Below are positions 1 through 64,000 of a stretch of DNA of 64,000 nucleotides, piece by piece. This DNA is from a virus: positions 38,892-102,891 of the IMG/VR virus record IMGVR_UViG_3300044972_002389. One strand, 5' to 3'. Each line of letters opens with the position of its first letter. Position 1 is the first letter of the stretch. The position numbers and the translations under genes were made by a program. A model generated the notes under the pieces. It ran no database searches, was not told the DNA's origin, and saw nothing but the letters and a program-made list of their open reading frames with translations.

Positions 1-1
1 G

Positions 2-1243
2 CAGCAGTTGAGAAGCGGCAAGGTGTATGTGGTGAACGCAGTGACTGATTTACCAACAGCCGCCGCAAATGTGGGTGAATTGTATTATGTTGTGTTGAAT
101 ACCTCACTGTATGTGGCCACAGTTACGGGATGGGGTGTTATAGGTACTACTCCCCTAAACCAAATTTGGAGTTGGGGCTTTAACGGGTGTGGTCGGTTAG
201 GAGACAACACTGTCACTAGTCGCTCAAGTCCAGTGAGAGAAATCACCAGTTCCACCACTTGGTGTCAAACTTCAGCCGCCGCTGCCAACGGTGGTAGGAC
301 TAGTGCAATAAAAACAGATAGCACACTGTGGACTTGGGGCTACAATGTCTCTGGTCAGTTGGGAGATAACACTGTTACAAGTCGCTCAAGTCCTGTAAGG
401 GAAATCACAAGCTCAACCACTTGGTGTCAAACTTCAGCTGGTAATGCCCACACAAGCGCATTGAAAACAGATAGCACACTTTGGAGTTGGGGAAATGCAT
501 CCTGTGGTACGCTGGGAAACAACACTGTCACTAGTCGCTCAAGCCCAGTGAGAGAAATCACCAGCTCAACTACTTGGTGTCAAACTTCGTCAGGCGGGTT
601 TAACAGCGGCAGCCATACCAGTGCATTAAAAACAGATGGCACACTTTGGACTTGGGGCTGGAACGGTTGGGGTCAGTTGGGAGACAACACTGTTACGGCT
701 AAGTCAAGTCCAGTGAGAGAAAGTAGCAGTTCAACCACTTGGTGTCAAACTTCAGCAGGCCCTACGAATACTGCTGCAATAAAAACAAATGGCACACTTT
801 GGACTTGGGGAGAAAACGGGTCGGGCCAGCTGGGAAACAACACCATCACTAATAGTTCAAATCCAAACATAGAAATTACCAACAGCACCAATTGGTGTCG
901 AACTTCAGCTGGTATCCATACCGCTGCAATAAAAACAGATGGCTCCCTGTGGACTTGGGGATACAATGGCTCTGGTCAGTTGGGAGACACCACTGTTACC
1001 AATCGCTCAAGTCCTGTAAGGGAAATCACCAGTTCCACCACTTGGTGTCAAACTTCTGTCGGGTGGATACATACCAGTGCATTAAAAATATATGGCACAC
1101 TTTGGACTTGGGGCGGCAATGGCTCTGGTCAGTTGGGAGACACCACTGTTACCAATCGCTCAAGTCCTGTAAGGGAAATCACCAGTTCCACCACTTGGCG
1201 TCAAACATCAGCTGGTGGTTTTCACACCAGTGCCTTGAAGTAA
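2..1243 (+). CDS. RCC1-repeat seven-bladed propeller protein (5' end outside window)
   Basis: Seven tandem repeats of about 50 residues are visible, each with a W[S/T]WG...G.LG core followed by a SSPVREI and W.QTSA...TSA.KTD segment, which is the RCC1/BLIP-II-type beta-propeller repeat. Seven copies fit one closed seven-bladed propeller. The frame is open to the left edge, and comparison with the next gene, which has about 40 extra N-terminal residues before the matching VVN..[TS]DLP segment, shows that the start lies upstream. The paralogue follows 13 bp later. RCC1 proteins in phages are often virion or adhesin proteins; a host-recognition or tail-decoration role is inferred, not shown. Confidence 0.8.
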   Translation, partial: QQLRSGKVYVVNAVTDLPTAAANVGELYYVVLNTSLYVATVTGWGVIGTTPLNQIWSWGFNGCGRLGDNTVTSRSSPVREITSSTTWCQTSAAAANGGRTSAIKTDSTLWTWGYNVSGQLGDNTVTSRSSPVREITSSTTWCQTSAGNAHTSALKTDSTLWSWGNASCGTLGNNTVTSRSSPVREITSSTTWCQTSSGGFNSGSHTSALKTDGTLWTWGWNGWGQLGDNTVTAKSSPVRESSSSTTWCQTSAGPTNTAAIKTNGTLWTWGENGSGQLGNNTITNSSNPNIEITNSTNWCRTSAGIHTAAIKTDGSLWTWGYNGSGQLGDTTVTNRSSPVREITSSTTWCQTSVGWIHTSALKIYGTLWTWGGNGSGQLGDTTVTNRSSPVREITSSTTWRQTSAGGFHTSALK

Positions 1244-1256
1244 ATGGAGACAGAAC

Positions 1257-2606
1257 ATGCCAACACCCTCTGAAATCCAAACTAGTATTGACTCATTAAT
1301 AACTGCTTGCGACAGTGTTTGTTTTCCTTTGTTAGCAGCCCAAACCAGTGCTGCTGGAGTTGGCATTAGTTTTGTTGTTAACACAGTATCAGACTTACCT
1401 GACCTAGCTACAAAGTGCATAGGTTTTGGTCAAACAGTTTTTGTCAAAAGTATTTGTGTACCTGTAATATCCACTTGTACTTCATGGGTGGGATTGGATG
1501 GTAGGGTTTTACGTCGAGATTGGCCTCTTAGACAGATGTGGACTTGGGGTCGTAATATATGCGGTCCGTTAGGAGACAACACTGTTACAAGTCGCTCAAG
1601 TCCAGTGAGAGAAATCACCAGTTCTGTCACTTGGTGTCAAACTTCGGCAGGCAGCGCCTTCACTAGTGCAATAAAAACAGATAGCACACTGTGGACTTGG
1701 GGATACAATGTCCAGGGTCAGTTGGGAGTCAACACTGTTACAAGTCGCTCAAGTCCTGTAAGGGAAATCACCAGTTCAACTACTTGGTGTCAAACTTCAG
1801 CTGGTAATTCTCACAACAGTGCATTAAAAACAGATGGTACACTTTGGACTTGGGGATATAACGGGTGTGGCAGATTGGGAGATAACACTGTTACAAGTCG
1901 CTCAAGTCCAGTGAGAGAAATCACCAGTTCAACCACTTGGTGTCAAACATCAAGTGGTAGTTTTCACACCAGTGCATTAAAAACAGATGGTACACTTTGG
2001 AGTTGGGGAAATAACTATTGCGGTATGTTAGGAGACACCACTGTTACCAATCGCTCAAGTCCTGTAAGGGAAATCACCAGTTCCACCACTTGGCGTCAAA
2101 CATCAGCTGGTAAAGGTATTACCATCAGTGCAGTAAAGACAGATGGCACACTTTGGAGTTGGGGGTGTAATAGGTGTGGGCAGTTGGGAGATAACACTGT
2201 TACCAATCGCTCAAGTCCGGTGAGAGAAATAAGCAGCAGCACCACTTGGTGTCAAACTTCGGCAAGCGCCTGGACTAGTGCAATAAAAACAGATGGCACA
2301 CTTTGGAGTTGGGGATTTAACCAGTGTGGGCAGTTAGGAATCAACAACACAGGTCTACTATCAAGTCCAGGGAGAGAAATCACCAATTCCACCACTTGGT
2401 GTCAAACTTCAGCTGGTAGTAATCACAACACTGCAATAAAGACAGATGGCACACTTTGGACTTGGGGATTTAACGATTGCGGTGTGTTAGGAGATAACAC
2501 TGTTACCAATCGCTCAAGTCCGGTGAGAGAAATAAGCAGCAGCACCGCGTGGTGTCAAACTTCGGCCGGTTCCATGACGGCTGCAATTCTCCAGTGCTAT
2601 AACTAG
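1257..2606 (+). CDS. RCC1-repeat seven-bladed propeller protein, paralogue
   Basis: This 449-residue protein has an N-terminal domain of about 95 residues followed by seven RCC1-type repeats nearly identical to those of the gene before it. ATG 1257 is preceded by GGAG at a good distance. The repeat framework is conserved almost base for base, while the residues between WG and the next G (for example YNVQ, NNYC, CNRC, FNQC) and the loop before TSA differ from blade to blade, as expected for an exposed variable binding face. The two genes are clearly a tandem duplication. A structural or receptor-binding role is inferred; no tail gene neighbours it in the window. Confidence 0.8.
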   Translation: MPTPSEIQTSIDSLITACDSVCFPLLAAQTSAAGVGISFVVNTVSDLPDLATKCIGFGQTVFVKSICVPVISTCTSWVGLDGRVLRRDWPLRQMWTWGRNICGPLGDNTVTSRSSPVREITSSVTWCQTSAGSAFTSAIKTDSTLWTWGYNVQGQLGVNTVTSRSSPVREITSSTTWCQTSAGNSHNSALKTDGTLWTWGYNGCGRLGDNTVTSRSSPVREITSSTTWCQTSSGSFHTSALKTDGTLWSWGNNYCGMLGDTTVTNRSSPVREITSSTTWRQTSAGKGITISAVKTDGTLWSWGCNRCGQLGDNTVTNRSSPVREISSSTTWCQTSASAWTSAIKTDGTLWSWGFNQCGQLGINNTGLLSSPGREITNSTTWCQTSAGSNHNTAIKTDGTLWTWGFNDCGVLGDNTVTNRSSPVREISSSTAWCQTSAGSMTAAILQCYN

Positions 2607-2638
2607 CACACAGTCAAATCGCCAACTAAGCTTACTGG

Positions 2639-3469
2639 ATGACCCTTACTCTATTCACCATCACAAACATCCAGCACGAACTCACTAGTTTCTCACTTCA
2701 AAAAACCCTTGCCTCTACACCGATCACCACCACAATTGTGGTGTCAGATCAACCATTAACTCTTGCACAACCCCATACACAATATCCAATTCCAGAAAAC
2801 TTTGGCATGCTGGAATACTGTGATTTCTGCCTCAAGAGCATGCACAGCTACATCAACACTGATTTTGTGTTGATAGCACACTATGATGGCATAGCCACAA
2901 ACCCCAAAGCCTGGACTGATGAATATTTTGAATATGATTACGTGGGCAGCCTCTCGCATCCTGAATTTCCGCCAATGAAAGGCAGCCTGCAAGCCAGTGG
3001 CCACTACCAAGAATTTAAAAACGCAGATTGGTTCACCTGTGGCGGAGGATTAAGCTTGCGAAGCCGTCGCCTCCTCAAAATCCTAGCTGAAGATCCCCAG
3101 ATCAAAACCCGGAACTACACCCCCAATCACAACACGCCCTTCATCAGTGAGGATGCTGTGATTACACTGCTCAACCAGAATTACCTTGAAACTGCCTACA
3201 ACATTCGATTCGCTCCAGCACATATCAGCTTAAAATTCTGTGCAGAAGTGCTCACTGGTTACACCTCAGCATTGGGATTTCATGGTTGGTACAACGCACC
3301 TTTGTATCTCAGCGAACAAGAATGCCTCTTCTACTTTGAACATTTGGAAAAAATTGACTACAACAAAAACACCATGCAAGGGCAATTATTGAAATTTCAC
3401 ACCATGATGAAGGGATATTTACATTTACGTGATTATTTGATTTCTCAGGACAAATGGCTATTATACTAA
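2639..3469 (+). CDS. DUF5672-type putative glycosyltransferase
   Basis: The protein shows the DUF5672 pattern: an LIAHYDGIATNPKAW segment, an EYDYVGS segment, a GGGLSLRSRRLL segment, an SEDAVI acidic motif and a late FGFHG-like LGFHGW. DUF5672 is a GT-A-like family found in surface polysaccharide loci; the acceptor is unknown. ATG 2639 starts 32 bp after the RCC1 gene, and the carbamoyltransferase follows after 3 bp, so it opens the glycan operon. The length of 276 residues is normal for the family. Confidence 0.7.
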   Translation: MTLTLFTITNIQHELTSFSLQKTLASTPITTTIVVSDQPLTLAQPHTQYPIPENFGMLEYCDFCLKSMHSYINTDFVLIAHYDGIATNPKAWTDEYFEYDYVGSLSHPEFPPMKGSLQASGHYQEFKNADWFTCGGGLSLRSRRLLKILAEDPQIKTRNYTPNHNTPFISEDAVITLLNQNYLETAYNIRFAPAHISLKFCAEVLTGYTSALGFHGWYNAPLYLSEQECLFYFEHLEKIDYNKNTMQGQLLKFHTMMKGYLHLRDYLISQDKWLLY

Positions 3470-3472
3470 GTT

Positions 3473-5077
3473 ATGAACATATTGGGAATGAATTTTTCTC
3501 ACGACGGTGCTGTGGCAGTTGTGAAAAATGGCAGATTAACAGCAGCTTTGGGAACAGAACGTGTTACTAGAGAAAAAAAGGCTTTTGGTGTAACCAACAA
3601 AACAATTGAGGCTATACTTCAGGAAGCTTCACTTAAACCTGAGGACATCAGTTGCATAGCATTGGCTGACTACAAGGCCAACCACAGCAACGGTGTCTTG
3701 GCACTATATGACAGTGATGGCAACACTGTGGAGAGAACTGCCTACTCACTCTACAACAACGACGTGCGAACGCTTACAGGTGTTTTCCTCGGCAGCCACA
3801 AAATACCAGTGTATGTGCTGCCACATCATTTGGCGCATGCCAGCAGTGCCTACTACACTAGCAATTTTGATAAGGCCATTTGTTTCAGCTTAGACAGCAG
3901 TTTTGGCGAACTTGGCGACAACAACATGGTGTTTTTTGGTGAAGGCACTAAGCTTCAAGCTCAAATGTGCCCAACACTCATCTCAGGTATTGGGTATGCC
4001 ATCTTCACCGAGCTGTTGGGTTTCTCCCCAGCCTACAGCAAGGCAGGCACCACCATGGGACTCAGCAGTTATGGTAAATCACTCACTGGCCCTATTTTTG
4101 ATGAGATTTTGAAAAAACAATGGTTCAGTGTTCAAGAACACGCTGAGTTGGAATACAGGAAGTTCTGGAGCAATGTGTGGGAAAAACTCATTGCCAAGCA
4201 CCCACATGAGCTCACACACAAGGAAAGCAGTGATTTGGCTGCTACTATTCAAGAGCTACTGGAGAAGAGTGTTCTGGAAACACTAGCTACACTGCACCAA
4301 ATTTATCCGCAACGACAGTTATGCCTCAGTGGTGGCAGCATGCTGAACTGCATCTTGAACAGCCGGATAGCTGAAAGCAAGCTTTGGGAGGGCATTCATC
4401 ACTTTCCTGCATGTGGCGATGACGGCAATGCGGTGGGCGCCGCTCTTTGGGTAGCGCACCATTTGTTTGACTTACCAAGGCAAAATTATCAACCGCAGAA
4501 TTTATGTTATTTGGGACCTTCTCAAAACACTACCTCCATTGTGGACTACACTAGAGTTTGTGAGCTACTGGCTCAAGGAGCTATAGTGGCCTGGCACTGG
4601 GGCAGAAGCGAATATGGGCCTCGAGCACTGGGCCACAGAAGTCTTTTGGCTGATGCACAAAGCTATCACATGCGTGAGAAAATAAATTTCGCAGTGAAAA
4701 ACAGAGAATGGTTTCGACCTATTGCGCCTGTGGTGTTGCAGGAACACGCCCACGATTGGTTCTCCTTGCCAATACCCTCGAGCCCCTACATGCTTTACAC
4801 TGCACAAGTGCTGAAGCCGCAACTGATTCCAGCAGTGTGTCATGTGGACAACAGTGCACGCCCGCAAACTGTTACAGCTGAACAAAATCCCCAGTTGCAC
4901 CAACTGCTCACTTGTTACCATCAATTGACAGGCGTTCCTGTGCTGTGCAACACCAGCTTGAATGGCGCTGGAGAGCCCATTATGGAAACTCCTGAACAGA
5001 GTTTGAGATTTTTTGAAACCAATGACAGCGTTGCCGCACTGATGTTGAATGGACAGCTTTTGGAGAAATCACAATGA
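3473..5077 (+). CDS. Carbamoyltransferase, NodU/CmcH family
   Basis: This 534-residue protein has the whole NodU/TobZ layout: N-terminal MNILGMNFSHDGA, HHLAHA at residues 118-123, a GDDGNAVGAA segment, and C-terminal EYGPRALGHRS starting at residue 380 followed by NREWFRP. These enzymes use carbamoyl phosphate and ATP to O-carbamoylate sugars or antibiotics through a carbamoyl-adenylate; the N-terminal domain is Kae1-like and holds the His-bound metal. The next gene overlaps by ATGA, so the two are translationally coupled. It probably modifies a sugar made by this operon. A second copy lies on the minus strand at the right edge of the window. Confidence 0.9.
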   Translation: MNILGMNFSHDGAVAVVKNGRLTAALGTERVTREKKAFGVTNKTIEAILQEASLKPEDISCIALADYKANHSNGVLALYDSDGNTVERTAYSLYNNDVRTLTGVFLGSHKIPVYVLPHHLAHASSAYYTSNFDKAICFSLDSSFGELGDNNMVFFGEGTKLQAQMCPTLISGIGYAIFTELLGFSPAYSKAGTTMGLSSYGKSLTGPIFDEILKKQWFSVQEHAELEYRKFWSNVWEKLIAKHPHELTHKESSDLAATIQELLEKSVLETLATLHQIYPQRQLCLSGGSMLNCILNSRIAESKLWEGIHHFPACGDDGNAVGAALWVAHHLFDLPRQNYQPQNLCYLGPSQNTTSIVDYTRVCELLAQGAIVAWHWGRSEYGPRALGHRSLLADAQSYHMREKINFAVKNREWFRPIAPVVLQEHAHDWFSLPIPSSPYMLYTAQVLKPQLIPAVCHVDNSARPQTVTAEQNPQLHQLLTCYHQLTGVPVLCNTSLNGAGEPIMETPEQSLRFFETNDSVAALMLNGQLLEKSQ

Positions 5078-5616
5078 AAATCTATATTGGCGCAGGTGAA
5101 GACAGGATTGATGGATATGTGCACTGTGACTACGATCCCAACTGCAATCCTGATTTTTGTTTTGACCTTGAAAAAGACATTTTCCCATTTCCCACCAACA
5201 GTGTAGATGTGTTGAGAGCCACTCATGTGTTAGAGCACTTGGGCGAGGGGTATTTTCACTGTCTGCAGGAAATTTATCGAGTGTGCAAACCTGGGGCAAG
5301 AGTACATATTCATGTACCTCATCACCGCAGTGATGACTTCTTCAGCGACCCCACGCACAAACGCCCAGTCACTGTAGATGGCTTGCGCTTGTTTGGCTGC
5401 AAATACAACCAATTGGCACGCAAGCAAGGTGCACATGCCAGTAGGCTTGCCGAACGCTACAATGTGGATTTTGAGGTGGTGGACTACAGCTTGCGACCCA
5501 TGGAAAAATACAAAGATCAATTTGTGGGGCAACCTAAAGAACAGGTAGAGCAGTATCTTGAACAGCACTGTAACATAATCGACGAAGTCTACATTCAGTT
5601 AGTGGTAGTAAAGTAA
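5074..5616 (+). CDS. Class I SAM-dependent methyltransferase
   Basis: The 180-residue protein begins with a compact MKIYIGAGEDRIDGYVHCD nucleotide-binding start, has ATHVLEHL in the motif II region and an EIYRVCKPGARVHIHVPHH segment typical of Methyltransf_11 proteins of sugar loci. The start overlaps the carbamoyltransferase stop by four bases. The substrate is unknown; context suggests a sugar or a glycan-linked group. Confidence 0.75.
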   Translation: MKIYIGAGEDRIDGYVHCDYDPNCNPDFCFDLEKDIFPFPTNSVDVLRATHVLEHLGEGYFHCLQEIYRVCKPGARVHIHVPHHRSDDFFSDPTHKRPVTVDGLRLFGCKYNQLARKQGAHASRLAERYNVDFEVVDYSLRPMEKYKDQFVGQPKEQVEQYLEQHCNIIDEVYIQLVVVK

Positions 5617-5619
5617 CCC

Positions 5620-6975
5620 ATGAGCTCAACATTTGAGCATGTGAAAACCACAGCACTGGAGTTGGCCAAACAGGAAAATCATCCACTGGCATTTCAACTC
5701 TTGGACCATTATTGGCCCAGAGCGCAAACACTGCTAGAGCTGGAAACTTTGGGCACAGTGAGCCTAAAGATTGGTCATACAGACTTGGCTGTCAAGTGTG
5801 CTGAAACTGTTGCAGGTATGTGCACTACACCTGAAGAATCTTATGTAGCAAGAGTGAACTTAGGCAAAGCCTATTATCGTGCAAATCAGCCAGAAAAAGC
5901 ATTATTTTACAATAAGATAAATTTGGAAATGCGCCCAAATGACTTTGACGCTATAGTGAGTTATGCTGCCAGTTTGAAGTTAAATGGTGAGCGTGGCGAG
6001 AGCGAAAGAGTAATAAATGATTTGAAGTGTCAGCCTTGGGTCACAGCTGACCAGTGCGAGAATCTGCGCATAACTGACACTCATCCACTGCTCCGAGCTG
6101 GACAAACTGCTGAAGGAATTCGGTGGTTCCTACACACGGACAGAGATCGCACAACTGTTTTTGACATCAAAGGAATGAGAATTTGGAATGGAGTGAAGGT
6201 GCCAGGCCAAACTCTCTATGTGAATGCCTGCGGAGGAGCTGGTGACGAGCTCATCAACATCAGGTTCTTCAACCATCTCAAAAACTTGGGTATGCAACCA
6301 AAACTTTTCAGCATATTAGACCGCCCTGGATTAGCCCAAGTGTTCCGCCGACATGGATTTGAAGTGTTGGTGAATGAGGAGGAGATTGATGTTCATCAGC
6401 CCTGGACTTATCTCATGAACTTGCCTATTGATTTGGGTGTTGGCGAACAAGACCTTTGGAAAGGGCCTTATCTCACAGCGTCTGGCCAACCTCATACCAA
6501 ACTGCCTGCGTCAAAAAAACTACGTGTTGGGGTAAAATGTCAAGGCAACCCTTATTTTGAGCAGGACATTTATCGCTGTATTCCTTTGGAGCAGATGCTG
6601 AGTGTGATACCCTCGGATGTTGAAATCTACAATTTTGATCTACAGCACACGCACGAGAGATGCCATAATCTTCGAGCCAGGATCAACTCCTGGGACGACA
6701 CACTGGACTATCTCAGTCAAATGGATATTGTGCTCAGCAGTTGTACTAGTATAATACATGCAGCCGCCAGTATGGGAGTGCCTGGGATTGTGTGTGTGCC
6801 TATTTTGGAATATTATGTTTGGACCAGCACACATACTGACGAGAGCACGCCATGGTATTCAAAAAGCTTACGTGTACTGAAGCAACAGACTCCAGGGTGT
6901 TGGTCTACACCATTGCAGAGAGCAGGTGAAATTATTAAAACAACTCTACGAGAAAAACAACAAAATGACAACTGA
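5620..6975 (+). CDS. TPR-like domain fused to a GT9-like (heptosyltransferase-fold) domain
   Basis: The first 150 or so residues are helical and TPR-like, with a clear unit around YVARVNLGKAYYRANQPEKAL. The second half resembles GT-B glycosyltransferases of the GT9/ADP-heptose transferase group, with NACGGAGDELINIRFF near the start of that domain and a late LSSCTSIIHAAASMGVPGIV segment that matches the C-terminal donor-binding region. TPR-GT9 fusions occur in bacterial flagellin and surface glycosylation loci. Donor and acceptor are not predictable. The sulfotransferase start lies inside its last codons. Confidence 0.65.
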   Translation: MSSTFEHVKTTALELAKQENHPLAFQLLDHYWPRAQTLLELETLGTVSLKIGHTDLAVKCAETVAGMCTTPEESYVARVNLGKAYYRANQPEKALFYNKINLEMRPNDFDAIVSYAASLKLNGERGESERVINDLKCQPWVTADQCENLRITDTHPLLRAGQTAEGIRWFLHTDRDRTTVFDIKGMRIWNGVKVPGQTLYVNACGGAGDELINIRFFNHLKNLGMQPKLFSILDRPGLAQVFRRHGFEVLVNEEEIDVHQPWTYLMNLPIDLGVGEQDLWKGPYLTASGQPHTKLPASKKLRVGVKCQGNPYFEQDIYRCIPLEQMLSVIPSDVEIYNFDLQHTHERCHNLRARINSWDDTLDYLSQMDIVLSSCTSIIHAAASMGVPGIVCVPILEYYVWTSTHTDESTPWYSKSLRVLKQQTPGCWSTPLQRAGEIIKTTLREKQQNDN

Positions 6976-7744
6976 AAAACACTATCACATGATAAGCGGG
7001 CTACCACGGAGCGGAAGCACCTTGCTAAGCAGCATTTTGCGGCAGAATCCAGTGATGCATGCCAGCATTACTGATCCACTGGCCACTATGGTTCGAGGAG
7101 TGATTGAAACTAGTGTAGACAGTCCTGGTATGCGAACAGAAGTACCAGTGAGTCGCAGAAAAAATCTTGTGCGAGCATTGTTTGACGGCTACTACCAAGA
7201 TGTAGACAAAAGTATTTGTTGGAACACCAACCGAGCCTGGACCCGACTCTTGCCACAAATCCAGGAGGTTTATCCCAGCTCACGAGTGTTGGTTTGTGTG
7301 CGTGACCTCAAATGGGTTTTGGACAGTTTTGAAACTGCACATCGACGACACCCTTTTGACAAAAACACCATTTTTGGTGGGATTGGCGACAGTGTGTATG
7401 ATCGGATGAACTTGTTGATGGAGAAGAATGGCATAGTGGAATTTGCCTATACTGGAGTGAAACAAGCTATTACTAGTGCAGAAAAACATATGTTGATGTT
7501 GATCGAATACGAACAGTTGTGTCGAAATCCCCAAGGCGTGCTCCAGGCAGTGTATAATTTCATCGGAGAACCCTACTACCCTCATGATTTTGACGCGGTA
7601 GAGGCCAGTTGGGACGAGTATGATGCAGAGATTGGTATGCAATTACATAAAATACACAGCAGAGTAGAATGGCGGCCTAGAGAAACTATTTTGCCTCCAG
7701 ATATCTTAAGCCAATACTCCAATATGGAAGTTTGGAGATATTGA
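6965..7744 (+). CDS. PAPS-dependent sulfotransferase
   Basis: The 259-residue protein carries the sulfotransferase 5'-phosphosulfate loop GLPRSGSTLL at residues 12-21 and a second motif VCVRDLKWVLDSFE that fits the 3'-phosphate-binding strand and helix. ATG 6965 was chosen over the longer upstream reading because it places the motif at the usual distance from the N-terminus; it overlaps the preceding gene by 11 bp. The likely acceptor is a sugar of the glycan made here. A degraded paralogue lies at 62005-62325 on the other strand, and an APS-kinase-like domain is encoded four genes downstream of this operon segment. Confidence 0.82.
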   Translation: MTTEKHYHMISGLPRSGSTLLSSILRQNPVMHASITDPLATMVRGVIETSVDSPGMRTEVPVSRRKNLVRALFDGYYQDVDKSICWNTNRAWTRLLPQIQEVYPSSRVLVCVRDLKWVLDSFETAHRRHPFDKNTIFGGIGDSVYDRMNLLMEKNGIVEFAYTGVKQAITSAEKHMLMLIEYEQLCRNPQGVLQAVYNFIGEPYYPHDFDAVEASWDEYDAEIGMQLHKIHSRVEWRPRETILPPDILSQYSNMEVWRY

Positions 7745-7746
7745 GC

Positions 7747-8562
7747 ATGAGTATTCAAAATACCAATCCTCTTGAGTTGCATGTGATTTTGCGCACTTGT
7801 GATCGAGCCAATGTACACAATGATTGGCGGGTGCGCTATTGTGACATGGAAAAAATTGACTTGGTAAAGGGCTGTTTCAACAGCCTTGTGGCTGCCATCC
7901 TACACTGCACTTGGTTTCACGTAAAACTCACTGTGTTGGACGACAGCAGCAGCCCGGCGTTAGTGGAATTTCTTAAGGAAAAGGGATCTCTCTTACCAAA
8001 TTTTGAACTGGTTCAATTGGAAACGCAAGGCTATCAAAACTCAGGACATGAGGTGTTTTTGCGTGCCAAAAACAGCAGTAGTGACTTAGTGTATTGTGTG
8101 GAAGATGACTACTTACATGCGCCATCCTCTCTACAAGAGATGGTGGACAGCTATTTCCTCTTCAAACAAAAATTGAACAATGATCAGATAGTATTATATC
8201 CATTCGACGCGCCTGAATGCTATGATCCACCTACCCCACCCTGTTGGCTAGTGCATGGCACAGCTCGCCACTGGAGAAGCGGCATCTACACAACTTTTGT
8301 GATGTTGACTGTGCCAAGCTTGATAGAACAAAATTGGGGTTTGTTTGAGGCCTTGAGTTTGAACTACAGCGGCATGTATTTGCGCAAGGGCAAGGAAAAT
8401 GAGTTTCGCTACACAGAAGACAACACTATCTGGAATATTTGGCGGAACGGACCAGCCATTAGATTCAATCCTATTCCCAGCTTGGCTCTGCACATGCAAT
8501 TTGATGCGCAAATGGATCCATTCTTAGACTGGAAACAGTGGTGGCAAAATTATGCCCAATAG
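7747..8562 (+). CDS. Glycosyltransferase-like protein, GT-A type
   Basis: The protein starts with LHVILRTCDRANV, has a TVLDDSSSP segment and a VYCVEDDYLHAPSSL segment, which together resemble the nucleotide-binding strand and DXD-type acidic motif of GT2-like enzymes. ATG 7747, two bases after the sulfotransferase stop, is preferred to TTG 7732. The C-terminal part contains YTEDNTIWN, a plausible catalytic acidic loop. The substrate is unknown. Confidence 0.65.
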   Translation: MSIQNTNPLELHVILRTCDRANVHNDWRVRYCDMEKIDLVKGCFNSLVAAILHCTWFHVKLTVLDDSSSPALVEFLKEKGSLLPNFELVQLETQGYQNSGHEVFLRAKNSSSDLVYCVEDDYLHAPSSLQEMVDSYFLFKQKLNNDQIVLYPFDAPECYDPPTPPCWLVHGTARHWRSGIYTTFVMLTVPSLIEQNWGLFEALSLNYSGMYLRKGKENEFRYTEDNTIWNIWRNGPAIRFNPIPSLALHMQFDAQMDPFLDWKQWWQNYAQ

Positions 8563-8929
8563 AAGTTGCGGGAGTTGCACTGCCTGTTGTGAAGGCCATC
8601 TCTATGGCAATGCCTATGGAAACATTCAAACTCGCGGCACCCCCTGCAGATTTTTGCACACCACAGGTTGCACCATTTACATCACTAAACCTGAATTCTG
8701 CACTCGGTTTCAATGCCTTTGGCTACAAGGGCTGTTGGACGACAGCATGCGTCCCAGTGAGTGCGGGCTCTTGGTCACTGTTGAAAGAATGGCAGACAAA
8801 ACACAAAGGTTGCATGCGACAGAAGTTTGGCCGCAAGTGCCTCTCAGCAGCTATCAAAACTTGGCAAAATGGGCCAAAGACTTAGACACCACCTGGGAAT
8901 TGCGAAAGTACCATGAGCTACAATCCTGA
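8552..8929 (+). CDS. CxxCxxCC zinc/iron-binding protein, YkgJ-like
   Basis: This 125-residue protein opens with CGSCTACCEG, the CxxCxxCC signature of the YkgJ family, and has further cysteines in PCRFL and GCTIY plus a PEFCTRFQC segment, all typical of the family. The metal and function are not established for these proteins; they often sit in protein- or glycan-modification loci. It overlaps the upstream gene by 11 bp and the downstream methyltransferase by 17 bp. Confidence 0.75.
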   Translation: MPNRSCGSCTACCEGHLYGNAYGNIQTRGTPCRFLHTTGCTIYITKPEFCTRFQCLWLQGLLDDSMRPSECGLLVTVERMADKTQRLHATEVWPQVPLSSYQNLAKWAKDLDTTWELRKYHELQS

Positions 8930-9578
8930 TTTTTTCAAACCCGAAAGTTTTGAACATGCACAAAGCTTGATCTTAACTCCTGAAGGTGGCACCACTGCTG
9001 GCAGATGGGAAAAAGAAACCCAATGGGCACTCAATATGTTGACCACATTCTCCCCTGTTGATGAAAACAGTAGAGTGCTGGATTGGGGGTGTGGTGTGGG
9101 TCGATTAAGCCAGGCATTGATTCAAGCGCATAGCTGTAGTGTAGTGGGTGTGGATCTGCAACCAGAGATGCTGGAATTGGCAAATGATTATGTGAATCAC
9201 AAAAACTTCTCTTCTGTGGCATTGAGTGATGCGCCTGGCTTGTTGAAATCAGGAACTTTCACTCATGTGATGTGTGTTTGGGTTTTGCAACATAGTCCTT
9301 ATATAGAGCAGGAAATTCCCCTTCTGTGGCACCTTTTGCAGCCAGGGGGAACAATTTTTGTGGTGGAAAACATCACTAAAGCCATTCCCAATCAAACAAG
9401 TTTTTATGATGATGGGGTTCCCACCACTACAGTTTTGGAGAAAACAGGATTTGAAACACAAGCACAAGGGCTCATCCCTTCCCACGTTACCACACCAAGA
9501 GTTCACAAAAACAGCTGGTGGCGATTGCTCACCAAACCCAACAAAAGGATCCTCAATGAACACGACATTCATCATTAA
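8913..9578 (+). CDS. Class I SAM-dependent methyltransferase
   Basis: A canonical SAM-binding motif I, VLDWGCGVG, is at residues 55-63, followed by VVGVDLQPEML (motif II acidic residue) and HLLQPGGTIFVVEN (motif III). The length of 221 residues fits a Methyltransf_25-like enzyme. It overlaps both neighbours and belongs to the same operon. The substrate is not predictable. Confidence 0.8.
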   Translation: MSYNPDFFKPESFEHAQSLILTPEGGTTAGRWEKETQWALNMLTTFSPVDENSRVLDWGCGVGRLSQALIQAHSCSVVGVDLQPEMLELANDYVNHKNFSSVALSDAPGLLKSGTFTHVMCVWVLQHSPYIEQEIPLLWHLLQPGGTIFVVENITKAIPNQTSFYDDGVPTTTVLEKTGFETQAQGLIPSHVTTPRVHKNSWWRLLTKPNKRILNEHDIHH

Positions 9579-10485
9579 CGGTGGCGCCGGCCGTGTGATT
9601 GCAGCCATACCAGCACTGGAGAAATATGCACGATTGAACCCAACAGACGACTTCAAGGTGCTGATACATGGCTGGGAGTTGCTGTTCTGGAGCCACCCAT
9701 TACTGCAAAATCGCAGTTTTAGTATTAGCCAAAAAGGTGCGTTTGACTTGTTCATCCGAAACAATCGTGTGGTGTGTCCAGAGCCTTATTATATTCACGG
9801 CTACTACAATCAGCGTTTGAGCTTAGCTGAGGCCTTTGATGAGGAAATCAACAAAACTGATGATCACTGTGATTTGGAACATCCACATCTCTACATCAGC
9901 AATCTGGAAAGAGACACTGTGAGACGACTTATCAAGGAAAAGCTAGCCGAAACCAACAAACGTCGACTTGTTGTAATCCAACCCTACGGCAGCGGCATTG
10001 GCATGATGAATGGAAAACCCTATGACAGCAGCCATCGCAGCATGGATCCTGATGACTATCTCAGCCTGGTTCAAAAATTCAACAAAGACATTTTGGTAGT
10101 GTATTTTGGCTTGCGTGAGCTTAAGCACCCTGGAGACAAAACCAGTATTGATCTTGACACCATGAATCCAGATCTCAGAATGTATTTGAGTTTTATAGCA
10201 GAGTGTGACTATTTTGTTGGGTGCGACAGCGTAGGGCAACACATGGCGCGCTCTATGGCGAAGCCTGGTTTGGTGATGATGGGCAGTACAGATGAAATCA
10301 ATGTCAGCTATCCCAACCATTTCAAAATCTACCGTAATGGGCAAAAGCCAGTATATAGCCCTATCAGACTTACTGGCACAGATTGTGAATTTGCGGACCG
10401 GATGAATGATGGCATAATGCGGTTCAGCAACAAACAAATTGACGAAATCGCACAAATTGTAAATTTTGAAGTGTTTAAAAACTGA
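9556..10485 (+). CDS. GT9-like glycosyltransferase
   Basis: The start at ATG 9556 gives NTTFIINGGAGRVIAAIPALEKYAR, the N-terminal strand-loop-helix of GT9 heptosyltransferase-like proteins. A central VVIQPYGSG segment and a late ECDYFVGCDSVGQHMARSMAKPGLV segment match the nucleotide-sugar side of the GT-B fold. The longer upstream reading (from 9358) only extends into the preceding gene in another frame and was dropped. Donor unknown. Confidence 0.65.
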   Translation: MNTTFIINGGAGRVIAAIPALEKYARLNPTDDFKVLIHGWELLFWSHPLLQNRSFSISQKGAFDLFIRNNRVVCPEPYYIHGYYNQRLSLAEAFDEEINKTDDHCDLEHPHLYISNLERDTVRRLIKEKLAETNKRRLVVIQPYGSGIGMMNGKPYDSSHRSMDPDDYLSLVQKFNKDILVVYFGLRELKHPGDKTSIDLDTMNPDLRMYLSFIAECDYFVGCDSVGQHMARSMAKPGLVMMGSTDEINVSYPNHFKIYRNGQKPVYSPIRLTGTDCEFADRMNDGIMRFSNKQIDEIAQIVNFEVFKN

Positions 10486-11270
10486 TGACAGGGTCAAGTG
10501 GATTGACAGGTGTGAAGCACCATTTGCTGGTCAGCAGTGGCAAAGGCGGTGTAGGCAAAAGCACTGTAGCTGCAAACTTGGCAGCCAGCTTAGCTCATCA
10601 AGGCTTGCGTATAGGACTATTGGATGCTGATATTTCTGGTCCCAGTCAAGCAGTGATGTGGGCATTACCAGAAAACACCAGTGTAAAAGTCAGCACTGAC
10701 CCCCAGCTGAGCTTGCCTTTTGTTCAATATGGTGTAAAAATAACCACGTTGGCCACGAGAATAAGTGAAAGTCAAGCTGTTAGTTGGCGAGGTCCAATGA
10801 TGAGTATGGGTGTAATCAATTTGTTGTGCCACACTGATTGGGGAGAACTAGACTGTTTAGTAGTGGACATGCCTCCAGGCACTGGAGATGTTCACACCAG
10901 CATTTGTGACAAATTACCCTCTGCAGGAGTAGTGACTGTGACAACCCCGCAACGGGTGGCTGTTGCTGATACAAGACGAGGCATGCAAATGTATCAAAAC
11001 AGAGGATTACGGTTGTTGGGCGTCGTGGAAAACATGAGCACACATGTTTGTGAGAATTGCGGACATACTAATCATGTTTTTGGTCACTCTGGTGCAGCCA
11101 CGTTGTGCCAAGAATTTGATACCAAAATTTTGTGCAGTTTGCCCTTGAATGCTGAGTTGCGATGGCAAGGAGATGAAGGCGCTCCACTGGTGGTAGCTGA
11201 CCCCTCACATATTTTGAGTGCCTTGTTCCTAGATACAGCCAGTGAGATTTGGAGACTTTTGAATGACTAG
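10485..11270 (+). CDS. Mrp/NBP35-type P-loop ATPase, Fe-S carrier
   Basis: The deviant Walker A GKGGVGKST is at residues 19-27, LLDADISGPSQ follows, VVDMPPGTGD is at 126-135 and the family's paired cysteines CENC are at 189-192 after ENMSTHV. This is the core of Mrp/ApbC/Nbp35, which dimerise, bind a bridging [4Fe-4S] cluster through this CxxC and hand it to apo-proteins. The length of 261 residues matches the core without the N-terminal MIP18 domain. Its start overlaps the preceding stop by one base (TGATG). A phage copy could load clusters into Fe-S enzymes encoded here, for example the RfbH-like dehydrase or QueE. Confidence 0.88.
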   Translation: MTGSSGLTGVKHHLLVSSGKGGVGKSTVAANLAASLAHQGLRIGLLDADISGPSQAVMWALPENTSVKVSTDPQLSLPFVQYGVKITTLATRISESQAVSWRGPMMSMGVINLLCHTDWGELDCLVVDMPPGTGDVHTSICDKLPSAGVVTVTTPQRVAVADTRRGMQMYQNRGLRLLGVVENMSTHVCENCGHTNHVFGHSGAATLCQEFDTKILCSLPLNAELRWQGDEGAPLVVADPSHILSALFLDTASEIWRLLND

Positions 11271-12192
11271 CACACCAATGGTGAGAGGCATGGTGAAATT
11301 GATCCATGCTGACAATTTTTTAAATCCACAGGATGCACAACGAGCCGCACAAGTGGTGCAGGGGCTGAGATTCACGCCCAACAGTTATGGAATGGAGTTG
11401 GAAAACTTCAACATGGTGCTGGATCGACTTGAGCCGGTAATGAGCAAGGTATTGGGCGAGCGTGTGGTTATTGATCACAAGCGCAGCGGAGTGTTTCGCC
11501 GTCCCTTGAACAACGTGATTCATTTTGAAGAGTTTGACTCACCCAATGAGTGGGCCTTTGTCTGTGCACTGGAGAGAACAACTCTCAACCTCTATCATCA
11601 TATTAACTCCTCTGGCGAAGTTGATGCAGAAACAGCACTTGACGGCTACAACTTCAACTACATGAATTTGTTTGAGTGGAATTTGCACACCAACATTTTG
11701 TTGGAACCCAGCCAAGGTGTGTTTTTCAGGCCGTGGGTATTTCACAGCCTTGATCAGGGTATGGTGCAGTATTATCGTCTGTGTACTGATCGCAAGTTTA
11801 GAGTGTTGGTGATGGGTGCACCTGGCAGCAATCGTGCAGAGATGTCTCGAAAGCTGCATGAGAAATTGCCAAGCAGTGCTTTGATGCGCAGTTGGGACGT
11901 GAGAGTGCGTGACAAAGACATTGATTTTAGCATTGATGGCAGAATGAGACAAAGCTATCGCATGCTAACTATGGCACGTAACGATCGAAGCAGTTGTGTG
12001 ATTTTAGATCATGCATGTCCTCTTGACGATCAACGGCAAGTCATCAATCCTGATGTGTTGGTGTGGATGCGCAGCGGTGATGAAGCTGAGCTTGAGCCAC
12101 CACAATATTATGATTTTGAGCTGCTCACAGCGGATGACGAGTCTGTGGACAAAATAATCAAAAAGATTGAAACCAAAAAAATCACACTCTAA
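11263..12192 (+). CDS. Fusion: putative 2OG-Fe(II) oxygenase-like domain plus degenerate APS-kinase-like domain
   Basis: Residues 1-175 contain H87-F-E89 and H161 with R172 eleven residues later, the spacing of the HX(D/E)...H...R set of 2-oxoglutarate oxygenases; this assignment is tentative. Residues 179-309 start with VLVMGAPGSN, which aligns with the P-loop of APS kinase, but the invariant Lys is replaced by R191 and the following Ser/Thr by Ala-Glu. The later SWDVRVRDKDIDFS and DGRMRQSYR segments follow the APS-kinase order of DNVR, GFS and R.EN.RR motifs. It could be an inactive or altered nucleotide kinase. It overlaps the Mrp gene by 8 bp. Confidence 0.5.
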   Translation: MTSTPMVRGMVKLIHADNFLNPQDAQRAAQVVQGLRFTPNSYGMELENFNMVLDRLEPVMSKVLGERVVIDHKRSGVFRRPLNNVIHFEEFDSPNEWAFVCALERTTLNLYHHINSSGEVDAETALDGYNFNYMNLFEWNLHTNILLEPSQGVFFRPWVFHSLDQGMVQYYRLCTDRKFRVLVMGAPGSNRAEMSRKLHEKLPSSALMRSWDVRVRDKDIDFSIDGRMRQSYRMLTMARNDRSSCVILDHACPLDDQRQVINPDVLVWMRSGDEAELEPPQYYDFELLTADDESVDKIIKKIETKKITL

Positions 12193-12221
12193 ATAACCAA
12201 AAACCTCAAGGAGTAAATTAT

Positions 12222-12545
12222 ATGGATACAACCGTCGCTCTGGAAGAAGCTCTTGAAGAACCAGTAGTGGAGCCTGTTATTTGTTGGTGCCTGCATCTTA
12301 TTGATGCCACAGGTAGGCATTATGTGTTCAATATTGACCAGGAACCTATCACAATGTTGGTGAATCAAGACCAGTTTGTATGGAATGGGGGTGACAACAA
12401 TTTGCACGGTAAATTTGTAGATCTCTATAACCGACTTATGGTTGAAAAACAAAGCATATGCGTGATGACTCTACGCAACAGTTTGATGTTGGGTAGTGAC
12501 AAAATTGCAGGAGTTCAGTTGTGTATGGATGCATGCTATTTGTGA
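12222..12545 (+). CDS. Hypothetical 107-residue acidic protein
   Basis: I do not recognise this protein. It has an acidic N-terminus rich in Glu and Val, then a compact mixed domain with WCLHLIDATGRHYVF and NLHGKFVDLYNRL. A strong ribosome-binding site AAGGAG lies 10-11 bases before ATG 12222. It follows the glycan operon after 29 bp, in which a CTAAATA box (12189-12195) resembles a late promoter. Confidence 0.6.
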   Translation: MDTTVALEEALEEPVVEPVICWCLHLIDATGRHYVFNIDQEPITMLVNQDQFVWNGGDNNLHGKFVDLYNRLMVEKQSICVMTLRNSLMLGSDKIAGVQLCMDACYL

Positions 12546-12573
12546 CCTCAAACCAATTTGAATAAATAGCTGC

Positions 12574-13152
12574 ATGAGTAATTATATATCGTTGATTGTG
12601 CCACAAAAACTGTCTAAATCTGTTGTATTGCAGTGGTTTACCTGTGTTGAAACACAACTACCTAGTGGTCTTATTGGAAAGACCACTTTATACAGTCACG
12701 ATATCACACGAGAAAGTAATTTTTATGCCAAAAAAACCCGTTCAGGCAAATTTTGTTATACAATTCCTTTGGTTCGCGACATAACTGATAGTGAATTGTA
12801 CTTCCTGGTTCAAGAATGGAACAAAACTTTCCCCAAAGGCGACTTCCTCATTGACAGTAGCCAAAATACTGTTACAGCCTCTCCTGGAGCTACACGCATA
12901 CAAGACACTGCTATTGACGAAATCTTAAATCTTTGGGCAAAACACCAGCACACTCGCTGGATGAAAGAAGCAGTTGACAAGGGATGGAAATTTGGTATCA
13001 AAATGAGCACAGCCCAGAAAACACACCCACTTATACAACCTTGGGAACAATTGCCCTCTACAGCTAGAGAACAAAACATAGAGGCTGTAAAAGACTTATT
13101 GAGTATCCTAGACAATTTTGGTTACCAGATCAGTCAAAAAACTACCGCCTAA
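12574..13152 (+). CDS. RyR-domain protein
   Basis: The C-terminal 60 residues read HPLIQPWEQLPSTAREQNIE followed by AVKDLLSILDNFGYQI, which is the ryanodine-receptor (RyR) repeat domain seen in many phage and bacterial proteins. The preceding W-rich stretch LWAKHQHTRWMKEAV fits the first helix. The N-terminal 110 residues are not recognised. Bacterial RyR-domain proteins are thought to bind nucleotides or ligands, but their role in phages is unknown. Confidence 0.65.
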   Translation: MSNYISLIVPQKLSKSVVLQWFTCVETQLPSGLIGKTTLYSHDITRESNFYAKKTRSGKFCYTIPLVRDITDSELYFLVQEWNKTFPKGDFLIDSSQNTVTASPGATRIQDTAIDEILNLWAKHQHTRWMKEAVDKGWKFGIKMSTAQKTHPLIQPWEQLPSTAREQNIEAVKDLLSILDNFGYQISQKTTA

Positions 13153-13185
13153 AAACTTGCACCCTTAAAATTATCACCGTTAAAT

Positions 13186-13216
13186 AAACATGCTGGATAC
13201 AGTGTTCAGCATGTTT
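13186..13216 (+). terminator. Hairpin between RyR and VWA genes
   Basis: A perfect 10-bp stem, AAACATGCTG and CAGCATGTTT, encloses an 11-base loop. It ends 44 bases before the VWA start codon and has no following T-tract, so it may be a processing or mRNA-stability element rather than a true intrinsic terminator. Confidence 0.5.
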
Positions 13217-13260
13217 GTATCTCCAGGCAGTTTAGACCTGGACGTGAAAGAAGGCAAGTA

Positions 13261-14013
13261 ATGCAACAAAATAATAACCCAGTCTGGGCAAATCCTTTTC
13301 CTGCACAATCACTAGTGAATTGGACACCAGCCGCAGCTGGTCGCAATGGAACTCTTATTGCAGTGGTTCTTGATGAAAGTGGAAGCATGGGCCGTGTGCG
13401 CGATGCTACAATTTCTGGATTGAATGAGTTTGTTGAAGGACAAAAGACTGCCGAAGGCGCTGGTGATGCCTATCTCACTATTGTTAAATTTGACGCCCCA
13501 CAAATCACTACATTGTTTGAAAATCAACATGTGAAGTCTGTTAAGGCACTTACATCAGCTGACTATCAGCCTGGTGGTGGCACCAACCTAATGGATGCTA
13601 TTGGGCACACTTTGGAAAAGATCAACAAGGTTCTTAACTCAGTGCCTCAGGCCGAACGGCCAGGTGTGCTGGTTGTGATTGTAACTGACGGCGAGGAAAA
13701 CTCAAGCCGCAGCTACAACACAGCTCAAATCAAGGAAATGGTCAAGCTGAGTGAAGCCTCTGACTGGACTTTCACCTTCCTTGGTGCCAATGTAGATGCA
13801 TTTGCAATGGGTCACACATTTGGTATGCAACAAAGTAACACAGTAACCTACTCAACCAACAGCATGGCAGACACCATGGATGTGCTAAGCAAGACCACTA
13901 CTCGTGTTCGCATGGCCAAAAGTGCTGGAGTATCTACCGCTGATCTCTATGCAAGCGAGACTATGTATAGCGCAGTTGATCGCAACACGGTAATGGGCAA
14001 CAAAAATGCGTAA
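13261..14013 (+). CDS. VWA-domain protein with intact MIDAS
   Basis: The von Willebrand factor A domain starts near residue 30; the metal-ion-dependent adhesion site D38-E-S40-G-S42 is intact and GGGTNLMDAI and VIVTDGEENSS supply the other MIDAS residues. There is no signal peptide or membrane segment, so it acts in the cytoplasm or virion. VWA proteins of this kind often pair with MoxR-type AAA+ ATPases, and one is encoded at 59196. The next gene overlaps by 8 bp. An AAGGCAAGT segment before the ATG serves as a weak ribosome-binding site. Confidence 0.85.
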   Translation: MQQNNNPVWANPFPAQSLVNWTPAAAGRNGTLIAVVLDESGSMGRVRDATISGLNEFVEGQKTAEGAGDAYLTIVKFDAPQITTLFENQHVKSVKALTSADYQPGGGTNLMDAIGHTLEKINKVLNSVPQAERPGVLVVIVTDGEENSSRSYNTAQIKEMVKLSEASDWTFTFLGANVDAFAMGHTFGMQQSNTVTYSTNSMADTMDVLSKTTTRVRMAKSAGVSTADLYASETMYSAVDRNTVMGNKNA

Positions 14014-14743
14014 CGGCTATGGGTTGGATTTTATTATTCGGCCCAAAGGTCGCTCTCCAGCTGATGAATACCCTCATCGTGGCCAAACCTGGATTGAGGG
14101 TCGAGCGGGCAGTAACTATGTTATTGAACTTCAAAACCACACCTTAAGCCCAGTGATGGCTGTAGTGTCTGTTGACGGCATCTGCGTAATTGATGGCAAG
14201 CCCGCCAGTTATGAAAGCAATGGGTTTTTGATTCCAGCACAGGGAACCACAAGCGTTCCTGGCTGGATGTTGAATAGGGAACAGGCAGCTGAGTTTGTAT
14301 TTGGCAGCAAGAAGCATAGTTATGCAGCAGAATCTGGTTCAGACACCAGCAATGTTGGGGTGATTGGTGTAGCTTGGTTTCTCCAAAAAGAGCCCAGCTA
14401 CACTGGGCAACCCTTTCCATTTTATGGAGCCGTTGACATTCATCAACTTGGCAAGAGTGTGCTGCGAGCCTCTGGGTCAATAGCTGCTAGTTCAATGAGT
14501 ATAGGCAGTGTTGGTACTGGATTTGGTCAAGAAACGTCCTTCAATACCACTCATGTGAGATTTGAACGAAACAGCAATCAACCGCAGGTTGTTCAAACCA
14601 TCTTTTATGACAGTGCTGACAACCTTCAAAAAATGGGTATCCGTCTCAAGGAAAGAAACAGTTATCAGACTCGAGTCGCCTTCCCAGGTAGCGAGCCTGG
14701 CTTCTGCAAGCCTCCACCCAGTTGGGTACGAAAAACTCAATGA
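14006..14743 (+). CDS. Conserved hypothetical protein following VWA gene
   Basis: The protein is 245 residues with beta-rich, Gly/Ser-rich sequence. A middle part reads AVVSVDGICVIDGKPAS and VPGWML, and is followed by VGVIGVAWF, a pattern I associate with phage and bacterial proteins of unknown function. The C-terminal third is low in complexity and basic. It overlaps the VWA gene by 8 bp, suggesting a shared transcript and perhaps a physical partner. Confidence 0.6.
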   Translation: MRNGYGLDFIIRPKGRSPADEYPHRGQTWIEGRAGSNYVIELQNHTLSPVMAVVSVDGICVIDGKPASYESNGFLIPAQGTTSVPGWMLNREQAAEFVFGSKKHSYAAESGSDTSNVGVIGVAWFLQKEPSYTGQPFPFYGAVDIHQLGKSVLRASGSIAASSMSIGSVGTGFGQETSFNTTHVRFERNSNQPQVVQTIFYDSADNLQKMGIRLKERNSYQTRVAFPGSEPGFCKPPPSWVRKTQ

Positions 14744-14781
14744 CAAATTGACATTGCTGTTTCTGTGCACAAATATAATGC

Positions 14782-15627
14782 ATGGAAACAGCAATTTCAG
14801 TTTTTGGGGCCACAGGATTTGTGGGCAGTGCATTTGTTCAAAAAACCCAACACAAATGCATAGGTGTTCCTCGAAATTCCCGAACTCCTCCCACAAACAA
14901 CATACTGTATCTCATCTCTACAACTGACAATTATAATGTATTCAGTGACCTGCACAAGGACATCAATACAAATTTAAATGTATTGATGGAGACCCTACAA
15001 CACTGCAATCAACCAGATGTTGTTTTCAATTTTGTGTCATCTTGGTTTGTGTATGGAAGTCATACACAATTACCTGTTCCTGAAACTGCGCATTGTGATC
15101 CTCGGGGATTTTACAGCATTACCAAGAGAACAGCAGAGCAGCTCTTGATGAGCTGGTGCAACACCTTTGGCGTCAAGTATCGTATCCTGCGTTTGTCTAA
15201 CATTTATGGGCCAGGAGACGCTGGAGCAAGCACAAAGAAAAACGCTATCCAACACATGGTCTCACAATTGTATCATAACAAACCCATTGACTTGTATGAG
15301 AATGGTATGGTTTACAGAGACTTACTCTATATTGACGACGCAGTAAGAGCCATCAGCTTGGTGCTTGAAAAAGGTGAGCTCAACACTATCTACAACATTG
15401 GCTCAGGGCATGCCACGCTATTGCGTGATGTGATTGACATATCTGCCCATCTAACAAATAGTAGATCTCAGATCAATGGCATACCAACACCTGAATTTCA
15501 TCAAAAAATACAAAGTCGAGATTTTTGGCTTGATACGACCCTGCTTCAAAGTTTGGGGTTTGCGCCTCAAGTGTGTTTGACACAAGGCTTAACTGATCTT
15601 ATCCGCAGCATTTCCACACACTCTTAA
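14782..15627 (+). CDS. NAD-dependent epimerase/dehydratase (extended SDR)
   Basis: The Rossmann motif GATGFVG occupies residues 9-15 and the catalytic YxxxK is Y111-K115 (YSITK). RILRLSNIYGPG and YRDLLYIDDAVRA are typical of sugar nucleotide epimerases and 4,6-dehydratases, and YNIGSGHATLLRDV is the usual C-terminal substrate segment. The precise reaction (4-epimerase, 4,6-dehydratase or 4-reductase) cannot be fixed. The following RfbH-like gene suggests a dideoxy-sugar pathway. Confidence 0.82.
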   Translation: METAISVFGATGFVGSAFVQKTQHKCIGVPRNSRTPPTNNILYLISTTDNYNVFSDLHKDINTNLNVLMETLQHCNQPDVVFNFVSSWFVYGSHTQLPVPETAHCDPRGFYSITKRTAEQLLMSWCNTFGVKYRILRLSNIYGPGDAGASTKKNAIQHMVSQLYHNKPIDLYENGMVYRDLLYIDDAVRAISLVLEKGELNTIYNIGSGHATLLRDVIDISAHLTNSRSQINGIPTPEFHQKIQSRDFWLDTTLLQSLGFAPQVCLTQGLTDLIRSISTHS

Positions 15628-15648
15628 CAAAAAGGCCTTGAGTTTTTC

Positions 15649-16953
15649 ATGAGCATTCGCGCCCACATACAAGATTTTCTTAACCAAGTTGGTAATGAAG
15701 AACCCAATTTGTTTCCTTACATGGCCAACTCAGGTGATTTTGAACCTGGTAAATCCACTGTTTATTATTCTGGTCCCTACTGGGATCAAGATGAAATTGC
15801 CGAAATGATGCACAGCATATTGAAGGGCAAATGGTTGAGCAGTGGTGAAAAGGTTGCTCGCTTTGAAAAGGGTTTTGGCGAAAAGTTCAATCTACCCCAT
15901 AATGTGATGGTAAACAGCGGGAGCTCGGCCAATCTCGCAATGATTGCAGCACTGAAAAAGAGTTTTGGGTGGAGTGACGACAGCGAGATTTTGGTTTGTG
16001 TGTGTGGCTTCCCCACTACTATTGCTCCCATTGTACAAAACAATCTCAAGCCAGTTTTTGTGGACATTGACTTCTCTGATCTCAACTGGGATTTGACACA
16101 ACTGGAGTCAAAAATCACATCAAAAACGGTTGCGGTGTTCAGCAGTCCCGTGTTGGGCAATCCCTATGACTTTGATAGGATTCAAGAGATTGCAGCCCGG
16201 CACAAGCTCCAGCTCATCTCAGACAACTGTGACAGCCTAGGCAGCAAGTGGCGAGGACAGTATCTCACCGACTTCAGTGTGGCAGCATCTTGTAGCTTTT
16301 ATCCAGCACACCATCTCTGCACCATGGAAGGCGGTATGGTGAGCAGCAAGAGTAAAGAGATCGTCACCCTGGCACGGAGCATCAGCTGGTGGGGTCGCGA
16401 CTGCCATTGTGTGGGGGCACAAAATCTCATTCAGTGTGGCATGTGTGGCGAGAGGTTCAAAAAGTGGATCCAAGAGTATGACACGGTCATGGACCACAAA
16501 TATTTGTTCAGCAACATGGGCTATAATCTCAAGCCACTAGACATGCAAGGTGGAGTTGGCTTAGTTCAGCTGAAAAAATGGGAAAAGATACACGCTCTTC
16601 GCCGTATCAACAAAACTCGCATCCAAGATATTTTAGAAACTGTGCCGGGGGTGCGTGTGGTGAATGAGCGAAGAGAAGCCGAGACCAGTTGGTTCGGTGT
16701 GCCTGTGATTTGTGAAAGCAAAGAACAGAAAGAGCACCTTGTGAGCTTCCTAGAGGGAAATAGGATTCAAACCAGAAATTATTTTGCTGGCAATATCCTA
16801 GTGCATCCTGGGTATCGCCATCTCGGTGACTATCGAGATTATTCCAATGCCAACTTGGTGCTCGACCGCGTGTTTTTCCTGGGTTGCAGTCCCACAATCA
16901 CAGAGGGTATGTGCGACTACATCGCTTCAGTGGTGCAGCGAGCCACAAGCTAA
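15649..16953 (+). CDS. RfbH-like CDP-4-keto-6-deoxyglucose 3-dehydrase (DegT/AHBA fold)
   Basis: The fold-type I PLP enzyme of the DegT family is clear from KWLSSGEKVARFE, VNSGSSANL and DNCDSLGSK. At the position of the Schiff-base Lys there is H221 (SFYPAHH), the hallmark of 3-dehydrases (E1/RfbH, ColD), which remove the C3 hydroxyl rather than transaminate. C252, C254, C263 and C266 lie where E1 enzymes hold their [2Fe-2S] cluster, and YNLKPLDMQGGVGL follows the RfbH pattern. The length of 434 is normal. This predicts a 3,6-dideoxyhexose in the phage-directed glycan. Confidence 0.85.
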   Translation: MSIRAHIQDFLNQVGNEEPNLFPYMANSGDFEPGKSTVYYSGPYWDQDEIAEMMHSILKGKWLSSGEKVARFEKGFGEKFNLPHNVMVNSGSSANLAMIAALKKSFGWSDDSEILVCVCGFPTTIAPIVQNNLKPVFVDIDFSDLNWDLTQLESKITSKTVAVFSSPVLGNPYDFDRIQEIAARHKLQLISDNCDSLGSKWRGQYLTDFSVAASCSFYPAHHLCTMEGGMVSSKSKEIVTLARSISWWGRDCHCVGAQNLIQCGMCGERFKKWIQEYDTVMDHKYLFSNMGYNLKPLDMQGGVGLVQLKKWEKIHALRRINKTRIQDILETVPGVRVVNERREAETSWFGVPVICESKEQKEHLVSFLEGNRIQTRNYFAGNILVHPGYRHLGDYRDYSNANLVLDRVFFLGCSPTITEGMCDYIASVVQRATS

Positions 16954-16961
16954 ATCTCCTG

Positions 16962-16989
16962 TTGACATTTTTCCTGAGTCAGCTATTAT
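16962..16989 (+). promoter_or_regulatory. Sigma70-like promoter
   Basis: TTGACA (16962-16967) and TATTAT (16984-16989) are 16 bp apart, upstream of the small gene starting at 17013. An inverted repeat overlaps it (see next entry). Confidence 0.7.
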
Positions 16990-17025
16990 GAGCTCCATAA
17001 CAGGAGGCACATATGCTGACTCAGG
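16973..17025 (+). promoter_or_regulatory. Inverted repeat spanning promoter spacer and start codon
   Basis: CCTGAGTCAGC (16973-16983) and GCTGACTCAGG (17015-17025) are perfect 11-bp complements. The left arm lies between the -35 and -10 boxes, the right arm within the first codons; CAGGAGG (the ribosome-binding site) lies in the loop. In a read-through transcript from upstream the hairpin could hide the start codon, while a transcript from the local promoter would lack the left arm. Confidence 0.6.
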
Positions 17026-17372
17026 AAGCTTTGGTTGAGAGTGGCTACAAGAGGTTTCCTAATCCTCTTCCTTCCCGACTTGATCCAGAGTTCAACCAAT
17101 ACGGGTATCAAAAGCGTGTGTCAGATGAAAAGGGCATTCGTTATTTCATCGATGTGATCCAGTACAACTGGAAGAATGTGCCTGGCTATCCGGGTGCGCA
17201 ACTCACTTATGAGCCGGAAGTGCATCTATACACCAGCGATTGTGCAGCGTTGATTCGGGTCATTGTGCTCAATGACGCGCATTGCGCTAGTGTTGAAGCC
17301 CTTGAAGCATATGTGGATCAACTTTGGCGTCAAACAGGCGCCGGATATTACGAAAGGTTTGGCTATGAGTGA
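17013..17372 (+). CDS. Conserved hypothetical phage protein
   Basis: This 119-residue protein has RVSDEKGIRYFIDVIQYNW and a C-terminal VEALEAYVDQLW segment; I recall the pattern from phage proteins of unknown function. A strong ribosome-binding site (AGGAGG) precedes ATG 17013. It overlaps the HD-domain gene by 8 bp and is driven by the promoter at 16962. Confidence 0.65.
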   Translation: MLTQEALVESGYKRFPNPLPSRLDPEFNQYGYQKRVSDEKGIRYFIDVIQYNWKNVPGYPGAQLTYEPEVHLYTSDCAALIRVIVLNDAHCASVEALEAYVDQLWRQTGAGYYERFGYE

Positions 17373-17904
17373 TCTAGTTCACAGTGCAAAGATCTTCTCA
17401 ATTGCTGCTCACTCTGCTGTGGGACAGCGACGCAAGTATTCAGATGCACCTTACTGGACACACTGCGAGCGTGTGGTGGCTACCTTGGACAAGTTCAGCC
17501 AGGCCCCTGTCTCGGATGAGATGCGTGCTGCCGCCTGGCTTCACGACGCAGTTGAGGACACCAATGTGGACCTTGAACTGATTCGTGACCTGTTTGGTAA
17601 CAATGTGTATCACCTCGTGGAGATGCTAACTGATGTTAGTCGGCCTGAAGATGGGAACCGGCGAGCACGCAAAGCTCTAGACCTGGAGCACACCAAGCTA
17701 GCTAGCACAGAGGCTCGGAACATCAAGCTTGCAGATCTTATTGATAATGCTGAGAGTATTGTTGACAATGACCCAGGTTTCGCTGTAGTATGGCTTCGAG
17801 AGAAGCGTGCTCTCCTAGAGGTGCTGGCGGATGCTGATCCAGGTCTATATGCTGAGGCACTTCGTGTATATAAGGAGTGTGATCGGAAACTGAACAAAAA
17901 TTGA
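17365..17904 (+). CDS. HD-domain (p)ppGpp hydrolase-like protein (MESH1/SpoT type)
   Basis: The start at ATG 17365 gives a 179-residue single HD domain with H33 (YWTHCERV), H60-D61 (AAAWLHDAVEDT) and a later NIKLADLIDN, the order seen in MESH1 and the SpoT hydrolase domain. No synthetase, TGS or ACT domain is present. Such proteins remove the 3'-pyrophosphate from (p)ppGpp or can act on NADPH. A phage copy could lower the host stringent response during infection; this is inference. It shares a transcript with the preceding small gene. Confidence 0.75.
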   Translation: MSDLVHSAKIFSIAAHSAVGQRRKYSDAPYWTHCERVVATLDKFSQAPVSDEMRAAAWLHDAVEDTNVDLELIRDLFGNNVYHLVEMLTDVSRPEDGNRRARKALDLEHTKLASTEARNIKLADLIDNAESIVDNDPGFAVVWLREKRALLEVLADADPGLYAEALRVYKECDRKLNKN

Positions 17905-17937
17905 TAACTCTTTGAAACGTTTTTGACTGGCAGGGTG

Positions 17938-17966
17938 TTGACAGCACAAAAACTACGCGCTATATA
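17938..17966 (+). promoter_or_regulatory. Sigma70-like promoter
   Basis: TTGACA (17938-17943) and TATATA (17961-17966) are 17 bp apart, 36 bases upstream of the gene starting at 18002. Confidence 0.7.
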
Positions 17967-18001
17967 CAGATACACTACAAACACACAAAGGAGAGACTCA
18001 A

Positions 18002-18196
18002 ATGGTAATTTATTCTGCTGAACCTCGTCGGGGCTTTGTGGCCAACATTGGTGATCGAGTTGTGTATGGCGAAGATGAAAACAACCTCCGCGGTGTGGGC
18101 TCAGTGACAGTGAACGAAAAGGGTCGACTGGTGGTAAATGAGCAGCCGCTGGAAACACTGCTTCGCAAATATGGCTACCTGCGCCTAGCAGCCTAA
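18002..18196 (+). CDS. Small hypothetical protein, 64 residues
   Basis: A short beta-rich protein (GFVANIGDRVVYGEDENN) with its own promoter, a strong AAAGGAGAG ribosome-binding site and a strong hairpin after it, so it forms a single-gene transcription unit. Function is not recognised. Its promoter strength suggests early, high expression. Confidence 0.7.
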   Translation: MVIYSAEPRRGFVANIGDRVVYGEDENNLRGVGSVTVNEKGRLVVNEQPLETLLRKYGYLRLAA

Positions 18197-18200
18197 ATTT

Positions 18201-18237
18201 TGTGCGGGAGTCACAATTTGGTGTTGACTCCCGCACA
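18201..18237 (+). terminator. 13-bp perfect stem hairpin after small gene
   Basis: TGTGCGGGAGTCA and TGACTCCCGCACA form a 13-bp stem around an 11-base loop, beginning five bases after the stop codon of the 18002 gene. No T-tract follows. The right arm contains the -35 box of the next promoter. Confidence 0.65.
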
Positions 18238-18251
18238 CACTGCTGTATAGT
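18224..18251 (+). promoter_or_regulatory. Sigma70-like promoter for DNA ligase
   Basis: TTGACT (18224-18229) and TATAGT (18246-18251) are 16 bp apart, 26 bases before the ligase start. The -35 box sits inside the preceding hairpin. Confidence 0.65.
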
Positions 18252-18277
18252 GTGCTGACAAAGAGGGAAGAGAGCGT

Positions 18278-19627
18278 ATGCAAACCGCAGCTGACGTAAT
18301 TGTTGCACTAGAAGCCACCAACAGTCGGCTGGACAAGGAAGCGATTGTTGAGCAGGCTTGGAAGCTGGGCATCACAGACTTTTTTAAAGGTGCAATGCTG
18401 GCGTTTGATGCGCTCGTGACCTTTGGCATCAAGAAGGTTCCGCTTATTGATGATACTGAGCAGGGACCAGCTGCGGGCAGCTACACGTTTGCACACTTCA
18501 AAACTCTCGCAGATGCACTGAAGAATCGCAAGCTTACCGGGCATGATGCTCGTGACGCTGTGTTGGAAGCTGCTGAAAGCTGCAACACGCACGAGTGGAA
18601 CAATTGGTATAGGCGCGTGCTACTCAAGGACTTCAAGTGCGGCCTGAGTGAGACCACCATCAACAAGGTGCTAGGCAAGCTCGGCAAAGACGCCAAAGCT
18701 TACACTGTGCCAGTGTTCACTTGCCAGCTGGCCAAGGACAGTGACGATCACCCCAATGACATGCGGGGCAAGAAGCTGTGCGACTTCAAGCTGGATGGAG
18801 CAAGGTTGCTCACTGTGTTGAACAAGGCTACTGGCGAAGTAATCCAATACAGCCGGAATGGCCACATCAACAATAACTTCCCTCAACTAACTGAGGCGCT
18901 GGCTACACTCTTGCCCCAACTAACTGAAAGCGTTGTGCTGGATGGGGAGGTTGTGTCTGCCAGCTTTCAGGCTATGATGAAGCAGTTCAAGCGCAAGAAG
19001 AACGTTGACACTTCTGATGCACATCTTGCACTGTTTGACATTGTGCCCTTGAGTGCATTTCTCAAGGGCGAATACAAGGTCTCGCAGCGTGATCGTCACC
19101 TCGCACTGTGTGAGCTGGAACCGCTCCTGAAGTCTGCTACCAAGGACCAGGTCAGTGTTGTGCCCAAGGTGGAAATTGACCTAGACACAGAGGAGGGGCA
19201 GGCTCGCCTCAGCGAGTTCAACCGCGAGGCACTTGACAGTGGCGTAGAAGGAATCATGGTGAAGGATCCCGGGGCTCCTTACAAGTGCAAGCGAAGCTCA
19301 AATTGGTTGAAGACAAAACCATTTATTTTTGTAGACCTTGAGGTAACTGCTGTTGTTCCAGGTAAACCTGGCACCAAGTATGAACACACCATGGGTGCTG
19401 TGGAGTTTGGTGGCGAGGATCAAGGACGAGTGATCTCGGTTAGTGTAGGCAGCGGCTGGAGCGACGAGGATCGTGATGTGATCTGGAAGCACCGGAAAAA
19501 GGCAGTTGGGCGTATTGGTGAGATACGAGCAGATCTCATCTCCAAGAGTGAGAACGGTGACACGTATAGCCTGCGCTTTCCTCGCTTTGAGCGTTGGCGT
19601 GGCTGGGCCCCAGGCGAGAAGATCTAA
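18278..19627 (+). CDS. ATP-dependent DNA ligase
   Basis: The adenylation motif I is DFKLDGAR with the nucleophile K171; VLDGEVV (motif III area), EGIMVKD (motif IV) and NWLKTKP (motif V) follow in order. The length of 449 residues is close to T4 gp30 (487). The N-terminal 150 residues form the DNA-binding region. It seals nicks during phage replication and repair. It has its own promoter and its stop overlaps the next start (TAATG). Confidence 0.92.
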   Translation: MQTAADVIVALEATNSRLDKEAIVEQAWKLGITDFFKGAMLAFDALVTFGIKKVPLIDDTEQGPAAGSYTFAHFKTLADALKNRKLTGHDARDAVLEAAESCNTHEWNNWYRRVLLKDFKCGLSETTINKVLGKLGKDAKAYTVPVFTCQLAKDSDDHPNDMRGKKLCDFKLDGARLLTVLNKATGEVIQYSRNGHINNNFPQLTEALATLLPQLTESVVLDGEVVSASFQAMMKQFKRKKNVDTSDAHLALFDIVPLSAFLKGEYKVSQRDRHLALCELEPLLKSATKDQVSVVPKVEIDLDTEEGQARLSEFNREALDSGVEGIMVKDPGAPYKCKRSSNWLKTKPFIFVDLEVTAVVPGKPGTKYEHTMGAVEFGGEDQGRVISVSVGSGWSDEDRDVIWKHRKKAVGRIGEIRADLISKSENGDTYSLRFPRFERWRGWAPGEKI

Positions 19628-19887
19628 TGAAGTATGAGAAACTGCCCAAGAGCCCAGGCTGGATATTTTTCAGCACTGCAACAAATGCCAAGGAAAGGCG
19701 TGCTGAGCTCAAGCCCATTATGGTGCTATGCAAGAGTACCCTGGGACGCAGCCATGGACCCCACAATCAAGGCAGTCGGTGGTATTACTGCCATGCTCGC
19801 AGTCCCAACGGCTGGCTCAACAATAGAGACAGTGTGGTGATCGTGGACCCTGGCGTGGCTGCCCAGGTTATTTTGACATTTTTCTGA
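19627..19887 (+). CDS. Small hypothetical protein, 86 residues
   Basis: The ATG overlaps the ligase stop by one base. The protein has W and Y residues around SPGWIFFSTATN and SRWYYCHARSPNGWLNN, suggesting a small globular protein of unknown role. No family recognised. Confidence 0.55.
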   Translation: MKYEKLPKSPGWIFFSTATNAKERRAELKPIMVLCKSTLGRSHGPHNQGSRWYYCHARSPNGWLNNRDSVVIVDPGVAAQVILTFF

Positions 19888-19903
19888 AAAAGGAAACCCA
19901 GAG

Positions 19904-20302
19904 ATGCTACTAGCTACCCTGCCCAACTTCCTGCTGTATTTTGGCAGCAGCCTTGTGATGATTGTCATCAGCCTCTACATCTACATCCGGATCACGCCCT
20001 ATGATGAGATCCAACTCATCCGAGAAGGGAACACAGCCGCAGCACTGAGTTTTGCTGGCACCCTGCTGGGCATGACAGTAGCTATGGCCTCTGTGATCAT
20101 CTACAGCACTGGTTGGCTTGACAAGGTCATTTGGTGTGCTGTGGCACTGGCTATGCAACTCCTAATGTGGGAGATCATGAACTGGGTGTTTGGCAACCTA
20201 CAGCGCAGTATTGCAGTTGACCGCTGCATGGCTGATGCAATCATGTTGGGTACCAGCAGCCTGGCTGTTGGTATCCTACAGGCAGCCTGCTTCACCTACT
20301 AA
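19904..20302 (+). CDS. DUF350 membrane protein (YjfL-like)
   Basis: Four hydrophobic segments are visible, with the family's ITPYDEIQLIREGNTAAALS loop after the first. DUF350 proteins (YjfL) are inner-membrane proteins. It is followed by a DUF1190 protein and a glutathionylspermidine-synthase-like ligase, the same trio found in bacterial ygi/yjf operons. Start ATG 19904 is preceded by an AAGGAAACC segment. Role unknown; envelope-linked peptide ligation has been proposed for the trio. Confidence 0.8.
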   Translation: MLLATLPNFLLYFGSSLVMIVISLYIYIRITPYDEIQLIREGNTAAALSFAGTLLGMTVAMASVIIYSTGWLDKVIWCAVALAMQLLMWEIMNWVFGNLQRSIAVDRCMADAIMLGTSSLAVGILQAACFTY

Positions 20303-20304
20303 GC

Positions 20305-20332
20305 TTGACACTTTCCTTAAACCTGCTATAGT
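20305..20332 (+). promoter_or_regulatory. Sigma70-like promoter with extended -10
   Basis: TTGACA (20305-20310) and TATAGT (20327-20332), 16 bp apart, with TGC directly before the -10 box. It precedes the DUF1190 gene. Confidence 0.7.
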
Positions 20333-20349
20333 CCTCGCAGGAGACACAC

Positions 20350-21066
20350 ATGCGACACAGTCAAAAAATTGCTCTAGTGCTGTTGGGCTCAGTAAGCGCC
20401 ATCAGCCTCACAGCTTGTGATGACAAGCCCAAGGATGGTGATCCCATCTACGAGAGTGCTGACCAATGCAAGAGCATGGGAGGCACAAATTGTGATGATC
20501 GCTGGTACAAGGCCATGAGCGATCATGTGTCTACAGCGCCGAAATACAATGACGAGCAAAGCTGTATTGCTCGTGGACACGAGCGTTGCACGTCGGTAAC
20601 TGGACCGGGAAATTCGGGCAACATTTGGCTACCAGCCATGGTTGGCTTCATGGCAGGACGCATGACAGCAGATACTCGGCCGGTTTACTTTCAAGGCTAC
20701 AACAGCCCTACAAATGCCCGAGAGCGCGAAGATCGTCGAGTGATGGCTGGTGGTTACCACGGCGGCGGTGGGGCCACTACACCAGTTATGGTAGGAAACT
20801 ACTACGGAGGCGGCTCGAGTTATGACAGCGGGCGCTTGGGCAGTGGCATGAACCAGGGCGCAGCCCGCGCTGGATGGAATGTAAAGCCCGCCTCTCCAGG
20901 TGCTCCGGCTGCAAGCAGTGCAGGCACAGTGGCCCGGACTATGCCCACCTCTGTAAGCCGCGCGAGTGTCCCCTCTAGTGGCTCAAGTGCTGTGAGCACC
21001 AGCAGTGCTAGCCGCGGTGGATTTGGTGGTAGTGGTGCTGGTATGGGCAGCTCGGGCGGCGGTTGA
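20350..21066 (+). CDS. DUF1190 (YgiB-like) putative lipoprotein
   Basis: The N-terminus MRHSQKIALVLLGSVSAISL is a signal peptide ending in the lipobox-like LTAC, so the mature protein should be lipid-anchored. Cys-containing segments DQCKSMGGTNC and SCIARGHERC match the DUF1190/YgiB pattern. The last 100 residues are Gly/Ser-rich and low in complexity, ending GAGMGSSGGG. It has its own promoter and an AGGAG ribosome-binding site. It lies between DUF350 and the ATP-grasp ligase. Confidence 0.8.
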   Translation: MRHSQKIALVLLGSVSAISLTACDDKPKDGDPIYESADQCKSMGGTNCDDRWYKAMSDHVSTAPKYNDEQSCIARGHERCTSVTGPGNSGNIWLPAMVGFMAGRMTADTRPVYFQGYNSPTNAREREDRRVMAGGYHGGGGATTPVMVGNYYGGGSSYDSGRLGSGMNQGAARAGWNVKPASPGAPAASSAGTVARTMPTSVSRASVPSSGSSAVSTSSASRGGFGGSGAGMGSSGGG

Positions 21067-21090
21067 CAAACCCAAAAATTCTGCTACAGT
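21063..21090 (+). promoter_or_regulatory. Sigma70-like promoter with extended -10
   Basis: TTGACA (21063-21068) and TACAGT (21085-21090), 16 bp apart, with TGC before the -10 box. The -35 overlaps the stop codon of the DUF1190 gene. Confidence 0.7.
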
Positions 21091-21112
21091 AAGGCTCAGA
21101 AGGAGACATCAT

Positions 21113-22264
21113 ATGCGACGTCACACAATGCAGGCCCGTCCCAACTGGCGCGAGCGTGCCGAGGAAGTGGGCTTCACGTTTCACACAAGTGGCAACCCCA
21201 GCACTGGTGGAGATGGCACCTACTGGGACGAGACTGTGGCCTACGAGTTCACCAGTGCCGAGATTGATGAGCTGGAAGCTGCTACCGAAGAGGTGCATGC
21301 TCGCTGCCTCGATGCTGTGGACCGAGTGTTCAATGACCGTGAGCTGATGACGCGCATGGGCATCCCAGCTGACTATCACGACTACATCCAGTGGAGTTGG
21401 GCACGGAACGACCCATCACTCTATGGGCGATTTGACTTCGCCTATGACGGCAAGGGTCCGCCCAAGATGCTGGAATACAACGCTGACACGCCCACTATGG
21501 TGATTGAGTCGGCTATGATGCAGTGGTTTTGGCTACAGGACGAGCGCCGTGGCGCAGATCAGTTCAACAGCCTACATGAGCGCCTCGTGGAGCGATTTAC
21601 TGAGATTCGCGTGCTCATGCCACCGGGTGAGCCCTTTTACTTTGCTGGCTTTGGGGACAATGAGGAAGAGCGGCAGACTTGTGTGTATCTTCAGGACCTG
21701 GCCACACAGGCTGGCCTTGATGCACGCTTCATCAACCTAGGCGACATTGGCTGGCTCAACAATCAGTTTGTGGACCTGGAAGATCGCCCCATCAAGTATT
21801 GGTTCAAGCTGTATCCGTGGGAGTGGATGTTCTCGGATGAGTTTGGCCAGCACACAAGGAATGATGTCAGCGGCATCATTGAACCCATCTGGAAGTGCAT
21901 ACTGAGCAACAAAGGCATTCTGCCTGTGCTCCACGAGATGTTCCCGGATCACCCCAACATTCTGCCTGCCTACTGGACCTCAACAGAAGCTGGTGGCAGC
22001 GACTACGTGGCTAAGCCCATGCTCAGCCGTGAGGGTGCCAACATCAGTATTGTGAGCAATGGACGCGAGGTAGCGAGCACTGCGGGCAAGTATCACGGGC
22101 ACCGGATCTACCAACAGCGGGCGCGACTGTTCCAGCAAGATGGCCATCATGCTGTGATTGGCAGTTGGGTGGTGGGAGACAAGCCAGCTGGGCTCATCAT
22201 TCGAGACAGTGCCCGAGAGATTGTGCAGGACACCAGCCGCGTGGTGCCACATTGGTTTCTGTGA
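21113..22264 (+). CDS. Glutathionylspermidine synthase family ATP-grasp ligase (YgiC/YjfC-like)
   Basis: The start ATG 21113 follows an AGGAG site and gives 383 residues, the size of the YgiC/YjfC single-domain ligases. Recognisable parts are RFDFAYDGKGPPKMLEYNAD (substrate side), KYWFKLYPWEWM, YVAKPMLSREGANISIV (ATP-grasp nucleotide and metal site) and GSWVVGDKPAGLIIRD (final catalytic strand). E. coli YgiC binds ATP but its substrate is not settled; spermidine linkage in homologues makes the nearby SpeD-like gene noteworthy. It completes the DUF350-DUF1190-ligase trio. Confidence 0.85.
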   Translation: MRRHTMQARPNWRERAEEVGFTFHTSGNPSTGGDGTYWDETVAYEFTSAEIDELEAATEEVHARCLDAVDRVFNDRELMTRMGIPADYHDYIQWSWARNDPSLYGRFDFAYDGKGPPKMLEYNADTPTMVIESAMMQWFWLQDERRGADQFNSLHERLVERFTEIRVLMPPGEPFYFAGFGDNEEERQTCVYLQDLATQAGLDARFINLGDIGWLNNQFVDLEDRPIKYWFKLYPWEWMFSDEFGQHTRNDVSGIIEPIWKCILSNKGILPVLHEMFPDHPNILPAYWTSTEAGGSDYVAKPMLSREGANISIVSNGREVASTAGKYHGHRIYQQRARLFQQDGHHAVIGSWVVGDKPAGLIIRDSAREIVQDTSRVVPHWFL

Positions 22265-22521
22265 GGGACTGGTTTGCACCAATTGGGACAGACATCAGCA
22301 AGTGGCGGAAACTGCCTCCGAACCAAAGAGTCTCTAGCAATAATCTATTGGCTGCTGGTTATCCGTATGTTCTGGTTCAAAATTCACAGAGTAATAAATG
22401 GAGTGAGATTCACGCATGGTGCCAAAATGTTTTGGGACAAGACAACTACACCTGGACTGGTGATGTGTTTTGGTTCCTCACAGAAGATGATGCAGTAAAA
22501 TTCTCACTTGTGTGGGGCTAA
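22261..22521 (+). CDS. Small W-WC/FWF family protein, copy 1
   Basis: GTG 22261 overlaps the stop of the ligase (GTGA). The 86-residue protein has ISKWRKLPP, KWSEIHAWC and TWTGDVFWFLTEDDAVKFSLVWG; copy 2 shares this last stretch residue for residue. Function unknown. It is the first of four small tandem genes with a shared WC...F.F..[ED]...F.L.W pattern. Confidence 0.65.
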   Translation: MRDWFAPIGTDISKWRKLPPNQRVSSNNLLAAGYPYVLVQNSQSNKWSEIHAWCQNVLGQDNYTWTGDVFWFLTEDDAVKFSLVWG

Positions 22522-22548
22522 CATGGAAAAAAACATTGGTTTTCCTAG

Positions 22549-22576
22549 TTGACATTGATATTCGAGTTACCATATG
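22549..22576 (+). promoter_or_regulatory. Possible sigma70-like promoter
   Basis: TTGACA (22549-22554) with CATATG 16 bp downstream (22571-22576), ahead of the second small paralogue. The -10 box is weak. Confidence 0.35.
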
Positions 22577-22601
22577 GCCCTATCTTTCAGCAGAGACGCC
22601 C

Positions 22602-22838
22602 ATGTTTGATATAACAAAATGGACTCGGCTTCCTAAAGACAGAATTGTGTACGGCAAAGATCTTCAGGACGCCGAGTATCCTTTTGTCTACACGTCAAAA
22701 GAACATTTTGGCAAGTGGCAGGAGATACATCAATGGTGCAACACTGTGATTGGCGCTGACAGATACACTTGGACCGGTGATGTGTTTTGGTTTCTCACGG
22801 AAGATGATGCTGTGAAATTCTCATTGGTATGGGGGTAG
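22602..22838 (+). CDS. Small W-WC/FWF family protein, copy 2
   Basis: From ATG 22602 the 78-residue protein reads ITKWTRLPKDR, KWQEIHQWC and TWTGDVFWFLTEDDAVKFSLVWG, so it is a close paralogue of copy 1, especially over its C-terminal 25 residues. The longer in-frame reading from 22512 adds only unsupported sequence across the intergenic region. Confidence 0.65.
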   Translation: MFDITKWTRLPKDRIVYGKDLQDAEYPFVYTSKEHFGKWQEIHQWCNTVIGADRYTWTGDVFWFLTEDDAVKFSLVWG

Positions 22839-22839
22839 C

Positions 22840-23148
22840 ATGAAAATCCAAAGAAGTATTGATGGCTACGAGCGCAAAGACCTCTTGCAATATGTGTTTG
22901 CTTACTGTGTGAGTATTGAACAGGATATCCTCAACAGCGCCAAATTGCAAGAAATGCAGGCCTGGTGTGAAAAAGAGCTCTGTGAAGAAAGAGCAGGCAA
23001 CATCATCCAGGAGGCAATGTGGGGCTGGTTGGACTACTTTGAAGGAGATTGGTGTTTCATTTACGATGATCTCCACGACAATGGCGACTGGGTGTTTTGG
23101 TTCGCCAACAAAAGCGACATGACTAGGTTTCAACTCACATGGCTATAA
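22840..23148 (+). CDS. Small W-WC/FWF family protein, copy 3 (diverged)
   Basis: A 102-residue protein with MQAWCEKEL in the middle and DWVFWFANKSDMTRFQLTWL at the C-terminus, the same order of motifs as copies 1 and 2 with an insertion between them. It starts one base after the stop of copy 2. Confidence 0.65.
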   Translation: MKIQRSIDGYERKDLLQYVFAYCVSIEQDILNSAKLQEMQAWCEKELCEERAGNIIQEAMWGWLDYFEGDWCFIYDDLHDNGDWVFWFANKSDMTRFQLTWL

Positions 23149-23480
23149 ACGAGATTCGCTGGCAAGACATCTTTGTGGAGAAGGTGCATGAGTTTGAAAA
23201 AGTGCTGCCCATCTACAGGTGGTGCCTAGAAAGCTGGGGCAAAGAAGTGCCCGCCAATGCCTACACGTGGTTCAGGGTAGTGTTCTCAGCTGGTGAGCCC
23301 GGTGGTTGGACCAACAGTTGGCGAGACAGTGGCTTCAGCTTGATACACATGAACAGCAAGGTAATTGAAGACATCAAAGAGGACGCGGGAAGCTATCCGG
23401 ACCTACTGAAACGCTTCCCACTCTATGTTCTATTTTATAGCCAAGAGGCAGTAACTGAGTTTCGGTTGACCTGGCAATAA
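23139..23480 (+). CDS. Small W-WC/FWF family protein, copy 4 (diverged)
   Basis: A 113-residue protein overlapping copy 3 by 10 bp. IYRWCLESWG corresponds to the WC motif, and LYVLFYSQEAVTEFRLTWQ to the C-terminal motif. The middle loop is longer. Function unknown. Confidence 0.6.
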   Translation: MAINEIRWQDIFVEKVHEFEKVLPIYRWCLESWGKEVPANAYTWFRVVFSAGEPGGWTNSWRDSGFSLIHMNSKVIEDIKEDAGSYPDLLKRFPLYVLFYSQEAVTEFRLTWQ

Positions 23481-23501
23481 GTTTTGACGCAACAGCAAAC
23501 T

Positions 23502-24560
23502 ATGTTAAAAAAGTGTGTAACACAGGAGACTCTGGTGACTGACAAGCGAATTGGTTTTTGCTGTAAATTTGTATCTGAAACAGAGTTCAAAGACAAGAAG
23601 AGCGCAGCAGAGTGGCACAGCCTCTACAACACAAAAGGCACAACTGTAACCTCACTGGAAAAGCTCACACGTACACAAGCCATTGACAAGCTGTGTGGCA
23701 TTGTGCGCTACAACACTGAGGTACTTATGAGGCAGTTTCAGCTTGTAGGCAGTTGGCCACAAGAACTCCGAATGATGCGAATTGGCAGTGAGATTCTCCC
23801 TGCTCGCACACACGCCAATTGGAGCTCTGCCTATCAAGAATCTGTGATGATTGAAGCACTGCGCGGATTTGGGGAGGTAGGCAAACTAGCACGTGACTTC
23901 GACATTCGACTCAGCACGCATCCTGGACAGTTCACTATGCTTGTGAGTCATGAGCCCGAGGTGGTGGAGCGTGCTATTGAAGACCTCGAGTACCACTCGG
24001 AGATTTTCCGGCTCATGGGCTTTGATGGAAGTGATCAGCGACAGGAGATCAACATCCATGGTGGTGCCCGTCGAGACGATTTCCTTGATTACTTTCAACA
24101 CAGCTTTGCTCGGCTGAGCAGTGACACAAAGCAATGGCTGAGTGTGGAGAATGATGAGTACAGTTACGGTCTCGATCATCTCTTGCCCTTGAAAGACAAG
24201 GTGAAGATCTGTCTCGACATCAACCACTACTGGATTCATCAAGGAACGTATCTCAGTCCAGATGACCCAAGGCTGACCCAGGTGATTGAAAGTTGGCGTG
24301 GTGCACGTCCAGAAATTCATGTGGCTTGGCCGCACGAAGATGTACTTCCCTCCCACAGCAACACAACCAGGCCAGACATTGCGTTGCTCGAGTCAAGTGG
24401 TATCAAACGAAGCAAGCTGCGTGCCCACAGCAAGCGACCTTGGAACAAGGCGTTGAACAGCTACTGTCTTGAGTTTTGGGATAGGATGGATCTCATGTGC
24501 GAAGCCAAGGAAAAGAATTTAGCTGCTAGAGAATTATATGACTATTCTCAAACACTATAA
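23502..24560 (+). CDS. UV-damage endonuclease, UvdE family
   Basis: The TIM-barrel metal ligands of UVDE can be followed: RIGFCCKF at the first strand, MMRIGSEILP, RLSTHPGQFTML, INIHGGARR, SVENDEY, CLDINHYWIH and HVAWPHEDVLP. UvdE nicks DNA 5' of UV photoproducts and other lesions, a useful trait for a sunlit-water phage. ATG 23502 is given as the start; TTG 23484 in the same frame is possible. It follows the small paralogues and precedes a perfect late promoter. Confidence 0.9.
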   Translation: MLKKCVTQETLVTDKRIGFCCKFVSETEFKDKKSAAEWHSLYNTKGTTVTSLEKLTRTQAIDKLCGIVRYNTEVLMRQFQLVGSWPQELRMMRIGSEILPARTHANWSSAYQESVMIEALRGFGEVGKLARDFDIRLSTHPGQFTMLVSHEPEVVERAIEDLEYHSEIFRLMGFDGSDQRQEINIHGGARRDDFLDYFQHSFARLSSDTKQWLSVENDEYSYGLDHLLPLKDKVKICLDINHYWIHQGTYLSPDDPRLTQVIESWRGARPEIHVAWPHEDVLPSHSNTTRPDIALLESSGIKRSKLRAHSKRPWNKALNSYCLEFWDRMDLMCEAKEKNLAARELYDYSQTL

Positions 24561-24563
24561 ATA
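24556..24563 (+). promoter_or_regulatory. T4-type late promoter TATAAATA
   Basis: An exact match to the T4 late-promoter box lies across the stop codon of uvdE and 40 bases before the SpeD-like gene. It suggests late transcription of 24604 onward by a gp55-like sigma factor. Confidence 0.6.
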
Positions 24564-24603
24564 ACCACTTAAACCATCTTTTATACCAAGGAGCACATAT
24601 GAG

Positions 24604-24984
24604 ATGAAAAACCTACCAAGCTGGGGCAAACATTTGGTCGTCGATGCAGCAGGGTGCAATGAAGCCATCAACGACAAAGAGACTGTAACCAAATGGGTTG
24701 ACCAACTGGTTAACGATATTGATATGATTGCATTTGGTCGACCAGAGATTCATTGGTTCGCAGACCACGATGTTACTAAAGCTGGTATCAGTGCTGTGCA
24801 ACTTATTACTACATCGGCTATTGTATGTCATTTTGTACCTCACACTTGGACACTTCACCTAGACGTGTTTTCTTGTAAGGACTTTGATTCCAATATTGTG
24901 CTCAAGCTGTTGCAGGAATATTTTGGGGTGAAAGCTTGGAATATCAAGGAGTTTGAACGCGAAGCTCCTGACCTCAATAGCTGA
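24604..24984 (+). CDS. S-adenosylmethionine decarboxylase-like protein (phage SpeD type)
   Basis: The protein begins with WGKHLVVDAAGCN, has VTKWVDQLVNDIDMIAFG, and a central ISAVQLITTSAIVCHFVPHT followed by LHLDVFSCKDFD, the order seen in the short SpeD-like proteins of marine phages. The Ser in TSAIVCHF sits where AdoMet decarboxylases self-cleave to form the pyruvoyl group, but the canonical ESH motif is altered, so activity is uncertain. If active it would make decarboxylated AdoMet for spermidine synthesis. Confidence 0.7.
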   Translation: MKNLPSWGKHLVVDAAGCNEAINDKETVTKWVDQLVNDIDMIAFGRPEIHWFADHDVTKAGISAVQLITTSAIVCHFVPHTWTLHLDVFSCKDFDSNIVLKLLQEYFGVKAWNIKEFEREAPDLNS

Positions 24985-25006
24985 ATTATATTATAAGGAA
25001 AAAGTA

Positions 25007-25594
25007 ATGCTTATAGGTTATGCAAGGACTAGCACACATGAACAATCCGCAAGTCTAGAATCTCAAATTGCAGCATTGCAACAGGCTGGGTGTGAAAAAA
25101 TCTTCGCAGAACAAACCAGTGCTGTTGGAAGTAGACCGCAGCTCACCGCAGCGATGTCATATATTCGTGAAAAAGATGTGTTTATGGTTACACGAGTAGA
25201 CCGGTTGGCTCGAAGTACATCAGATCTTCTCAAAATTGTAGAAGATTTGGAAAAGCGAGAAATTGGCCTAATAGTGCAGAGCATGAACGGCATGGAATTA
25301 GACACACGAAATGCAATATCCAAGTTGATGCTGACTGTTTTAGGCGCAGTAGCAGAGTTTGAGCGTCAAATGATGCTTGAGCGGCAGCGAGAGGGCATCG
25401 CCAAGGCAAAGGCAGAGCGGCGCTACAAGGGCAGGGCGCCAACAGCACGCAGGCAGCTGGCTGAGATTCAGTCACTAAAATCCCAAGGGGTTGGTGCAAG
25501 TGAGATCGCAAGGCGGCTTAAGATCAATAGGTCAAGCGTTTATCGAGTGTTGGCACCAAACTCTGTTATCAGCCCACTGGTTCAAGGTAAGTAA
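25007..25594 (+). CDS. Serine recombinase, resolvase/invertase family
   Basis: Catalytic S9 lies in IGYARTSTHEQS, followed by VTRVDRLARSTSDLL and LGAVAEFERQMMLERQREGI (the E-helix), and a C-terminal Hin-type helix-turn-helix (ASEIARRLKINRSSVYRVL). The length of 195 is typical of Pin/Hin/Tn3 resolvases. ATG 25007 has a good AAGGAA site. No flanking inverted repeats or transposase were seen, so a stand-alone resolvase or invertase is more likely than a transposon. It ends next to convergent minus-strand genes. Confidence 0.85.
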   Translation: MLIGYARTSTHEQSASLESQIAALQQAGCEKIFAEQTSAVGSRPQLTAAMSYIREKDVFMVTRVDRLARSTSDLLKIVEDLEKREIGLIVQSMNGMELDTRNAISKLMLTVLGAVAEFERQMMLERQREGIAKAKAERRYKGRAPTARRQLAEIQSLKSQGVGASEIARRLKINRSSVYRVLAPNSVISPLVQGK

Positions 25595-25613
25595 GTATAA
25601 TGGCCACTGGTAC

Positions 25614-25886
25614 CTAATCTTCAACTATCAACAATTTCAAATCCCCTGAGCCCTTCAATAGTCTATGGAAGGTGTCTCGGGGGATTCTCACGACATCGCC
25701 GGGCTTGAGATTGCAGGGCATGCAGTTGTCCATTTGAAGTTGCCAACCATTACCCTCAACCACTGTAATAAGTCTGTGACAGTGATCTCGATGCCACACT
25801 AGCTCATGAGAATCTACAGATTGAAAGAATGTTCTTTCCAAACCTTGAATTTGTTTCTTGTCACTGTAGGGATTCATTACCACCAT
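25614..25886 (-). CDS. Cupin-fold small protein
   Basis: The 90-residue protein has VWHRDHCHRLITVVEGNG and LKPGDVVRIPRDTFHRLLKG, which are the two conserved cupin motifs (HxH...G and PG...P...H). Ligand and reaction are unknown. It overlaps the next minus-strand gene's stop by 10 bp and is convergent with the recombinase. Confidence 0.65.
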   Translation of the reverse strand: MVVMNPYSDKKQIQGLERTFFQSVDSHELVWHRDHCHRLITVVEGNGWQLQMDNCMPCNLKPGDVVRIPRDTFHRLLKGSGDLKLLIVED

Positions 25887-26455
25887 TTGGCACTAATTGG
25901 ACTCAATCCCAAGGATTTAGTATAGCGGGGAACTCTACACGCCCAGTATCCAGCCTTCATTTTGTCTGTTTTTTGTTCACAGTTGTGACGAGAAGCAAAC
26001 GCTTTGCGTCGTTTGGGATCGCGGATTTTAACACTCAAACCTGACACATCACCAAAGGCAATTTTTTTGACCCTGCCTGTTTTGGGATTCTTGACGTAGA
26101 CGTAATACTTTTTAGGACCGCCTCTCTTGGGCTTGTTAAGCTCAACAGCTTTTCCTTGATACTCAGCCTCATCAAGACTTTCTGGAGTTTCAAAAATACA
26201 ATCCAACGGAACCATTCTGCCTTCATACACACCAAACGTGCCTAAATCACTCTCAATCATGTCCTGGTCAAGAGCGTGTTCCAAGAGTATATCTCCACAA
26301 GAAACACGACGTCGCATCTCACAAAAAAACTCAAACCAAGCTGGGCTGTGAATACGGAATATGTTATCAACTAGCGGAACTTTGTTATCCTGGTGCCATT
26401 GAATGGCTTGATTTACACTTTCATTCAAAGGTTGCGTAAGGTCTTGAATTTTCAT
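25877..26455 (-). CDS. Phage protein with LxE-type N-terminus and RHNC/YWACR domain
   Basis: The N-terminus MKIQDLTQPLNESVNQ resembles the starts of the giant proteins at 27942 and 31657 (MKL.D.L), with LNE as a possible prohead-protease site. The C-terminal 80 residues are basic and contain RRKAFASRHNCEQKTDKMKA and YWACRVPRYTKSLGL, a small domain frequent in phage internal or scaffold-linked proteins. The same kind of domain occurs in the 27942 protein. Function unknown; virion packaging is inferred. Confidence 0.6.
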   Translation of the reverse strand: MKIQDLTQPLNESVNQAIQWHQDNKVPLVDNIFRIHSPAWFEFFCEMRRRVSCGDILLEHALDQDMIESDLGTFGVYEGRMVPLDCIFETPESLDEAEYQGKAVELNKPKRGGPKKYYVYVKNPKTGRVKKIAFGDVSGLSVKIRDPKRRKAFASRHNCEQKTDKMKAGYWACRVPRYTKSLGLSPISAKWW

Positions 26456-26488
26456 TTGGTTTCCCAGATCTTGAAACGTTTGTGTTAT

Positions 26489-27220
26489 TTAGAAACCAAA
26501 ATGCTCTTGTAAGATCTTGTCTATTTTGTGCAGTTGTTGAGTTACAGGCCCTAATAGGCAGTGAGTCCAGTGAGAAGGAACTATCGGAGGCAAGTAGCCG
26601 TCAATGTCCCGATTTAAATTTAACACGTTGATTACACTAGGACAATCCAACACTTTTGCGAAGTTATCAACAGGAACAACTGAGCCTGATGTTCCAATAC
26701 ACAGGAACAGGCTTTTGTCTGTAAGGCTGTCCAGTGTGTTGTAGAGATATTGGTATTTGGGTGCTGGTTCACCAAACAACACTACCGCAGGCTTGACATC
26801 AGTCAGGCTTTGGCAATTGGGACAACCTAGGGAGATGTTGTATCGAGTGTAGCCAATATTCCAAACATGGCCACAGTTTTCGCATTGCATTTCATCCAGC
26901 TGTCCGTGAACATGCACAACAGGGATGCAACCAGCCTCCTCTAGCAAGAGGTCTGCATTTTGAGTTATCACTGTTGCACTGTATTTTCTCTGCCATTCTG
27001 CCACCTGTTTGTGGGCGGCGTTTGGCTGAAACTTCAGAAGCATTTCCCGTAAGTCGCTGTGAAATTCATTTACAATTTGAAAGTTTTGTCGCCAAGTGGC
27101 GTAATTACTGTAAACCAATGGATCATAACGGCTCCATAAACCTTCGCTATCTTCTCTAAATGTGGGGATGCCGCTTTCAGCACTCAAACCAGCGCCGCTA
27201 AAAATCAATAATTGGGTCAT
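26489..27220 (-). CDS. Sirtuin, Sir2-family NAD-dependent protein deacylase
   Basis: The protein has GAGLSAESGIPTFR (NAD-binding, residues 9-22), TQNAD at 86-90, the catalytic H105 in HVHG, two CxxC zinc pairs (C113/C116 and C133/C136) and GTSGSVVPVDNFA. This is a complete class III deacylase core of 243 residues. ATG at 27220 was chosen because it starts MTQLLIFSGAG. A phage sirtuin could remove acyl groups, consume NAD or counter NAD-based defence; no function is proven. It is divergent from the gene at 27317. Confidence 0.88.
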   Translation of the reverse strand: MTQLLIFSGAGLSAESGIPTFREDSEGLWSRYDPLVYSNYATWRQNFQIVNEFHSDLREMLLKFQPNAAHKQVAEWQRKYSATVITQNADLLLEEAGCIPVVHVHGQLDEMQCENCGHVWNIGYTRYNISLGCPNCQSLTDVKPAVVLFGEPAPKYQYLYNTLDSLTDKSLFLCIGTSGSVVPVDNFAKVLDCPSVINVLNLNRDIDGYLPPIVPSHWTHCLLGPVTQQLHKIDKILQEHFGF

Positions 27221-27316
27221 AATTTTGATTATGCAACAAATTTCTGGAGGGTTGCAATCCAATTCTCATGTTTACTGCCTTTGTATTGTGCTCACTGTCC
27301 AGACAATAAATATACT

Positions 27317-27955
27317 ATGCCATATTTGAATCATAATATCCCCGTTTTAACATGCCTAATACGTAACCAATACCTTTACAATCACACCAAAGGCCACGGC
27401 GAGTTCACTCCCTGTGATGTACACAGTGTCGCAAGTATGGAGAAACGCACGCCTTTATTTGAAGCATTTTTGGAAAATGGAGTGAACTGGACACGTCGAC
27501 CCATAACTGCTTTTTGTTGGCGTAATGATGCACCAGTAAGACCACTTGCAGAACATGTTTATTGGGACTGTTTCAGTCATTATATTGATGTGCAGGTCCG
27601 GCAACGCATGGCGGGGTTAAGGGCTACGTTGTTGGTTTACACTGGGGAACGTCGTCAAGGACAATACTGTATGACTTTAGACTGGGGTTGGGAAAACTCT
27701 GCTTTTACTGACACCAATTTCAGTGAAACGCCTGAACACAAATGCGCGCATTTGTTCAAAATGGATGAAGGAAACTATTATCTTTATCCCAACAATAGAA
27801 TCATTTGGCATGACAATGCTTGGGTGAAAAATCCTATAACCAGTAATCCTGGGTATCAAATAGACATGACAGTCTACAGTGTGGAGAACGCTGTGGACTT
27901 TTATACAGATGACAGCTATATGACACATGTGGAGCCTGTAAATGAAGCTGGTTGA
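27317..27955 (+). CDS. Conserved phage protein of unknown function
   Basis: The start at ATG 27317 gives MPYLNHNIPVLTCLIRNQYL, KGHGEFTPCDVHSV, PLAEHVYWDCFSHYIDV and the late YYLYPNNRIIWHDN. I recall this pattern from T4-like marine phages, where it is annotated as hypothetical. It overlaps the giant gene by 14 bp, suggesting co-expression with virion proteins. An AATAAATA box ends five bases before the ATG. Confidence 0.7.
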   Translation: MPYLNHNIPVLTCLIRNQYLYNHTKGHGEFTPCDVHSVASMEKRTPLFEAFLENGVNWTRRPITAFCWRNDAPVRPLAEHVYWDCFSHYIDVQVRQRMAGLRATLLVYTGERRQGQYCMTLDWGWENSAFTDTNFSETPEHKCAHLFKMDEGNYYLYPNNRIIWHDNAWVKNPITSNPGYQIDMTVYSVENAVDFYTDDSYMTHVEPVNEAG

Positions 27956-30900
27956 TATTTTGGAAAACAAGGAGGACCAACAGAATCAAAAACCCAGTGT
28001 GTTCAGCCAGTGGGAAGACACTGACCCAAAGAATGACAAGCCGGAAGAGTCAAAAAATAATCCCAGTGAACTCTATCATAGCACTATACTAGACAATGCG
28101 CCTAATATCCTGCAATCAGGATATATAACAACCTCTATCTACAAAGATCCAGCCAAGGATATAGTGTTTGATTCTCGCTCTACAACACCCCATACATCAC
28201 CAACTATAGCTGTTCTCACTTCTTGTGGGACACTGATGCAAACCTACAACGAACAAATTTCTCGCCAGCTAACGACGGCAAGCAGTCAACTGGGAACGCA
28301 AAGCAAAGCCTATCGAGCCTTGCGTGCCATCAGTCACGTTTTGGAATCACAGAAGCTTTTTGAAAACGATCCACAACTAGGTAACAACAGCATTTGGCTC
28401 TACACTGAAGGTTGCCAAAGTGCATTGCACATACTGCTCGACAACAAGACAGCAAAAATCACTTGGTTAGGTAGTTTGAATGGCACTGGTAGGCAACTTT
28501 TGGAGCAGGGGTTAGCACAAAGCCAGAAACAAGGTGCCTTACTCGCTGTTGTGAAACCCATCTGGAACAGCCACAAATTTTATGAGAAGATGGGATTTCA
28601 AGATCAAGGAACTGGTTATTGGAACTTACCTCTTGAGGAATCAGCTAATCAACTGGATCGCGCAGATCTAGAAGACTTATTGGGTGCAATCACATATGAG
28701 CAAGAAGAGATTAACGACGCCAGCTATGATGCTGCGGGACCAAAGTATGAAAAACTTGACAAGGATTTCAAAGCCTTAGAGGCTGTTGCTTATGTGGTTA
28801 AAAATAACTTACGAGCACTTGACAATCCCAACTTGGGAAAAAATAGCATTTTCCTCTATAACTATACCCCAGATCTAGGCGTGTTCAGTGTAACTGCAAT
28901 ACATGTGGTGATTGAAAATCAAGTGGCGCATGTGAAATGGTTGGGCAGTTATGACAACAAACCTGGTGCTGGCAAAGCGTTGATGTTACAAGCCTTGACT
29001 ATCGCAAAGAACAAAGGGGCCACCAAGAGCGTCGTAGAGGCCAAATGGGAAAGCGAAGGCTTTTATCACAAGCTGGGTTACGATGTGGAGAACAGAGGAT
29101 CAAACAACCCATTTACAGGCACCAGTTTAGTCCAAATGGGAAAGAAGTTGGAAGAAGCTTGGACTGATGAAGACCAGCGTATGGTTCACAAAAATCCCAC
29201 AATTCAAGATTTGAAAAGGTTGGCACGCAACAACAAGTATCACAGTGCCAGATTTGTGATCTACAAAGATGGCAGTGTTGTGGCTGCGGATAGCGAACAT
29301 TATACTCACCACAGTGCTGCACCTGCCATGGGCGCTTGGGCTTTGAGAGGGTATGTGCAATACTTGGGTGGCAACGACTATGCCTATCGCAGCATGGAAG
29401 TCTACAGTCCCAAAAGTGTTGACCATCCTCTTTTCCGCAAGTGGGAATCTAGTGGTATAGAGAATGGCAATCCCTCTGTTGTTGAGGAAAAATGGACCAA
29501 AAAGTATAAGAAGAGTATCAACTGCTCTAATCCTCAAGGGTTCAGCCAACGTGCTCACTGTGCTGCTAGACGCAAACGACAAAAGGGCGGAAAGACAACT
29601 AGCAAGCCCTTGAATGAAAACAATAACGTAGAAATACACAACTATAAAAAGCTGGATCGCATCTTAGTTGCATTGTGTAACCTAGTTGACACCAGACGAA
29701 AGAAAAACCCTGACAAATACGGATGGGTAGCCGCAGGGTTGTTGGATCCCCGCAACCGTCTTGTAATAGGTTTCAGCACATTTGCCAATGACAAATGGTA
29801 TCATGCTGAACGATTGGCTATGAGGGCTTATCGTAAAAAATACGGAAGCATACCTGATGGCTGTATAATTGTAACCACATGCAGTCCATGCAGCGAGCAG
29901 ATGCCAAGATATGGTGAAAGTTGTACTGACCTAATCAACAAGAGTCCTGTCAAAAAAGTCTATTGCGGCTACTCTGATACAACTCAATCCCAAAGTCAAC
30001 GCACTTTCAATATTATGGTTACTGCTGATACAAACATACGAGAACGGTGCCAAAAATTTGCTGAAAACTTCATGGATTGGGAAGCGCAATATTTGGATGA
30101 AAGCTTGCGTGATTGGTTCAAACAAAAATGGGTGCGATTTGGGACAGATGGCAAGATCAGAGGCGACTGTGCTAGAGGCAGTGAAGGCGAAGGCAAGCCC
30201 AAATGCCTGCCACAGCGGAAGGCTTGGGCACTGGGCAAGAAAAAACGTGCAACTGCTGCTAGGCGCAAGCGTAGAGAAGATCCCAATCCTGAACGTGAAG
30301 GCAAGGCCCGGAACGTAGCCACAAAAGAAAGTGTTGGCTCTACAAAATTGGGAGATCTCTGCACTATCAAAACTAATTTTCCTGATGCTGACTTTTGGCT
30401 TGTGCGACGCAGTGATAGAACAAATGTGGGCACACCAGCCAAAGAATTCAGTCCCTATCATATTGGAATCAAAGTCACAGCTACTGAACAGCTGATGCCA
30501 GAATATCTCTACTATATGATGATGCATCTCCACAACCAAGGCTATTGGAACAGTCGAAGCATGGGCATGAGCAATCTTGTGCACATACGCACAGAAGATG
30601 TGAAAAACATACAACTGGCTTTGACAGAGCATGAGCTGAAAGAAAACTCCAGTTGTCCACATTGCGGAGGCCAAATGGTTAACTACTCTATGCTCAGTGA
30701 AAAACAAGATGCCTGCTACTACAAAGTCAAGAGTCGCTACAAAGTTTGGCCCAGTGCCTATGCCAGCGGTGCATTAGTGCAGTGCAGGAAAAAGGGTGCA
30801 AAAAACTGGGGCAAGAGCAAGACAAATGAAAGCATAAGCATTGATCAACAAGAGGAACATGGAGGTCTCGAAGCCTACATAACTGATACATCTACCCCAC

Positions 30901-31670
30901 AATTGGTCAATTATCTTGCAAGTGAAAATGCACCCGCCGACCTTGCAGAAAAATTGCAACGCAGATACAAAACAATAGCTGTGTTCAAAAACATATGGGT
31001 CGAGGAAGATCATCAAGGGTCTGGAGTAGGTAGCTGGATTTTAGAGGCTGGTATTGGGGATGCAATAGACAACCAGGCTCATGCTGTCATTCTCACTGCT
31101 GTCTCAGATGATCCCAAAAGACAATCACAACTTGAGAAATGGTATAAGTCTTATGACTTCAAAGAAATAGCTCGCAGTTCAACTGGGTATCCTGTGATGT
31201 TACTAGATTTAAACAAAGACCAGGTCTCAGAAGCTGCCCCGTGGCTCGGGCAGGGAGATGAGCCACTGCCCACTAAACTCTATCATGTCACAAGAACAAG
31301 AAACCGTTTGAGCATACGCCAGAGAGGACTTGTTCCCAAAACAAAGGAACATGATCATATATTGCGACAACCAGGTGTGTTTCTGTTTGAAACTTTTGAA
31401 CAAGCTGAAGATTGGGCTTACTATTGGAGTCAAGATGAGGGCGAGAGTATGGATATATGGGAAATCAAGGTTCAAGATCCCAATGATCTAACTCCTGATC
31501 CAGCATTGGATATTCAGCACGATTACGATGCATGGGTCATCTACAAGCCAATTCCTGCAGCCAATGTGAGGCTGAAATTTACGCAACGCTGGCCGGAACC
31601 TTGGGGAAAGCCTACTACAACGGTGAAAAAAATCCGCAACCTTGAAGAAGATCCTAATGAAACTGAATGA
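27942..31670 (+). CDS. Giant multidomain protein: GNAT x3, deaminase, ART-like, HsdS-like; putative packaged effector polyprotein
   Basis: The 1242-residue protein has, by residue: MKLVDILE start; a short ART-like LYHSTI segment near 43; GNAT-like domains near 120-230, 270-400 and 965-1090; a basic INCSN...HCAARRK segment near 517; a zinc deaminase with H621-A-E623 and C647/C650; a basic WV.FGTDGKIRGDC region; an HsdS-like segment near 803-895; a zinc-ribbon CPHCGG and ACYYKV...WPSAYASGA segment; and an ART/Tpt1-like LYHVTRTRN domain near 1110. LxE tripeptides (LEE, LNE, LDE) sit at several borders, as in T4 gp21 cleavage sites. Injected effector polyprotein is inferred. Confidence 0.7.
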   Translation: MKLVDILENKEDQQNQKPSVFSQWEDTDPKNDKPEESKNNPSELYHSTILDNAPNILQSGYITTSIYKDPAKDIVFDSRSTTPHTSPTIAVLTSCGTLMQTYNEQISRQLTTASSQLGTQSKAYRALRAISHVLESQKLFENDPQLGNNSIWLYTEGCQSALHILLDNKTAKITWLGSLNGTGRQLLEQGLAQSQKQGALLAVVKPIWNSHKFYEKMGFQDQGTGYWNLPLEESANQLDRADLEDLLGAITYEQEEINDASYDAAGPKYEKLDKDFKALEAVAYVVKNNLRALDNPNLGKNSIFLYNYTPDLGVFSVTAIHVVIENQVAHVKWLGSYDNKPGAGKALMLQALTIAKNKGATKSVVEAKWESEGFYHKLGYDVENRGSNNPFTGTSLVQMGKKLEEAWTDEDQRMVHKNPTIQDLKRLARNNKYHSARFVIYKDGSVVAADSEHYTHHSAAPAMGAWALRGYVQYLGGNDYAYRSMEVYSPKSVDHPLFRKWESSGIENGNPSVVEEKWTKKYKKSINCSNPQGFSQRAHCAARRKRQKGGKTTSKPLNENNNVEIHNYKKLDRILVALCNLVDTRRKKNPDKYGWVAAGLLDPRNRLVIGFSTFANDKWYHAERLAMRAYRKKYGSIPDGCIIVTTCSPCSEQMPRYGESCTDLINKSPVKKVYCGYSDTTQSQSQRTFNIMVTADTNIRERCQKFAENFMDWEAQYLDESLRDWFKQKWVRFGTDGKIRGDCARGSEGEGKPKCLPQRKAWALGKKKRATAARRKRREDPNPEREGKARNVATKESVGSTKLGDLCTIKTNFPDADFWLVRRSDRTNVGTPAKEFSPYHIGIKVTATEQLMPEYLYYMMMHLHNQGYWNSRSMGMSNLVHIRTEDVKNIQLALTEHELKENSSCPHCGGQMVNYSMLSEKQDACYYKVKSRYKVWPSAYASGALVQCRKKGAKNWGKSKTNESISIDQQEEHGGLEAYITDTSTPQLVNYLASENAPADLAEKLQRRYKTIAVFKNIWVEEDHQGSGVGSWILEAGIGDAIDNQAHAVILTAVSDDPKRQSQLEKWYKSYDFKEIARSSTGYPVMLLDLNKDQVSEAAPWLGQGDEPLPTKLYHVTRTRNRLSIRQRGLVPKTKEHDHILRQPGVFLFETFEQAEDWAYYWSQDEGESMDIWEIKVQDPNDLTPDPALDIQHDYDAWVIYKPIPAANVRLKFTQRWPEPWGKPTTTVKKIRNLEEDPNETE

Positions 31671-34551
31671 CCTATTGAACAAGCCTACCAGTAGCGTAGC
31701 TGAGCTGGCTAAAAAATACAAAGTGTCAACAGACTCTGTGGAGAAACAGCTGGCACAGGGCATCAAAGTGGAGATGGAACACACCCGGTTGCGGAGTGTG
31801 GCGCGAGAAATAGCCTTGGATCACTTGGGTGAGGATCTTAACTATTACAAGAAATTGAGCAAACTTGAGAAAAAGCCTGCTCAAGAAGCTCTTCTGATAG
31901 AGCTGTTTGCCCTGCTAAATGAAGTAAAAATCGACAATGTGAGTGGCATTGGGGAAGTGCCTGACAATAAGAATGTGGATTATCTTGGCTTGAGAGTCGC
32001 GATGAAGCCCAGTGTATTTTTGAAATTGGCTAGCCCTTTGTCAAGAGAACATGCTGGGAGTGTGGATTATATCAAACAGCAACTAGATCAAGGGCAGGGA
32101 ATGGCCAGTCCTTGGCTGGTCTTAGACATACCAATAGAATGGGAAAAAGGTCGTTATAATAAATCCGCAAGAGTAATTGGGCACGAAGGCCGCAACAGAA
32201 TGTATGCGGTCCTAGAAACTGAAGGCGATGCACCTGTTGAAACTCATTTGTTTTTTGTCGGTGGATTGCGTGCTAGGCACATCAAACCTGAATGGATTGA
32301 AGCACTCAACCTGCGTCTTGTACCACAGAGAGCAAACACTAGTGTATCTGGCCCGTTTTTTGAACTGCTGTTAAAGACTCAAAAAAGTCTCTCAGAAGAA
32401 AATGAAAACAAAAGAGACACATACCGTGTAACCTGGAGAGGTAGATTGGGCGAATATGATCCCAATTATTTTGACATCAAAAGTGACCCACTTGAAGACG
32501 ATGATGGCAAAGTCATCGCCGTAAAAGATCAGCTTGTTCCCAAATCTCATTTGCGTGCCAATTTAAACATAACTCCAAATCCCAACCTAGTGTATAGGGG
32601 CATGAGTAATCATGAATTTCAAAATATCAAAAAAACAGGAGTGATACAAAGCAAAGGCGAGTATAACTTGGCTGGGCAACAGGGCTTAACCTATTTTTCA
32701 ACTGAACCCAGGTCAGCTGAAACTTATGCTCATAGTTTTGCACCATGGAATCAAAAAGCCAACTGGGACAATCCAGCATGGGTAATTGCAGTGCCCAAAC
32801 CTGATGAATCAAAAATTGTGCATGTGCAAGGCACAGGATCACATGAAGTGGGAGTCAAAGGCTCTATACCAGCGAATCAAATAAGGGAGATATACCGAGG
32901 AAAGGTTGTAGAATACGATCCTGGTGTGCACAACCAAGTTGCACCATCAGCATGGCTGCATTGGGAGAAAATGCCTGTTGATACATTGTTAACAGAGCGC
33001 AAAGGTGCGCCTGGCACTCTCAAATCCAAAATCACCAGACTGTATGGCGGAGGTGTCACATGTGACAAAACACAAAAACTCAAAACACGCCAGGGTGCTA
33101 CAACTCTAGACAAACGCCAAGCCAACTGGTTTCAAAACAAACATTGCGGCGGAGCAACTAGAGTTGATGAAATCATAAGTGGTGAGCATATTCCAGGCGA
33201 TTGGAAAAAATATGGAAGCGGCGACGCAGAAATGTTTGAAACAGAGTTTGATCTTCAAGGATATAAGATCACAATAAGTGTGAGTCGGGATTGGGCCCAA
33301 TCTGGTGCCTATGTGTTGATGAAGAAAAACATAGAGGCTGGAGCAAACCTGGTTGGCAGAGAAATAATATTCAGGGTAGATGGCGAAACTGATCCAACAG
33401 GCTTACTAGGCACAGGTGCAGCGAATGTAATTTCAATTGTTGTAGGAAAAATCATAGGACTACTACAAAATATAGAATGGGACTATTTGGTCTTCGCAGG
33501 TGCTGGGGACAGTAGACAAAGAGTATATACTAAAATATTGAGTCAGATATCTCCAGGACTTGATTCAGAGCCAATGCAATTTGGAGATTGGTTCCTGCTG
33601 ATCAAAAACCATTTGTTGGCAGCAAAATCTCAAGAGCTGGATGAAGTTTTTAAAGGCAAGCCACTTCCTGGAGATTGGCAATCAATAAAGGGCGGTTCAA
33701 CCCACTACACTGAATTTGAATTTGCTGGCAGTGAAGTGCAAATAGCAGTCGTAAAAGACGCTTCTTATGAGCTTCAAACTATCTTGCAAAAGCAAGTGCC
33801 AGAAAACTGGGTTGGATATGAAGTGTCCTTCTCTGTAGATCACAGCATCTCTGTAACAGGTATGTTTGACCAAAAAAGTGCCCAATTATTTGATTTGATT
33901 ATACGAAAACTCAAATGGTTTTTCCAGACCCACAGCTGGGACTACATCAACTTCAGTGGGGATGAGCGCAGCCGCAACAAGCTCTATCTCCGGCTGGCAA
34001 AACAGTTGGCACCTGCTGATAGCACAGTGTTGCACACTAACAAAAGCTTTGCAATTGTCAAGCAGGACAAGCTTGCATCATTCACTAACTTGGACGAAAG
34101 TTTAAGTTACAAAGGTTTGCGTCCTGGAGCAAATATTTGGTATGAGCCTGGCATGCAATATTCCCAATATAATTTATATCCAGGCAAAAGTATTGTGGGC
34201 CAGCGAGTATACCATATGACCAATAAGCTTACAAGTATAATAAAGTCAGGCGGACTGAAACCAAAATATGATGAGACTGGTGCTAGAGAATTTGGCCGAT
34301 ATAGCACTGTGGAATATCCTTTCACTCCAGTTATTGCTATATTTTTTGATGTTGGTGAGCATGATTGGTTTGGCAAATACATCTTAAGTTGGGAAATAAC
34401 ACCTGAGGATAAAACTGCACGAGCATATATGCCAGTAGATACCATGCAGCCTTCAGATAGAGATAATTTGCTGCCCAATTGTCAGGTAACACCTGTAAGT
34501 ATTGATAGGATTACTATCACAGATCTCAAAGGAAACCTTATAAAAGTATGA
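31657..34551 (+). CDS. Giant multidomain protein with ART-like domains and repeated W..F domain; putative packaged effector polyprotein
   Basis: ATG 31657 gives MKLNDLLNKP, like the start of the preceding protein, and 964 residues. In order: a DUF5661-like helical region with IALDHLGEDLNYYKKL; a conserved phage domain with MASPWLVLDIP and GHEGRNRMYAV; an ART-like domain near 310-430 (VYRGMSNHEF, YFSTEPRSAETYAHSF); a basic Cys-containing segment; two copies of a repeat with PGDW...F...EWDY..F.G...SR...Y near 510-655 and 665-800; and a C-terminal ART-like VYHMTNKLTSIIKSGGLKP. LSE, LTE and LDE tripeptides mark the borders. Start overlaps the previous gene by 14 bp. Confidence 0.7.
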   Translation: MKLNDLLNKPTSSVAELAKKYKVSTDSVEKQLAQGIKVEMEHTRLRSVAREIALDHLGEDLNYYKKLSKLEKKPAQEALLIELFALLNEVKIDNVSGIGEVPDNKNVDYLGLRVAMKPSVFLKLASPLSREHAGSVDYIKQQLDQGQGMASPWLVLDIPIEWEKGRYNKSARVIGHEGRNRMYAVLETEGDAPVETHLFFVGGLRARHIKPEWIEALNLRLVPQRANTSVSGPFFELLLKTQKSLSEENENKRDTYRVTWRGRLGEYDPNYFDIKSDPLEDDDGKVIAVKDQLVPKSHLRANLNITPNPNLVYRGMSNHEFQNIKKTGVIQSKGEYNLAGQQGLTYFSTEPRSAETYAHSFAPWNQKANWDNPAWVIAVPKPDESKIVHVQGTGSHEVGVKGSIPANQIREIYRGKVVEYDPGVHNQVAPSAWLHWEKMPVDTLLTERKGAPGTLKSKITRLYGGGVTCDKTQKLKTRQGATTLDKRQANWFQNKHCGGATRVDEIISGEHIPGDWKKYGSGDAEMFETEFDLQGYKITISVSRDWAQSGAYVLMKKNIEAGANLVGREIIFRVDGETDPTGLLGTGAANVISIVVGKIIGLLQNIEWDYLVFAGAGDSRQRVYTKILSQISPGLDSEPMQFGDWFLLIKNHLLAAKSQELDEVFKGKPLPGDWQSIKGGSTHYTEFEFAGSEVQIAVVKDASYELQTILQKQVPENWVGYEVSFSVDHSISVTGMFDQKSAQLFDLIIRKLKWFFQTHSWDYINFSGDERSRNKLYLRLAKQLAPADSTVLHTNKSFAIVKQDKLASFTNLDESLSYKGLRPGANIWYEPGMQYSQYNLYPGKSIVGQRVYHMTNKLTSIIKSGGLKPKYDETGAREFGRYSTVEYPFTPVIAIFFDVGEHDWFGKYILSWEITPEDKTARAYMPVDTMQPSDRDNLLPNCQVTPVSIDRITITDLKGNLIKV

Positions 34552-35663
34552 GAATTTACCATTTAGTGCCCTTAAAGAAGTTGCTAGAAGCTTATCAGCC
34601 ATTGACAACCAAATGGCAACAAGACAATGTGGGCTCAGTTTCAAGATATATTACAAGCTTTGAGTATGATGACCATTTAGTCGAACAAAGACTTACTCAA
34701 GATAAAAATCAAAAAGACTTACAGGATGCATTGGCTGCCAGTGATTTAGAGCCCAATCCACAAGCCAAGGGCTATGTTTGGTTATGGACAGTGGATGGGG
34801 AAATAGAACAAACTGGCACAATGGGCCTTAAGGCCATACCCTTGTGGAAAGAATTGGTGCGACGCCTCTTTGGTTGGCTTGGATCTCATGAATGGGACTA
34901 CTTGACTTTTATTGGTGGACGCGGCAGCAGGAACAAGCTCTATAGCGCATTGGGTCAAATGTTGGCGCAGAGAGCTGGTGCCAAAGTATATTTTGATTTT
35001 GACACAAGTGACTTTGTTGTATATAAGCCCAGTGCAATAGTTCAACCAAAATTGCAAGAGGCTTTTGATTACCAACTTCCCCGGGATAAATGGAAGATAA
35101 AAACAGAAGGCGACAGCTATATTGATTTTTTGTTTGAAATTGATGGCAACGAATACGAGCTTCGAATGTCTCGATTGCAAGAGCCTCAGAAGAGGGGTAT
35201 TTACGAGGTGGAATTTAGGCACACAGAGTATGGCATGGACATAAGTGGCACAGGTTCAGCCTTTAAAGTCTTCAGTGCTGTGTTTCAACTTCTCAAGTAT
35301 GCTATTGATCATCAAAAAACCTTACCTGTAAATGGACTTTGGTTCCAGGCTTGGGCCCCGAGCAGGAAAAAGCGTTATAAGAGTATGGCACCAAAATTAG
35401 CAAGACATCTGGGTTGGACTTGGGTAACCAAGCAAGAGAGTTTTCCCTACTCTCTCTCGCCAGGAACAGATGGCTACTTGATTCTCAAACCCAGTCTTGG
35501 CGAAACAGCTGGTGTGGGCAAGATAGTTAAAGGTGTGAACACTACCACCGATGTGGGACCTGATGCTGTTCAAAAACAAGCCCGGAAATTTCTCAACAAA
35601 GTCACAGCAGGAGGAGTTCCTCCTCAAACTCAAAGCAATGGCAAATTTCCCTCGGTTAAATAA
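34548..35663 (+). CDS. Two-copy repeat protein of the same module
   Basis: The 371-residue protein overlaps the previous stop by ATGA. It has two copies of the domain found in its neighbour, around residues 15-165 (HEWDYLTFIGGRGSRNKLY) and 170-310 (NGLWFQAWAPSRKKRYKSM), separated by PKLQE, another LxE site. The C-terminus is a flexible Lys/Gln-rich tail. No enzymatic motif is visible; it is likely packaged or structural like its neighbours. Confidence 0.65.
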   Translation: MRIYHLVPLKKLLEAYQPLTTKWQQDNVGSVSRYITSFEYDDHLVEQRLTQDKNQKDLQDALAASDLEPNPQAKGYVWLWTVDGEIEQTGTMGLKAIPLWKELVRRLFGWLGSHEWDYLTFIGGRGSRNKLYSALGQMLAQRAGAKVYFDFDTSDFVVYKPSAIVQPKLQEAFDYQLPRDKWKIKTEGDSYIDFLFEIDGNEYELRMSRLQEPQKRGIYEVEFRHTEYGMDISGTGSAFKVFSAVFQLLKYAIDHQKTLPVNGLWFQAWAPSRKKRYKSMAPKLARHLGWTWVTKQESFPYSLSPGTDGYLILKPSLGETAGVGKIVKGVNTTTDVGPDAVQKQARKFLNKVTAGGVPPQTQSNGKFPSVK

Positions 35664-35669
35664 GCTGAA

Positions 35670-36665
35670 ATGGCAACTTTGTATAGTTTTGGTATGGATC
35701 CCACACGGTGGTACAGCAGGGCATTATATGCCTTCTCTACCAATGAATTAGGCTGGACTACAGGCAATAGTCCAGTCAATGGACTGGGCAGCATACAATC
35801 CATGGCGTATGGAAACAATACGTGGGTTGGTGCTACAAATTTTGGAGACTTCACAGTAAGTGGTGATGGTGTAAATTGGTATTCCTACACTCCTGAAAAC
35901 AAAAGTTGGCTTGTTAACAAAATCACATGGGGACAAGGATTGTTCACAGTTGTGGGACATGAAAAAAACTTCAGTAACCTTGCAGAAACTGGATTTGTCG
36001 CAGTGTCTGGAAATGGTGGTCCAGCAACTTGGGTCAGAAAATTTGTCAGTTATCAAGAACCCATGACTTTGTTTGATATCAAACACTTGGGCCTAGGAAA
36101 ATGGATTGCTGTGGGCTGCACAAATCATCTGCGACAGCCTGTGGTAATCTATAGTGAAGACAACACTGACTCTTGGACAAGAATACTACTTCCAGATATT
36201 ATCCCTGGCGGTATTTACAGTATTGAAGCCCACGTAGGAAGTAGTGTAAAAGTTTGGCTGGGCGGCAAAGGCTGGATAGCCTATACCAACGATTTTCAAA
36301 CCACAAGCACAGAATGGACATTGTTTGATAATTTAAAAGATCAAGGCAAATCCAAACCATTTACGCGGTTATTATACCGATCCACACTGGGCAAAGAAGC
36401 TATTGTTGCACTGTCAGGATCTACAGTTTGGTTCAACGACACAGCTTTGAATTGGCGGAGCACTACACAAGAGGGCTATAGATTCCAGGACGTAGCTAAT
36501 TTCCAAAACCCCTTAACAAGCCAAGAGTCATTTAACTTTTCTGTTGGAGGCATGTTGAACCAGTACACTGGATTCAAAACTCCTTGGCAAGCCCAGAGCA
36601 CACAAGAATTCTCCCTCATTGGATATAACAATGGAGTCCAAGCCAGCAGCCTTATTGTTGTTTGA
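35670..36665 (+). CDS. BNR/sialidase-like beta-propeller protein
   Basis: Repeated blades of the form W.....FG.F.VS.DG..W and KWIAVGC...VVIYSEDNTDSWTR are visible, typical of BNR/Asp-box-like propellers in phage structural proteins. It starts six bases after the preceding stop. No catalytic sialidase Arg triad was identified. A virion or adhesin role is inferred from neighbours. Confidence 0.65.
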   Translation: MATLYSFGMDPTRWYSRALYAFSTNELGWTTGNSPVNGLGSIQSMAYGNNTWVGATNFGDFTVSGDGVNWYSYTPENKSWLVNKITWGQGLFTVVGHEKNFSNLAETGFVAVSGNGGPATWVRKFVSYQEPMTLFDIKHLGLGKWIAVGCTNHLRQPVVIYSEDNTDSWTRILLPDIIPGGIYSIEAHVGSSVKVWLGGKGWIAYTNDFQTTSTEWTLFDNLKDQGKSKPFTRLLYRSTLGKEAIVALSGSTVWFNDTALNWRSTTQEGYRFQDVANFQNPLTSQESFNFSVGGMLNQYTGFKTPWQAQSTQEFSLIGYNNGVQASSLIVV

Positions 36666-36721
36666 CACATGTGCTGTCTGCCACACAATCATGGCATACA
36701 ACAAACGTGGAGCAAAAGTAG

Positions 36722-36997
36722 ATGGGTATCGGCACTCTAGGACCAAATGATCGCTCAAAGATTATGGCCCTTGTGAATTCAGGTATTGATGTGTTGCGCG
36801 AGATTGCTACCCTCAAAGAGGGACTAAAAGACCAAGTGGGATCAGTAAGTGAGGAACTGGATATTGACAAAAAGATCCTAAACATGGCTATCCGAACCGC
36901 CTACAAGATGAGCCAGCAGAATCAAGACACTTTGAACGATCTTCAAACACAGCTGGACAGTGTTGAAGAAGTGCTAAAAGCAGCAGGTGTTTCCTAA
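36722..36997 (+). CDS. Small helical protein, possibly DsbA-like DNA-binding protein
   Basis: The 91-residue protein is predicted helical, with VLREIATLKEGLKDQVGSVS and LDIDKKILNMAIRTAYK, followed by a coiled-coil-like C-terminus. The pattern resembles the small T4-type dsDNA-binding late-transcription accessory protein DsbA of marine myoviruses, but similarity is judged by eye only. GGAG precedes ATG 36722. Confidence 0.5.
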   Translation: MGIGTLGPNDRSKIMALVNSGIDVLREIATLKEGLKDQVGSVSEELDIDKKILNMAIRTAYKMSQQNQDTLNDLQTQLDSVEEVLKAAGVS

Positions 36998-37027
36998 GGC
37001 TGCACTCAAAGCAAGGATACATTTTTA

Positions 37028-37050
37028 TAGATCTTTGACTCAAAGATCTA
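37028..37050 (+). promoter_or_regulatory. Hairpin upstream of the polymerase operon
   Basis: TAGATCTTTG and CAAAGATCTA form a perfect 10-bp stem with a three-base loop, 12 bases before ATG 37062. It may be an attenuator, a stability element or a translational operator; in T4 a hairpin in the gene 43 leader is the autoregulation site, although here it precedes the small membrane frame. Confidence 0.5.
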
Positions 37051-37061
37051 AATGGATTGTA

Positions 37062-37277
37062 ATGTTTTTTTTGGAGATTTTAGGTACAGCCAGCATACTG
37101 CTGGCTGTCGCCGTTTAAGCCTTTCAAATATTACCTTTGAGCACATTGTATTTGTTTTGGTTGTTTGGCAGTGTAGCCTTGACCATCAGCAGTATTTTGC
37201 GTAAGAATCTATTACTCGCTGTAATGATGTTGTTTTATACAGGGTTGAATTTATATGGATTATGGAGTTTTGGATGA
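37062..37277 (+). pseudogene. Small membrane protein frame with an in-frame TAA at codon 19
   Basis: From ATG 37062 the frame encodes 18 residues (FLEILGTASILLAVAV), meets TAA at 37116-37118, then stays open in the same frame for 52 more codons to TGA 37275-37277. The second part has hydrophobic segments (TLYLFWLFGSVALTIS, LLLAVMMLFYTGLNLYGLW). Both parts together look like a normal three-helix phage membrane protein, and its end overlaps the DNA polymerase start by ATGA. It is either a decayed gene, a read-through case or a sequence error. Confidence 0.6.
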
Positions 37278-40030
37278 CGTATGTTGATGCTATTTTGGAG
37301 AAAGACAAACACTGTATTCAAGTTGTGGAGCGTGTAAACCACAAACGAGTCTACAACACATATCCCAGCAAATACGTAATGTATTTTCCCAGTGAGCGTG
37401 GAAAATACACTAGCATTTATGGTGAACGGCTGGATAAATTTGAAACCAATCGTTGGGAAGAGTTTCAAAGAGAGTGTCGCTTGGTTCCAAAAACACAACA
37501 ATATGAAAGTGATAGCAATCCCATTTTCCGTTGTTTTTATGAACATTACAAAAATACAGCAAGTCCACAGTTGCATGTGGCGTTTTTTGACTTGGAAACT
37601 GATTTTGATCCTGATCGGGGCTTCTCGTCAACTGACGAGGCGTTCAATCCCATTACAGCAGTATCTGTATATTTGAGTTGGCTGGGCAAAAACTTTACTC
37701 TTGTCCTCAAACCCAAAACACTCACAGTAGAGCAAGCATCAGCAGTTGTGGACAAATTTGAAGACACTGTGCTGTGTAGCAATGAAACTGAGCTATTGGA
37801 TGTGTTTCTCACCCTCATTGAGGATGCAGATGTTCTCACAGGTTGGAATTCAGAGGGTTATGATATTCCCTATTTGCACAATCGTATCATTCAAATTTTG
37901 AGTAAGGAGCACACTAAAAGGCTGTGTCTCTGGAACAAATTTCCCAAGAAAAGGGAGTATGAAAGCTATGGCAAGCCCACTATTACTTTTGATCTAGTGG
38001 GCAGAGTCCATCTTGACTATCTGCAACTGTACCGCAAGCATACCTATCACGAGATGCACAGTTATCGACTGGACTTTGTGGGCGAGTATGAAGTGGGCGA
38101 CAAGAAGATAGCTTACGAAGGCAGCTTGGACAAGCTCTATAACGAAGACTTTGAAAAGTTCATTGCCTATAACAGGCAAGACGTTATGCTGTTGGTGAAA
38201 ATTGATCGCAAGCTGAAATTCATTGATCTAAGCAATGATCTAGCACACACAAACGGAGTGTTGATCCAAACAACAATGGGGTCAGTACAGCTTATTGACA
38301 ATGCCATTACTAACGAAGCACATGATCTTGGCTTATGTGTTCCTACTCGACGTAGAGACAATCCTGAAATCATGAAAGACGATCAGGGTGAAGACATTGA
38401 GCCCAATGGTATTGCTGGTGCATATGTGGCTGACCCAGTTGAAGGCATGCACAAATGGATTGGCGGTGTAGACATCAACAGTCTATATCCCAGTGCTATT
38501 CGAAGTTTGAACATGAGCAAGGAAACAGTAGTGGGGCAAATCCGCCCTGTGGGTAATGATCGTTTGATTCAACACAGGATGCAAAAGGAAAAACGCACTT
38601 TTGCTGACAGTTGGAACGAGATGTTTGGCATTATTGAGTATAACCAAGTGATGAATAGGGAAATGGTTATGCTGACTGTGGACTTTGAAGACGGCACCAC
38701 TGTGGAACTCAGTGCTGACGAACTGTATCAATGGATTTTTGAAAATCCCAAAAAGCAAATGACGCTCAGTGCCAATGGCACTATTTTTGATCTCAACAAG
38801 GAAGGTGTGGTACCAGGCTTGCTGGCCCGCTGGTATGGTGAGAGAAAGGAGTTGCAGGCAGAAGCCAAAGCATGTTTCAAAAAAGCTGATGAAGAACCTA
38901 ATCCCTCTAAGAAGAGTGAGTATCAAGAAAAAGCTGATTTTTATGACAGAAGGCAGTTGATTAAGAAAATTTTGCTAAATTCACTTTATGGAGCTATCGG
39001 AAATTCTAGCTCATCGTGGTTTGACAACCGTATTGCACAAAGTACTACTTTAACAGGTAGATGTATCGTCAAACACATGGGTAGTAAGATCAATGAGGTA
39101 ATATCAGGGAAATATCACTACAAAGGTGATGCTGTCATATATGGCGACACCGACAGCATTTATTTTAGCGCATATCCAGTAATGAGCCAGCTTGAAGACT
39201 TCAAAAGCTTTGATTGGAGTCGTGAAGCAGTGGTGCAACTGTATGATCAAGTTGCAGACATCACTAACCAAAGCTTTCCTGGATTTATGAAACAGGCATT
39301 CAATGTACCTGAATCCAGGAGTGTGATCAAAGCTGGCCGTGAACTAGTAGCAAGCCATGGATTGTTCATTACCAAAAAACGGTATGCTGTGATGATCTAC
39401 GACAAAGAAGGCAAGCGAAAGGATGTAGATGGCAAGCCAGGTGAGATCAAAGTTATGGGGCTTGATCTCAAGAGAAGTGATACACCAAAACCAGTCCAGG
39501 ACTTCTTGAGTGAGATTTTAACTTTGGTTTTGACTGAGGTTGACAAAGACAGCATTTTCACGCGCATCAAGGAGTTCCGCACAGAGTTCAGCCAATGGCC
39601 CAGCTGGGCAAAAGGCAGCCCCAAAAGGGTGAATAACCTTACTCAATATGGCATGATTAAGAAAGCTCAGGAAAGCGTTGACCTCAACAAAGACACTGGG
39701 AAAAGAAAAACTATTCCGGGCCATGTCCTTGCGAGCCTAAACTGGAACCTATTGTGTGAGATCTACAACGATTATGGATCAATGCGAATTCAAGACGGGC
39801 AAAAGGTGATTGTCTGTAAGCTGAGATCAAACCCTTTGGGTATGACATCTGTTGCATACCCTGTAGATCAACTGTATCTTCCTGATTGGTTCAAGTCTAT
39901 GCCTTTTGACAACGCTCTTATGGAGGCCACAATTTTGGACAAGAAACTGGAAAACTTGTTGGGTGTATTGCACTGGAATCTTGAAGATGCCAAAAACAAC
40001 GAAACTTTTGACAGCATGTTTAGTTTTTGA
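37274..40030 (+). CDS. Family B DNA polymerase, T4 gp43-like
   Basis: The 3'-5' exonuclease motif starts at D106 (FFDLETDFD), with EDADVLTGWNSEGYDIPYL as Exo II and YNRQDVMLLVKID as Exo III. Polymerase motif A is GVDINSLYPSAI (D400), motif B KKILLNSLYGAIGN near 563 and motif C IYGDTDSIY (D625, D627). The length is 918 residues, near that of T4 gp43 (898). ATG 37274 is chosen because it has GGAG six bases before it and an ATGA overlap with the upstream frame; ATG 37262 is in frame too. It is the replicative polymerase. Confidence 0.95.
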   Translation: MTYVDAILEKDKHCIQVVERVNHKRVYNTYPSKYVMYFPSERGKYTSIYGERLDKFETNRWEEFQRECRLVPKTQQYESDSNPIFRCFYEHYKNTASPQLHVAFFDLETDFDPDRGFSSTDEAFNPITAVSVYLSWLGKNFTLVLKPKTLTVEQASAVVDKFEDTVLCSNETELLDVFLTLIEDADVLTGWNSEGYDIPYLHNRIIQILSKEHTKRLCLWNKFPKKREYESYGKPTITFDLVGRVHLDYLQLYRKHTYHEMHSYRLDFVGEYEVGDKKIAYEGSLDKLYNEDFEKFIAYNRQDVMLLVKIDRKLKFIDLSNDLAHTNGVLIQTTMGSVQLIDNAITNEAHDLGLCVPTRRRDNPEIMKDDQGEDIEPNGIAGAYVADPVEGMHKWIGGVDINSLYPSAIRSLNMSKETVVGQIRPVGNDRLIQHRMQKEKRTFADSWNEMFGIIEYNQVMNREMVMLTVDFEDGTTVELSADELYQWIFENPKKQMTLSANGTIFDLNKEGVVPGLLARWYGERKELQAEAKACFKKADEEPNPSKKSEYQEKADFYDRRQLIKKILLNSLYGAIGNSSSSWFDNRIAQSTTLTGRCIVKHMGSKINEVISGKYHYKGDAVIYGDTDSIYFSAYPVMSQLEDFKSFDWSREAVVQLYDQVADITNQSFPGFMKQAFNVPESRSVIKAGRELVASHGLFITKKRYAVMIYDKEGKRKDVDGKPGEIKVMGLDLKRSDTPKPVQDFLSEILTLVLTEVDKDSIFTRIKEFRTEFSQWPSWAKGSPKRVNNLTQYGMIKKAQESVDLNKDTGKRKTIPGHVLASLNWNLLCEIYNDYGSMRIQDGQKVIVCKLRSNPLGMTSVAYPVDQLYLPDWFKSMPFDNALMEATILDKKLENLLGVLHWNLEDAKNNETFDSMFSF

Positions 40031-40081
40031 AAGGTTGACAACGGAGCTATATGTCAAGTAGATTTGACAAAAGTCAACCTT
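40031..40081 (+). promoter_or_regulatory. Inverted repeat after the polymerase gene
   Basis: AAGGTTGAC (40031-40039) and GTCAACCTT (40073-40081) form a 9-bp perfect stem, with a nested TTGAC-AAAA-GTCAA. The right arm ends 12 bases before the next start codon and can mask its AAGGAA site, so it may control translation or processing. Confidence 0.45.
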
Positions 40082-40093
40082 AAGGAATAATTC

Positions 40094-40468
40094 ATGAATA
40101 TTTTTTCTGCCTTATACGAACGCATACGACGGATGTTTGGGCCTGATCAAACACCAGTTTCAACTACTCTTGCACCCAGGACAGAACCAATCCAGCCAAT
40201 AGTTGTGACACCCGCTGGAAATCCTGTGCCACCCAGCTCAGAGAAGGCAGCCCTTGTAATTGAAAAAGGTGCATACCAACCAATCACGTCTAGTCCAACA
40301 GATCCACCAGTGTTGCAGCAACCTGCCCCTGTAATTACTGCCAAACAAGAGCCATCACAGGAACCTCCCCCAGCTAAAACAGGGAAAAAGCCAAAAGCTA
40401 CAACAGCCCTTAAGGAACCCAAGGCGCCTAGTCAACGCAAGGCACCAGCCAAAAAGAAAACTAATTAG
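40094..40468 (+). CDS. Pro/Lys-rich low-complexity protein
   Basis: After a short amphipathic start (MNIFSALYERIRRMFG) the 124-residue protein is rich in Pro, Thr and Ala and ends in a Lys-rich tail (KKPKATTALKEPKAPSQRK), consistent with a disordered, basic nucleic-acid- or virion-binding protein. No family recognised. AAGGAATAA precedes the ATG. Confidence 0.6.
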   Translation: MNIFSALYERIRRMFGPDQTPVSTTLAPRTEPIQPIVVTPAGNPVPPSSEKAALVIEKGAYQPITSSPTDPPVLQQPAPVITAKQEPSQEPPPAKTGKKPKATTALKEPKAPSQRKAPAKKKTN

Positions 40469-40477
40469 CCAATTCTA

Positions 40478-41110
40478 GTGAGCCCTCTCTTTGGAACCTC
40501 TCTTGAAGAGAGGGCTCAACTCTTACGGTATAAGTCCTACCCTCCAACTTCACCGGCTTCTTGGAACTCACCAACAAGCACCCCCACTAGCACCTTAGTG
40601 TTCGTTACTGGCCATGTGTGTCTAGATTCAGTAGTGGACGACTTTCATGAAGTCGACAGCATAATTGAAGCTGAAGATTTGCTGTTTTCACAAGCAAACA
40701 CTGTGGTGGAAAAATACGATGGATTGCCATTTGCACTCCGTAGACAGTCAACCTTATTAGGGCATCAAAATCGTCGAGGCTGTGGTAATCTCATTTTCAC
40801 AACTCCGGAGATACGTGCCCAAATACCAGACAATCAACTGTATATTGATGACAGCAATTCCTGTAAACAAGTGGGCTGTTGGTACTCAGCAGGCGTGTTG
40901 CGCAAATTTGACAAACAAGGCAGTCAAATATTTGTTAGTGATCGGGTACCCGAGCACACTGCCTATGTGGCATACAAAGGTTCAAGTGATTTAGACAGCG
41001 TTGCACTCCTGTTCAAAAAAGAAGATCAAATGCGACTGTGGTGTCCCTTAAGAGTTGACATACCCGTGAGCATCGCTCACTATATTACAAAGGTTGTGTT
41101 TGACAACTGA
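40478..41110 (+). CDS. Hypothetical protein, start uncertain
   Basis: The open frame begins at GTG 40478 and encodes up to 210 residues; the first 40 residues are Ser/Pro/Thr-rich. The better-structured part starts near LVFVTGHVCLDSVVDDFHE and includes CKQVGCWYSAGVLRKFDKQG and VPEHTAYVAYKG. An 11-bp perfect inverted repeat (40481-40516) lies at the very start of the frame, so the true start may be downstream. Function unknown. Confidence 0.55.
   Translation: MSPLFGTSLEERAQLLRYKSYPPTSPASWNSPTSTPTSTLVFVTGHVCLDSVVDDFHEVDSIIEAEDLLFSQANTVVEKYDGLPFALRRQSTLLGHQNRRGCGNLIFTTPEIRAQIPDNQLYIDDSNSCKQVGCWYSAGVLRKFDKQGSQIFVSDRVPEHTAYVAYKGSSDLDSVALLFKKEDQMRLWCPLRVDIPVSIAHYITKVVFDN
40481..40516 (+). terminator. 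11-bp hairpin at start of the 40478 frame
   Basis: AGCCCTCTCTT and AAGAGAGGGCT are perfect complements around a 14-base loop, 12 bases after the stop of the Lys-rich protein. It has no T-tract; it could end or process the preceding message or regulate the following start. Confidence 0.45.
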
Positions 41111-41128
41111 CTCAATTGTGGAAAAATT

Positions 41129-41332
41129 ATGAAATCCCAAAAAACTCGAATATATGAGCCTACTGAACTCAAAACTTTATTTGAAGCATTGAACAGTGCA
41201 CCACCTTGGCTAAGTCGAAGGTTCATACTCAAGAACATGATGGGTTGGACTGATGATGATTTGAAACAAAATGCCATCCTGGTTGACGAAGAGACAACAC
41301 AACGCAAAATGGGTAACAAAGGGAGTTATTGA
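41129..41332 (+). CDS. Small protein resembling a portal-protein C-terminus
   Basis: The 67-residue protein reads LSRRFILKNMMGWTDDDLKQ and ILVDEETTQRKMGN, which by eye resembles the last part of T4-type gp20 portal proteins (a W/F.KN...TDEEI..... I.EE pattern). It may be a stand-alone fragment or an unrelated helical protein. It sits two bases before the clamp gene and is probably co-translated with it. Confidence 0.5.
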   Translation: MKSQKTRIYEPTELKTLFEALNSAPPWLSRRFILKNMMGWTDDDLKQNAILVDEETTQRKMGNKGSY

Positions 41333-41334
41333 AA

Positions 41335-42087
41335 ATGACAGCAACAGCTATTAAGGATGCAATTTCTGATCTTGCAAAGAACGTGATCAGTACTGGCTTT
41401 TACGAAAAAATCAAGGTGTCTGGTGGCGCCAAAACCAGCACCATTGAGGCTATTGACAAAGACAAACAAGTGATTCTCAAGGCTGAAACTTTGCATCCTG
41501 TGGACGGCTGGGCTGGAGAATTTGGCCTTGCCAATCTAGGCTTGCTCAACAGCATTGTGAATGATTCCGAGTTTGCCCACAAAGACAGCAAGCTTGAACT
41601 AGTGCTTACTGAGCGTGAAGGTGTAGACGTTCCCACTGAGATGCACTACACAAACAAGAGCAATAGTTTCATCAATTATCGCTTCCTAGCAAAAAACATG
41701 GTCCCAGATCAACCCAAGTACATGGAACCACAGTGGGACGTGAAAATCAAACCCAGCAAAAGCAACATTCAACAGTTCAATTGGGCTGCTGGCAGTCTCA
41801 GCAGCTACGAGCAATACTTCATTCCCAAGACAGTTGATGGTAACCTCAAGTTTTTCATTGGAGATGAAGGTGCAGCTACTCAACGCGGCGGTGTAGTGTT
41901 TGCTACAGGGGTTACGGGCGAGTTTGAAAGCTCACACAAATGGCCTATTGCTCTTGTATCTGCACTTTTGAAGCTGGTTGATGGTGCTGATGCTGAAATG
42001 AGCTTCTCCGTCAAGGGTGCTATTCAGCTCAAGCTCAATACTGGCATTACCACATACAAGTATGTGCTGCCAGCAAAGCTGCGCTAA
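41335..42087 (+). CDS. Sliding clamp, T4 gp45-like
   Basis: The 250-residue protein has the gp45 layout: an N-terminal helix (IKDAISDLAKNVISTGFYEKI), FGLANLGLLNSIVNDSEF in the first domain, and a C-terminal strand region MSFSVKGAIQLKLNTG. T4 gp45 has 228 residues. ATG 41335 is preferred over the in-frame TTG 41329. Its position near the polymerase gene and the intrinsic terminator after it support the call. It tethers the DNA polymerase and, in T4, activates late transcription. Confidence 0.75.
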   Translation: MTATAIKDAISDLAKNVISTGFYEKIKVSGGAKTSTIEAIDKDKQVILKAETLHPVDGWAGEFGLANLGLLNSIVNDSEFAHKDSKLELVLTEREGVDVPTEMHYTNKSNSFINYRFLAKNMVPDQPKYMEPQWDVKIKPSKSNIQQFNWAAGSLSSYEQYFIPKTVDGNLKFFIGDEGAATQRGGVVFATGVTGEFESSHKWPIALVSALLKLVDGADAEMSFSVKGAIQLKLNTGITTYKYVLPAKLR

Positions 42088-42097
42088 TAGGACACAG

Positions 42098-42123
42098 TGG
42101 GCACCCCACAGTGCCCATTTTTT
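42098..42123 (+). terminator. Intrinsic terminator after the clamp gene
   Basis: TGGGCAC and GTGCCCA form a 7-bp GC-rich stem around CCCACA, followed directly by six T residues. It separates the replication genes from the phosphorus-linked operon. Confidence 0.8.
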
Positions 42124-42134
42124 GGAGACTGCTT

Positions 42135-42665
42135 GTGCCAGTTGAACACGAACGCAAAATGCTCCTGCGACCTGAAAGCCCGCAGGAGCTACTACGACAT
42201 TTGAAACGCCAACCCCTTGTGCAAACCTTTGAAATAACACAGGGTTATATCAACAAAAGTGCAAGAATTCGACATGTGGTACCACACAATGGTGATGCAG
42301 AAACGCATTGGTTCACTTTCAAAACCAAGGTTACTGGAAATACAGTGGAGATCGAAACAGAAATTTCAATCCACGACTATCACAAACTTTTCTTGATAGC
42401 TAAACCCGTAATCCACAAAACTCGCTGCAAGTTTCAAGAAGGGTTGAACTGTTGGGACGTGGATTTTTTCAAAAATCCCAAAAGCGGCGACATTTATTTG
42501 AGCATGGCAGAAGTGGAAATGCCAGAATTTGAGTTAGACCTTCCTGAGGTTCATCCTCTCTTACAGGAGAATTTTTGGCGCTGGATTGACGCAAACGACA
42601 AGAGGTTTCAGAACAAGAATCTTAGTAACTATAAAAAAGTTTTGATGAACCTGAAAGGTCTATAA
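42135..42665 (+). CDS. CYTH-domain protein (triphosphate tunnel metalloenzyme)
   Basis: GTG 42135 follows a GGAG site and gives PVEHERKMLL, containing the ExExK signature (E-H-E-R-K) of CYTH/TTM enzymes. ITQGYINKSARIRHV, WFTFKTKV, IHKTRCKF, WDVDFF and SMAEVEMP follow in family order, and the C-terminus has the usual Y/N..L element. Bacterial CYTH proteins hydrolyse inorganic triphosphate or act on thiamine triphosphate or adenylate. It overlaps the metallophosphoesterase gene by one base, so it may share a phosphorus-linked role with it. Confidence 0.8.
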   Translation: MPVEHERKMLLRPESPQELLRHLKRQPLVQTFEITQGYINKSARIRHVVPHNGDAETHWFTFKTKVTGNTVEIETEISIHDYHKLFLIAKPVIHKTRCKFQEGLNCWDVDFFKNPKSGDIYLSMAEVEMPEFELDLPEVHPLLQENFWRWIDANDKRFQNKNLSNYKKVLMNLKGL

Positions 42666-43453
42666 TGCCAAACAGCAAATATCGTAGCATCTTCATAAGC
42701 GATACGCATCTTGGTAGTCGTGCATGCCAAGCTGAGCTACTTGTGGAGTTTTTGAAACACAACTCCTGCCAAAATCTATACCTCGTTGGTGACATATTTG
42801 ATTTGTGGAAATTGAAAAGCAGCAAATTCTGGCCACAAACACATAGCAATGTGGTTCGAAGAATTCTCACTGCGGCCAAGAGAGGCACACAGGTGAGATA
42901 TGTTTTAGGTAATCATGATGAGTACCTTCGAGCATGGATTCCAGACATACACACTTTTGGCAACATTGAGCTGGGCAATGCCTTTGAACATCACTCTGTT
43001 CATGGGCAGAGATTTTTGGTAACACACGGTGATTTGTTTGACGGTGTAATTCGATATCACAAATGGCTTAGCTTGATGGGCGACAAAGCACACAGTTTTT
43101 TACTGTGGTTGAACACACATTTGAATCATATGCGCCGGTTTTTTGGAAAAGATTATTGGAGTCTAAGTTCATACCTTAAAACAAACACGAAACAAGCTGT
43201 TGCATTTATCACCAAATACGAGCAACATGTAGTACAATATGCTCGGGACGAAGCATTTCATGGAGTAATTTGTGGCCATATTCATTCTCCATCGTTGAAA
43301 ACGTTTGAGGATGGGTTTGTGTATATGAATTGTGGTGATTTTTGTGAAACTGTGTCAGCTTTGGTTGAAAACTTTGATGGCTCAATAGAGCTACTGGTTT
43401 ACGACACTGAAACAAAAAGTATGATGACGAAAAACACATGGAGCCTTGAATGA
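42665..43453 (+). CDS. PlcP/LpxH-like metallophosphoesterase
   Basis: The calcineurin-type metal site is complete: D13-T-H15, GDIFD (42-46), GNHD (82-85), THGD (H121) and GHIH (204-207). The family includes LpxH (UDP-2,3-diacylglucosamine pyrophosphatase) and the marine phospholipase C PlcP. The direct ATGA overlap with an Agt-like glycosyltransferase favours PlcP, which converts phospholipid to diacylglycerol during phosphate starvation. The length of 262 fits both. No signal peptide is seen. Confidence 0.82.
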   Translation: MPNSKYRSIFISDTHLGSRACQAELLVEFLKHNSCQNLYLVGDIFDLWKLKSSKFWPQTHSNVVRRILTAAKRGTQVRYVLGNHDEYLRAWIPDIHTFGNIELGNAFEHHSVHGQRFLVTHGDLFDGVIRYHKWLSLMGDKAHSFLLWLNTHLNHMRRFFGKDYWSLSSYLKTNTKQAVAFITKYEQHVVQYARDEAFHGVICGHIHSPSLKTFEDGFVYMNCGDFCETVSALVENFDGSIELLVYDTETKSMMTKNTWSLE

Positions 43454-44442
43454 GACTTGTGATTGTTGATGACAACTGCCAAGACCAAGTGAATGGTGTT
43501 GTAACTACAATGAATGCAGTGAAAAAACAAATGTTTTCTCGAGGCATACAGAATCTCATTCACATCACTCCTGATCAAATGATGTCTATGCCTGCATTGG
43601 TATATCCAGGTGCTCGCATACCATTGAATTTTTGGAATTTGAAAAAAAGAATAGAGGCGTATGAACCCACACACTTGCACATTTGTACAGAAGGTGTGCT
43701 GGGCTTAACTGCTAGGCAATTTTTTCAAAACAAAAATTGGCGCTACACAACTAGCTTTCACACAAGATGGGATCACTATCTCAAGGAAAAATTTGGTGTG
43801 CCGGCCCTCAAAACCATGAGGTATCTCAAATGGTTTCATCAAAATAGTGCAGCAACTTTGGTCAACACTCCTACTATGCAAAGAGAGATGGTGTCGCTTG
43901 GCCTGTCTCAAGCCATCACATGGTCACGGGGAGTCAACACCCAACTGTTTCAATTTAATGACCGCAAGTGTGACACCAAGCCCACATTGTTGAGTGTTGG
44001 TCGAATCAGTGCTGAGAAAAATTTAGAGGTGTTTTGTAGCCTATCAGCAGAAAAATACAATCTAGTGTGTGTTGGTGATGGCCCTGATCTCAAGCGGTTA
44101 CAGAACAAATACCCCTGGGTGACATTTACTGGGCAATTGAGCGGTAAGCAACTGGTACAGCAGTTCCAAAATGCTGACTGCTTTGTTTTCACCAGCAAAA
44201 GTGACACGTTTGGGTTGGTTATGATTGAAAGCATGAGTGTTGGTACTCCTGTTGCAGCATTTCCTGTGCAGGGTCCAATAGATGTTGTAGATGATGGGGT
44301 GACTGGTGTGCTAAATGAGGATATTCAGACAGCTATCTCGCAATGTTTGACATTGAGTCGAAAAACTGTTTTTGAAGGCAGCAAGCGATGGAGTTGGGAA
44401 AAAACAACTGATATCTTTGTTGATACGCTGGTACCCAAATGA
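43450..44442 (+). CDS. GT4 glycosyltransferase, Agt/SqdX-like glycolipid synthase
   Basis: The protein begins MRLVIVDDNCQDQVNGVVTT and has LHICTEGVLGLTAR, TTSFHTRWDHYL, TWSRGVNTQLF, SVGRISAEKN, a VGDGP segment and TFGLVMIESMSVGTPVAAFP, the motif order of the GT4 subgroup that includes Agt and SqdX-like glycolipid synthases, which glycosylate diacylglycerol. Homologues in marine bacteria sit next to PlcP. It overlaps both neighbours by four bases. The sugar donor (UDP-glucose or UDP-glucuronate in known Agt) cannot be read from sequence. Confidence 0.8.
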   Translation: MRLVIVDDNCQDQVNGVVTTMNAVKKQMFSRGIQNLIHITPDQMMSMPALVYPGARIPLNFWNLKKRIEAYEPTHLHICTEGVLGLTARQFFQNKNWRYTTSFHTRWDHYLKEKFGVPALKTMRYLKWFHQNSAATLVNTPTMQREMVSLGLSQAITWSRGVNTQLFQFNDRKCDTKPTLLSVGRISAEKNLEVFCSLSAEKYNLVCVGDGPDLKRLQNKYPWVTFTGQLSGKQLVQQFQNADCFVFTSKSDTFGLVMIESMSVGTPVAAFPVQGPIDVVDDGVTGVLNEDIQTAISQCLTLSRKTVFEGSKRWSWEKTTDIFVDTLVPK

Positions 44443-44666
44443 AACATAAAAAAACCATTCCATCAAATTTTCCCACTCTCAAATGTGTTGCATGCGGCAC
44501 AAGCTGTGAGCCTTACAGGAAATACGTTTGTGACAATGATGGGGCAGTAGTCCATACTCAAAGTGACATTTGGCCAGAATATTTCCGTGACATGGGGACC
44601 ACCCGTATTGAGTTTTGTAGTGCACAATGTGGCCTCAAATATTGCACAGTAAATCAATTGGTGTAG
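44439..44666 (+). CDS. Small zinc-ribbon protein
   Basis: The 75-residue protein has CVACGTSC, a YVC and CSAQCGLKYC cluster, enough cysteines for two zinc sites. It overlaps the glycosyltransferase by ATGA and ends the operon. Function unknown. Confidence 0.6.
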   Translation: MKHKKTIPSNFPTLKCVACGTSCEPYRKYVCDNDGAVVHTQSDIWPEYFRDMGTTRIEFCSAQCGLKYCTVNQLV

Positions 44667-44669
44667 CGG

Positions 44670-44696
44670 TTGATTTAGCTGACTACAGCATATAAT
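44670..44696 (+). promoter_or_regulatory. Possible sigma70-like promoter
   Basis: TTGATT (44670-44675) and TATAAT (44691-44696), 15 bp apart, precede the QueD-like gene. The -10 box is perfect but spacing is short. Confidence 0.45.
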
Positions 44697-44722
44697 CTGA
44701 ACACATAACAAAGAGAGAAATA

Positions 44723-45094
44723 ATGACAGAACCAACTACAAGAAAAATCTACGTGACTTTTCAACGTGAAGGGATTCACAAGTATCCAGCAGCTGGAACT
44801 GACCCCTCCCTTGCAGATGTAAATTTTCTTCAATATCCGCATAGGCACATGTTTCATTTCAAGGTTGGAATTGGCGTCAATCACCTAGACCGAGACATTG
44901 AATTTATCATTTTCAAGCGTTGGCTGGAAAGTCTCTATGGTGATGGTGTGATCCAACTGGATTTCAAAAGCTGCGAGATGATCGCCGAAGACCTCTACGC
45001 CCAAATCTCTGCTCGCTATCCAGGTCGTGCAGTGAGCATTGACGTTAGTGAAGATGGTGAGAATGGGGCTGTGCTAGCCTGGGACGCTGCATAA
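44723..45094 (+). CDS. QueD-like (6-pyruvoyl tetrahydropterin synthase superfamily) protein
   Basis: The 123-residue protein has FQREGIHKYPAA, YPHRHMFHFKVGIGVNH (an HxH pair as in the zinc site of QueD/PTPS), DIEFIIFKRWLE, SCEMIAEDLY (the catalytic-loop region) and a late SIDVSEDGENGAVL with the substrate-binding Glu. This matches a phage family related to QueD. QueD turns dihydroneopterin triphosphate into carboxytetrahydropterin in preQ0 synthesis. The nearby DpdA-like, FolE and QueE genes support that role; by sequence alone the call is moderate. Confidence 0.6.
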   Translation: MTEPTTRKIYVTFQREGIHKYPAAGTDPSLADVNFLQYPHRHMFHFKVGIGVNHLDRDIEFIIFKRWLESLYGDGVIQLDFKSCEMIAEDLYAQISARYPGRAVSIDVSEDGENGAVLAWDAA

Positions 45095-45109
45095 CCACCA
45101 AGGATTGCT

Positions 45110-45171
45110 ATACAAAGTATTTGAGCGCCAGGAGATCGAGATAGGATTGTGCTGGCTCAAATACTTTGTAT
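45110..45171 (+). repeat. 17-bp perfect inverted repeat
   Basis: ATACAAAGTATTTGAGC (45110-45126) and its exact complement (45155-45171) enclose a 28-base loop in the intergenic region after the QueD-like gene. No T-tract follows. It may be an RNA processing site, an operator or a small-RNA hairpin. Confidence 0.6.
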
Positions 45172-45195
45172 TGGCGATAACCTTATAATTTTCAA

Positions 45196-45204
45196 TGCTA
45201 TAAT
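45196..45204 (+). promoter_or_regulatory. Extended -10 promoter element
   Basis: TGC followed by TATAAT (45199-45204) lies 61 bases before the QTMAN-like gene. No good -35 box is seen 16-17 bp upstream; extended -10 promoters can work without one. Confidence 0.35.
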
Positions 45205-45264
45205 TGTCAAAAACTCCTGTGGTTTATATACTATCTCTATTAGAGAATATTTGAAGGATCAAAA

Positions 45265-46353
45265 ATGCCCAATGTATTTGTATGGCCTATCGAGCCATTG
45301 GATAATCGCTACACCCAACAATGGTATCACGAGATTCCGTTGCGGCTCCAAGAAATAGTTGGAAATGCAGCAAAAGTAATCCAACTTGATGGGGTCCAAA
45401 ACACTACAAGCACCACATCTGGTGCATTTTTGAATTTCAGCGACACCAACAGATGGAAAAGCACTCAACTGGTTGAGTTTCTCAACAAACATGATGCTGG
45501 AGAAACAACTCCAAATGATGTGCATTTGTTCACTGACGCTTGGAATCCAGTGATTCTGCAAGTCAAGTATATGAATGATCTCATGGGATATAATTGGAAC
45601 ATACAAGGTTACTGGCATGCTGGAGCATACGATCCCACTGATATCCTTGGATATAAAATGAGCAAACCGTGGCCCTGGCTAGCTGAGCAGGCACTGTTTC
45701 ATGCCTGCGATGAGAATTGGTATGCAACAGATTTTCATAAAAAAATGTTTTTGAGCAATCTGGGCATCAGCAATGAATATCATCACAAAGCCAAAACTAG
45801 TGGGCAACCACACTCTGCTATTGTCAAACAAATGCAAGATATTATGCAGGACAGCCGAGAGAGGAAACAGGGCGTTATTTGGCCACACCGTTACAATCCA
45901 GATAAGCAGCCTGAAATTGCTGAAGATCTCTCCAACAGCATGAAACAGCCTTGGTGTATTACACAAAAAATGAATCTCAACAAAAGCAGTTATTACGAAA
46001 AGCTGGCTGACTGCCAAGTAATTTTTTCCTGTAGCTTGCATGAAAACTTGGGCATCAGTGTAATGGAAGCTGTGCTGGCAGATGTGATCCCAGTGCTGCC
46101 CAATCGGTGCAGCTACAGCGAAATGTATCATCCTGATTTTCTCTATCCCAGCAACTGGACTCAAGATTGGGAAAGTTATCAAACACACAAACAACAATTG
46201 ACTGAATTTATTCAGTACAGATTGAATCACCCCAAAAAGTTCAGTAGGCAGTTGGAAAAGCAAAAGAAAGTGCTCTTACAAAAATATCTTTCAGCTAGCG
46301 TAATGTTTGAAAACATCAGCAACACAGTTGCTAGATCAACCACAGTAAAGTAA
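45265..46353 (+). CDS. QTMAN-like glycosyltransferase (queuosine-tRNA mannosyltransferase family)
   Basis: The 362-residue protein has VIWPHRYNPDKQPE (WPHR at 206-209) and SLHENLGISVMEA (257-269) followed by NRCSYSEMYHPDFLYP. These align with the WPHRW..DK.PE and KHEFFGV.MLEA...P..L.YPE..P elements of human GTDC1/QTMAN, which adds mannose to queuosine in tRNA. The stop lies nine bases before the DpdA-like gene, so the two are almost certainly co-expressed. The natural reading is glycosylation of a deazaguanine, possibly in DNA; other acceptors remain possible. Confidence 0.7.
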   Translation: MPNVFVWPIEPLDNRYTQQWYHEIPLRLQEIVGNAAKVIQLDGVQNTTSTTSGAFLNFSDTNRWKSTQLVEFLNKHDAGETTPNDVHLFTDAWNPVILQVKYMNDLMGYNWNIQGYWHAGAYDPTDILGYKMSKPWPWLAEQALFHACDENWYATDFHKKMFLSNLGISNEYHHKAKTSGQPHSAIVKQMQDIMQDSRERKQGVIWPHRYNPDKQPEIAEDLSNSMKQPWCITQKMNLNKSSYYEKLADCQVIFSCSLHENLGISVMEAVLADVIPVLPNRCSYSEMYHPDFLYPSNWTQDWESYQTHKQQLTEFIQYRLNHPKKFSRQLEKQKKVLLQKYLSASVMFENISNTVARSTTVK

Positions 46354-46362
46354 GATATATCT

Positions 46363-48021
46363 ATGACAAAACTTTCCAGCCCCAACCCACATTTGAAAAA
46401 AATTGATCAAAACATGCAACCTGTGGTGGGTAGAGACATGTGGACCACCAACAAGGACTATGCTATTTTTCTTCCTTCAATCTCAGCGATCTATGTGCGA
46501 CTAGTAAGTCAGCCCAACGCTCGCACAGTCAAGGGGCTGCCGGGTGGATTGCAGGATTTGGACTTTCTGCAAACCAATACCAACTTATTTTATTATCCCA
46601 CTGCACTCTACAGCAGCGGTCACAGTTATTGGGATCCTGCTCAAAGTGATATCCAAGAAGCTATGGTGCAAAAGCGAGACAAAAACGCCTCAGTAATTGT
46701 GGGCGACAGTGGTGGTTATCAGATTGCTACTGGCGTTCTCAAATGGCCTTGGCAGAAAAAAGAAAAGCAAACTGATCAAGACTGGATGAAGGACAAAGAC
46801 GCCATTAGGATGAAAATCCTACGCTGGCTTGAACACACTTGTGACTACAGTATGGTATTAGATGTCCCCACAGGCAGCTTGTTGAAGTTTGGTAACGATC
46901 CCATCACAGGTGAGAACCTACATCCTGGGGTTAAGAACTTTAGAGACTGTCTTGAAAGCAGTATGGAGAATCACAACTTTTTCATCAAAAATCGTCGGGA
47001 AGGTAGTACACAATTTTTGAATGTGTTGCAGGGGCGCAATCAAGAAGAAGGTGACATTTGGTGGGACGTTGTGAAAGATCTTCCTTTTGAAACCTGGGCA
47101 TTCAGTAATGTGCAAGCCAGCAACTTTGCTATAAATCTCCGTCGGATCATTATCATGCGAGATGGCAAGTATTTGGATAACAGAGATTGGATCCATTATC
47201 TAGGCAATGGCAAAATCAAGGCAGGCTGCGCTCTTACTACACTTCAACGAGTGTGGAGAAAGCACATCAACGAGCGTACAACTCTCAGTTACGATGCAGC
47301 AAGTCCTTTTGTGAACGTAGCAAAAGGCAACATCTACTACAGTTGGGAAGTAAGTCCGCAAAGCATTGCATATAAAAACAACTCGTTGCCAGACAAAAAA
47401 GAGCTTAAGGGCAGTCAAGAACTGTTTCAAGACTGGATCAATCGCCACAATCAAAAACATGCTGTTCGCGAAAGCAGCATTGGCAAGCGGATCACCATTG
47501 GTGATATCTGTGTCAAAGGTTATGAAGATCTCAATTTCAAAAAACAAGCTTTTTCACAAAAAGAGTTTGAAAGCTTGTTGTATCAACAAAGCTTGGAAGG
47601 CGTTCATGGCGAGAAGTTTCGCTACAGTGATGAATACAAACATTATCTTATGCATGAGCACACTGACCACGGCAGCGGCATGTTTGATTGGGGCAAGAAA
47701 GAGTTTAAGGACCATGAAAAGTATCAGGTCAAATGGCCCAGCAGCATGGATGGTCTCAGCTATGTGCTGGGCATGAGCCACAATGTTGAGCTTCATATTG
47801 AAGCTATTCAACATGCATGTGCAATGCAAGACCTGCCAATGGAGGAGAGGAAACATCACATCAGCGAAGACTTGATTGAATTTGCTGGGGGACTTTGTGA
47901 AGAGATCTTCACTAGTGAAAAACCCATGCAACTGATTGAAAAACATTCTGCTATGTTAGCCAAAATCACAGGAATGAACGCTGATAACAACATTGTCATG
48001 GATTTTGATGAATTTGAATAG
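46363..48021 (+). CDS. DpdA-like TGT-family DNA 7-deazaguanine transglycosylase
   Basis: TGT-type elements appear in order: VGDSGGYQ with D115, YSMVLDVPTG (D167), NVLQGRNQEEG, WIHYLGNGKIKAG and SYDAASPF with D311 at the place of the TGT nucleophile. The long C-terminal extension (total 552 residues) and the altered DVPTG region are as in phage DpdA, which swaps guanine for preQ0 or a derivative in DNA. tRNA-guanine transglycosylase proper is about 370-400 residues with a different C-terminal zinc site (CxCxxC), which is not seen here. FolE, QueD-like and QueE genes nearby supply the precursor pathway. Confidence 0.8.
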   Translation: MTKLSSPNPHLKKIDQNMQPVVGRDMWTTNKDYAIFLPSISAIYVRLVSQPNARTVKGLPGGLQDLDFLQTNTNLFYYPTALYSSGHSYWDPAQSDIQEAMVQKRDKNASVIVGDSGGYQIATGVLKWPWQKKEKQTDQDWMKDKDAIRMKILRWLEHTCDYSMVLDVPTGSLLKFGNDPITGENLHPGVKNFRDCLESSMENHNFFIKNRREGSTQFLNVLQGRNQEEGDIWWDVVKDLPFETWAFSNVQASNFAINLRRIIIMRDGKYLDNRDWIHYLGNGKIKAGCALTTLQRVWRKHINERTTLSYDAASPFVNVAKGNIYYSWEVSPQSIAYKNNSLPDKKELKGSQELFQDWINRHNQKHAVRESSIGKRITIGDICVKGYEDLNFKKQAFSQKEFESLLYQQSLEGVHGEKFRYSDEYKHYLMHEHTDHGSGMFDWGKKEFKDHEKYQVKWPSSMDGLSYVLGMSHNVELHIEAIQHACAMQDLPMEERKHHISEDLIEFAGGLCEEIFTSEKPMQLIEKHSAMLAKITGMNADNNIVMDFDEFE

Positions 48022-48023
48022 CA

Positions 48024-48044
48024 ATAACACAATTTTTGTGTTAT
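48024..48044 (+). terminator. Short hairpin after the DpdA-like gene
   Basis: ATAACACAA and TTGTGTTAT form a 9-bp stem with a TTT loop and overlap the start of the late-promoter box at 48042. Confidence 0.4.
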
Positions 48045-48049
48045 AAATA
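48042..48049 (+). promoter_or_regulatory. T4-type late promoter TATAAATA
   Basis: Exact late-promoter box, 76 bases before the folE start. The predicted transcript would begin at about 48060 and carry a structured leader. Confidence 0.6.
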
Positions 48050-48124
48050 GTCTGCTACATTACGGTAGCAAATTGGTGGAAACACCCGTTGTGCATAAAC
48101 GACAGATGCTTTGAAAGGAAAGAT
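48050..48124 (+). promoter_or_regulatory. Structured leader upstream of folE
   Basis: Three small stems lie in a row: TGCTAC/GTAGCA around ATTACG, GGTG/CACC around a GAAA tetraloop, and CGTT/AACG around GTGCATA. A good AAAGGAAAG site follows. Such a leader may be a cis-acting RNA; no known riboswitch consensus was matched. Confidence 0.4.
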
Positions 48125-48805
48125 ATGAGCTATAATCGCACAAAATGTGATCCTGAACTGGGTCGCAAAGTACATGAATACCTAGTTTCCAAAGGGGTTG
48201 AAACCCCAACAGTGGAAAATTCCCTAAGCCGCACAGACAAAATTGATATTATTGAACGCAAGTTCAAGGACATCATGGAAACAATGGGCTTGAATCTATC
48301 AGATGATAGTTTGGCTGAAACGCCGACACGAGTGGCTCGCATGTTTATCCAGGAACTTTTTTGGGGTCTTGATTGGGAAGCTTTCCCCAAGTGCACCACT
48401 GTTGCCAACAAAATGGGCTATGATGAAATGGTGTGTGAACGAAATGTCACTGTCAAAAGTGCCTGCGAACATCACTTCATTGTGATTGATGGTGTAGCAA
48501 CTGTGGCTTATATTCCCAAAGAAAAGGTATTGGGCCTAAGCAAGATCAATCGAATTGTCGAATACTTTAGCCGCCGACCACAAATTCAAGAGCGTTTGAC
48601 TGAGCAGATCTTTCATGCAATGGAATATATCCTGGAAACCGATAGCATTGCTGTCGTCATTCACGGCAAGCACTATTGCGTAAGTCATCGTGGCGTTGAA
48701 GATGATTGCAGCAGCACAGTTACCAGCAAGCTGGGTGGTGCGTTCAAACAGGATCCCAGTGCTCGTGCTGAATTTATGAAGATGGTTGACTTGACCTCTC
48801 TCTAA
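48125..48805 (+). CDS. folE: GTP cyclohydrolase I
   Basis: From ATG 48125 (226 residues) the zinc ligands C114, H117 and C185 are in SACEHHF and KHYCVSHRG, with LAETPTRVARMF and LGLSKINRIVEYFSRRPQIQ typical of FolE. The enzyme makes dihydroneopterin triphosphate from GTP, the first step to preQ0 and to folate. With DpdA-like and QueE genes in the window its likely role is phage DNA deazaguanine synthesis. The longer upstream frame (48089) covers the leader and was not used. Confidence 0.92.
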   Translation: MSYNRTKCDPELGRKVHEYLVSKGVETPTVENSLSRTDKIDIIERKFKDIMETMGLNLSDDSLAETPTRVARMFIQELFWGLDWEAFPKCTTVANKMGYDEMVCERNVTVKSACEHHFIVIDGVATVAYIPKEKVLGLSKINRIVEYFSRRPQIQERLTEQIFHAMEYILETDSIAVVIHGKHYCVSHRGVEDDCSSTVTSKLGGAFKQDPSARAEFMKMVDLTSL

Positions 48806-48844
48806 TACAACAGTTATTGTAACAGAGAATTTTTAGGTCAAAAT

Positions 48845-49129
48845 ATGAAAATCATCAACAGTAGATATAGAGAGTGGAATGTGTTGCCCGAGAGTGTTCG
48901 GGCAATACTCATTCACAATCAATTACTCCTTAGCTTCGAAGAGCTTTACAAGCCATCCAACCAACGTTATGAACCCAGTTATGAACTGTTGTTCAATTGG
49001 TGTGTGGAAAATTGCACCAATATTTGGTCCACAGAAAAAATCAGCTATGAGAGTTTTCGGTTCAGTTTTTGGGCTGTGGAAGATCAAGCTCGTTTTATAG
49101 AGTTTTTGCAATCGCCCAGAGGTTCCTGA
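48845..49129 (+). CDS. Small W-WC/FWF-like hypothetical protein
   Basis: The 94-residue protein has LLFNWCVENCTN and FRFSFWAVEDQARFIEFLQ, the same WC...F.F...D...F order as the four tandem proteins at 22.2-23.5 kb. It overlaps the next gene by TGATG. Function unknown. Confidence 0.6.
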   Translation: MKIINSRYREWNVLPESVRAILIHNQLLLSFEELYKPSNQRYEPSYELLFNWCVENCTNIWSTEKISYESFRFSFWAVEDQARFIEFLQSPRGS

Positions 49130-49584
49130 TGGCCTCTAATATTTTTAAGGTAACCAGTGTCTGTCAAGGCAGTGTAACCGGTATCACAGTGAATAACCTT
49201 GGATCAGGTTACACGGTTGGTACGTTACTGACATTTGGTAGCAGTAATGCCAGGCCTACTCAAGCATTGCGAGTTGACAATGACTATGGCGAAACCATCT
49301 TAAGCATCAGCATACAAGGTGAGGTCACTTGGCATCAAAACCATCCCACTAAGGCAGCATCTAAGTTGGTAGACAGTTTGCAGAACTGCATTGACATAAA
49401 AGCCGCTGGGGAAGTAGCTATAGCAAGAAGTTATCTACAAGGGGTTAAAAAGTGTTTGAGGATAGCTAAACAAGTTTCCCATGAGGACCTGATTAGGCCA
49501 TTGGAAACAGAAGTTGAGCATAGAGAAGGGAAACTCACTTGGCAGGCGTTAAACAACAGTTTGGAGAATCAAAATGACACATGA
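49129..49584 (+). CDS. Hypothetical protein, 151 residues
   Basis: ATG 49129 overlaps the preceding stop. The N-terminal part is beta-rich with VTGITVNNLGSGYTVGTLLTFG, a motif common in phage virion proteins; the C-terminal part is helical (DSLQNCIDIKAAGEVAIARS). Not recognised further. Confidence 0.55.
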   Translation: MASNIFKVTSVCQGSVTGITVNNLGSGYTVGTLLTFGSSNARPTQALRVDNDYGETILSISIQGEVTWHQNHPTKAASKLVDSLQNCIDIKAAGEVAIARSYLQGVKKCLRIAKQVSHEDLIRPLETEVEHREGKLTWQALNNSLENQNDT

Positions 49585-50155
49585 AACCAGTAAAGCTGTT
49601 ATGAGAAGGCTCTCTGACAGCAGATTTATTACTCGATATTTCGTAGGCAATGGCATTGACATTGGTGCTGGGGATGACCCAGTCAGCAATTACAAAGATT
49701 TTTTTCCAGGAATGCAGCAGGTGAGAAATTGGGACCTACCTGATGGTGATGCGCAGTTGATGGCAGGTGTAGCTGACAACAGTTTTGATTGGTTACTCAG
49801 CAGCCATTGTCTTGAGCACATGAGAGACCCTACAGAAGCTATGAGAAACTGGAGCAGAATTTTGCAACCAGGTGGGCATATGGTCCTATTGGTTCCAGAT
49901 GAAGACCTTTATGAACAAGGGGTTTTTCCCAGTCGTTTCAACTGGGATCACAAAACTACTTGGACAATTCAAAAAAATCTCAGCTGGAGTCCTGTTTCTG
50001 TAAGCTGCACAAGTTTCCTAGCCAACTTTCCCGAACTCACTATCTTGAAGCTTGAGCTTTTGGATGCCAGTTATCGATACCATATTCAAAATCAAGATCA
50101 AACACTGACACCCATTGGTGAATCAGCTATCGAAATCATTCTTAGGAAAAAGTGA
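49574..50155 (+). CDS. Class I SAM-dependent methyltransferase
   Basis: NGIDIGAGDDP is motif I, DWLLSSHCLEHMRDP is motif II, and NWSRILQPGGHMVLLVPDE is motif III, all typical of Methyltransf_11 proteins. It overlaps the upstream gene by 11 bp. It heads the second glycan block; the substrate is unknown. Confidence 0.78.
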   Translation: MTHETSKAVMRRLSDSRFITRYFVGNGIDIGAGDDPVSNYKDFFPGMQQVRNWDLPDGDAQLMAGVADNSFDWLLSSHCLEHMRDPTEAMRNWSRILQPGGHMVLLVPDEDLYEQGVFPSRFNWDHKTTWTIQKNLSWSPVSVSCTSFLANFPELTILKLELLDASYRYHIQNQDQTLTPIGESAIEIILRKK

Positions 50156-50180
50156 CAATCTTGCACGACTCTGGTATAGT
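50152..50180 (+). promoter_or_regulatory. Sigma70-like promoter
   Basis: GTGACA (50152-50157) and TATAGT (50175-50180), 17 bp apart, precede the GT-like gene at 50201. Confidence 0.5.
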
Positions 50181-50200
50181 TTTGAAATAGTTTTCTTGGG

Positions 50201-50998
50201 TTGATTGTGCTGAAAAACTTCATAACCTATGCCACTGCTGGTGATATAATATACAGTCTTTGTGCAGTAAAAATCCTTGGGGGTGGCAACATTTACCTCA
50301 AATTGGGATACCTTGATGAGTTTTGCCGAAATGTGTTGGGTTGGTACAATCAGCCCTTCACAGGCAGAATAAGTGAAAAAGATTTTCAAAACATTGAAAG
50401 CCTGTTGTTACACCAAAGTTATTTGCATGAAGTGCAAATCTATACCAACCAGCACATTGATTATGATTTAGCAGCTGAAAATTGGAAATTCATATTACCT
50501 TCTGGTTGGCAAGGTAATCAAACTCAAGCCTATGCCTTGGGACTGGGATGGGATATGACTGACGTTCAATTGCAGCACCAGTTGTTGAGAGAGCCTTGGC
50601 TCACACAGGTTAGCCCAATCCTTATCCCCAATCGACCCATAGTAATCAATCGAACACCTAGACATAGAGACAACAGTGCTACACAAAAATGGATGGATTT
50701 TATCAAACAAGGTCTGTGCAAGCAGGCTGTGTTTGTGGGCACACCTAGAGAACATCAAGAGTGGCAAACAGAGTTCAAGGAGACTATTGACTATTTTCCT
50801 ACCCTAGATCTGTTGCATTTGGCACAGGTAATTCAAGGTTGTGAAATGTTCATTGGCAATCAAAGTGCGCCATTGGCTATAGCGATAGGTTTGGGCAAAA
50901 GCTATTGGTGCGAAGGCAATCGGGATACAAAAACACAAACTCCTCTAGGAGGCGGGGGCGATTGTTGGTTTGACCGCATAAATGGAAATTATTTTTGA
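50201..50998 (+). CDS. GT9-like putative glycosyltransferase
   Basis: The start has AGDIIYSLCAVKILGGGNIYL, as in GT9-like proteins, and the C-terminal EMFIGNQSAPLAIAIGLGK matches the family's donor-side helix (FIG..S....A.A.G). The start is TTG 50201 or GTG 50207. It lies in a block with GT34-like and GT17-like genes. Confidence 0.6.
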   Translation: MIVLKNFITYATAGDIIYSLCAVKILGGGNIYLKLGYLDEFCRNVLGWYNQPFTGRISEKDFQNIESLLLHQSYLHEVQIYTNQHIDYDLAAENWKFILPSGWQGNQTQAYALGLGWDMTDVQLQHQLLREPWLTQVSPILIPNRPIVINRTPRHRDNSATQKWMDFIKQGLCKQAVFVGTPREHQEWQTEFKETIDYFPTLDLLHLAQVIQGCEMFIGNQSAPLAIAIGLGKSYWCEGNRDTKTQTPLGGGGDCWFDRINGNYF

Positions 50999-51009
50999 TC
51001 GGGCAACAC

Positions 51010-51702
51010 ATGTATGGACTGCTGGTTGTTTACAACAACAATTTCTCAGAACTTTCAAAAATAACCTTGGACAAAAACAAAAAGCTGTATGCTCAGAGAC
51101 ACAATTATCATCTGTTTGAAAAAACCACTTGGACCAGTCACTTTGACAGAATCCATGCGGTGTTGGAACTTTTTGACACACACCCACATCTCAGTTGGCT
51201 TTGGTATACTGATACTGATGTTTTGATCACCAACTTCAAAACAACCATACAAGAAAAAACTAGTGACACACATGATTTACTCATCTCAACTGATGTAAAT
51301 GGCCTCAATACAGGCAGCATTTTATTTCGTAACTCAAGTCAGTGTCGGTCATTACTGCACGAGTTATTGAAAGTGGAAAAAGAAGCTTTGCAACATTGGG
51401 ACTCAGAACAGTGGGCATTGAATCAGTTATTTGGGTTCCCCGGCACACACCACCCAAGTTACCCGCAAGGCGAGTCTTTGAAAATTCCACATCCTTGGGA
51501 CAAAACGATTCAAGTTGTGCCTCAACGAATGTTAAACAGCTATGATTACAACCTATATCCTTATATACCAAAACCTGCCTTGGACAAACTGTTGACAGAT
51601 GGCTCATGGCAGCCAGGCGATTGGGCTGTGCATTTTCCTGGTGTAAGTGAATCAGAAAAAATAAATTTGTGCAACAGTTGGCAAAACAAAATACTGTTGT
51701 AA
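51010..51702 (+). CDS. GT34-like glycosyltransferase (GMA12/MNN10 family)
   Basis: WLWYTDTDVLITN contains the DXD metal-binding motif and DVNGLNTGSILFRNS is the family's NTG segment. GDWAVHFPGV near the end is the third family motif. GT34 enzymes are galactosyl- or mannosyltransferases. ATG 51010 is preferred to TTG 50995. A phage surface-glycan role is inferred. Confidence 0.75.
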   Translation: MYGLLVVYNNNFSELSKITLDKNKKLYAQRHNYHLFEKTTWTSHFDRIHAVLELFDTHPHLSWLWYTDTDVLITNFKTTIQEKTSDTHDLLISTDVNGLNTGSILFRNSSQCRSLLHELLKVEKEALQHWDSEQWALNQLFGFPGTHHPSYPQGESLKIPHPWDKTIQVVPQRMLNSYDYNLYPYIPKPALDKLLTDGSWQPGDWAVHFPGVSESEKINLCNSWQNKILL

Positions 51703-51720
51703 CTGCCAAAGGACAAAAAA

Positions 51721-52593
51721 TTGAAAGTATATGATTGTTTTACTTTTTTCAATGAGTTAGATCTACTTGAAATACGCCTTGAAGAGCTATGGGACGTTGT
51801 TGACTATTTTGTGTTAGCTGAATCAAATGTTACACATACTGGCATGTTCAAGCCCTTGTATTTTGATCTAAACAAACAACGCTTTGAAAAATATGCCCAG
51901 AAAATTCGTCACATTGTTGTTGATGACATGCCTGGCGGTGAAGACAACCTTTGGTTCAGAGAAAATCATCAACGCAGATGTCTTGCTCGAGGACTAGGAG
52001 ACAAAAGCCCTGATGATTTGATCATTGTAACTGATGCCGATGAAATTCCTCGAGCATCAGTAGTTTCTAGCATAAAACATGATAGTCAGCACACTCGTTG
52101 GATTTTGTTTGCTCCACAGTATTTGTATAAATTAAATTACATGAGAATCAAAACCACAAATGGGGTAGATTGGCAAGCTGGTCCAAGTATTATTGTCTCA
52201 AAGTCTCAAGACTTTACTGACCCTCAAACAGAACGAACATTTACGTTTCCATGGGTTGGGTTGCCTGATGGCACAGCCTTTGTTGCGCATGGAGGTTGGC
52301 ATTGGAGCTCATTGGGAAACAATCAGCATTGTATTCAAAAGATCAACAGTTTTGTTCATACAAATGAGAATATACCTGAAATAGTCGAAAACTTTGACAT
52401 TGACAGATTTATAGCCACAAAAGGTAGCCATCACACCCCAGGACAGTTTTTTGAAACAGTGGAATTGAACAACTATTTTCCCAATTTTGTCTTATCCAAT
52501 GCACAAAAATTCTCGCAACATGTTGCACCTGGGTTAGGTGTCAAAACAAGTGATATCTATCCTTTTGATACCCAACACACTTACAGAACATAA
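51721..52593 (+). CDS. GT17-like glycosyltransferase (beta-1,4 GlcNAc-transferase family)
   Basis: YDCFTFFNELDLLEIRLEEL, VVDYFVLAESNVTHTGMFKP and NHQRRCLARGL then DDLIIVTDADEIPR are the conserved blocks of GT17 (MGAT3-like) enzymes, which appear in marine phages and algal viruses. The start is TTG 51721. Donor and acceptor are not predicted. Confidence 0.82.
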   Translation: MKVYDCFTFFNELDLLEIRLEELWDVVDYFVLAESNVTHTGMFKPLYFDLNKQRFEKYAQKIRHIVVDDMPGGEDNLWFRENHQRRCLARGLGDKSPDDLIIVTDADEIPRASVVSSIKHDSQHTRWILFAPQYLYKLNYMRIKTTNGVDWQAGPSIIVSKSQDFTDPQTERTFTFPWVGLPDGTAFVAHGGWHWSSLGNNQHCIQKINSFVHTNENIPEIVENFDIDRFIATKGSHHTPGQFFETVELNNYFPNFVLSNAQKFSQHVAPGLGVKTSDIYPFDTQHTYRT

Positions 52594-52609
52594 CAAGGGA
52601 GAAATAAAA

Positions 52610-53194
52610 ATGGACATGAGCCTTGAACAAATGCTGGCCCAAACAGGTAAGCGCCAAGCCAGCTTTGAAATAATGATAAATCATCTAAAACAAACTGCCA
52701 ATCCGTTGATTGTTGAAACTGGATGCAGTCGCAGCCTACAACATGGATTCCACGGTGATGGTTTCAGTACAATAATTTTTGACAAGTATGTGGAAACTTT
52801 TTCTGGGCAACTATTGACAGTTGATTTGGATGAGTCTCATGTGAATTTTTCTCGCTCACAAGTGTGCTCAAACACACAAATTTTTTGTCAAGACAGTGTT
52901 GTTTGGTTACGAAATTTAAGTCAAAAGTTGCAGGCAGAAAACCGTCAGATAAACTTACTCTATCTCGACAGTTTTGATTTTTACCCAGACAATCCTCATC
53001 CCAGTAGTTTTCATCATATGAAAGAATTGACTGCAATTTGGAGTTGTTTGGGTCCAGGCACAATGATTGCTGTGGACGATAATTTTGGTGACTCTTCTTC
53101 TCGGATAGGCAAAGGCAAGTATGTGGAAGAATTCTTTCAAAACATTTGTGTGCCGCTTGTATATGACGGCTATCAACTAGTTTGGCAGCTTTAA
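52610..53194 (+). CDS. Rossmann-fold methyltransferase-like protein
   Basis: ATG 52610 is preceded by AAGGGAGAA. The protein has LIVETGCSRS at motif I, LLTVDLDESHV at motif II, INLLYLDSFDFYP and a late GTMIAVDDNFGD, as in Methyltransf_24-type or cephalosporin-hydroxylase-like enzymes. The substrate is unknown; it closes the second glycan block. Confidence 0.68.
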   Translation: MDMSLEQMLAQTGKRQASFEIMINHLKQTANPLIVETGCSRSLQHGFHGDGFSTIIFDKYVETFSGQLLTVDLDESHVNFSRSQVCSNTQIFCQDSVVWLRNLSQKLQAENRQINLLYLDSFDFYPDNPHPSSFHHMKELTAIWSCLGPGTMIAVDDNFGDSSSRIGKGKYVEEFFQNICVPLVYDGYQLVWQL

Positions 53195-53256
53195 CACAAG
53201 CTCCTTGACTTGTCTGCATGGTTACAACAAAATTATAACAAATAGGAGAATCTAGG

Positions 53257-54138
53257 ATGTTTGGACGCAATGAGCTGGTTGGTGAACGTTACTTCAAAAA
53301 TGCAGAAGATGAACTTTTTGTAACTAGTATTTTCACCACATTTCAGGGAGAAGGCCCATATCGAGGCGAGCCTGCTGTGTTTGTTAGGCTAGCCAAGTGC
53401 AATCTCCAATGTTCATTTTGTGATACTTTCTTTGATGATGGTGATTGGATGACAATCCAAGAGATTGACTCCAAAATCGCAAAGAGCATCTCTGACAGCT
53501 TCAATGGTAATACCCCTCTTTGGGCTGATGTTGTGTATGGGGGTCCAGGAAGTGATCCTGTAAAGAAACGCAACATGGTTCTCGTGCTTACTGGCGGTGA
53601 GCCCATGCTACAAAAAAACATTGTTCCATTTTTAGAGCATATGAATACCCAGTTTGCCCGAACGCAAATTGAAAGCAACGGCACTATCGTCCAGAACATT
53701 CCTCAGGAAACTACCTTAGTAGTAAGTCCCAAGTGCAGTGAAAAAAATGGCCGTCCGGTGAAATATCTTGAACCACGAGCAGAAATGCTAGGAAGAGCAG
53801 ACTGTTTGAAATTTGTAATGAGTGCAGATTCTGATACTCCTTACAATAATGTCCCTGACTGGGCACACAACTGGCGGGACCAAACTGGTAAGAAGGTGTT
53901 TGTAAGTCCCATGAACATTTACAACCATGAACCGCAGAAAAGCAAGCAAATTCGAGCTGAGAAAAATCAAATTAGTCTTGAAGAACGCAGTATTGTGGAT
54001 GAAGTTGTGAGTTTTTGGACGCCAGGGCTTATCAATATGCAAACTGCTCAAGCCAATCACGAACACGCTGCTCGTTATTGTGTCCAGAACGGATTCGTCT
54101 TTAATATGCAATTGCATTTATTTGGAAGTTACGCCTAA
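53257..54138 (+). CDS. queE: 7-carboxy-7-deazaguanine synthase
   Basis: The radical-SAM motif CNLQCSFC (C48, C52, C55) uses the CxxxCxxC spacing, after FTTFQGEGPYRGEPAVF, which is the QueE N-terminal signature. VLVLTGGEPMLQKN is the radical-SAM GGE motif. The length of 293 is longer than the usual 210-230 because of inserts. QueE converts carboxytetrahydropterin to 7-carboxy-7-deazaguanine. It needs a [4Fe-4S] cluster, possibly supplied with help from the Mrp-like protein. A TAGGAG site precedes the ATG. Confidence 0.9.
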   Translation: MFGRNELVGERYFKNAEDELFVTSIFTTFQGEGPYRGEPAVFVRLAKCNLQCSFCDTFFDDGDWMTIQEIDSKIAKSISDSFNGNTPLWADVVYGGPGSDPVKKRNMVLVLTGGEPMLQKNIVPFLEHMNTQFARTQIESNGTIVQNIPQETTLVVSPKCSEKNGRPVKYLEPRAEMLGRADCLKFVMSADSDTPYNNVPDWAHNWRDQTGKKVFVSPMNIYNHEPQKSKQIRAEKNQISLEERSIVDEVVSFWTPGLINMQTAQANHEHAARYCVQNGFVFNMQLHLFGSYA

Positions 54139-54140
54139 GC

Positions 54141-54407
54141 ATGAGCATACCTGTCAGATTTGATTGGTATTCAGATAGTGGCGAGCTGTTGGTGGCCAAC
54201 CGGGGATTCTTCACCATCTCGTATGGTCAGGATCCCCACAATCTCTCCACGCTAGCTAGTAGGGTGGCTGAGTGTCCTATTTCAGAGCACCAAAAATACA
54301 TCCATCCCCAAGTGAGGTATGCAGTGCCACTTTCAGCACCCGACTACATGTTTGATCTACAAGATCTCAGTTATGTGCTACCAAACAACTTCAAGGAAAA
54401 AACATGA
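54141..54407 (+). CDS. Hypothetical protein, 88 residues
   Basis: It starts three bases after queE and overlaps the next gene by ATGA. VRFDWYSDSGELLVANRGFF suggests a small beta-rich protein. Function unknown. Confidence 0.55.
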   Translation: MSIPVRFDWYSDSGELLVANRGFFTISYGQDPHNLSTLASRVAECPISEHQKYIHPQVRYAVPLSAPDYMFDLQDLSYVLPNNFKEKT

Positions 54408-55024
54408 GCAAGAATCTAAAAATCCCCTTTGGCCTTTGGCCAGGAAGTTGGGGTCTACGAGGTCGCACAAGACAAATTGCAGAAGCCGAATACACTATGC
54501 AGGGTCTTGACCTTGAGTTACGCTTGATTGAAATAAATGAGGAAGATCCTCTTCAGAAAGAGATCAAAACTCTCAAATCCAAAAAGAAATATGGGCAACT
54601 TACTGAGTATGAGTTTGACCAGCAAATATGCATGCTGACTACTGAAGAAACCAGTGTTGATCGTGCAATAGCCCTGTTGGATGTTGAACTCAAACACAAC
54701 AAAATTGATCGCAATGAGCATGAGAAGCAAACAGCTGAGGCCAAAAAAGAGCCTTGGGTAGCTATGCCCAACATCAGTTGGGACCCCACTGATCCGTCAC
54801 GAAGCTTTTTTGAATTGGATTACAACAGTTATTTTGTGGAATTTCTCCGCAACCACGGTTATGAAGGTGCCAGTGAGCAAGAAGTAGTGGAAAAGTGGTT
54901 AACAGATGTTTGTCGAGCCGTAGCCTCAGATTTGGGCGAACAAGATGATGCATTTGTTGCCACTGCTATACCAACTAACCGGAGAGCAAGGCGACCTAAC
55001 AAACAGAAGACTGAATACAGTTGA
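54404..55024 (+). CDS. Charged helical hypothetical phage protein
   Basis: The 206-residue protein begins with IPFGLWPGSWGLRGRTRQIA, then has a charged helical region with KKKYGQLTEYEFDQQIC that resembles the short SHOCT-like element, and ends in an acidic domain with a basic tail. The pattern is known to me from T4-like phage hypotheticals. ATGA overlap with the preceding gene. Confidence 0.6.
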   Translation: MSKNLKIPFGLWPGSWGLRGRTRQIAEAEYTMQGLDLELRLIEINEEDPLQKEIKTLKSKKKYGQLTEYEFDQQICMLTTEETSVDRAIALLDVELKHNKIDRNEHEKQTAEAKKEPWVAMPNISWDPTDPSRSFFELDYNSYFVEFLRNHGYEGASEQEVVEKWLTDVCRAVASDLGEQDDAFVATAIPTNRRARRPNKQKTEYS

Positions 55025-55048
55025 CACACTGCCTAGCCTTGCTAGAGT
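55021..55048 (+). promoter_or_regulatory. Sigma70-like promoter with extended -10
   Basis: TTGACA (55021-55026) and TAGAGT (55043-55048), 16 bp apart with TGC before the -10 box. The -35 box overlaps the stop of the preceding gene. Confidence 0.6.
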
Positions 55049-55073
55049 TGTGTCATATAGTGGAGATAGAACT

Positions 55074-56054
55074 TTGAGCACTTATGTAATTGTAGATCTG
55101 CAAAATTTGGCGATGCGTGTTCGATATGGTGTAAGAGCTCCAGATTTCAATGCACAAGTGGGCTTGGCCATGCACATTATTTTCACCAGCATCAAAAAGG
55201 TGTGGAACGATTTCAATGGGTCACATTTAGTGTGCTGCCTCGAAAGCAGGAGTTGGCGACGGGATTTTTACCAGCCTTACAAAGCTCATCGCCGAGTAGC
55301 TGCTGGACAGCGCACAGCGGATGAACAGGAAGAAGATCGAGTGTTTTATGAAGCTCTTGATGACTTCATTAAGTTCGTAAGCTCGCGTACCAATGCAACA
55401 GTGTTGAAGGCGCCACAAGCTGAAGCAGATGATCTCATTGCACGTTGGATCCAATTGCATCCGGGTGATGATCATGTGATTGTCAGCACTGACAGTGACT
55501 TTCAACAACTGCTAGCCACGAATGTTAAAATTTACGATGGTATCAGTGCGTTGCTCTATACCATAAACGGAATTTACGACAAAGATGGCAATCTTGCGCA
55601 CAACAAGAAGGGCGAGGCACTACCAGTGCCTCATCCTGAATGGATTTTGTTTGAAAAATGCATTAGGGGTGATGCCAGTGATAATGTCATGAGTGCATTC
55701 CCAGGTGTGCGGAAGAAAAAGATGTTGGAAGCATTTGAAAACAAAGTGTCCCAAGGCTATTCCTGGAACAATCTCATGCTCAGCACGTGGACAGACCACA
55801 ACGGAGAAGAGATTCGAGTTCGTGACGCATATGAAAGAAACTGTACTCTTGTTGATCTCACCGCTCAGCCTCAAGAGTTTGTGGAAACTTGGGATACTTG
55901 CATCAAAAATGCAGTAAACCAACCCCGTAAGGCACAAGTGGGCATTGCATTGCTGAAATTTGCAGCACAGTGGGGTTTGATGCGGATTGAAAAAACAGCC
56001 TCAGATTACAGTGTGTGTTTCAGTAGTGAATATCAAGGACACTTGACCGAGTAA
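55074..56054 (+). CDS. FEN-type 5'-3' exonuclease (T4 RNase H-like)
   Basis: The reading from TTG 55074, with GGAG eight bases upstream, gives 326 residues. IVDLQNLAMRV, WRRDFYQPYKAHR, APQAEADDLIARW (acidic metal ligands), VIVSTDSDFQQLL and IRGDASDNVMSAFPGV follow the FEN/T4 RNase H order, including the helix-hairpin-helix-like GDASDN. It would remove RNA primers at the replication fork. A longer in-frame start at 54945 overlaps the upstream gene and the promoter and was rejected. Confidence 0.88.
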   Translation: MSTYVIVDLQNLAMRVRYGVRAPDFNAQVGLAMHIIFTSIKKVWNDFNGSHLVCCLESRSWRRDFYQPYKAHRRVAAGQRTADEQEEDRVFYEALDDFIKFVSSRTNATVLKAPQAEADDLIARWIQLHPGDDHVIVSTDSDFQQLLATNVKIYDGISALLYTINGIYDKDGNLAHNKKGEALPVPHPEWILFEKCIRGDASDNVMSAFPGVRKKKMLEAFENKVSQGYSWNNLMLSTWTDHNGEEIRVRDAYERNCTLVDLTAQPQEFVETWDTCIKNAVNQPRKAQVGIALLKFAAQWGLMRIEKTASDYSVCFSSEYQGHLTE

Positions 56055-56062
56055 ATAAGGCT

Positions 56063-56617
56063 ATGGATTTGGATTTTCAAAACATCTGGAACATCCTAGT
56101 CTCATGTCAACCTCCTGAGATCACACACTTTCAACAAAAGAGCCATCCTGGCCGCGGATGGTGGTTAAAGACGTGTGTACCACTTATTGGTGAACCAGAC
56201 CTATACAAAATTTGGAGTCGCATCATCAAAAACAACAATCGTTTGGTTTGTATTACTAGTGAAAGTTTTGATTGGCAACAGGCCCCAATTCCAAATACTG
56301 CTAGCATTTGGTGCCGCGATGGTATAGATATAACCCTAAAAATAGCAGATGGTGTTTTTGACTACAACATATTGCCTTTTGAAAATTCATTTAACCAACA
56401 TGGAAACTCCTTAAGAAAACAATTGCTTAAATTCAACGAATCTTATCCAGGGGCACTAGCACCTGATGAGTTGACAAAGCTGGTTGCTGTTGCAGACTTG
56501 ATGTGTAACTGGCAGACAGAAACACAAGCGAAGGCCCGTAGGGCAAAGTTCAAGGTAGTTGACAATGAAGAAAATCTCAGCCAAACCCATCAGTGCACAA
56601 AGTTGGATGTTGACTGA
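56063..56617 (+). CDS. Hypothetical protein, 184 residues
   Basis: Not recognised. WGRG-type and aromatic segments (GRGWWLKTCVPLIGEPDLYK, SIWCRDGIDITLKI) suggest a compact alpha/beta protein. It overlaps the next gene by 53 bp in another frame. Confidence 0.55.
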   Translation: MDLDFQNIWNILVSCQPPEITHFQQKSHPGRGWWLKTCVPLIGEPDLYKIWSRIIKNNNRLVCITSESFDWQQAPIPNTASIWCRDGIDITLKIADGVFDYNILPFENSFNQHGNSLRKQLLKFNESYPGALAPDELTKLVAVADLMCNWQTETQAKARRAKFKVVDNEENLSQTHQCTKLDVD

Positions 56618-57041
56618 ATGGGGGAATAGAGTTGGAGTGCTCAGTGCCCAGGATGGATCTTACACGCTCCTAAGCAGCCAAACAACTGAAACATTCTCTA
56701 GTCAAGAGGCGTTGGAAAAGTCGCTGGGGTGGCACATCACTTTTGAGCAACTGGAAGCAAAGGAAGAACCTTTGGACAAAATTGGCGTTTGGCCAATCAA
56801 GCATACGAATCCACAAAATGTCCAAGACTCTCCTTTTGTTACCTATTCAAAAACAGCACACAGCAAAAGTAGATTTGCAGCTGGATATTGGGGCATTCAC
56901 TATAGTCATGGCTGGAGTCCCAGTTTTTGTCCCAAGATGGAAACTGTAGAAAACGCCCCTACTGTGGGGCCATTTTCCAGCAAGTTGGAACTCAATACAG
57001 TGCTCAACAAAAAACAAAAAGAGGGACAAAAACAGCCATGA
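56565..57041 (+). CDS. Conserved T4-like phage protein of unknown function
   Basis: ISAQSWMLTEWGNRVGVLSA, a FVTYSKTAHSKSRFAAGYWG segment and WSPSFCPKMETV are conserved blocks I associate with a protein family common to T4-like phages, but its role is unknown to me. ATG 56565 is taken. The long 53-bp overlap with the previous gene is unusual for this window. Confidence 0.6.
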   Translation: MKKISAKPISAQSWMLTEWGNRVGVLSAQDGSYTLLSSQTTETFSSQEALEKSLGWHITFEQLEAKEEPLDKIGVWPIKHTNPQNVQDSPFVTYSKTAHSKSRFAAGYWGIHYSHGWSPSFCPKMETVENAPTVGPFSSKLELNTVLNKKQKEGQKQP

Positions 57042-57283
57042 GCAGCAACTTTTCCAGTGATCCCATCAATCAGTTTGTGAAACTGGTGAACACTGCTCGC
57101 GACTACAACTCAAAAGAGATTCGCATGTCAAGAGAAGACGCGGAAAGTTTGGCCTTGAGCTTAACTGCATTGTTGGCTCGCGATGTAAATCTTGCACAAA
57201 AAGTGATGGAACTACAAGAAAAACTTGTGGGGCAACTGCAATCAACCCCACGCAATCTAGATCTCAATGGAGGCACGTTCTGA
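57038..57283 (+). CDS. Small helical phage protein
   Basis: The 81-residue protein has RMSREDAESLALSLTALLAR and a second amphipathic helix, so a coiled or helical bundle is likely. ATGA overlap with the previous gene and TGATG with the next. Function unknown. Confidence 0.6.
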   Translation: MSSNFSSDPINQFVKLVNTARDYNSKEIRMSREDAESLALSLTALLARDVNLAQKVMELQEKLVGQLQSTPRNLDLNGGTF

Positions 57284-57975
57284 TGTTGATGAAGCCTGTG
57301 GTTGATCCCTTATTCCAAACTTTGATTGCTCGAATGCCTCCTTTGAGTATTACTGAAGGGCCTTGGATTGCTGGCGGCGCGGCACGCAAACTTTGGGAAA
57401 ACAATCCCTGGACTACTGGTGACTTAGATGTGTTTTTCACCAGCGGGGAACAGCTGGCCACTTGGAAAAAAATCTTTGAAACCTCTCTTATGGTGAATGT
57501 GCAGGAGGAGTTTGAAAAAGAAACTGAATGCATGGAACAAGAAGACAACACCTTCACAGTAGAGCTTTTCAACAACTTCAAATGCCTACAGACCAAACCC
57601 AAAAACAAGTTTTACGTTGCACACCAAAGTGATAATGCCATCACTTATCGGATGCCAGGTGATTCCCCGCTCACAGGAATAACAGTGCAAATGATCAAAC
57701 GCCGCTTTGGAGAAAGTGTAGAGAAGGTTTGGGACAGCTTTGACTTCCACAATTGTGAGTTTGCCACAGATGGGAAAACACTGCTGGCTTCAGAATCTGC
57801 TGCTTGGGGCAGCCTTTCTGGAGAGCTGCTCTTGAAAGACTCTGACAACACCCGCAACTTGCCCTTGAGAACCTTGAAATATCATTTGCATGGTTTTGAA
57901 GCCAGCAAAGAATTGCTATTGACTGCGGTAGAGCAACTTACAAAGGGAGGAGTAACATGGGACAACGATTACTAG
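57283..57975 (+). CDS. Nucleotidyltransferase-fold protein (Pol-beta superfamily)
   Basis: IAGGAARKLWENNPWTTGDLDVFF supplies the GG motif (31-32) and the two Asp residues (D47, D49) of the Pol-beta/poly(A)-polymerase head domain. A later LTGITVQMIKRRFGESVEKV segment and DFHNCEFATDG fit the same fold as in phage nucleotidyltransferase-like proteins. The substrate is not known; tRNA or small-molecule nucleotidylation are options. Confidence 0.72.
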   Translation: MLMKPVVDPLFQTLIARMPPLSITEGPWIAGGAARKLWENNPWTTGDLDVFFTSGEQLATWKKIFETSLMVNVQEEFEKETECMEQEDNTFTVELFNNFKCLQTKPKNKFYVAHQSDNAITYRMPGDSPLTGITVQMIKRRFGESVEKVWDSFDFHNCEFATDGKTLLASESAAWGSLSGELLLKDSDNTRNLPLRTLKYHLHGFEASKELLLTAVEQLTKGGVTWDNDY

Positions 57976-58370
57976 ACTTCCAGCATTCAGATTTGGAATG
58001 CCTCCGAATCGCCAGCGATTTGGGTGAAAGTGTCCTGGTAGACCGGTTGCCAACCTCAGAGGGCACCACTTGCGTAATTGCTGCTGGCAGCCTTTTGTTC
58101 ACATCTCGCAGTTTCACCACATTTTGGATGTGGCTATGCATGGGTGGCAAATGGTATCAAGCAAACATCTGCAAAGATGGTGAACATGAGCTGATCCGTG
58201 ATATGCGACTGTTAAATCCCAATGTCTATGCTCATGTGTGCAAAGACACTCAGTTTGTGCCTGAGCGTTTTCTCAGCTTTCTCTTCAGTATTCTCAGCAA
58301 AAAACTCAAGAACATGACCCATGAGGAGCGTTTTGCCACTTTCAAGCGAGTGGTTTACGAGGTGGACTGA
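57957..58370 (+). CDS. Hypothetical phage protein, 137 residues
   Basis: CVIAAGSLLFTSRSFTTFWM and LSFLFSILSKKLKNMTHEER are the most conserved-looking stretches. It overlaps the preceding gene by 19 bp. Function unknown. Confidence 0.55.
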   Translation: MGQRLLDFQHSDLECLRIASDLGESVLVDRLPTSEGTTCVIAAGSLLFTSRSFTTFWMWLCMGGKWYQANICKDGEHELIRDMRLLNPNVYAHVCKDTQFVPERFLSFLFSILSKKLKNMTHEERFATFKRVVYEVD

Positions 58371-58388
58371 CTGAGAAAACTCACGACT

Positions 58389-58396
58389 CATAAATA
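58389..58396 (+). promoter_or_regulatory. Late-promoter-like CATAAATA box
   Basis: One mismatch from TATAAATA, 28 bases before the ATG at 58424. Confidence 0.4.
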
Positions 58397-58423
58397 TTGC
58401 ACACCAGAAACAAGGCAATAGTC

Positions 58424-58726
58424 ATGAGTCGTCCCAAGCCCAAAGTGTTGTTGAGCTACACTGATCCCAAGACATTTCAGAGCGAACAGATTATTGCGGC
58501 CAAGGCAATTTATGCTGTATTTTATGATGGAACCCCCATCAACCTCAAGAGTGTCAATACACTGCATGACGATTCAAATCCAAAATATCGTAGGGTCACT
58601 TTTCCAGAAAGTCCTGGGCATGCCTTCAATCTTGCTGATAAACTTAACAAAATGTTCAAAACAACTAAATTTGAAGTGTTTGAGTTTTCCCAAGGTGTTA
58701 AGATATCTAGACCTCCCAAGGTGTAA
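58424..58726 (+). CDS. Hypothetical protein, 100 residues
   Basis: From ATG 58424, KVLLSYTDPKTFQSEQI and SPGHAFNLADKLNKMFKTT suggest a small alpha/beta protein. The next gene starts directly after its stop codon. Function unknown. Confidence 0.55.
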   Translation: MSRPKPKVLLSYTDPKTFQSEQIIAAKAIYAVFYDGTPINLKSVNTLHDDSNPKYRRVTFPESPGHAFNLADKLNKMFKTTKFEVFEFSQGVKISRPPKV

Positions 58727-59122
58727 GTGACCCAATTACAGCGGGCAATCTGGGAAGATTTTTGCGAGCAGATCAACCCAGATGCAACTGAGCAAGCTTT
58801 TCCAGAAAACCTTGTGGAAGGTGGTTTTGAAGGTTTTTGTAAAATTCTGTTTGTAAATTGGAGCAGCACACGCCCTAGTTTTCGGTTAACATCAACAGGG
58901 CTTCTGATCCTTTGTAGGATGTACCAATTTTGGGAATTTGATATCAGCAAACAGCCTTTCAACACATTTAATATTCCAAAGGTTCACATCCATCTGTATA
59001 GGAGTGTGAAAAGCCCTTATCACTATGATCAAAAACGGTTTGTAGTTTTTCATTCTGAGCGTGCTATGGAACTGGAGATGGCGGGTGGCAATATACTGAC
59101 GTGGGCTGAAATGTTCGGATGA
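58727..59122 (+). CDS. Conserved hypothetical phage protein
   Basis: The start is GTG 58727. The sequence SFRLTSTGLLILCRMYQFWE and HIHLYRSVKSPYHYDQKRF resembles a family in T4-like phages of unknown function. The length of 131 residues is typical for it. Confidence 0.6.
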   Translation: MTQLQRAIWEDFCEQINPDATEQAFPENLVEGGFEGFCKILFVNWSSTRPSFRLTSTGLLILCRMYQFWEFDISKQPFNTFNIPKVHIHLYRSVKSPYHYDQKRFVVFHSERAMELEMAGGNILTWAEMFG

Positions 59123-59130
59123 TTTTTGTG

Positions 59131-59158
59131 TTGACGTAAAAAATACCTGCCATATATT
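59131..59158 (+). promoter_or_regulatory. Sigma70-like promoter for the MoxR gene
   Basis: TTGACG (59131-59136) and TATATT (59153-59158), 16 bp apart, 38 bases before the start codon. Confidence 0.6.
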
Positions 59159-59195
59159 CAGCTGGTAATACACAACAGCAAGGACACACGCAGAC

Positions 59196-60410
59196 ATGGC
59201 TAAGGCAGCTCAAGAGAAAATCCAGACAATCACTACTGTCAGTCCCAGCAAGCTGAAGGTGATGATCGATCACGTGACGCGTAGGAAGCGACCTCTCTTC
59301 ATCGCCGGCCCTCCTGGCATTGGCAAGAGTGACATTGTTGCAGAGGTTGCTCGTGCTCAGAAGCGCCCACTGATTGACATTCGACTTCCCCTACTTGAGG
59401 CCACTGACATTCGAGGCATTCCGCACCTCGCAGAAGTGACTATCCGCGATGCAGAAGGCAACGTGGTAAAGAATGAGCACAACGTTCCACTGACAGAGAA
59501 GATTTTCAAGTGGAGCAACCCTACCGATCTGCCCACTGATCCCAACAGCCGCGCAATGGTGTTTTTTGATGAGATGAGCGCAGCACCACCCTCTGTGCAG
59601 GCTGCCACATATCAGCTGATCCTGAACCGGCGCATTGGCAGTTACCAGCTGCCTGATGATGCAGTGATGGTTGCTGCTGGTAACCGAGTGCGTGACAAGG
59701 GTGTGGCCTACAACATGCCAACTCCGCTGGCAAATCGCTTCATCCATGCAACGCTGGCTGTGGACTTTGATGACTGGCAGGAATGGGCTATGATGAATCG
59801 CATCCACGAGCATGTGGTGGGTTACCTCAGCTATCAGCCCAATGATCTCTTTGACTTTGATCCCCGTCGCGAAAGCTATGCGTTTGCTACCCCACGTAGC
59901 TGGAGCTTTGTCAGCGAACTGCTGTATGAGCCCCAACTGGATGGCAGCTACCGCGAGACGGATCTGCCAGCAGATGTGCTTGGCGATCTCATCAAGGGCA
60001 CTGTAGGTGAGGGTCCTGCCCTGAAGTTCCTCAGCTATCGTCGACAAGCAGCTAACCTACCCCGTGCACGCGACATCCTTGATGGCACAGTCACCAAGCT
60101 GAACGTGAAGCAGATGGACATTTGCTATGCACTGACCACTGCACTGGTGTATGAGCTCACAGATGATGTCAAGAAAGCTGAGAGTAATAAGCAGAATGGT
60201 GTGAAGAATTCGCACGATGACATGTATAAGAGCGCCGATCGCTTCTTCCAGTTCATGATGGACAACTTTGAACCGGAGATGGTTGTAATGGGTGCTCGGT
60301 CGTTTATGGCAACTACACGTGACCACCCCATCAAGCCAAATCAACTGAGTTCATGGAAAGTTTTTGTGAAACAATATTCGTCACTTATTCCGAGCATGAA
60401 CGCAAACTAA
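59196..60410 (+). CDS. MoxR-type AAA+ ATPase
   Basis: Walker A GPPGIGKSD is at 38-46, Walker B MVFFDEMSAA has D125-E126, and VAAGNRVRDKGVAYNMPTPL then NRF is the sensor and arginine-finger region of MoxR/AAA_5 proteins. EATDIRGIP is the family's helix-2 insert. MoxR proteins act with VWA-domain partners as remodelling or metal-insertion chaperones; a VWA protein is encoded at 13261. It has its own promoter and a strong terminator, so it is an autonomous unit. The codon use looks GC-richer than its neighbours. Confidence 0.88.
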   Translation: MAKAAQEKIQTITTVSPSKLKVMIDHVTRRKRPLFIAGPPGIGKSDIVAEVARAQKRPLIDIRLPLLEATDIRGIPHLAEVTIRDAEGNVVKNEHNVPLTEKIFKWSNPTDLPTDPNSRAMVFFDEMSAAPPSVQAATYQLILNRRIGSYQLPDDAVMVAAGNRVRDKGVAYNMPTPLANRFIHATLAVDFDDWQEWAMMNRIHEHVVGYLSYQPNDLFDFDPRRESYAFATPRSWSFVSELLYEPQLDGSYRETDLPADVLGDLIKGTVGEGPALKFLSYRRQAANLPRARDILDGTVTKLNVKQMDICYALTTALVYELTDDVKKAESNKQNGVKNSHDDMYKSADRFFQFMMDNFEPEMVVMGARSFMATTRDHPIKPNQLSSWKVFVKQYSSLIPSMNAN

Positions 60411-60430
60411 ACTCAGCTACTAGAGTTACC

Positions 60431-60477
60431 AAGAACAAGGGTGCAGCGTTGTGGAGCACTGCACCTTTGTTCTTTTT
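60431..60477 (+). terminator. Strong intrinsic terminator after the MoxR gene
   Basis: A 16-bp stem (AAGAACAAGGGTGCAG with CTGCACCTTTGTTCTT, one G-U pair) around a 12-base loop is followed by a run of T residues. Confidence 0.88.
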
Positions 60478-60619
60478 AGCTACTGCGTTCCTTTCATATG
60501 CACTAGCAAGGTTGCGATCCTCAAAAGGATTTATGATACCTCAAGCCAAATCAACTTTCTACGTGTAAGGTTGTTTGTGAATCAGTCTTCCCCGCGTGCA
60601 CGTCTATAGCACCATAGGT
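60478..60619. other. Intergenic stretch before the convergent terminator
   Basis: About 140 bases between the MoxR terminator and the next hairpin carry no convincing gene, promoter or repeat on either strand; the short frames that cross it are not supported by a ribosome-binding site. Confidence 0.5.
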
Positions 60620-60650
60620 GAAAACGGAGGACAATATGCCCTCCGTTTTC
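60620..60650. terminator. Bidirectional hairpin between convergent gene blocks
   Basis: GAAAACGGAGG and CCTCCGTTTTC form a perfect 11-bp stem with a nine-base loop, 20 bases from the end of the minus-strand gene at 60671. A- and T-rich arms suit termination from both sides. Confidence 0.75.
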
Positions 60651-60670
60651 ATGTTTTTGCATAACTTAAA

Positions 60671-60979
60671 TTATCCGTTCAAAATGGTCTTGATACGTGT
60701 AATGAGATCTTCGTTGCGCCAAGTGTCCCTTATAGCATCATACGCATCATTGTCCCACACTGTAATCCCTCGACGACTGCTTCCTCTTGTTTGCGTGCTG
60801 CCATCTGGTCTTGTGTCAGTAACAAATGGCCCAAGCTCAATCTCAGCCCGCACAGAACGGTTCACAATGCTTTCATAAATTTCAGCAATAACAAACTCAT
60901 TTGTTACTACTCTTTCACTTAAAACAATTTCAGTAGTTATTGTTTGTGGATCAATAATTGATCCCACTGTCTCACTCAT
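60671..60979 (-). CDS. Small hypothetical protein under a late promoter
   Basis: The 102-residue acidic protein contains SRRGITVWDNDAYDAIRDTW and RNEDLITRIKTILNG. An AAGGAG site precedes its start, and an exact TATAAATA box on the minus strand lies 25 bases upstream, so it is a late gene. Small virion protein is plausible; no family recognised. Confidence 0.65.
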   Translation of the reverse strand: MSETVGSIIDPQTITTEIVLSERVVTNEFVIAEIYESIVNRSVRAEIELGPFVTDTRPDGSTQTRGSSRRGITVWDNDAYDAIRDTWRNEDLITRIKTILNG

Positions 60980-61003
60980 GTTTTTTTCTCCTTGGATATA
61001 ACA

Positions 61004-61011
61004 TATTTATA
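61004..61011 (-). promoter_or_regulatory. T4-type late promoter TATAAATA (minus strand)
   Basis: Exact late-promoter box on the minus strand, just before the 60979 start and inside the end of the upstream glycosyltransferase region. Confidence 0.65.
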
Positions 61012-61882
61012 TAACTTTATTGAACTCTAGTGCAGTTAGCAAGGATTTTATTATGTCGTTGAAACGGCATTCGTTAAGTAACCCGTGTAATTGATATTTT
61101 TCAATAATAGATGTTGGTTGTCCTGAACTCATACACAAGTCGTGTAAATCTTCTCCCCATTTCTCAATAAAAGTTTGCATATACAACCGGTTACGCAGTT
61201 GAGTTTCAGCTAAGGTTTCCGCCCCGTTCCAACTACTGCAACCGTTGAAGTGTAGCAAATAACTGCTGCAATATTTGATTTCAAAGCCTTTTTGAAGTAG
61301 GCGCAATCTATAGTCCACATCTTCACCTCCCATGTTGAACGCTTCATCAAAGCCTCCAACTTCTTGGTAAATTAGACGTGGAATTCTACATACATAGGTG
61401 GGCATGAGAAGGCGCTCAAAAGGTGCTGGTGACCGTGCAGCATGTGTGTGAGCAGCTACATTCAAATGTAGAAATCTACCACCAAATTGCTGTAGATTTA
61501 AGGTAGGGTCAAAGCCATAAAAATGAGTTTGATTACAACTGGGAATGCTCACTGTCCTGTCATTTATCACTAGACGGGTAGCCCACTTGGGGGTAAAAAC
61601 AACATCATTGCTGAGGAAAACTAAATCTGCATATTGTTCATCAGCCCATCTCAGCAATTGATTGATATTTGTGCTAAAATTCTGAGGGTTTGAATTCACA
61701 TATACTAGGTTGGGATCAAAACAGTCCAAATGCCAGTTTTTAGTCCATTCTCCGTCGTTGTCAATCAACACAAACCTATCTTCTGCAGATAATTTTGTGT
61801 GTTTGAAAAAACTTGTAAGGGCTACATGTGTATATTGGTTGCTGCTTGCAACAGTTATCATCCCATATAAGGTGCCTGCCAT
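61007..61882 (-). CDS. GT2-type glycosyltransferase
   Basis: GGFDEAFNMGGEDVDYRLRL is the conserved GT2/galactosyltransferase-like block with the catalytic ED, and DLVFLSNDVVFTPKW holds the DXD-like ND.V motif. The length of 291 is normal. It belongs to a minus-strand glycan block with a sulfotransferase remnant and a carbamoyltransferase. Confidence 0.75.
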   Translation of the reverse strand: MAGTLYGMITVASSNQYTHVALTSFFKHTKLSAEDRFVLIDNDGEWTKNWHLDCFDPNLVYVNSNPQNFSTNINQLLRWADEQYADLVFLSNDVVFTPKWATRLVINDRTVSIPSCNQTHFYGFDPTLNLQQFGGRFLHLNVAAHTHAARSPAPFERLLMPTYVCRIPRLIYQEVGGFDEAFNMGGEDVDYRLRLLQKGFEIKYCSSYLLHFNGCSSWNGAETLAETQLRNRLYMQTFIEKWGEDLHDLCMSSGQPTSIIEKYQLHGLLNECRFNDIIKSLLTALEFNKVI

Positions 61883-62004
61883 TTATAATTGCTTTCTTGT
61901 AGGTGTATGAAACTTCCAGTGTTGCATACTTTTGTTAAAAGATCTGCTATATGCGTGAATCTAGAGGATATTTTGTAATTCTAAGCTGTTTCATTACCAA
62001 AAAA
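61883..62004. other. Intergenic stretch
   Basis: About 120 bases between the GT2 gene and the sulfotransferase remnant. No clear gene, promoter or repeat is visible; it may hold further decayed sulfotransferase sequence. Confidence 0.4.
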
Positions 62005-62325
62005 TCATAAGGTAATTACAGATCCTACAACACAGTCGTCAAGTCTCTTGGAGAATTGGTAGTAGCGACCACTTTTTTTGGACTGTATGCTATCCAATAT
62101 CAAACTCATTGTGAGTATTTGCCGGCGTCGATCTCAAGTTATTTGTGCAACCACACCAACAGGGCTGTTGATGTCTCTTATAAGGATGTGCACAAAACTA
62201 TGCAAAGGATCACTTATAGTGGCAGAGAACTTTGGATTTTGTTTAATTATGCTGTTGAGCAGTGGGCTACCTGCTCCAGGTAACGCACTGCTCAAGTGAA
62301 ACTCTTTTAAATTTACTGTTTGCAT
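62005..62325 (-). pseudogene. Decayed sulfotransferase remnant
   Basis: The first 63 codons read FHLSSALPGAGSPLLNSIIK and FSATISDPLHSFVHILIRD, clearly homologous to the intact sulfotransferase at 6965 (HMISGLPRSGSTLLSSILRQ and HASITDPLATMVRGVIE). The PAPS-loop RSGST has become GAGSP. An in-frame TGA ends the frame at 62134-62136; beyond it the same frame continues DRRRQILTMSLILDSIQ, matching SRRKNLVRALFDGYYQ, before fading out. It overlaps the carbamoyltransferase end by 13 bp. Confidence 0.75.
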
Positions 62326-64000
62326 ACTAACATTCCCAGATCGGGAAGATACAGGTAGTGGATATCACAGTTGAAGATTGTTATCAAGGCGTCTACCAGT
62401 GTTTCCACCAATGGCTGCCCAGCTAGATTGAAACTAGTGTTAAACAGCAACGGTGTTTCGGTTTGTTGCCGAAAAGCATCTAGCAGCTGATACAAATGCA
62501 AGTTTTGCTCGCTGGTGACAGTTTGTACTCTGCAGGTGCCATCCACATGTGTAACTGCAGGAATCAACTCTCTTTGGCTTTCCTTCACATTTACAGCATA
62601 CATCATGTAAGGGCTTTCATTGAGATTGCGCATGTCAAACCAGTCATTTGCATGTTCTGCCATCACACTCGCAGCAAAAGGGCGGAACCATTCACGATTT
62701 TTAACTTGGTTAACAATATCCTTGCCGTTGGTTACTCGAGGATCAAAAAGAATGCTTCTGTTGCCTAGTGCACGAGGCCCACCTTCACTAGCGCCTTGAA
62801 ACAAAGCCACAATATTGCCTTCTGCCAGCAGTAGTGCCACTTCAGCAGGTGATGTGTCTCTCATGCTGATACCTTCAACAGAAGCAATAGTGGTTTCAAT
62901 CTGATTATAGTCTGGCAACACACTCAAGTAGAGATGAGAGAGTGGTTGAGGTGTAGTATCTTGGCTCAGAACATAATAAGCATGCCGAGCTAAACCAATG
63001 GCTGTTCCACCATCATGTGCAATGGGATCAATGTAAAACTCAATATTAGGGAAACGTTCTAGATATTTGTAGTTGGCAACACAGTTGAGTGCATAACCAC
63101 CACTGATTACAATGCGATTTTCTCCAGTAATGTCAATAGCACGCTCAATCAACTTCACCATCTGCTCTTCAGTTTCTTTCTGCACATGGTAGGCTAGATT
63201 CTTGTCTTGATCTCGCACTAATTCAAAGTTATTATGCCAGTCACTTGGTTGTGTGTATCTACGCAAGTAAGGAAATCTATTCTCGTCAATGTGTGCGCCG
63301 GTGGGATATCGAGGAATCAACAAGTTCTTGTTGCCTTTATTGTTGATGAAAAAGGCAGGAATGTTGCTGTCTTCTTGGCCATAAGGAGCTAGTCCCATGG
63401 TCTTCCCAGCTTCAATAGCCCCAAATCCTAAATAATCACTTACACTCTCGTATGCCTTAACAATAGTAACATTATTATCAAATTCTTGGATACCGTTGTC
63501 GTAGTAGAGGCTGGTTTCCGCACCGTCACTGTATCTTTTGTAAACTGCGTTGAACTCATGTGGATAGCTGCAATGATAGATGCTTTCAGTTTCAAAACCC
63601 CCAGTAAGTGGTAGTCCTTCTCCCATGCTTTCTTGCACATAGCTTCCGGCCCCATCTACGACCAAGGCGCATGCTGTTTCAAAACCACTGCCATAGAAGG
63701 CATTAGCTGCATGACCCAAGTGATGTAGATGGCCCATTAGGGTAACTTGCACATTAGGACTGAATTTGCGAGCTAATGCAGCATAGGCATTCTCGTTAGT
63801 CCAAGGAAGAGTAACCCAATTAGTGGTGGTCCCACCAATGATCAAGTGGTCTACCAAATGATTAGTTAGTACCCATAGCATGGCTCTAAATGGATTACCG
63901 TCATACTTTAGGCGACTCCATCGTTCTTCCTCGCTATAAAACAGCAACTTACCGTCTTCAACAAGCGCCACACTGCTGTTGTGACCGGGATTGATGGCCA
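62313..64000 (-). CDS. Carbamoyltransferase, NodU/CmcH family (5' end outside window)
   Basis: The visible sequence begins AINPGHNSSVALVEDGKLLF at the window edge, the usual NodU N-terminus, so only a few residues are missing. HLHHLGHAANAFYG corresponds to the metal-binding HHLAHA, VISGGYALNCVAN to the nucleotide site and GGPRALGNRSILFDPR to the C-terminal GPRALG motif. The protein is related to, but distinct from, the copy at 3473. It probably carbamoylates a glycan or small molecule. Confidence 0.88.
   Translation of the reverse strand, partial: AINPGHNSSVALVEDGKLLFYSEEERWSRLKYDGNPFRAMLWVLTNHLVDHLIIGGTTTNWVTLPWTNENAYAALARKFSPNVQVTLMGHLHHLGHAANAFYGSGFETACALVVDGAGSYVQESMGEGLPLTGGFETESIYHCSYPHEFNAVYKRYSDGAETSLYYDNGIQEFDNNVTIVKAYESVSDYLGFGAIEAGKTMGLAPYGQEDSNIPAFFINNKGNKNLLIPRYPTGAHIDENRFPYLRRYTQPSDWHNNFELVRDQDKNLAYHVQKETEEQMVKLIERAIDITGENRIVISGGYALNCVANYKYLERFPNIEFYIDPIAHDGGTAIGLARHAYYVLSQDTTPQPLSHLYLSVLPDYNQIETTIASVEGISMRDTSPAEVALLLAEGNIVALFQGASEGGPRALGNRSILFDPRVTNGKDIVNQVKNREWFRPFAASVMAEHANDWFDMRNLNESPYMMYAVNVKESQRELIPAVTHVDGTCRVQTVTSEQNLHLYQLLDAFRQQTETPLLFNTSFNLAGQPLVETLVDALITIFNCDIHYLYLPDLGMLVCKQ

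Follow-up and report, generated by a model that had tools for sequence, protein, structure and literature searches.

A QTMAN-related glycosyltransferase linked to DpdA-like transglycosylases in phage genomes: a candidate module for glycosylated 7-deazaguanine in DNA

RESULTS AND DISCUSSION

Five-gene block in the phage genome

Five genes in the genome of a large phage probably encode a module for DNA hypermodification, in which a 7-deazaguanine made from 7-carboxy-7-deazaguanine (CDG) receives a sugar. The genes lie in a 64,000-nt stretch (here, the window) of IMG/VR record IMGVR_UViG_3300044972_002389, which is 328.6 kb long as a whole and may itself be a fragment. The first-pass annotation had proposed that a sugar could be added to the deazaguanine in DNA. 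This is the best reading because the predicted glycosyltransferase (GT) falls on the side of QTMAN (GTDC1) and its linkage to a DNA-type transglycosylase, also seen in partner-anchored scans, holds; the proposal is supported in part, as the likeness to QTMAN covers the donor half only and the QueD-like protein has no QueD catalytic Cys.

Checked ORF positions placed all five genes on the plus strand, as first annotated. They encode a small QueD-like protein of 123 aa (positions 44723 to 45094; phrog_17812), the GT (45265 to 46353; 362 aa), a predicted DpdA-like DNA-guanine transglycosylase with a TGT-type barrel (46363 to 48021; 552 aa), FolE, or GTP cyclohydrolase I (48125 to 48805), and a QueE-like radical SAM 7-carboxy-7-deazaguanine synthase (53257 to 54138). 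The DpdA-like gene does start 9 bases downstream of the GT stop, and the assignments of FolE and QueE were borne out by PF01227 (E = 1.8e-60) and phrog_2076 (E = 9.9e-50), respectively. The FolE start was taken as the ATG at 48125; the listed ORF opens at a TTG, at 48089. QueC (PF06508), noted earlier as missing from the window, had no match there or in the rest of the 328.6-kb record, and a Pfam search did not find it in 18 of 25 related records; this search was a better test than a local QueC model, which was built on two sequences only. Other predicted glycosyltransferases (GT4, GT34, GT17, and a weak GT9-like match, E = 0.09) and a methyltransferase-like gene were also found in the window block.

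Relation of the glycosyltransferase to QTMAN

In Pfam, the GT had a weak match alone (PF00534, E = 0.0058). Its structural model (pLDDT, 93.7) has the GT-B fold of GT4-like retaining glycosyltransferases, with fold matches (Z, 21.1 to 26.2) to sucrose-phosphate synthase, MshA, BshA, and others; no QTMAN structure was among the fold matches listed, which says nothing on relatedness. R209, K214, and the E-x7-E motif (E260 and E268), which we take to be the donor-binding and catalytic residues expected of GT4 enzymes, were invariant in 45/45 aligned homologs.

The QTMAN profile matched the GT family with a probability of 98.5 (E = 1.7e-15), compared with only 48 for the top generic GT4 profile. 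A QTMAN HMM scored 28.4 to 57.9 bits on all 45 members of the GT family and at most 13.1 bits on 23 confirmed ordinary GT4 picks. In the reverse test, an HMM of the GT family scored 27.4 to 50.1 bits on 14 of 14 QTMAN proteins, all drawn from one phylum sample, and at most 4.2 bits on the same 23 picks. The GT4 control had started from 30 picks; 7 were out-of-frame translations, and a single ORF accounted for two of the remaining 23, leaving 22 distinct GT4 sequences; four of the 30 passed an E value of 1e-3 with the QTMAN HMM, the best at 13.1 bits. The two HMM comparisons ruled out an ordinary GT4 enzyme, the grouping that the first-pass annotation had named as refuting its proposal, and put the GT on the QTMAN side. 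Because ordinary GT4 profiles also pick up QTMAN (probability up to 98.9), the phage GTs form a QTMAN-side branch of GT4 and not a separate superfamily.

The likeness to QTMAN is confined to the C-terminal, donor-binding half, where the profile match includes the WPHR..DK-type and LHE..G...EA-type elements on which the earlier identification had been based. That identification did not extend to the N-terminal acceptor half, for which no alignment with QTMAN was obtained (probability, 1.6), a result that counts against the main reading, or to QTMAN_N (PF12038), for which the whole record was searched at E ≤ 10 and gave no match. By sequence comparison, the GT family is related to QTMAN, the enzyme that mannosylates queuosine in tRNA. 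As for QTMAN, the target of the GT would be a 7-deazaguanine within a nucleic acid; unlike QTMAN, it lacks the N-terminal features just described, has DpdA as its genomic partner, and has DNA as its presumed substrate.

DpdA-like transglycosylase

The DpdA-like protein had no Pfam match (E ≤ 1) and no PHROG or NCBIfam match (E ≤ 0.1). The TGT-like assignment made earlier for the gene at 46363 was supported by fold comparison. The top Foldseek match of the AlphaFold2 model (pLDDT, 82) was the DNA preQ0 insertase DpdA (7ui4; E = 4.8e-5), a distant match (TM-scores, 0.33/0.42), and this distance counts against the main reading. In a second fold comparison, the 50 matches listed were all TGTs (Z, 18.3 to 19.4), and 7ui4 was not among them. 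The catalytic aspartates of TGTs are one in a DSGG motif and one nucleophile; D115 (DSGG) and D311 (YDAASP) were in register with the TGT segments DSGGFQ and FDCVMPT (alignment probability, 26) and were invariant in a 32-sequence alignment of the family. The zinc site of TGTs, CxCxxC...H, may or may not be a defining feature of phage DpdAs; no CxCxxC was seen by eye in the family alignment, in which H473 was invariant. The family profile matched DpdA2 with a probability of 88.6 (E = 2.6e-6), compared with 26 (E = 7e-4) for bacterial TGT. The protein would exchange bases in DNA.

For the GT, the DpdA-like protein, and the small protein, sequence profiles retrieved no true relatives among PDB sequences; relatives came only from fold comparison and from profile-profile comparison with purpose-built families.

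Small QueD-like protein

The small protein is a distant relative of QueD, or 6-carboxy-tetrahydropterin synthase (PF01242). Profile-profile comparison with broader sets gave a probability of 89%, with seven negative controls at ≤0.8%; a first comparison, with phage QueDs alone, had given 55.6%. The similarity includes a His-x-His and a Glu in register: H40, H42, and E85 were invariant in the small protein family, H19 was nearly invariant, and H19, H40, and H42 are the presumed zinc ligands. The catalytic Cys of QueD sits four residues before the HxH. Unlike QueD, the small protein has a leucine at this position (Leu36), as was the case in 31/31 aligned sequences. PF01242 did not match the small protein or, at E ≤ 10, anything in the whole record, and a separate QueD gene was present in 17 of 66 GT loci, such as that of ACP17 (PF01242, E = 2.3e-13). 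The gene at 44723 to 45094 was rejected as the QueD of the pathway on these three grounds (no PF01242 match, no catalytic Cys, and a separate QueD in some carriers). The earlier QueD-like label stands for distant kinship, and the protein probably does not serve as CPH4 synthase in this pathway.

DpdL is said, in 2023 work by Cui, to be a CDG decarboxylase, and the small protein may be DpdL. In Cellulophaga phage phiST, the small protein lies beside FolE, QueD, and QueE, a neighborhood that fits this identity and does not prove it. A short phiST protein looks TGT-like by motif, with weak profile support (probability of 58 to the window DpdA family and 20.5 to TGT).

Linkage of the three genes

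The genes for the GT, the DpdA-like protein, and the small protein are tightly linked. Among nonredundant loci with at least 8 kb on each side, the DpdA-anchored scan found the GT in 18/18 and the small protein in 18/18; under the same flank limit, the GT was present in 18 of 19 small-anchored loci and DpdA in 34 of 38 GT-anchored loci. Without a flank limit, GT-anchored loci contained DpdA in 55/66 and the small protein in 54/66 cases, and the GT was found in 31/37 DpdA-anchored and 28/31 small-anchored loci. Loci were collapsed at ≥75% identity (GT anchor) or ≥80% identity (DpdA and small anchors), flank-limited counts omit truncated loci, and the small-anchored count is from 78 of 80 loci (L050 and L051 left out). 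The scan loci are the best 80 matches, which favors near relatives; 78 of the 80 DpdA-anchored loci were on contigs outside those of the GT scans. Cooccurrence of the GT and DpdA is inflated because many carriers have in common a conserved replication block.

Pairing persisted across two DpdA subfamilies and shuffled gene order. The GT was also paired with DpdA2-type enzymes related to ORF390 of Vibrio nt-1, whose DNA contains deazaguanines at a low level according to the portion of PMC6884629 consulted. A GalE-type epimerase gene overlaps or abuts the GT gene in two loci (L066 and L100). Nucleotide-sugar genes were present in a minority of loci, and in Phosso the GT and DpdA genes are ~171 kb apart; both findings count against the main reading. 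No DpdA was found within 8 kb of the GT in three loci (L061, L062, and L028). In Vibrio phage 2.275.O, which has a relative of the window DpdA, there was no GT in the stretch read, and the record was absent among the GT matches listed.

Proposed function and alternatives

Under the favored reading, GTP would be converted to CDG by FolE and QueE together with a QueD, either the host's or, where present, one of the phage, and the DpdA-like transglycosylase would replace guanines in phage DNA by a deazaguanine base. The GT would move a sugar from a nucleotide-sugar donor onto the modified base, the small Cys-less protein would carry out a dedicated step, most likely on CDG, and the bulky product would protect the DNA against host nucleases. 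Computation establishes the gene identities at the fold or family level, the relatedness of the GT to QTMAN, and the tight linkage of the GT, DpdA, and small-protein genes; we infer the action on DNA, the sugar transfer to the base, the sugar's identity and attachment point, and the antirestriction role. The hydroxyl used by QTMAN is absent from both CDG and preQ0, and this, together with a record without QueD and QueC matches, counts against the main reading. A more specific version is possible but doubtful: guanines would be replaced by a glycosylated 7-deazaguanine without preQ0, with the sugar directly on the CDG 7-carboxyl or, should the small protein be a CDG decarboxylase, joined to C7 itself by a C-C bond. 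The product would be a glycosylated DNA purine of many jumbo phages and of bacterial, partly mobile, loci.

The further glycosyltransferases (GT4, GT34, GT17, and GT9-like) and the methyltransferase-like gene of the window block make a sugar role apart from the base plausible. The GT might be a working sugar transferase whose acceptor is a structural protein of the phage, a surface glycan, or some free metabolite, and owe its place in the deazaguanine block to operon inheritance, which would also suit a CDG without an obvious acceptor hydroxyl. We consider this unlikely, as the linkage persists when gene order differs, with either of two DpdA subfamilies, and in cellular loci, while the GT34, GT17, GT9-like, and second GT4 genes of the window were absent from every gene cluster common to at least 4 of 66 loci. 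The near-obligatory pairing with DpdA would equally fit a complex in which the GT-B protein has lost sugar transfer and serves as a structural or DNA-guiding partner; the invariance of R209, K214, E260, and E268 in all 45 homologs and the nucleotide-sugar genes that accompany the GT in some loci make such a role highly improbable.

Modification of tRNA in place of DNA would make the DpdA-like protein a divergent tRNA-guanine transglycosylase of the phage and the GT a phage QTMAN for tRNA; we regard this as improbable. QTMAN works on tRNA, and most solved TGT-fold enzymes, which filled the 50 fold matches listed, are tRNA enzymes. However, the top Foldseek match is a DNA insertase, the profile is nearer to DpdA2 than to bacterial TGT, in relatives this GT is paired with DpdA2-type members of a DNA-modifying family, and a DNA polymerase homolog lies in the same block in many loci. 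The window yielded no tRNA gene, and PMC6884629 reports no homologs of QueA, QueG, and QueH, which perform the last queuosine steps, in its set of analyzed viruses.

Comparison with known DNA modifications

The acceptor in T4 is 5-hydroxymethylcytosine, a pyrimidine with a ready hydroxyl. The proposed mode of action, a postreplicative sugar on a modified DNA base, would resemble that of the T4 alpha- and beta-glucosyltransferases, which add sugar to a modified DNA base after replication (PMC13216743, consulted in part). Like the phage 7-deazaguanine DNA modification systems with DpdA or DpdA2, the window combines FolE and QueE with a TGT-fold enzyme of the DpdA type in a single block; unlike them, it also encodes a QTMAN-related GT and a QueD-like protein without the Cys, with QueC usually absent. 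The dPreQ0, dADG, dG+, and dPreQ1 modifications are sugar-free in the available excerpts of PMC6884629 (Hutinet 2019). No glycosylated deazaguanine in DNA was described in the open-access literature searched, a set that misses central papers of the field and included parts of PMC6884629, PMC13282480, PMC12783734, PMC13329287, PMC12707154, PMC12518689, PMC11079468, PMC10761892, and PMC6950013. If the main reading is true, DNA deazaguanine would be a handle for glycosylation, as hydroxymethylcytosine is, and a bulky guanine mark could screen phage DNA against restriction, CRISPR, and the chemistry of sequencing. Two candidates for 7-deazaguanine hypermodification biochemistry are the GT and the small QueD-like protein.

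Occurrence of the pair

In IMG/VR, with redundant copies included, at least 599 GT relatives and at least 598 DpdA relatives were found among the ~600 matching stretches listed for each; the trait would be common, since nearly all of the listed stretches are relatives. The GT/DpdA pair was found in PA5oct/Paride-type phages, Acidovorax ACP17, Xanthomonas X1, and bacterial loci. Cultured carriers are PA5oct, Paride, Callisto, ACP17, X1, and Phosso, and the question is open to direct test because the pair occurs in cultured phages. Among loci from cellular genome records, 22 of 24 had the pair, and the minimal set seen was a Vut_1-like gene with the GT and DpdA.

Gene content of the modification block

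In the 328,603-base virus record of which the window forms bases 38,892 to 102,891, a plus-strand gene for a small 123-amino-acid protein (44723-45094) is followed on the same strand by genes for a 362-amino-acid glycosyltransferase (GT; 45265-46353) and a 552-amino-acid DpdA-like protein (46363-48021). The latter starts 9 bases past the GT gene, in agreement with the first-pass annotation, and FolE (48125-48805, plus strand) and QueE (53257-54138, plus strand) were likewise confirmed as clear family members. QueC had been reported missing from the window, and neither it nor QueD, tRNA-guanine transglycosylase (TGT), or the N-terminal domain of queuosine-tRNA mannosyltransferase (QTMAN_N) was matched anywhere in the 328,603-base record. 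Further sugar-type genes of the block (42665-44442 and 49574-53194) included a metallophosphoesterase and GT4 pair, a weak GT9-like gene, GT34, GT17, and a methyltransferase-like gene; these glycosyltransferases were not among the gene clusters common to at least 4 of 66 module loci.

Relationship of the glycosyltransferase to QTMAN

The 362-amino-acid protein produced weak GT-domain matches in family libraries. Its structural model (pLDDT 93.7) matched retaining GT4-type enzymes over the full length at about 10% identity (Z scores of 26.2 for sucrose-phosphate synthase, 24.7 for MshA, and 24.6 for BshA). To place it among the branches of GT4, the 45-member phage GT family was compared both with 14 QTMAN_N proteins, found in 14 of 150 genomes, and with 30 generic GT4 picks from 8 genomes, of which 23 (22 distinct) were true GT4 sequences and 7 were wrong frames. 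The phage profile matched QTMAN with a probability of 98.5 (E 1.7e-15) versus at most 48 for generic GT4 profiles, which bore out the QTMAN-like assignment over an ordinary GT4 one. With the QTMAN HMM, every one of the 45 phage GTs reached 28.4 to 57.9 bits, and none of the 23 checked GT4s exceeded 13.1; in reverse, the phage GT HMM scored 27.4 to 50.1 bits on all 14 QTMANs, with a maximum of 4.2 among the same GT4s. QTMAN proteins also match generic GT4 profiles, so the phage GTs, on the QTMAN side, constitute a branch within GT4. The match spans residues 148 to 296, the donor half, and the N-terminal halves did not match in the profile comparison; the GT thus has a QTMAN-like sugar-donor half and an acceptor half of its own. 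By fold and profile, the protein is a QTMAN-related GT-B enzyme.

Assignment of the DpdA-like protein

No family-library match was obtained for the 552-amino-acid protein. An AlphaFold2 model built from 32 homologues from the window and IMG/VR (pLDDT 82, pTM 0.81) had as its top Foldseek match the DNA preQ0 insertase DpdA (7ui4; E 4.8e-5, TM 0.33/0.42), followed by TGT and QTRT1. The 50 matches listed in a second structural comparison were all TGTs (Z scores of 18.3 to 19.4 over about 300 residues, rmsd near 5) and did not include 7ui4. In a profile alignment, DSGG fell on DSGGFQ of TGT, and a later YDAASP (SFDCASP in the family consensus) fell on FDCVMPT; these segments are presumably the sites of the catalytic aspartates. 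The Foldseek ranking and the motifs in register with TGT uphold the earlier reading, and the modeled protein is best described as DpdA-like. Profile comparison placed it closer to DpdA2, matched with a probability of 88.6 (E 2.6e-6), than to bacterial TGT, for which the probability was 26 (E 7e-4).

Linkage of the module genes

Among 66 nonredundant GT-anchored loci (<75% identity), 38 were flanked by 7 kb or more of sequence on either side, and these carried the DpdA type (34), the small protein (33), FolE (29), QueE (26), QueD (11), and QueC (1). Because this set was selected by GT, two partner-anchored scans were added (best 80 matches each, collapsed at ≥80% identity, with at least 8 kb on both sides for fully flanked loci). 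All 18 fully flanked DpdA-anchored loci carried both GT and the small protein (FolE in 16, QueE in 15), and 78 of the 80 best DpdA-anchored loci lay on contigs that were not retrieved by the GT scans. GT was also present at 18 of 19 fully flanked small-protein-anchored loci, the remaining one carrying a short TGT-like protein. Gene neighborhood thus indicates that GT belongs with DpdA.

The gene set was kept but shuffled among named phages: DpdA-GT-small protein...QueE in PA5oct, QueD-FolE-DpdA2 type-GT-small protein-QueE in ACP17, FolE-GT-DpdA2 type-small protein-QueE in X1, and small protein-GT-FolE-QueE in Phosso, with DpdA about 171 kb off. A phosphoribosyltransferase family (one member scanned; e.g., L030, 7827-8324) occurred in 30 of 66 module loci, and a xanthine-guanine phosphoribosyltransferase is annotated at L187 (4450-4911); such an enzyme could recycle guanine freed by base exchange.

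The small protein

The small protein, found in 26 phage records, was more alike between named phages than GT or DpdA. In seven regions examined, six of which had no GT by family HMM, its distance from FolE was at most about 3 kb; no FolE was found in the 17.5 kb examined in PA5oct. Its initial description as QueD-like held as to distant kinship (probability 89%, with seven negative controls at ≤0.8%; 55.6% in a narrower comparison), but Leu replaces the QueD Cys. H40, H42, and E85 are invariant and H19 nearly so, and the protein probably acts on an intermediate of the pathway in another reaction than that of QueD. One candidate is decarboxylation of 7-carboxy-7-deazaguanine (CDG), the activity attributed to DpdL.

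The small protein also forms the C terminus of longer proteins in Vibrio phage Bakedbeans (L185, 8212-9363) and Chryseobacterium phage MA9V-3 (L188, 8467-9348), the latter with an N terminus resembling an HNH homing endonuclease by eye. Five GT-less phages with the small protein encode a short TGT-like protein of about 260 to 290 amino acids, longer in L184, with DNSG/DNGA motifs (L183, 12810-13589; L186, 9417-10289; L188, 9821-10615; L189, 9686-10543; L184, 12083-13351). Its profile match was weak, and we take it to be possibly the DpdA3 of Cui 2023.

Candidate base and sugar

QueC (PF06508) was searched for in 25 records, several of them near-duplicates of each other or of the virus of the window. 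There was no match in 18, including ACP17, PA5oct, and Phosso, and some match in 7, weak in X1 and over the cut-off in Vibrio phage 2.275.O, PhiXhv-12, and a third record (G010, in pieces). Since QueC was mostly unmatched, the phage-encoded pathway often ends at CDG, which makes CDG or a derivative the likeliest base; alternatively, phages might use host QueC. ORF390 of Vibrio phage nt-1, which sits between FolE and QueC, is a homologue of the DpdA2-type enzymes and is taken to be the DpdA2 of PMC6884629; according to that paper, nt-1 DNA contains dPreQ0, dADG, and dG+ at a low level.

QTMAN transfers mannose (PMC12518689), and for that reason mannose is our guess for the GT of the window, with other sugars likely in other phages. 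GalE exceeded the NCBIfam cut-off in L066 and L100, where it overlaps or abuts the GT gene; both belong to an epimerase family present in 8 of 66 loci (five members scanned). A Gfo/Idh and ADH pair occurred in 7 of 66 loci, and 6 of 66 had a gene family whose one scanned member matched nucleotide-sugar dehydrogenases below the cut-off.

Two phage loci differed in content. In Vibrio phage 2.275.O (L029, 7905-14931), where GT was not found, a same-family DpdA lies next to QueF, QueC, FolE, a YhhQ-like transporter, and a gene that matched amidoligase marginally; the same base may be decorated differently in this phage. In Xanthomonas phage PhiXhv-12 (L028, 5609-9695), a run of adjacent genes encodes Gat-QueC, a PIG-L deacetylase, a QTMAN-related GT, and a Gfo/Idh oxidoreductase, which might mean a GlcNAc deacetylated on an archaeosine-type base; DpdA was not found near these genes, and the record has a weak, sub-cut-off TGT match away from them.

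Loci in cellular genome records

The DpdA type was near GT in 22 of 24 loci from cellular genome records, the exceptions being a 4.6-kb contig (L117) and a partial match (L138). Some of the 24 additionally encoded FolE and QueE; these could be contigs of phages that were binned with a host. Nine alphaproteobacterial loci had a further gene family nearby; in the single member that was scanned, Vut_1 (YhhQ-type) was matched below the cut-off. GT and DpdA occurred in bacterial genomes at L121 to L136 (Magnetospirillum, Devosia, Shimia, Azospirillum, and others), often together with the small protein or with a gene resembling Vut_1 (YhhQ-type), a possible bacterial or mobile-element DNA modification; many of these loci also carried a short gene resembling a tyrosine recombinase by eye.
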